Assembly: GCA_014730235.1 (NCBI GenBank)
Contig: WJIO01000363.1
Span: 1-14,195 of the forward strand
Direction: 5' to 3'
Length of the DNA: 14,195 bases
DNA from: Candidatus Poribacteria bacterium
GTDB taxonomy: Bacteria; Poribacteria; DTPJ01; WJIO01
Positions within the stretch are counted from its first letter, which is position 1. Every line of letters starts with the position of its first letter. Shown piece by piece: positions 1-14,195 of the stretch. The notes under the pieces are model-generated. The model did no database searches and had not been told where the DNA came from. It saw only the letters and a list, made by a program, of their open reading frames with translations. Position numbers and translations under genes: made by a program.

Positions 1-971
1 ACTTTCATGTAATTAGCTCGCTCAAAAGCTGCTGGTTCAGCAACTGATTTCTGACTTAGAACTCCCTGCATCTGTTTGACGGATTCGTATTCGCGACTTT
101 CCATCCATTTTACCATGCCATCTTTTATCTTTGTCAGATGATCAATTCCATTTTTCAATAATGCAGAGGTCATCATGGCCACGTTAGCCCCGGCCATAAC
201 GCACTTGATAGCATCTTCAGCAGTATGAACGCCGCCGGTTACAGCCATGTCAATATCAATACGGCTGTATAGAATAGCTACCCATCTAAGACGCAGGCGA
301 AGCTCTTCGGAAGTGCTTAGGGTTAAATTCGGATTAACTTCCAGTTTATTCAGATCCAGATCAGGCTGATAGAACCTGTTAAACATAGACAGAGCGTTTG
401 CACCAGCTTCTTTCAACTGTTTTACCATATTTGGCAAAGAGCTGAAGTATGGGCTTAATTTTGCGGCTACCGGTATGCTGATGTTACTTTTAACGCTGGT
501 AAGAACTTCCACATACATTTCCTCGATCTTGCTGCCTGACATATTCAGATCTGTAGGAATGTAGTAGATATTAAGTTCCAGAGCGTCAGCACCGGCTTCT
601 TCCATTAGTTTAGCGTATTCGATCCATCCGCCTGTGGATACACCGTTCAGACTTCCAATTATTGGAATATCAACAGCTTCTTTTGCTTTGCGTATATGAT
701 CTAAATATCCGTCAGGTCCTACTCCCAGATCTTCAATATCGGGAAAGTAACTCAGAGATTCTGCGTAACTCTCTGTTCCCTGATTAAGGAAGTAATTCAA
801 GTCTTTCATTTCCAGGGTTATTTGTTCTTTGAAGAGTGAATGGAGCACCACTGCGGATGCTCCAGCTTCTTCCATTTTTCGGATATTGTCAATCTCTTTG
901 CATAGAGGCGATGAAGAGACGACTAATGGGTTATTTAGCTTTAGTCCCATGTAAGTTGCTGATAAATCCAT
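1..971 (-). CDS. Dihydroorotate dehydrogenase-like flavoprotein (3' end cut by window edge)
   Basis: My reading of the minus strand gives one open frame beginning MDLSATYMGLKLNNPLVVSS and running to the window edge, about 323 codons. Relatives known to me are about 330 residues, so only a few C-terminal residues are missing. The sequence has the TIM-barrel pattern of dihydroorotate and dihydropyrimidine dehydrogenase-like proteins: an N-terminal NPLVVSSSPL strand, repeated EEAGADALELN-type helices and strands, AAKLSPYF in the middle, and a late GGVHTAEDAIKCVMAGANVAMMTS segment that normally binds the FMN phosphate. The ATG overlaps the stop of the pyruvate:ferredoxin oxidoreductase gene by one base (TAATG), so the two are translationally coupled. 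That placement suggests a redox role tied to pyruvate oxidation rather than pyrimidine synthesis. The fold call is firm; the substrate is unknown. Confidence 0.85.
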   Translation of the reverse strand, partial: MDLSATYMGLKLNNPLVVSSSPLCKEIDNIRKMEEAGASAVVLHSLFKEQITLEMKDLNYFLNQGTESYAESLSYFPDIEDLGVGPDGYLDHIRKAKEAVDIPIIGSLNGVSTGGWIEYAKLMEEAGADALELNIYYIPTDLNMSGSKIEEMYVEVLTSVKSNISIPVAAKLSPYFSSLPNMVKQLKEAGANALSMFNRFYQPDLDLNKLEVNPNLTLSTSEELRLRLRWVAILYSRIDIDMAVTGGVHTAEDAIKCVMAGANVAMMTSALLKNGIDHLTKIKDGMVKWMESREYESVKQMQGVLSQKSVAEPAAFERANYMK

Positions 972-3900
972 TATTTTTCCTCCTTTTCCTCTTCATCTAC
1001 TGGCATACTGGCCCAATGTTTATATAACTTCCAGCGAGATTTTACATCATCCTGGGCCATTTCCAGCAAAGCTTTTGCTTCTTCGGGTTTACTGCGTTTA
1101 AGTACGCTGTATCTGGTTTCGTTGTATACGTAGTCTTCCAGAGGTATACTTGGGTCTTTGGAATCCAACTGCAATGGATTTTTACCTTCCAGAGTCAGAT
1201 CAGGGTTATAGCGTACCAGGGGCCAATGTCCGGAATCCACAGCGGCTTTTTGCTGGGCAGGGCCATTGACCATATCATATCCATGTCCTGTACATGGGCT
1301 ATAAGCTAAAATTATTGAAGGACCGTCATAGGCTTCGGCTTCCCGGAAAGCTCTCACGGTTTGGGCTTCGTTAGCTCCCATGGCAACCCGGGCAACGTAG
1401 ATATTGCCGTAGGTCATCAGCATCATGGCCAGGTCTTTCTTGGCCATTTTCTTACCGGCAGCGGCAAATCTTGCCACAGCGGCTCTTGGGGTTGATTTTG
1501 ACATCTGACCGCCGGTGTTGGAGTAAACTTCAGTATCCAGCACCAGGATATTTATGTTACGACCCATGGCTAATACATGATCCAGTCCACCGTAACCGAT
1601 ATCATAAGCCCATCCGTCACCACCGAGAACCCATACGCTCTTTTTAACCAGAACATCAGCGAGATTCAGAAGCTCTTTAGCTTCTTTCTTATCAATACTG
1701 GCAAGTTTGTCCTTCAGTATGGCAACCCGGTTTCTCTGGGCTTCAATACCTGCATCGTCAGATTGATCTGCATTAAGAATTTCTTCCGCAAGATCTTCAC
1801 CAATATCTGATGACAAAGAACCTACCAGTTCCTTTGCATATTCATTCTGCTTATCCAGGGCTAGACGCATACCAAAACCAAATTCGGCGTTATCTTCAAA
1901 TAATGAATTAGACCATGAAGGTCCTCTACCGTTTTTATCCACTGTGTAAGGTGTTGTAGGAAGGTTACCGCCGTAAATTGATGAGCATCCTGTGGCGTTG
2001 GATATCATAGTTCTGTCGCCAAACAACTTACTCAGTAGTTTGACATAAGGAGCTTCACCACAACCAGCACAAGCGCCGGAGAACTCAAACAAAGGTTCTA
2101 CCAGTTGCAGGTCTTTTACTCTACTGAGGTTAAGCTCTTTTCTATCCGGTCGCGGTATATTATCAAAGAATTCGCGATTTGTTAATTCCTGTTCCCTGAG
2201 TGGTGCCTGTAGTTCCATATTAAGGGCTTTTTTATCAGGTTCCTGCTTATTCTTGGCTGGACATATCTCAGCACAAAGTCCACATCCGGTACAGTCTTCA
2301 GGAGCTACCTGCACAGTAAATTTCATATCCTTGAAGCTTCTTCCCCACTTGGCATCAGTAGACTTAAAAGTTTCAGGAGCATCTTCCAGCAAAGCCGGTT
2401 CGTAAACCTTTGACCTTATTACTGCATGGGGGCAAATAAACACACATCTTCCACACTGTATACATGTATCAGGATCCCATACGGGTATTTCCTGTGCGAT
2501 GTTGCGTTTCTCCCATTTTGTAGTTCCACTAGGGAATGTACCGTCAACAGGCATAGCACTGACGGGGAGTTCATCCCCCTCGCCAGCCATCATCTTTGCT
2601 GTGACATTCTTAACAAACTCAGGAGCTTCATCTGGAACTGGTGGACGAATATCAAAGTCACTGGTAACTTCATCAGGCACTTCTACTTCATGCAGGTTGG
2701 CAACAGCGTTATCAACTGCTGTATAGTTCATCTGCACGATAGCCGGGCCTCTTTTACCATAAGCCTTTTTAATAGCCTGCTTAATAGCTGGGATTGCCTC
2801 TTCCTGGGGGAGAATACCACTGATAGCAAAGAAACAAGTCTGCATAACTGTATTGATACGGTTTCCCATACCCGCTTCTCCAGCTACCTTATAAGCATCA
2901 ACCACATAGAATTTAAGTTCTTTATCAATAATCTCTTTCTGAATAGTGCGCGGCAAATGATCCCATACTTCATCAGGACCATATGGGCTGTTTAAAAGGA
3001 ATGTAGCACCTTTTTCAGCCTTTTTCAGCACGTTAAAACGTTCCAGGAAAGAGAACTGGTGACATGCGACAAAGTCACCCTGATCTATAAGATATGGCGA
3101 AGTTATTGGATTTTCACCAAATCTTAAATGTGAAGTAGTTACAGAACCAGCTTTCTTGGAGTCATAGACAAAGTATCCCTGGGCGTAGTTCTCAGTATCT
3201 TCACCAATGATTTTAATGGAATTTTTGTTTGCGCTTACAGTACCATCAGAACCGAGACCATAGAATAAAGCTCGAACTCTCTTTGGATCTTCTGCATCAA
3301 ATTTGGGATCATAATCCAGACTGGTATGAGTAACATCGTCATCAATACCTATGGTAAAGTGGTTCTTTGGTTTATCTTTTTTCAATTCATCCAGAACAGC
3401 TTTTACCATTGCAGGGGTGAAATCTTTGGAGGATAAACCATAACGACCACCGATAACCTTTGGCATGGTATCAAATGGAGCTATGTCATTACCAATAGCT
3501 TCATTCAGACCTGTTAAAACATCGAGATAAAGTGGTTCACCAGAACTGCCGGGTTCTTTTGTTCTATCCAGAACAGCAAGTCCCTTAACTGTAGATGGCA
3601 GTGAATTTACGAAATCTTCTACTGAGAAAGGTCTATACAGGTGGACTTTCAGAACACCGACTTTTTCTCCACCGGTATTCATAAGGTAATCAACAGTTTC
3701 CTGCGCAGTTTCAGCAGAAGATCCCATTATTATTGCAACTCGTTCTGCATCAGGTGCGCCGACATAATCAAACAGGTGATATTTTCTTCCGGTAATTCCA
3801 GCAAATTTATCCATTGCCTTTTTCACTTTTTCAGGGCAAGCGAAGTAAAATGGATTACATGCTTCTCGGGCCTGGAAGAATACATCGGGGTTCTGGGCTG

Positions 3901-4555
3901 TTCCCCTGATGAATGGTCTATCTGGTGAAAGAGCCCTTTCTCTATGGGCTTTTACCAGATCATTATCAATGAGTTCCTGCATGTTTTCCAAGCTGGGAAG
4001 CTCTATTTTTGCATATTCATGGGATGTTCGGAAACCATCGAAGAAATGCAGGAACGGCACCCGGGAATCCAGAGTTGACATCTGGGATATAAGTGCAAAA
4101 TCAACTACTTCTTGTACAGAATTGGATGCAATCAGGGCAAAGCCTGTAGTCCTGGTAGCCATAACATCACTGTGGTCACAGAAAATTGAAAGGGCATGGG
4201 TCGCAAGAGAACGGGCTGCCACGTTGATAACCCCGGAAGTTAGCTCTCCGGCTATCTTATACATATTCGGTATCATCAACAGCAGTCCCTGAGAAGCTGT
4301 AAATGTAGTGGTCAGAGCACCAGTCTGAAGCGAACCGTGAAGAGCACCAGCGGCTCCACCTTCGCTCTGCATCTCTACTACCTGGGGAACTGTGCCCCAT
4401 ATATTTTTCTCTCCCTTGGCTGCCCAGTCATCGGCATGTTCACCCATAGGGGATGAAGGGGTAATAGGATAAATAGCGATGACTTCATTGACGTAATAAG
4501 CGCCATAAGCCGTCGCTTCATTTCCATCTATTGTGGTTATTTTGGGTTTACTCAT
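971..4555 (-). CDS. nifJ: Pyruvate:ferredoxin (flavodoxin) oxidoreductase, homodimeric type
   Basis: This 1194-residue protein has the full length and domain order of single-chain pyruvate:ferredoxin oxidoreductases. It converts pyruvate and CoA to acetyl-CoA and CO2 while reducing ferredoxin in the cytoplasm. The N-terminus carries YPITPSSPMGEHAD, the pyruvate-binding domain. HLRFGENPITSPYLI follows near the middle. Two 4Fe-4S motifs are visible: CIQCGRCVFICP at about residues 695-706 and CTGCGLCAEICP at about 752-763. GACAGCGEAPY (about 823) and CTGHGYD (about 1087) carry the cysteines for the proximal cluster near thiamine diphosphate. GGDGWAYDIGYGG (about 977) with NTGGQMSKSTPR (about 1012) forms the thiamine diphosphate and magnesium site. 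An AGGGAGG-type ribosome binding site sits about 12 bases before the ATG. All catalytic motifs are intact. The gene is the first of a two-gene unit with the flavoprotein downstream. Confidence 0.97.
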   Translation of the reverse strand: MSKPKITTIDGNEATAYGAYYVNEVIAIYPITPSSPMGEHADDWAAKGEKNIWGTVPQVVEMQSEGGAAGALHGSLQTGALTTTFTASQGLLLMIPNMYKIAGELTSGVINVAARSLATHALSIFCDHSDVMATRTTGFALIASNSVQEVVDFALISQMSTLDSRVPFLHFFDGFRTSHEYAKIELPSLENMQELIDNDLVKAHRERALSPDRPFIRGTAQNPDVFFQAREACNPFYFACPEKVKKAMDKFAGITGRKYHLFDYVGAPDAERVAIIMGSSAETAQETVDYLMNTGGEKVGVLKVHLYRPFSVEDFVNSLPSTVKGLAVLDRTKEPGSSGEPLYLDVLTGLNEAIGNDIAPFDTMPKVIGGRYGLSSKDFTPAMVKAVLDELKKDKPKNHFTIGIDDDVTHTSLDYDPKFDAEDPKRVRALFYGLGSDGTVSANKNSIKIIGEDTENYAQGYFVYDSKKAGSVTTSHLRFGENPITSPYLIDQGDFVACHQFSFLERFNVLKKAEKGATFLLNSPYGPDEVWDHLPRTIQKEIIDKELKFYVVDAYKVAGEAGMGNRINTVMQTCFFAISGILPQEEAIPAIKQAIKKAYGKRGPAIVQMNYTAVDNAVANLHEVEVPDEVTSDFDIRPPVPDEAPEFVKNVTAKMMAGEGDELPVSAMPVDGTFPSGTTKWEKRNIAQEIPVWDPDTCIQCGRCVFICPHAVIRSKVYEPALLEDAPETFKSTDAKWGRSFKDMKFTVQVAPEDCTGCGLCAEICPAKNKQEPDKKALNMELQAPLREQELTNREFFDNIPRPDRKELNLSRVKDLQLVEPLFEFSGACAGCGEAPYVKLLSKLFGDRTMISNATGCSSIYGGNLPTTPYTVDKNGRGPSWSNSLFEDNAEFGFGMRLALDKQNEYAKELVGSLSSDIGEDLAEEILNADQSDDAGIEAQRNRVAILKDKLASIDKKEAKELLNLADVLVKKSVWVLGGDGWAYDIGYGGLDHVLAMGRNINILVLDTEVYSNTGGQMSKSTPRAAVARFAAAGKKMAKKDLAMMLMTYGNIYVARVAMGANEAQTVRAFREAEAYDGPSIILAYSPCTGHGYDMVNGPAQQKAAVDSGHWPLVRYNPDLTLEGKNPLQLDSKDPSIPLEDYVYNETRYSVLKRSKPEEAKALLEMAQDDVKSRWKLYKHWASMPVDEEEKEEK

Positions 4556-4873
4556 CCTGATTTATTGCCTCCCTAGACTTGTAGTTCAGGTTTTTTAATT
4601 ATAAACATTAACGCGTATCAGAGAACAAACATCAAACTATAATTATGTCATAGCATATTAAATAACTAAACCAAAAAAGCTATAACTTCCTATATTTCTT
4701 TCTCTCATTGACACATTTTACCTATACCGCATGAAATTCAATTTTTTAATGCGCTATGAAGGATTCTGAAGTGTGAAGAGTTTTGAGGGTTAGCAAACTT
4801 CTCCGTTATTATATTTTATTCGTTTTTTAATACTATGTCAACACATTTTCCTCCAATCATAAAATTTATGCAC

Positions 4874-4917
4874 TTGTAGTAGTAGGGACACGGTGTACCG
4901 TGTCCCTACTACTACAA
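4874..4917. repeat. Perfect inverted repeat, 21-bp arms
   Basis: Arms at 4874-4894 and 4897-4917 are exact reverse complements separated by GT. The core reads GTAGGGACACGGT and then ACCGTGTCCCTAC, extended outward by TAGTAG and CTACTA triplets. It lies between divergent genes and has no U-tract, so it is not a gene-end terminator. It has the look of a small dispersed palindromic repeat. The functional meaning is unknown. Confidence 0.85.
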
Positions 4918-5010
4918 ACCGATAACACTTATGAAATCTGTATTTACCGTTTTGATATATAAAAAGTGTGAAAGTATAAGTATGGTTATAATTGAAAATT
5001 CTCTCAGCTT

Positions 5011-5083
5011 GTCATTCCTGCGAAAGCAGGAATGACAGCATAAAAAAGTTTCTTATCTTTACCACACTGAACCCGGAAAAGCC
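5011..5083. repeat. Dispersed repeat, short copy (11-bp hairpin with GAAA loop plus tail)
   Basis: Bases 5011-5036 form GTCATTCCTGC-GAAA-GCAGGAATGAC, a perfect 11-bp stem closed by a GNRA-type tetraloop. The next 47 bases (5037-5083) match the sequence after the second copy near 13570-13616: AGCAT is identical, then by eye about 33 of 42 bases match. The homology therefore extends well past the palindrome, marking a true dispersed repeat. It resembles the small CATTCCTGCGAAAGCAGGAAT palindromes scattered through many bacterial genomes. Confidence 0.8.
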
Positions 5084-5224
5084 TGAATTTTTAAACGAGT
5101 GACATTACGCTGTCACATATATAATGTATAATAACGATAAAATTGATATTTGAAATTAAAATAATCGCTGGAACTTTTCCTTGCCTGAATTCTGGAAAAT
5201 ATAGTAATAAATGCTAAAAAGTGT

Positions 5225-5254
5225 TTGACATGTCAATATATAACATGATAGAAT
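5225..5254 (+). promoter_or_regulatory. Sigma-70-type promoter with palindrome over the -35 box
   Basis: A consensus TTGACA lies at 5225-5230 and TAGAAT at 5249-5254, with an 18-base spacer. The -35 box is the left half of a perfect 12-bp palindrome, TTGACATGTCAA (5225-5236). A dimeric repressor bound there would block the polymerase. The ATG of the downstream gene is about 60 bases further on. The boxes are seen directly; the operator role is inference. Autoregulation by the downstream DNA-binding-type protein is plausible. Confidence 0.6.
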
Positions 5255-5314
5255 GTGCAAAAGTTGCTTTTTATATTTACACAAAAGTTTACAACTAAAT
5301 TGGAGACGTGCGTA

Positions 5315-5572
5315 ATGGAAGACACAAATAAAGGCAAGGGTTCAAAGAGCGAATATATTCGTGTCAACCTGACGCTCCCAGACGAACTGGATCGGGTATT
5401 ACAGGAAATGGGAAATGATGCCCGGGCATCTGGAGGATATAAAATTCCCAAGACCATGATTATGCGCGCTCTGGTTCGGCTTTTAATGCAGTTGGATGTA
5501 GATCCAAGCGGCGTCAAAACAGAAGATGAGCTTTTGGATCGTCTTAAAAAAGCCATTGAAAAAAACAATTGA
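5315..5572 (+). CDS. Small ribbon-helix-helix-like protein, first paralogue
   Basis: The 85-residue protein begins MEDTNKGKGSKSEYIRVNLT. I chose the ATG at 5315 rather than the earlier in-frame start at 5255 because TGGAG lies nine bases upstream and because 5255 falls at the very end of the predicted promoter. The layout fits a ribbon-helix-helix fold: a short strand (YIRVNLTLP), a helix (DELDRVLQEMGNDAR), a loop, then a second helix (KTMIMRALVRLLMQLDVD). A charged helical tail (KTEDELLDRLKKAIEKN) follows. The next gene encodes a clear paralogue sharing the second helix and tail. I see no toxin or enzyme partner. A DNA-binding role, perhaps with autoregulation through the palindrome at 5225-5236, is inferred from secondary-structure pattern only. 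I do not recognise a named family. Confidence 0.7.
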   Translation: MEDTNKGKGSKSEYIRVNLTLPDELDRVLQEMGNDARASGGYKIPKTMIMRALVRLLMQLDVDPSGVKTEDELLDRLKKAIEKNN

Positions 5573-5639
5573 CTCTTTTGTAATGCTCTAAAGTTCCTGC
5601 GTTATTCCAATCAATCACTGAATAGCATACTAAATTTTT

Positions 5640-5668
5640 CATATGGGCACGTAAAACGTGCCCATATG
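5640..5668 (+). repeat. Perfect hairpin between the two paralogues, 13-bp stem
   Basis: Arms CATATGGGCACGT (5640-5652) and ACGTGCCCATATG (5656-5668) are exact reverse complements with an AAA loop. No U-tract follows. The hairpin ends ten bases before the ribosome binding site of the second paralogue, so it could alter translation or mRNA stability. Alternatively it is a copy of the GGGCACG/CGTGCCC type of dispersed palindrome. Confidence 0.75.
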
Positions 5669-5690
5669 CTAAAGATGAGGAGGTAGGAAT

Positions 5691-5915
5691 TTGAGCATAC
5701 AATGTGATTTGTCCCTATTTCTTACAAAAGAAGAGCACTCTTTTATAAAAAATTTAACCTACAGATGCTCATGCGAAGGCAATTCTAAAATATCAGAGGA
5801 AACTGTATTTAGAGTTCTGGTGCGTTTATTGCAGGATCTGGAACTGGATTTATCTGATATTAAAACAGAGGAAGAATTGCTTTATTGTTTGAAAGAAAAT
5901 TTAAGGCTTGTTTAA
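5691..5915 (+). CDS. Small ribbon-helix-helix-like protein, second paralogue
   Basis: This 74-residue protein starts at a TTG preceded by a strong AGGAGGT six bases upstream (5678-5684), which decides the start. Its C-terminal half aligns with the first paralogue: EETVFRVLVRLLQDLELD against KTMIMRALVRLLMQLDVD, then DIKTEEELLYCLKENL against GVKTEDELLDRLKKAI. The N-terminal strand (IQCDLSLFLTKEEHSFI) is more diverged, and the helix after it contains TYRCSCEG with two cysteines absent from the first copy. The two genes may act as a pair or hetero-oligomer. The function is unknown. The gene ends seven bases before the bidirectional terminator. Confidence 0.7.
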   Translation: MSIQCDLSLFLTKEEHSFIKNLTYRCSCEGNSKISEETVFRVLVRLLQDLELDLSDIKTEEELLYCLKENLRLV

Positions 5916-5921
5916 TTTGAA

Positions 5922-5959
5922 AAATAAAGGGGTTCATTTTTTAATGAACCCCTTTATTT
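5922..5959. terminator. Bidirectional rho-independent terminator
   Basis: A perfect 17-bp stem (5922-5938 with 5943-5959) around a TTTT loop has the core AAAGGGGTTCATT / AATGAACCCCTTT. On the plus strand the stem ends in TTT followed by GATTTTTT. On the minus strand it runs into TTT tracts from the A-rich left flank. It sits between the convergent ends of the second small paralogue (5915) and the 12-gene operon (5983), so it should stop transcription from both sides. Confidence 0.9.
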
Positions 5960-5982
5960 GATTTTTTGGAGGGTAGTAAAAT

Positions 5983-6855
5983 TTATGGGAGTGTTCTGGC
6001 AACTTCATCGACTCTTTGCCAGATACTCTTTATTTGCTCTGATACAGAACTATCAGGTTGATACTCAACTACAGATTGGGCATTTAGCATTGCCTTTGTA
6101 ATAACCGTATCAAAAGATATTTTTCCTACGAATTCGGCATCAACTTCCTGGCAGTGAAGTTCAATCTGCCTTGTGTATGCTGGATTTAAGTCATGTTTAT
6201 TTACGCACACCAGGGCCTTTATGCCAAAGTGATTTGCCAACCCAACAACGCGTTTGAGGTCATGCAGACCCGACACAGTTGGTTCAGTAACAGCCAGAAC
6301 AAGACTTGCCCCTGTAATAGCTGATATTACAGGACAACCTATACCCGGAGGGCCGTCTACTATAACGTATTCGATGTTTTCCCGTTCAGCTATTTCTCTG
6401 GCATGTTTGCGTACCAGAGCTACAAGCTTGCCTGAGTTTTCCTCAGCAATTCCCAGCTTTGCATGAACCATATGTCCGTGTCTTGTTTTAGATATGTAGC
6501 ATCTTCCCTGCTTGCTGTGTATCATTTCAATGGCTTCTACAGGGCATACATGATAGCACAATGCGCATCCTTCGCAATCAATAGGATCTACCACAAAATT
6601 CTCGCTTATGGCATCAAAGCGACATTCATCCAGGCATCTATCACATTCTATACATTTTGACTTATCAATTTTTGCTGCCTGACCACCGAGGAAAACTTCT
6701 TCTTTTAGTATTTCAGGTTTCAATATCAGGTGCAGATCGGCTGCATCAACATCACAATCAGCCATGACTTTGCTTTCGGCAAGGGCTGCGAAGCTTGCTG
6801 TTAATATAGTCTTACCCGTTCCACCTTTACCGCTGATAACCGTTATGGATTTCAT
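5983..6855 (-). CDS. MinD-type P-loop ATPase with inserted 2x[4Fe-4S] ferredoxin domain (second of pair)
   Basis: The 290-residue protein has the deviant Walker A motif GKGGTGKT at residues 9-16, the MADCDVDAADLH segment that follows it in this family, and VIVDGPPGIGCPVI as the Walker B/switch region. An eight-cysteine bacterial ferredoxin domain is inserted after the first 60 residues: C68, C71, C74, C78 and C94, C97, C100, C104. This is the COG1149 architecture. HGHMVHAKLG follows, a segment usual in these proteins. It is the last gene of the operon, two bases after the stop of its paralogue. The Desulfovibrio orange-protein complex includes a comparable pair. The likely role (inference) is ATP- and redox-dependent handling of a metal cluster or partner protein, probably as a heterodimer with the neighbour. 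Confidence 0.93.
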   Translation of the reverse strand: MKSITVISGKGGTGKTILTASFAALAESKVMADCDVDAADLHLILKPEILKEEVFLGGQAAKIDKSKCIECDRCLDECRFDAISENFVVDPIDCEGCALCYHVCPVEAIEMIHSKQGRCYISKTRHGHMVHAKLGIAEENSGKLVALVRKHAREIAERENIEYVIVDGPPGIGCPVISAITGASLVLAVTEPTVSGLHDLKRVVGLANHFGIKALVCVNKHDLNPAYTRQIELHCQEVDAEFVGKISFDTVITKAMLNAQSVVEYQPDSSVSEQIKSIWQRVDEVARTLP

Positions 6856-6857
6856 CC

Positions 6858-7688
6858 TTAAACCATCCTTATGATATTATTGTAAAGATCAGCGAATTTT
6901 TCTTTCCATTCTGGTTTTGCCTCTACAAATGGTATACCTTCTGAATATGCCTCAGCCAGTTCCCTGTCCATAGGTATTTTCATGAGAATAGGTATATCTT
7001 CTTTTTCGCAGTATTCATCAACTTTATCATCGCCTACATCAGAGCGATTTAGCACCACAGCGAAAGGAATTTCCAGAATACGCAGCATCTCTACAGCCAG
7101 AACCAAATCATTAAGACCAAAAGGCGTTGGTTCTGTAACCAGAACGCAGAAATCACTGTCTTTAACAGCTTCAATAACCGGACATGAAGTTCCCGGAGGG
7201 GCATCAATTATGGTTACCATATCTTTTTCCGCTTCATTCTTGACGGCTTTGATCAACGGTGGGGACATAGCTTCGGATATCCTCATCAAGCCGTGAATAA
7301 AGTGAACATCTCCGGCCTGACCGATCTCCATAACGCCAATTTCCCTTTCTACTTCCCATATAGCATCAACAGGACACAGAATACTGCAAGCACCGCATCC
7401 GTGACATAACTCCTGAAACACAAGCACATTTTTCCTGATAACAGCCAATGCACTGAACTGGCATACTTCTGAGCATTTGCCGCAGTATGTGCATTTCTTA
7501 TCATCAACTTTGGGTACTGGCAGACTTACGGAACGGGATCTGATAAGTCTGGGCTTTATGAATATATGGGAATTAGGCTCCTCAACATCACAGTCCAAAA
7601 GCTGACATTTCCCAATGGATAAGGCTAGATTTGTAGCTAAAGTAGTCTTACCCGTTCCACCTTTACCACTGGCTATGGATATAATCAT
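6858..7688 (-). CDS. MinD-type P-loop ATPase with inserted 2x[4Fe-4S] ferredoxin domain (first of pair)
   Basis: I place the start at the ATG at 7688. A TTG one codon earlier (7691) is also open, but the AGGAG at 7696-7700 is better spaced from the ATG (seven bases). The 276-residue product has Walker A GKGGTGKT at residues 8-15, LLDCDVEEPNSH after it, and IIDAPPGTSCPVI as switch region. The ferredoxin insert has C66, C69, C72, C76 and C95, C98, C101, C105, a complete set for two 4Fe-4S clusters. It resembles its downstream neighbour along the whole length but is clearly diverged, as expected for an old duplication giving a two-subunit ATPase. Both lie directly behind the NifX-like genes, their usual companions in anaerobes. 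Confidence 0.93.
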   Translation of the reverse strand: MIISIASGKGGTGKTTLATNLALSIGKCQLLDCDVEEPNSHIFIKPRLIRSRSVSLPVPKVDDKKCTYCGKCSEVCQFSALAVIRKNVLVFQELCHGCGACSILCPVDAIWEVEREIGVMEIGQAGDVHFIHGLMRISEAMSPPLIKAVKNEAEKDMVTIIDAPPGTSCPVIEAVKDSDFCVLVTEPTPFGLNDLVLAVEMLRILEIPFAVVLNRSDVGDDKVDEYCEKEDIPILMKIPMDRELAEAYSEGIPFVEAKPEWKEKFADLYNNIIRMV

Positions 7689-7703
7689 CAATAAACTCCT
7701 AAA

Positions 7704-8036
7704 CTAATGATCGCAAATATTATCGCCCAATTCAAGCTCTTCACTTACATACTTTTTGACCAGCTCTTCAGGTTCTAGCACCGGCGCGCCAACCAGAACA
7801 TCAATGCCATTTTCCCTGAATAAATTCTGGGCTCTCATACCCATTCCACTGGCAATAATCAAATCCGCGCCCTGTTCGTGCAGCCATTTAGGCAAAACAC
7901 CCGGGGCATGTGGTGGGGGAACCAGAGATTGAGAACTTTTTATCTCTCCGTCTTCTACATCCACAAGGACAAACTCCTGGCAGTGTCCAAAGTGCATACT
8001 TAACTTACCTTCAACAGTGGGAACTGCTATTTTCAT
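7704..8036 (-). CDS. NifX/NifB-C-like small protein (orange-protein type)
   Basis: The 110-residue protein starts MKIAVPTVEGKLSMHFGHCQ and matches the dinitrogenase iron-molybdenum cofactor-binding fold (COG1433), an RNase H-like alpha/beta domain. HFGHC at residues 15-19 and the PPPHAPG loop (His43) are candidate cluster or metal ligands. GADLIIASGMGMRAQNLF is the conserved second half. Cys108 and His110 at the tail (ICDH) are extra potential ligands. A CAGGAG ribosome binding site lies about 11 bases before the ATG. In the orange-protein system a protein of this family carries a Mo-Cu sulfide cluster; whether this one does is not visible from sequence. It differs from the two DPRFGR-type copies in the operon, so it is probably not redundant with them. 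Confidence 0.88.
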   Translation of the reverse strand: MKIAVPTVEGKLSMHFGHCQEFVLVDVEDGEIKSSQSLVPPPHAPGVLPKWLHEQGADLIIASGMGMRAQNLFRENGIDVLVGAPVLEPEELVKKYVSEELELGDNICDH

Positions 8037-8133
8037 TTATTTATTACTCCTGTATCTATGATTTTTGCTCTTCCGAATTGAGTGTGGAAAATCTTCAAAT
8101 TATTTCCACAATTAATCCTGAAGAACCTGATTT

Positions 8134-8499
8134 TTATATACCGCTATGGGCATCTACATTTGCGCTGTCTGTTGGTTTGATTTTACCTGCTTTAAAAGCT
8201 TCTACAGCTTCTTTAACAGTTCCTTCAACACCAACATATACTTTAACACCGGCAGCTTCTAGAGTTCTGAAAGCTTTGGGACCGCAGTTAAAAGTCAATA
8301 CTGCATCGGCGCCGCTGTCAGATACGATTTGTGCAGCCTGAATTCCTGCTCCTGCCGGGGCCTGTAAATTTTGCTTGTTATCAACAATTTCAAAATCCCA
8401 TGTATCCGGATCAACTACCAGAAAACACTGGGCCCGACCGAAACGCGGGTCTATTTTTGCATCCAGATTACTATCCTGGGCTGATACTGCTATCTTCAT
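8134..8499 (-). CDS. NifX/NifB-C-like small protein (DPRFGR type)
   Basis: This 121-residue protein of the COG1433 family has DPRFGRAQCF at residues 18-26, an AGAGIQAAQIVSDSGADAVL helix-strand segment, NCGPKAF around Cys72 and GVKVYVGVEGTVKEAVEAF near the C-terminus. Cys25 and Cys72 are the only cysteines and could hold a cluster or metal. Its AGGAGG ribosome binding site overlaps the TAG stop of the upstream zinc-ribbon gene (TAGGAGG), indicating translational coupling. The nearest relative in the window is the N-terminal domain of the protein at 11040-11696. A gap of 97 bases separates it from the next gene, larger than elsewhere in the operon. That gap holds only a weak 8-bp inverted repeat (8083-8090 with 8103-8110) and no obvious terminator. 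Confidence 0.9.
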   Translation of the reverse strand: MKIAVSAQDSNLDAKIDPRFGRAQCFLVVDPDTWDFEIVDNKQNLQAPAGAGIQAAQIVSDSGADAVLTFNCGPKAFRTLEAAGVKVYVGVEGTVKEAVEAFKAGKIKPTDSANVDAHSGI

Positions 8500-8509
8500 A
8501 AAATTCCTC

Positions 8510-8749
8510 CTAATTTCTTATACAGCGACCATCCTCACAAGGTGGTTTACTGCATCTTTCGTCCTGACCACAGCAGGTTACTCCACTTTTTAATTTACCT
8601 TTAGTAGAGACGTTAGCGGCTGATATTAAACGTTTCATATCTCCACTCCCGCAATCAGGACAGCTTATACTTTCCATATCACTGGTTTTTAAATGAAGAA
8701 CTTCTCGGACTTCTCCGCAATTATTACATTTATATTCATATGTAGGCAT
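8510..8749 (-). CDS. FmdB-type zinc ribbon protein with Cys-rich tail
   Basis: The 79-residue protein begins MPTYEYKCNNCGEVREVLH, the signature start of the FmdB/CxxC_CxxC_SSSS family. The zinc ribbon uses C8, C11, C30 and C33. The tail holds a second cysteine cluster (C59, C60, C66, C71, C76) in CCGQDERCSKPPCEDGRC, which could bind another metal. The family was named from formamidase and methylamidase regulators, but most members have no tested function. Here its position among cluster-handling proteins suggests a metallochaperone or regulatory role (inference). AGGAG overlapping the TAG stop of the hydrolase gene gives tight translational coupling, and its own stop overlaps the next gene's ribosome binding site. 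Confidence 0.9.
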   Translation of the reverse strand: MPTYEYKCNNCGEVREVLHLKTSDMESISCPDCGSGDMKRLISAANVSTKGKLKSGVTCCGQDERCSKPPCEDGRCIRN

Positions 8750-8758
8750 AATTTTCTC

Positions 8759-9583
8759 CTAATACCATTCTAAGTTGGTACCAACATGATTGAAAAATAC
8801 TTTACCCCCAAAATGTTCATATAATCTTATGGTTGCAAGTTTACCTGTGCAGTGACATAACCCCATTTTATCTATGTTGAATTTATCCAATTCCTGTATT
8901 GTTTTATCTATTCTTCCCTTACTTGCATCAATAAGGTGTATGCCACCGATAACCATTGATATATAAGTATTATGCATCAATTGATCGACTTTTTTAAGGG
9001 TATTTATTATTCCTGAGTGACCACAACCAAATACTACAAGAATTCCATTTTTGCCCTGAATAATCAAGGAAAGGTCGTCTTTAAGTTCGTCTTTGATAAG
9101 GTTATTTTCTTTGATAGTGCATAATCTGTCAGGTATTACTTCAAAATCCGTTACCCTCGGTATCTCTCCTGTGGTTTGTATACCTGGAGCAATCTGAACT
9201 GGTTCTTTGCTCAAATGTAATTTAGCACCCATTAATTCCAGGGATTCTATAGTATAAGGAATTCCAATTGATCTTCGCTGGCATTTTGCCACAGAATATT
9301 TTTCATCAAAAGCCCCTGGATGTGCATACACATTAGCTCCACCACAGGCTTTGAGGGCATCCTTAAGTCCTCCGGTATGATCCGCATGACCATGGCTGAG
9401 GACTATCTTATTAACTTTTGAAAGGTCAACGCCCATTTCCTCAGCATTGTGAATAAGGGCACATCCTTGACCAGTATCAAAGAGTATAGTTTCGTTATCC
9501 GTTTCTATTAGAAATGAAAGACCATGTTCAGCCAGTAAACCTGCTTTACCTACTTCATTTTCAACCAGTGTGGTTATTTGCAT
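8759..9583 (-). CDS. Metallo-beta-lactamase-fold hydrolase (COG1237 type)
   Basis: The 274-residue protein carries the MBL metal motif SHGHADHTGG (His64, His66, Asp68, His69) and FGCGHSGIINTL with His189 as a further ligand. N-terminal MQITTLVENE and FDTGQG, and C-terminal GLCHCTG, are typical of COG1237 enzymes. Some archaeal relatives make a ribofuranosylaminobenzene 5'-phosphate adduct in methanopterin synthesis. That pathway is unlikely here, so the substrate is open. Genes of this family commonly sit beside NifX-like and MinD-ferredoxin genes in anaerobes. The start lies inside the end of the CDF gene (23-base overlap), preceded by AAGGGG. There is no signal peptide, so it acts in the cytoplasm. 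Confidence 0.92.
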   Translation of the reverse strand: MQITTLVENEVGKAGLLAEHGLSFLIETDNETILFDTGQGCALIHNAEEMGVDLSKVNKIVLSHGHADHTGGLKDALKACGGANVYAHPGAFDEKYSVAKCQRRSIGIPYTIESLELMGAKLHLSKEPVQIAPGIQTTGEIPRVTDFEVIPDRLCTIKENNLIKDELKDDLSLIIQGKNGILVVFGCGHSGIINTLKKVDQLMHNTYISMVIGGIHLIDASKGRIDKTIQELDKFNIDKMGLCHCTGKLATIRLYEHFGGKVFFNHVGTNLEWY

Positions 9584-10775
9584 TTATTTCCCCTTTTAAC
9601 TTATATCCTTGCTCTGTAAGTGCCGTTTCCATATTCTCTGAATCCGTTATATTTACCTCTACTTCAGCATTGGAAAAAGCATAAACCGGGCCTTTGCCAT
9701 CAAATTCTTCTTTTATCAGAATTACATCCACATCCCGATTTATTAAAAATTCAGCTGCCTTTATACCCTTTCCTTTTTCTACTGATATAAAAGGATTAGG
9801 TATAATTTCACTTTCCATAAAGCTTTTATCCTTTGTTTTAAATTTTACGATAGCAAAAAATGGAGCTTCCCCAAAATGTCTGGAGACTTTTCCTTTTTCA
9901 TTTGCCAGAGGAATGGCAAATGATATTATCTCCTTTTTTACCGGTTCGTAATGAATTAAAACGTTGTCTACATGAGGTATTTCATCTTTGATGGACTTCT
10001 CGATTTTCTTACTTATAGAATGGGCCTTTTCAAGGTTAGTTACATTAAAAACAACCTCAGCTTCTATAAATTTATAACTTCCAGAGTTTCTTCCTGTCAA
10101 AGAATTTATTTCTTTAACAAATGGTTCTGATAATATAATAGTTTTTACCTTATCCAGAGAATCAAAATCAAGAGAGGCATCCAGTAAAACCCTCATGGCA
10201 TCTATAAGAATATCTATACCTGCATGGGCGATGAAGATAATTACCACAAATACAGCGATTCTGTCAAGGTTATATCCAAATAAAGCACCGATAAGACCGA
10301 CTAAAACGGCAACGGAGCTAAACATATCTGTTCGCACATGCTTACCATCAGCTACCACACTGGGAGAACCTATCTCCTCACCTTTTCTGATGGCATATAT
10401 ACTGAAACCAAGAGTTATAGCAATTACAGCAATCTCAGCAATTATTGCCAGGGGAATATAACGTAATTTCTCACCATTACTTCCAAATATAGCTTCTTTA
10501 GCAATTTCGTAACCTGCAAATAATATGGCAAAAGCCAATATAAGAGATACGAAGTTTTCTACCTTATAAAGTCCATAAGGAAAACGTTTGGACTTACGCT
10601 TGGATATTTTCAAACCAGCGAAGACCGTCAGCGACGCCAACACATCAAAAGACGAGTGTATGGCATCGGCTGCCAGACCTGCGCTGCCGGAAATCTTCGC
10701 GAAAATGTATTTAAGCGACAATAATGTTATATTGACTGCTATTGATATAGCTGCTACTTTTTCGCTTTGTTCCAA
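9561..10775 (-). CDS. Cation diffusion facilitator transporter fused to a C-terminal NifX-like domain
   Basis: A TTG start one base after the preceding stop gives 404 residues. Residues 1-200 are a cation diffusion facilitator membrane domain with several hydrophobic segments and both metal motifs intact: HxxxD in DAIHSSFD (His40, Asp44) and HxxxD in DGKHVRTD (His146, Asp150). Residues 205-282 form the usual cytoplasmic regulatory domain. Residues 284-395 are an extra domain resembling the NifX-like proteins of the same operon (ISFAIPLANEKGKVSRHFGE, HFG at 300-302, then VDVILIKEEFDGKGPVYAF). The fusion puts a metal-efflux pump and a cluster-binding domain on one chain, suggesting that transport is sensed by or coupled to cluster status (inference). 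The metal is not certain; Zn or Fe are possible. The weak ribosome binding site implies coupling to the upstream gene. Confidence 0.92.
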   Translation of the reverse strand: MEQSEKVAAISIAVNITLLSLKYIFAKISGSAGLAADAIHSSFDVLASLTVFAGLKISKRKSKRFPYGLYKVENFVSLILAFAILFAGYEIAKEAIFGSNGEKLRYIPLAIIAEIAVIAITLGFSIYAIRKGEEIGSPSVVADGKHVRTDMFSSVAVLVGLIGALFGYNLDRIAVFVVIIFIAHAGIDILIDAMRVLLDASLDFDSLDKVKTIILSEPFVKEINSLTGRNSGSYKFIEAEVVFNVTNLEKAHSISKKIEKSIKDEIPHVDNVLIHYEPVKKEIISFAIPLANEKGKVSRHFGEAPFFAIVKFKTKDKSFMESEIIPNPFISVEKGKGIKAAEFLINRDVDVILIKEEFDGKGPVYAFSNAEVEVNITDSENMETALTEQGYKLKGEINANNHTG

Positions 10776-10776
10776 G

Positions 10777-11025
10777 TTATTTTCTCGCCATTGCCTTTCC
10801 GCATTTAGGACATTTTACTCGGTAGCATGGTACACCTGTCTGGTGCTGTATCACAGCTCCGCAGGATGGACAAGCACACTGACCACCAGGGCCTGCCGCT
10901 TTCCTTCCGCCCATTCTACCTGAGCGGTTTGCACCGGAACCGCCGCCTTTACCAGGATTTTGCCTGCGTCCCAGGCCTGTTCCTGGTCCTTGTCCTCTTG
11001 GACCTGTACCGTCTCCTCTTGGCAT
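10777..11025 (-). CDS. DUF5320-type N-terminal motif joined to a Cys-rich zinc ribbon
   Basis: The 82-residue protein begins MPRGDGTGPRGQGPGTGLGR, the same MPxxDGTGPxGxGPxTG head as the protein at 12120-12410. A Gly/Arg-rich, basic linker follows. The C-terminus has CACPSCG (C50, C52, C55), Cys67 and CPKCG (C72, C75), a zinc-ribbon or rubredoxin-like knuckle. An AGGAGGTG ribosome binding site (11033-11040) touches the stop of the NifX gene upstream. Its own stop is one base before the CDF start. The function is unknown; the positively charged linker and ribbon could bind a protein partner or nucleic acid. Confidence 0.85.
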   Translation of the reverse strand: MPRGDGTGPRGQGPGTGLGRRQNPGKGGGSGANRSGRMGGRKAAGPGGQCACPSCGAVIQHQTGVPCYRVKCPKCGKAMARK

Positions 11026-11039
11026 TATTTTACACCTCC

Positions 11040-11696
11040 TTATTTGTTCTTCTCAAGATCATCAATTCTTTTAAGTATCTGATCCAGTTGACCTTTCATA
11101 TTCTGTGCTATCTGCTTCAGCATATTCATTTCCTGGTCGGGTGACATTTGATTTTGCTTTGGGGGTTGGGGAGGAAAACCACCGGGCTGAGGCATTGGTT
11201 GCTGCATACCGGTATTTGGCATATTCCAACGACCCATACCGCGCCCCATGCCCATTCCTCTACCGGCCATGCCTCGACCCATTCCCATACCTCGACCCAT
11301 ACCAGTACCCATTCCCGGATTCTGGTATCCGCCGCCAACACCAAAGTGAGATGGAACAGTTGCATCGTTTACAAACTGAAGCTGTCCACTGTTAAATCTC
11401 TGTATGGCTTCCCGAACTGTACCAGCGACTCCTGTTATGATTTTTAATCCTGCCGCCGACAAAGTCTGGAATGCGTTAGGACCTACATTACCTGTCAATA
11501 TGACTTCTACCTCTTTATCAGCCATAAGCTGACCTGACTGAATCCCTGCCCCACCGGCTGCGCTTATGTTTGGATTTTCTATTGCGTCAAATTCCAGGGT
11601 TTCCGAGTCAACTATAATAAAATACTGACATCGACCAAATCTTGGGTCAACCTGAGAATCCAAATCTGTACCCATAGATGATACTGCTATTTTCAT
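11040..11696 (-). CDS. NifX-like domain with Met/Gly/Arg-rich linker and C-terminal coiled coil
   Basis: The 218-residue protein has three parts. Residues 1-115 are a NifX-like domain with DPRFGRC at 17-23, AGGAGIQSGQ and VGPNAFQTLSAAG, close to the protein at 8134-8499. Residues 120-165 are a repetitive GMGRGMGMGRGM stretch. Residues 184-218 (MSPDQEMNMLKQIAQNMKGQ and on to the end) form a short coiled coil with a heptad pattern. That coil aligns with the tail of the neighbouring protein at 11754-12104. The Met-rich repeat could bind soft metals such as copper (inference), and the coil probably oligomerises with its neighbour. Normal COG1433 proteins are about 110-120 residues, so this is an extended form. 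GGGAG lies nine bases before the ATG. Confidence 0.9.
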   Translation of the reverse strand: MKIAVSSMGTDLDSQVDPRFGRCQYFIIVDSETLEFDAIENPNISAAGGAGIQSGQLMADKEVEVILTGNVGPNAFQTLSAAGLKIITGVAGTVREAIQRFNSGQLQFVNDATVPSHFGVGGGYQNPGMGTGMGRGMGMGRGMAGRGMGMGRGMGRWNMPNTGMQQPMPQPGGFPPQPPKQNQMSPDQEMNMLKQIAQNMKGQLDQILKRIDDLEKNK

Positions 11697-11725
11697 TGGT
11701 TATCTACTCCCTTTATATGATTTTC

Positions 11726-11747
11726 CGGGCACGCCTACGCGCGCCCG
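11726..11747. repeat. GC-rich inverted repeat between operon genes
   Basis: Arms CGGGCACGC (11726-11734) and GCGCGCCCG (11739-11747) pair with one mismatch, which becomes a G-U pair in the minus-strand transcript. The loop on that strand is GUAG. It is strikingly GC-rich compared with its AT-rich flanks. No U-tract follows, so it is more likely an mRNA processing or stability element, or a dispersed palindrome, than a terminator. Confidence 0.6.
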
Positions 11748-11753
11748 TATTAA

Positions 11754-12104
11754 TTATTCATCCTGATCTTCTTCAAGTTTGTCAATTCGATTCTGAATTT
11801 CTTCTATCTGCTGATTAAGTATTTCAGCTTCTTCTTTCAGCATTTCCAGTTCCTGCTCCTTTGTATAACCAGGAGCAAAAGCAGGATCACCCCATCCATA
11901 GGAAGGAGGATAAACTGGCATTGGTGGTGTCGGTGCATATCCCTGCCAGTAAGCCTGCATCTGAGGGGTTGGCCACGCTCCAGTCATCATATAAGTCGCA
12001 CATGGACCCAATCCACTGGAACTTCGACCTACCCAGCCGGGACTGTAACCAAATCTCATCCAACCGGGAAGACCTGTAGCATAATACATCCATCTGTTAC
12101 GCAT
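11754..12104 (-). CDS. DUF5320-type coiled-coil tail protein, aromatic/Pro-rich
   Basis: I chose the ATG at 12104 because GAGGAG lies eight bases upstream; a GTG at 12113 is in frame but abuts the ribosome binding site. The 116-residue product is rich in Trp, Tyr, Gly and Pro in its first 75 residues. It then has YTKEQELEMLKEEAEILNQQ and an acidic end, a 35-residue amphipathic coil. This matches the usual C-terminus of DUF5320 proteins, yet the N-terminal head motif is missing and is found instead on the gene just upstream. There is no signal peptide or enzyme motif. A scaffold or oligomerisation role is likely (inference). Confidence 0.8.
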   Translation of the reverse strand: MRNRWMYYATGLPGWMRFGYSPGWVGRSSSGLGPCATYMMTGAWPTPQMQAYWQGYAPTPPMPVYPPSYGWGDPAFAPGYTKEQELEMLKEEAEILNQQIEEIQNRIDKLEEDQDE

Positions 12105-12119
12105 ATTATACACTCCTCT

Positions 12120-12410
12120 CTACCATCCATAGGGATAGGATGCGTATGGCGTTGTATATGGATTAGGTCTGGGTGCTGGCATAGGATAAGAATAATTCCA
12201 CCTTGAACCGTAAAATCTTCCGCCAAAACCTCGTCCTACGCCGCGACCCATTCCTCTTCCAAAACCGCGACCCATACCGCGTCCGAATCCTCGACCATAT
12301 CCATAATAGGGTGATGTTCCATAAGCTGCGCTATATGGATTACAAAAACCTCTTCTGCCACCTGTCATTGGGCCCATACCTCCAGGGCCTGTTCCGTCAA
12401 ATCCTGGCAT
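12120..12410 (-). CDS. DUF5320-type Gly/Arg-rich head protein
   Basis: The 96-residue protein starts MPGFDGTGPGGMGPMTGGRR, the classic head of DUF5320 proteins. It continues with GFGRGMGRGFGRGMGRGVGR, a Gly/Arg repeat, and ends in a Tyr/Pro-rich segment. The coiled-coil tail expected for the family is absent; the stop comes 15 bases before the ATG of the tail-like protein downstream. There is a single cysteine (GFCNPY). AGGAGGT seven bases before the ATG supports the start. Such proteins are repeatedly found beside NifX-like and MinD-ferredoxin genes in anaerobes, but their function is not known. Confidence 0.85.
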   Translation of the reverse strand: MPGFDGTGPGGMGPMTGGRRGFCNPYSAAYGTSPYYGYGRGFGRGMGRGFGRGMGRGVGRGFGGRFYGSRWNYSYPMPAPRPNPYTTPYASYPYGW

Positions 12411-12453
12411 TTTTCATACCTCCTGTAAAATAATTGATTATTAATTATAATTT

Positions 12454-13284
12454 TTATTCACTCACAACTTTTCTAACAACTTCCATAAATGCTTTTGTCG
12501 CGACTGATTCCGGGAAAGTCTCAACAAAGGGCTTTCCTGAGTCACCGCTTTTTACTATTTCGGGATCAATGGGTATGCGCCCCAAGAAGGGAACTCCCAT
12601 TTCTGCAGCGGCTTCCTTACCGCCGCCAGTTTTAAATAAGTCTATTTTCTCACCACATTTCGGACAAATTAACCCACTCATATTTTCCAGTATACCCACT
12701 ACGGGAACATCCAATTTTCTGGCAAAATTTATGGCTTTTCGGGAATCAAGCAGGGCCACATCCTGAGGTGTGGTTACCACAATAGCACCACTAATATTCT
12801 TTATTAGCTGGGCAACACTCAGAGGAGCATCACCAGTGCCGGGAGGAAGGTCAACCACAAGATAATCTAGCTTACCCCAGCGAACCTGTCCAAGAAACTG
12901 CTTTATCGCACCGGCTTTTAAAGGGCCTCGCCATATAACCGGAGAATATCTATCCGGTAAAAAGAAAGCCATAGATATTATCCCCAGGTTTGGCCTCAGG
13001 CTGACCGGTTCAAAGCGTTTATCCTCACCATAACCGGTTATATTTCCATTTTCCAGACCAAGCATCTTGGGAATATTTGGTCCGTCTATGTCAGCGTCCA
13101 GCAATCCGATCTTTTTGCTTTCATCCTGAGATAAAGCAAACGCGATATTGGATGCAACTGTGCTTTTGCAAACGCCACCCTTTCCACTTATTATGATTAA
13201 TGTATGTTTAATATTACCAAGGTTTTCTTCTAGCTGTTGTTCCAGAAGTTCCTTTTCTTCGGTTCTCTGTCTCACTTTACCCAT
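12454..13284 (-). CDS. mrp: Mrp/NBP35-family iron-sulfur carrier ATPase with altered Walker A
   Basis: I use the ATG at 13284 (MGKVRQRTEEKELLEQQLEE), not an open ATG at 13362, because GGAGG lies just upstream and the longer start would precede the sigma-54 promoter. The 276-residue protein has Walker A SGKGGVCKSTVASN (residues 33-46), LLDADIDGPNIPKMLG, YLVVDLPPGTGDAPLSVAQ, TTPQDVALLDSRKAI and the cluster-binding CPKC (207-210) in ENMSGLICPKCG. These define Mrp/NBP35/ApbC proteins, which bind a bridging 4Fe-4S cluster as dimers and pass it to target proteins. The residue before the P-loop lysine is Cys39 instead of the near-universal glycine. It is the first gene of the operon, as expected if it supplies clusters to the NifX-like and MinD-ferredoxin proteins. 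Confidence 0.93.
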   Translation of the reverse strand: MGKVRQRTEEKELLEQQLEENLGNIKHTLIIISGKGGVCKSTVASNIAFALSQDESKKIGLLDADIDGPNIPKMLGLENGNITGYGEDKRFEPVSLRPNLGIISMAFFLPDRYSPVIWRGPLKAGAIKQFLGQVRWGKLDYLVVDLPPGTGDAPLSVAQLIKNISGAIVVTTPQDVALLDSRKAINFARKLDVPVVGILENMSGLICPKCGEKIDLFKTGGGKEAAAEMGVPFLGRIPIDPEIVKSGDSGKPFVETFPESVATKAFMEVVRKVVSE

Positions 13285-13335
13285 TAAACCTCCAAATAAA
13301 ATGAATATTATTGAAATAAGCACATCTATATATTT

Positions 13336-13351
13336 TGCATACTTCATGCCA
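13336..13351 (-). promoter_or_regulatory. Sigma-54 (RpoN) promoter for the 12-gene operon
   Basis: On the minus strand the sequence reads TGGCATGAAGTATGCA. It has GG and GC dinucleotides exactly ten bases apart and differs from the TGGCACG-N4-TTGCA consensus at two positions. The predicted transcript would start near 13325, about 40 bases before the mrp ATG at 13284. The match is to both required dinucleotides with correct spacing, and it is the only such site I found in the intergenic regions. Confidence 0.75.
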
Positions 13352-13459
13352 GGATGGATCATAATGCTACATTTGCCGGAAAAACCCAGTCATATCAAGT
13401 TATTGGGATTTAAAATAATTTGTATTTGGTAATTGTTAAAAATAAATATAATTTAGTTA

Positions 13460-13616
13460 TCATTCCTGCGAAAGCAGAAATCCATTTTTTATGCGGATCT
13501 ACTGGATTCCTGCTTCAAGCTTTTTGAAAAAGCTTGAGCAAAAAGGAATAAGAGTTTCGCAGGAATGACAGCATAGAGAAATTCCTTATCTTTAATACAC
13601 TGAGCTCGGAAGAGCC
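13460..13616. repeat. Dispersed repeat, long copy with nested inverted repeats
   Basis: Outer arms TCATTCCTGCGAAA (13460-13473) and TTTCGCAGGAATGA (13555-13568) are exact reverse complements 81 bases apart. Inside lie GCAGAAATCC (13474-13483) against GGATTCCTGC (13504-13513), with one mismatch. A perfect 11-bp palindrome with a single central base, TCAAGCTTTTT-G-AAAAAGCTTGA, follows at 13515-13537. The whole can fold as a branched structure. The 48 bases after the right arm match the tail of the short copy at 5037-5083. It resembles a small non-autonomous palindromic element, of which the short copy may be a deletion form. Confidence 0.8.
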
Positions 13617-13685
13617 AAATATTTTCCCATTAAGACAACGTTGTTTTAATTTCTACGTTTAAGCCGGAAAAGCAGATGATTTAAC

Positions 13686-13733
13686 TAACAACACCCGATC
13701 TGTTTCAAAATTGAAACAGATCGGGTGTTGTTA
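13686..13733. repeat. Long perfect palindrome with operator-like core
   Basis: Arms 13686-13708 and 13711-13733 are exact reverse complements around AA, a 23-bp stem. The central 18 bases, TGTTTCAAAATTGAAACA (13701-13718), recur exactly at 13779-13796. It lies between divergent promoters and has no clear U-tract, so a terminator role for either gene is unlikely, though it could insulate rpmH from upstream transcription. Confidence 0.8.
13701..13718. promoter_or_regulatory. 18-bp palindromic site, copy 1 (putative enhancer or operator)
   Basis: TGTTTCA-AAAT-TGAAACA is a dyad with 7-bp half sites. It is about 350 bases upstream of the sigma-54 promoter's -24 element, within the range at which enhancer-binding proteins can act. 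Inferred to bind a dimeric regulator. Confidence 0.55.
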
Positions 13734-13778
13734 TTGTAAAACCAATTATATAAACAACCATTTCATTTACGAAACACA

Positions 13779-13796
13779 TGTTTCAAAATTGAAACA
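13779..13796. promoter_or_regulatory. 18-bp palindromic site, copy 2 (putative enhancer or operator)
   Basis: This is an exact copy of the dyad at 13701-13718, here without the longer flanking arms. Just before it, GAAACA-CA-TGTTTC (13771-13784) adds another half site, so three half sites lie in a row. It is about 25 bases upstream of the rpmH -35 box, so its occupancy might also affect rpmH. Confidence 0.55.
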
Positions 13797-13821
13797 AAAA
13801 TTTCCTAAATCAAAACAAAAC

Positions 13822-13855
13822 TTGACAATAGGGAATATTATGTAATAACATAATA
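13822..13855 (+). promoter_or_regulatory. Promoter of rpmH
   Basis: A consensus TTGACA lies at 13822-13827. The -10 box is less clear: TAACAT at 13846-13851 gives an 18-base spacer, and CATAAT at 13849-13854 a 21-base one. The -10 area is an inverted repeat, TATTATG-N6-CATAATA (13836-13855). The rpmH start codon is about 60 bases downstream. Confidence 0.55.
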
Positions 13856-13912
13856 AAGTCTCTTATACAGGAAAAAATAATATCAAAAGAATATTGAAGG
13901 GAAGTGAAAACA

Positions 13913-14047
13913 TTGAAAAGAACATACCAACCTCACCGCAGAAAAAGAAAGAATAAGCATGGATTTCGTAAAAGAATGAGAACCCGTTCAGGAAGAAAGG
14001 TTATAAATCGAAGAAGGTCCAGGGGTCGTAAAAGACTTTCCGCCTAA
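13913..14047 (+). CDS. rpmH: 50S ribosomal protein L34
   Basis: The 44-residue product starts at TTG and reads [20 protein letters not shown], then [20 protein letters not shown] and RLSA. This is a full-length, very basic L34, a structural protein of the large ribosomal subunit. The conserved MKRTYQP start and the GFRxRMxTxxGRxVxxxRRxxGRxxLSA pattern are intact. AAGGGAAG about eight bases upstream serves as ribosome binding site, and TTG starts are common for this gene. The usual neighbours dnaA (upstream, divergent or collinear) and rnpA (downstream) are not seen here; the downstream gene encodes an exported protein. Confidence 0.95.
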
Positions 14048-14108
14048 AAACTCAATAACTAAACTTACAGACTAAAAGGCTCTAATTTTCTCCAGGAGGT
14101 GCTATTAT

Positions 14109-14195
14109 TTGAAGAATCGGCTGATAGCTTCTTCTATTTTAATTCTATTGGTTTCATTATCATCTTTAAATAGTTCCCAGGCCTTTGAGTTAGGG
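14109..14195 (+). CDS. N-terminus of an exported protein (cut by window edge)
   Basis: A TTG at 14109, preceded by a strong AGGAGGTG (14094-14101) seven bases upstream, opens a frame that runs to the window edge. The 29 visible residues begin MKNRLIASSILILLVSLSSL and continue NSSQAFELG. This is a classic signal peptide: basic start, hydrophobic core, and a probable cleavage site after SQA. It is not RNase P protein, which normally follows rpmH and is a basic cytoplasmic protein. No terminator is visible between it and rpmH, so the two may be cotranscribed. The mature protein lies outside the window and cannot be identified. Confidence 0.75.
   Translation, partial: MKNRLIASSILILLVSLSSLNSSQAFELG

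Follow-up and report, generated by a model that had tools for sequence, protein, structure and literature searches.

An extended ORP-type operon in a Candidatus Poribacteria bacterium with a likely role in metal-sulfide cluster handling

Results

Twelve co-directional genes end at a shared terminator

The window analyzed here is a stretch of 14,195 nucleotides (contig WJIO01000363.1) from an uncultured anaerobe. ORF calling combined with Pfam and NCBIfam scans revealed twelve co-directional genes (g1 to g12) on its minus strand between positions 13284 and 5983, with intergenic gaps of -23 to +97 nt, the widest lying between g9 and g10, and with discernible ribosome-binding sites before nearly all of them. 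The genes encode an Mrp ATPase, two DUF5320 proteins, four NifX-domain proteins, one of which is fused to a CDF transporter, a Gly-rich zinc ribbon, an MBL hydrolase, an FmdB ribbon and two MinD-ferredoxin ATPases. Downstream of g12 lies an intrinsic terminator with a 17-bp stem (5922..5959) that is common to a convergent plus-strand gene (5691-5915). The ORF calls and domain scans agree with the original prediction of a tightly packed 12-gene minus-strand unit bounded by a sigma-54-type promoter and a strong terminator, and the scans recovered the Mrp ATPase, the four NifX-like domains and the two MinD-ferredoxin ATPases that it had named. The PF02579 (NifX-type) domains of the operon (E 3.7e-24, 3.5e-12, 2.5e-25 and 2.5e-18) are the only four that a search of the entire 5.53-Mb assembly returned. 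Rfam and tRNA scans gave no matches.

ATG 7688 is probably the start codon of g11, and for the Mrp gene ATG 13284 is more likely than the start at 13362. Contamination of the assembly by this contig is unlikely, as its GC content (0.411) and tetranucleotide profile resemble those of the other long contigs and a member of the same order (G001) has much the same genes. The Gram-positive type proposed originally for the host is not supported: other contigs of the assembly carry genes for an RND pump, a CusB-like adaptor, an outer-membrane efflux protein and SurA.

The ORP core: Mrp, two NifX-domain proteins and paired MinD-ferredoxin ATPases

Gene g1 (12454..13284, minus strand) encodes an Mrp/NBP35-type P-loop ATPase of 276 aa (PF10609, E 2.6e-94) that aligns with positions 2-250 of the MrpORP model NF041136 (346.7 bits) and retains the CPKC motif. 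Its P-loop reads GKGGVCKS, with a Cys at the position where 13 out of 13 compared sequences have Gly; the replacement might affect its ATPase, although an erroneous base is also possible. The remaining part of the MrpORP model is covered by g10 (7704..8036, minus strand), a NifX-domain protein matching positions 265-365 (132.7 bits). It contains the motifs MHFGHC, PPPHAPG and CDH, which match those given for MrpORP (PMC6345978). Each of the two proteins scores below the full-length cut-off of NF041136, the halves of MrpORP being separate genes here.

The NifX-domain protein encoded by g9 (8134..8499, minus strand) is closest to the orange protein (ORP, Orp8-type) of D. gigas: its best PDB match is 2wfb (E 1.6e-24), and it clusters with D. 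gigas ORP with a support of 96/97 in a tree containing few reference sequences. Genes g11 (6858..7688; PF01656/PF10609 plus two Fer4 domains) and g12 (5983..6855; profile scan), both on the minus strand, encode Orp3/Orp4-type MinD-ferredoxin ATPases with two [4Fe-4S] ferredoxin motifs apiece, and this pairing is kept in most relatives.

A NifX protein with a cationic tail and a coil shared with DUF5320 proteins

Three neighboring minus-strand genes contain DUF5320 modules (PF17253). Gene g2 (12120..12410, E 9.6e-12) encodes a Gly/Arg/Tyr-rich protein with a pI of 10.3, and g3 (11754..12104, E 8.9e-6) a protein with a C-terminal coil. The product of g4 (11040..11696) consists of an acidic NifX domain (PF02579, E 3.7e-24; pI 4.5), a cationic (GMGR)n tail and a DUF5320 coil (E 3.6e-11). 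The tail comprises 67 residues, 21 of them Gly and none acidic, and has a pI of 12.0; the tail region holds 12 Met, and W, Y and F once each. GMGR repeats are also present in the g4 homologues of G001, of G030 and of Chloroflexota, and the homologue in G016 has seven aromatic residues in its tail. The best PDB match of g4 is 1eo1 (MTH1175, an IssA-type protein; E 1.2e-22), and an IssA-like design of g4 is suggested by these sequence features. A common coil forms the C-terminus of NifX proteins, of stand-alone DUF5320 proteins and, in locus L063, of a ferredoxin.

Zinc ribbons, an MBL hydrolase and a CDF-NifX fusion

The small Gly/Arg-rich zinc-ribbon protein encoded by g5 (10777..11025, minus strand; CxCPxCG...C...CPxCG) has Cys and His residues that are invariant across 14 aligned sequences, and ribbons of this type adjoin the core genes in most loci. 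Two further minus-strand genes encode an MBL-fold hydrolase that is kin of PDB 2P4Z and 3H3E (Tm1679) (g7, 8759..9583; PF00753 2e-15, 2p4z E 5.8e-36) and an FmdB-family zinc ribbon (g8, 8510..8749; TIGR02605 3.7e-16, PF09723).

Gene g6 (9561..10775, minus strand) encodes a CDF transporter with a ZT_dimer and a C-terminal NifX domain (PF01545, PF16916, PF02579). Such CDF-NifX fusions form one clade that is present in several phyla; a scan of genome contigs with the CDF-NifX protein yielded only three loci, one of which holds a CDF protein without NifX. An AlphaFold model based on three sequences (pLDDT 69, pTM 0.46) predicts six long helices and a dimerization-like domain, its NifX part being poor. 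One Mrp protein encoded next to a CDF-NifX gene bears an FeS_assembly_P domain, while in two genomes the fusion gene lies near Zn/Ni uptake genes (ZnuA/NikR/CbiMQ), away from the ORP-type core. Among Chloroflexota, three of the four genomes with CDF-NifX fall within the 15 (out of 251) that have the g5 ribbon (P 7e-4).

A recurrent sigma-54-type site and an upstream palindrome absent elsewhere in the genome

A sigma-54-type promoter, TGGCATGAAGTATGCA / TGGCATgaagtATGCA (13336..13351, minus strand), lies 67 nt before the Mrp ATG; it is placed upstream of the Mrp coding sequence because the start at 13284 is favored over that at 13362. Taken alone the motif is weak, with window-wide pattern counts near chance and a P of ~0.0085 for a shuffled 300-nt stretch. 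Sites of this type are found again, however, at the operon heads of two other families of the phylum (G030, TGGCATGTATATTGCT; G016, TGGTATGGATTATGCA), and rpoN is present in the genome. The operon is probably controlled by sigma-54 and an enhancer-binding protein, as judged from these sequences.

The candidate activator-binding site is an 18-bp palindrome, TGTTTCAATTTTGAAACA, present at 13779..13796 and again at 13701..13718, the latter copy within a perfect 48-nt hairpin (13686-13733); neither is assigned to a strand. No exact copy besides these two, upstream of the operon, occurs anywhere in the genome. The G016 operon is likewise preceded by this palindrome, TGTTTCA-N4-TGAAACA, and nothing else in that genome matches the relaxed pattern. 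No activator gene was seen in the window, in which the contig ends upstream of the operon. In G030, a PAS/sigma-54 activator gene lies directly upstream of NifX-DUF5320-DUF5320, and its product carries the GAFTDA motif, as does the activator DVU2106 (PMC4641369). Of the 43 activator matches in the source genome, the best and closest full-length one is encoded on another contig (C157); it is 52% identical and has a PAS domain, but carries GSFSGA in place of GAFTDA, which leaves it a candidate activator of the operon.

The gene set recurs in distant lineages

The conservation check proposed originally, which would refute the prediction if these genes co-occurred only by chance in this genome, does not refute it: members of other families of the phylum, Chloroflexota and Bacteroidales have the same genes together. 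DUF5320, zinc-ribbon, FmdB and MBL genes are also present in ORP-type loci of the phylum and of Chloroflexota; the CDF-NifX fusion is rarer. Three Chloroflexota loci contain a NifU/IscU scaffold gene (PF01592), three loci contain a ZIP transporter gene, and a Fur regulator gene heads the operon of G001. CDF-NifX, MBL, FmdB and DUF5320 do belong to the operon, as proposed originally, but they are not peculiar to it: the last three are found in other ORP-type loci, and the fusion clade spans several phyla. Locus L069 of G031 and the Bacteroidales CDF gene in L048 were set aside as unrelated to the ORP-type operon.

Discussion

Support for the ORP relationship put forward in the original prediction comes from the grouping of g9 with D. 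gigas ORP, from g10 as the counterpart of the C-terminal MrpORP domain and from the recurrence of the sigma-54 site; the paired MinD-ferredoxin ATPases fit the same pattern. With moderate confidence we favor the explanation that this is an extended ORP-type operon whose products would keep metal-sulfide clusters in store, assemble them and pass them on, the clusters most likely being of the Fe-S kind. Assembly or trafficking of metal clusters, the role proposed originally, stands as the likeliest one on the grounds of ORP/MrpORP homology and conserved partners.

The products may form an ATP-driven machine with an oligomeric scaffold. The NifX domain of g4 would bind Fe and sulfide and its cationic (GMGR)n tail would hold the anionic product, as proposed for IssA, while the DUF5320 coils of g3 and g4 would link proteins into an oligomeric body. 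Loading or release by the MinD-ferredoxin pair would depend on ATP and electrons; Mrp and the detached NifX domain g10 would ferry clusters to client proteins, and g9 would bind a metal-sulfide cluster resembling that of ORP. Excess divalent metal would leave through the CDF-NifX pump, whose NifX domain would act as a cytosolic sensor or acceptor. The FmdB, zinc-ribbon and MBL proteins would be accessory.

In favor of this explanation count the homology to ORP and MrpORP, cluster transfer by MrpORP, the precedent of IssA, the charge of the g4 domain and tail together with the GMGR repeat and shared coil, the NifU/IscU, ZIP and Fur genes of relatives, and the FeS_assembly_P domain on one Mrp. 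The conserved sigma-54 site, the palindromes and the G030 activator speak for it as well. Against it count the Cys in the g1 P-loop, the location of CDF-NifX away from the core in two genomes, the tail of g4, which is Met-rich and not aromatic-rich as in IssA, and the cluster of D. gigas ORP, which is a Mo-Cu sulfide and not Fe. The latter two points would suit a heterometal-sulfide system, in which NifX domains and Met-rich tails bind Cu(I) or Mo sulfide, or another soft metal, in copper-molybdenum antagonism or metal detoxification, CDF-NifX providing the efflux. The grouping of g9 with a family containing an S2MoS2CuS2MoS2 cluster (PMC6345978), the CDF-NifX and ZIP transporters nearby and the ZnuA/NikR/CbiMQ genes near CDF-NifX elsewhere point the same way. 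We nevertheless consider such a system unlikely: the partners are mostly Fe-S proteins (two ferredoxin-type ATPases, the Mrp carrier, NifU/IscU in relatives), the metals associated with the CDF and ZIP families are Zn, Fe, Mn and Ni more than Cu or Mo, and no Mo or Cu handling gene was recognized among the operons examined.

The activator gene not seen in the window also counts against the favored explanation, as does the suggestion, first made for D. vulgaris ORP, of a role in cell-division positioning. Since g11 and g12 are MinD-family ATPases and MrpORP is polar, the products could be a MinD/ParA-like complex positioning the septum or a cell-pole structure, the ferredoxin domains merely conferring redox sensitivity. 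This seems improbable, as the division role is itself a hypothesis in the source papers (PMC6345978, PMC4672049) and positioning leaves the four NifX domains, the Mrp CPKC motif, CDF-NifX, and the NifU/IscU and Fur genes of relatives unexplained. Most improbable is that anaerobic metal/redox genes have merely been collected behind one promoter and have no joint mechanism: gene order is shuffled across lineages, accessory genes vary, and CDF-NifX and MBL are also found apart from the core, but the same families come together again in distant phyla, CDF-NifX overlaps with the g5 ribbon in Chloroflexota (3/4 vs 15/251, P 7e-4) and several proteins have the coil module in common.

Returning to metal-sulfide cluster handling, a more specific form, which we put forward tentatively and hold to be doubtful, is that the operon builds an Fe-S storage/assembly body: g4-type tails would condense metal sulfide, the coil would recruit the DUF5320 scaffold, ferredoxin and other products, MinD-ferredoxin and Mrp would load and unload the body, and CDF-NifX would vent metal. 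If true, the Fe-S depot would be self-contained, under regulation, and different from both ferritin and ISC/SUF. The locus bears on the storage and delivery of Fe-S clusters in strict anaerobes. The operon unites the ORP and IssA designs in a single transcription unit and points to additional conserved partners (the DUF5320 coil, Gly-rich zinc ribbon, FmdB, MBL and CDF-NifX, and in relatives also NifU/IscU and ZIP). It offers DUF5320, a name scarce in the literature searched, a functional context. Its promoter and palindrome pair is a testable candidate regulatory element.

Comparison with known systems

In the literature consulted, ORP proteins have been studied in Desulfovibrio and IssA in Pyrococcus. 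Like the D. vulgaris ORP operons (orp1/orp2, DVU2103-2109), the locus combines paired MinD-ferredoxin ATPases, an ORP-type NifX protein, and Mrp with the specific MrpORP NifX domain, under apparent sigma-54 control with upstream palindromic sites. Whereas D. vulgaris has two divergent operons and the adjacent activator gene DVU2106, here there is a single unidirectional unit and no activator gene is visible on the contig, which ends upstream; an IssA-like NifX protein, DUF5320, CDF-NifX, MBL, FmdB and a zinc ribbon are added. MrpORP (DVU2109/Dde3202, NF041136), in D. vulgaris-type operons a fusion of the Mrp ATPase with a Di-Nase domain, hands Fe-S clusters to the MinD-ferredoxin-type Orp3/Orp4 in vitro (PMC6345978). 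Both parts of its model are covered by g1 and g10, the latter with HFGHC, PPPHxPG and CDH, but these genes lie ~4.4 kb apart and g1 has Cys for the P-loop Gly.

The CDF part of g6 resembles the FieF/YiiP-type efflux family in its Cation_efflux and ZT_dimer domains and six long predicted helices; the additional C-terminal NifX domain sets it apart, and metal-site motifs vary within the CDF-NifX clade (H/DxxxD and HxxxD or ExxxH). P. furiosus IssA (PF2025), in which a NifX domain and a cationic Gly-rich tail serve thioferrate storage and rebuilding of [4Fe-4S] clusters (PMC5524996), is likened to g4 in domain content and tail composition. Shared are the acidic N-terminal NifX domain (IPR003731/PF02579) and a cationic, Gly/Pro-rich tail of ~70 residues without acidic ones. 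In contrast to the aromatic-rich tail of IssA, that of g4 is built of Met-rich Gly-Met-Gly-Arg repeats, is followed by a C-terminal coil and belongs to a protein encoded within an ATPase operon.

Organization of the operon

The window, one entire contig of a 5.53 Mb assembly in 451 contigs, carries a twelve-gene operon on the minus strand, which runs from position 13284 to 5983 with intergenic gaps of -23 to +97 nt and ends at a terminator with a 17-bp stem. Gene calls and domain matches agree with the original prediction of a tightly packed minus-strand unit containing Mrp, four NifX-like domains and two MinD-ferredoxin ATPases. The first gene, g1 (ATG at 13284), encodes Mrp and is directly followed by two genes for DUF5320 proteins (g2 and g3). 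Then come g4 (NifX domain with a DUF5320 tail), g5 (Gly/Arg-rich zinc ribbon), g6 (CDF, ZT_dimer and NifX), g7 (MBL hydrolase), g8 (FmdB), g9 and g10 (one NifX domain each, nothing fused), and g11 and g12 (MinD ATPases, each containing two ferredoxin motifs), the last gene ending at 5983. All four NifX domains of the assembly lie in this operon.

The Mrp P-loop (13140-13190) reads GKGGVCKS where 13 of 13 compared homologues have Gly before the Lys, a difference that is either genuine or due to an error at one base. Apart from the operon, the minus strand carries a complete pyruvate:ferredoxin oxidoreductase gene (4555-971, 1194 aa). Convergent to the operon, plus-strand 5255-5572 and 5691-5915 encode two small, mutually related proteins (35% identical, E 2e-11) for which Pfam gave no match.

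Promoter and regulators

A sigma-54-type site is located 67 nt upstream of the Mrp ATG, and the genome contains rpoN. By itself the motif is only modestly unusual (P about 0.0085, shuffled 300-nt sequence); similar sites precede the first operon gene by 42 nt in G030 and 70 nt in G016, genomes of two further families within the phylum. Two copies of the palindrome TGTTTCAATTTTGAAACA lie 350-445 nt upstream of the sigma-54-type site and are the only ones in the genome. This palindrome, with a different centre, is also found upstream of the G016 operon, the relaxed pattern having no other match in that genome, and near matches lie upstream in G030; as this comparison began only once the palindrome was known, no formal probability is stated. 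One copy is enclosed by a perfect 23-bp inverted repeat (13686-13733, 48 nt), whose fold has an energy of -40.7 kcal/mol in a 70-nt stretch (z -10.9). Between palindromes and promoter lies an imperfect inverted repeat (13460-13568, ends TCATTCCTGCGAAA/TTTCGCAGGAATGA) similar to dispersed REP-like elements.

Immediately upstream of NifX-DUF5320-DUF5320, G030 has a PAS/sigma-54-activator/Fis gene whose product shares the GAFTDA motif reported for DVU2106 (PMC4641369). The order-mate G001 has a Fur-family gene at the operon head in place of a sigma-54 activator, and some Chloroflexota loci a DUF134 gene (Pfam-confirmed in one, by eye in the rest).

Conservation of the gene set

A broadly similar gene set in shuffled order is present in four other genomes of the phylum (G001, G016, G029, G030), the Chloroflexota genome G084 and one Bacteroidales genome, and also in most of twelve additional Chloroflexota loci selected by g5. 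Because loci were selected via g5, DUF5320 or NifX matches, this demonstrates co-occurrence among carriers and not frequency. CDF-NifX, MBL, FmdB and DUF5320, initially regarded as new to such an operon, occur in relatives too and are not unique. The g11/g12 pair is present in most compared loci, each member's best match being its own counterpart. Three of the Chloroflexota loci have NifU/IscU genes; ZIP transporters are encoded in the Bacteroidales locus and in two Chloroflexota loci. The G030 operon includes genes for a small BMC-domain protein (1729-2040 of locus L066) and a TrmO-type protein (2186-2608); in G016 and G029 (loci L063 and L068) the operon is followed by a protein resembling, by eye, the methylenetetrahydrofolate-reductase C-terminal type.

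Proteins like g5 were found in 15 of 251 sampled Chloroflexota genomes, some being weaker matches. The CDF-NifX fusion is less common (4 of the 251, G030 and one Magnetococcales genome); of the four Chloroflexota carriers, three also belong to that group of 15 (hypergeometric P 7e-4). The fusions form a single clade (96/92) in a tree built from 39 NifX domains. ZnuA comes next after CDF-NifX in genome G175, and lies about 5 kb from it in the Magnetococcales locus, with NikR, CbiM and CbiQ in between. In these two loci, L047 (the one with NikR, CbiM and CbiQ) and L145, CDF-NifX is thereby close to ZnuA-type zinc uptake genes.

A putative metal-sulfide store

The NifX domain of g4 is acidic (pI 4.5), whereas the tail, 67 residues long, contains 21 Gly, 12 Met and 6 Arg/Lys and lacks acidic residues (pI 12.0). 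Homologues from G001, G030, G084, G248, G296 and G175 also carry the GMGR repeat; in some Chloroflexota homologues the tail is short or absent. A C-terminal coil, similar in sequence, is found on g3, g4, many homologues and one G016 ferredoxin. This ferredoxin, encoded at L063:9324-9836 within the homologous G016 operon, is a two-cluster protein fused to a Gly/Arg tail and the DUF5320-type coil.

Gene content, homologies, conservation, promoter anatomy and tail composition are established at the level of sequence. By inference, g4 would store Fe-S (or a related metal-sulfide), with coils driving oligomerisation; g11/g12 would power loading by ATP/ferredoxin, Mrp and g10 may act as carriers and g6 may vent metal. 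The same genes could alternatively constitute a Mo-Cu system or a MinD-like positioning system, or, as a last rival, a loose collection of genes. The host had been described as a Gram-positive-type anaerobe; judging by gene content it is not Gram-positive, since other contigs encode an RND pump, a CusB-like adaptor, an outer-membrane efflux protein and SurA.

Comparison with known systems

The best solved relative of g9 is the D. gigas orange protein (ORP; 2WFB, E 1.6e-24), and both cluster together in the NifX tree (support 96/97, few reference sequences). MrpORP is one fused protein in Desulfovibrio, whereas g1 matches positions 2-250 and g10 positions 265-365 of its model, indicating that MrpORP is split into two genes in this genome. 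The HFGHC, PPPHxPG and CDH motifs of the MrpORP Di-Nase domain (PMC6345978) are all retained in g10, and a stand-alone g10-type gene is also present in G001, G030 and Chloroflexota. P. furiosus IssA, which serves thioferrate storage (PMC5524996), shares with g4 the plan of a NifX domain and a cationic Gly-rich tail, but its tail, unlike that of g4, is aromatic-rich. With an IssA-like element in an enlarged ORP operon, an Fe-S depot becomes a testable idea. The operon is real and represents a new, expanded form of the ORP type, not a categorically new system.
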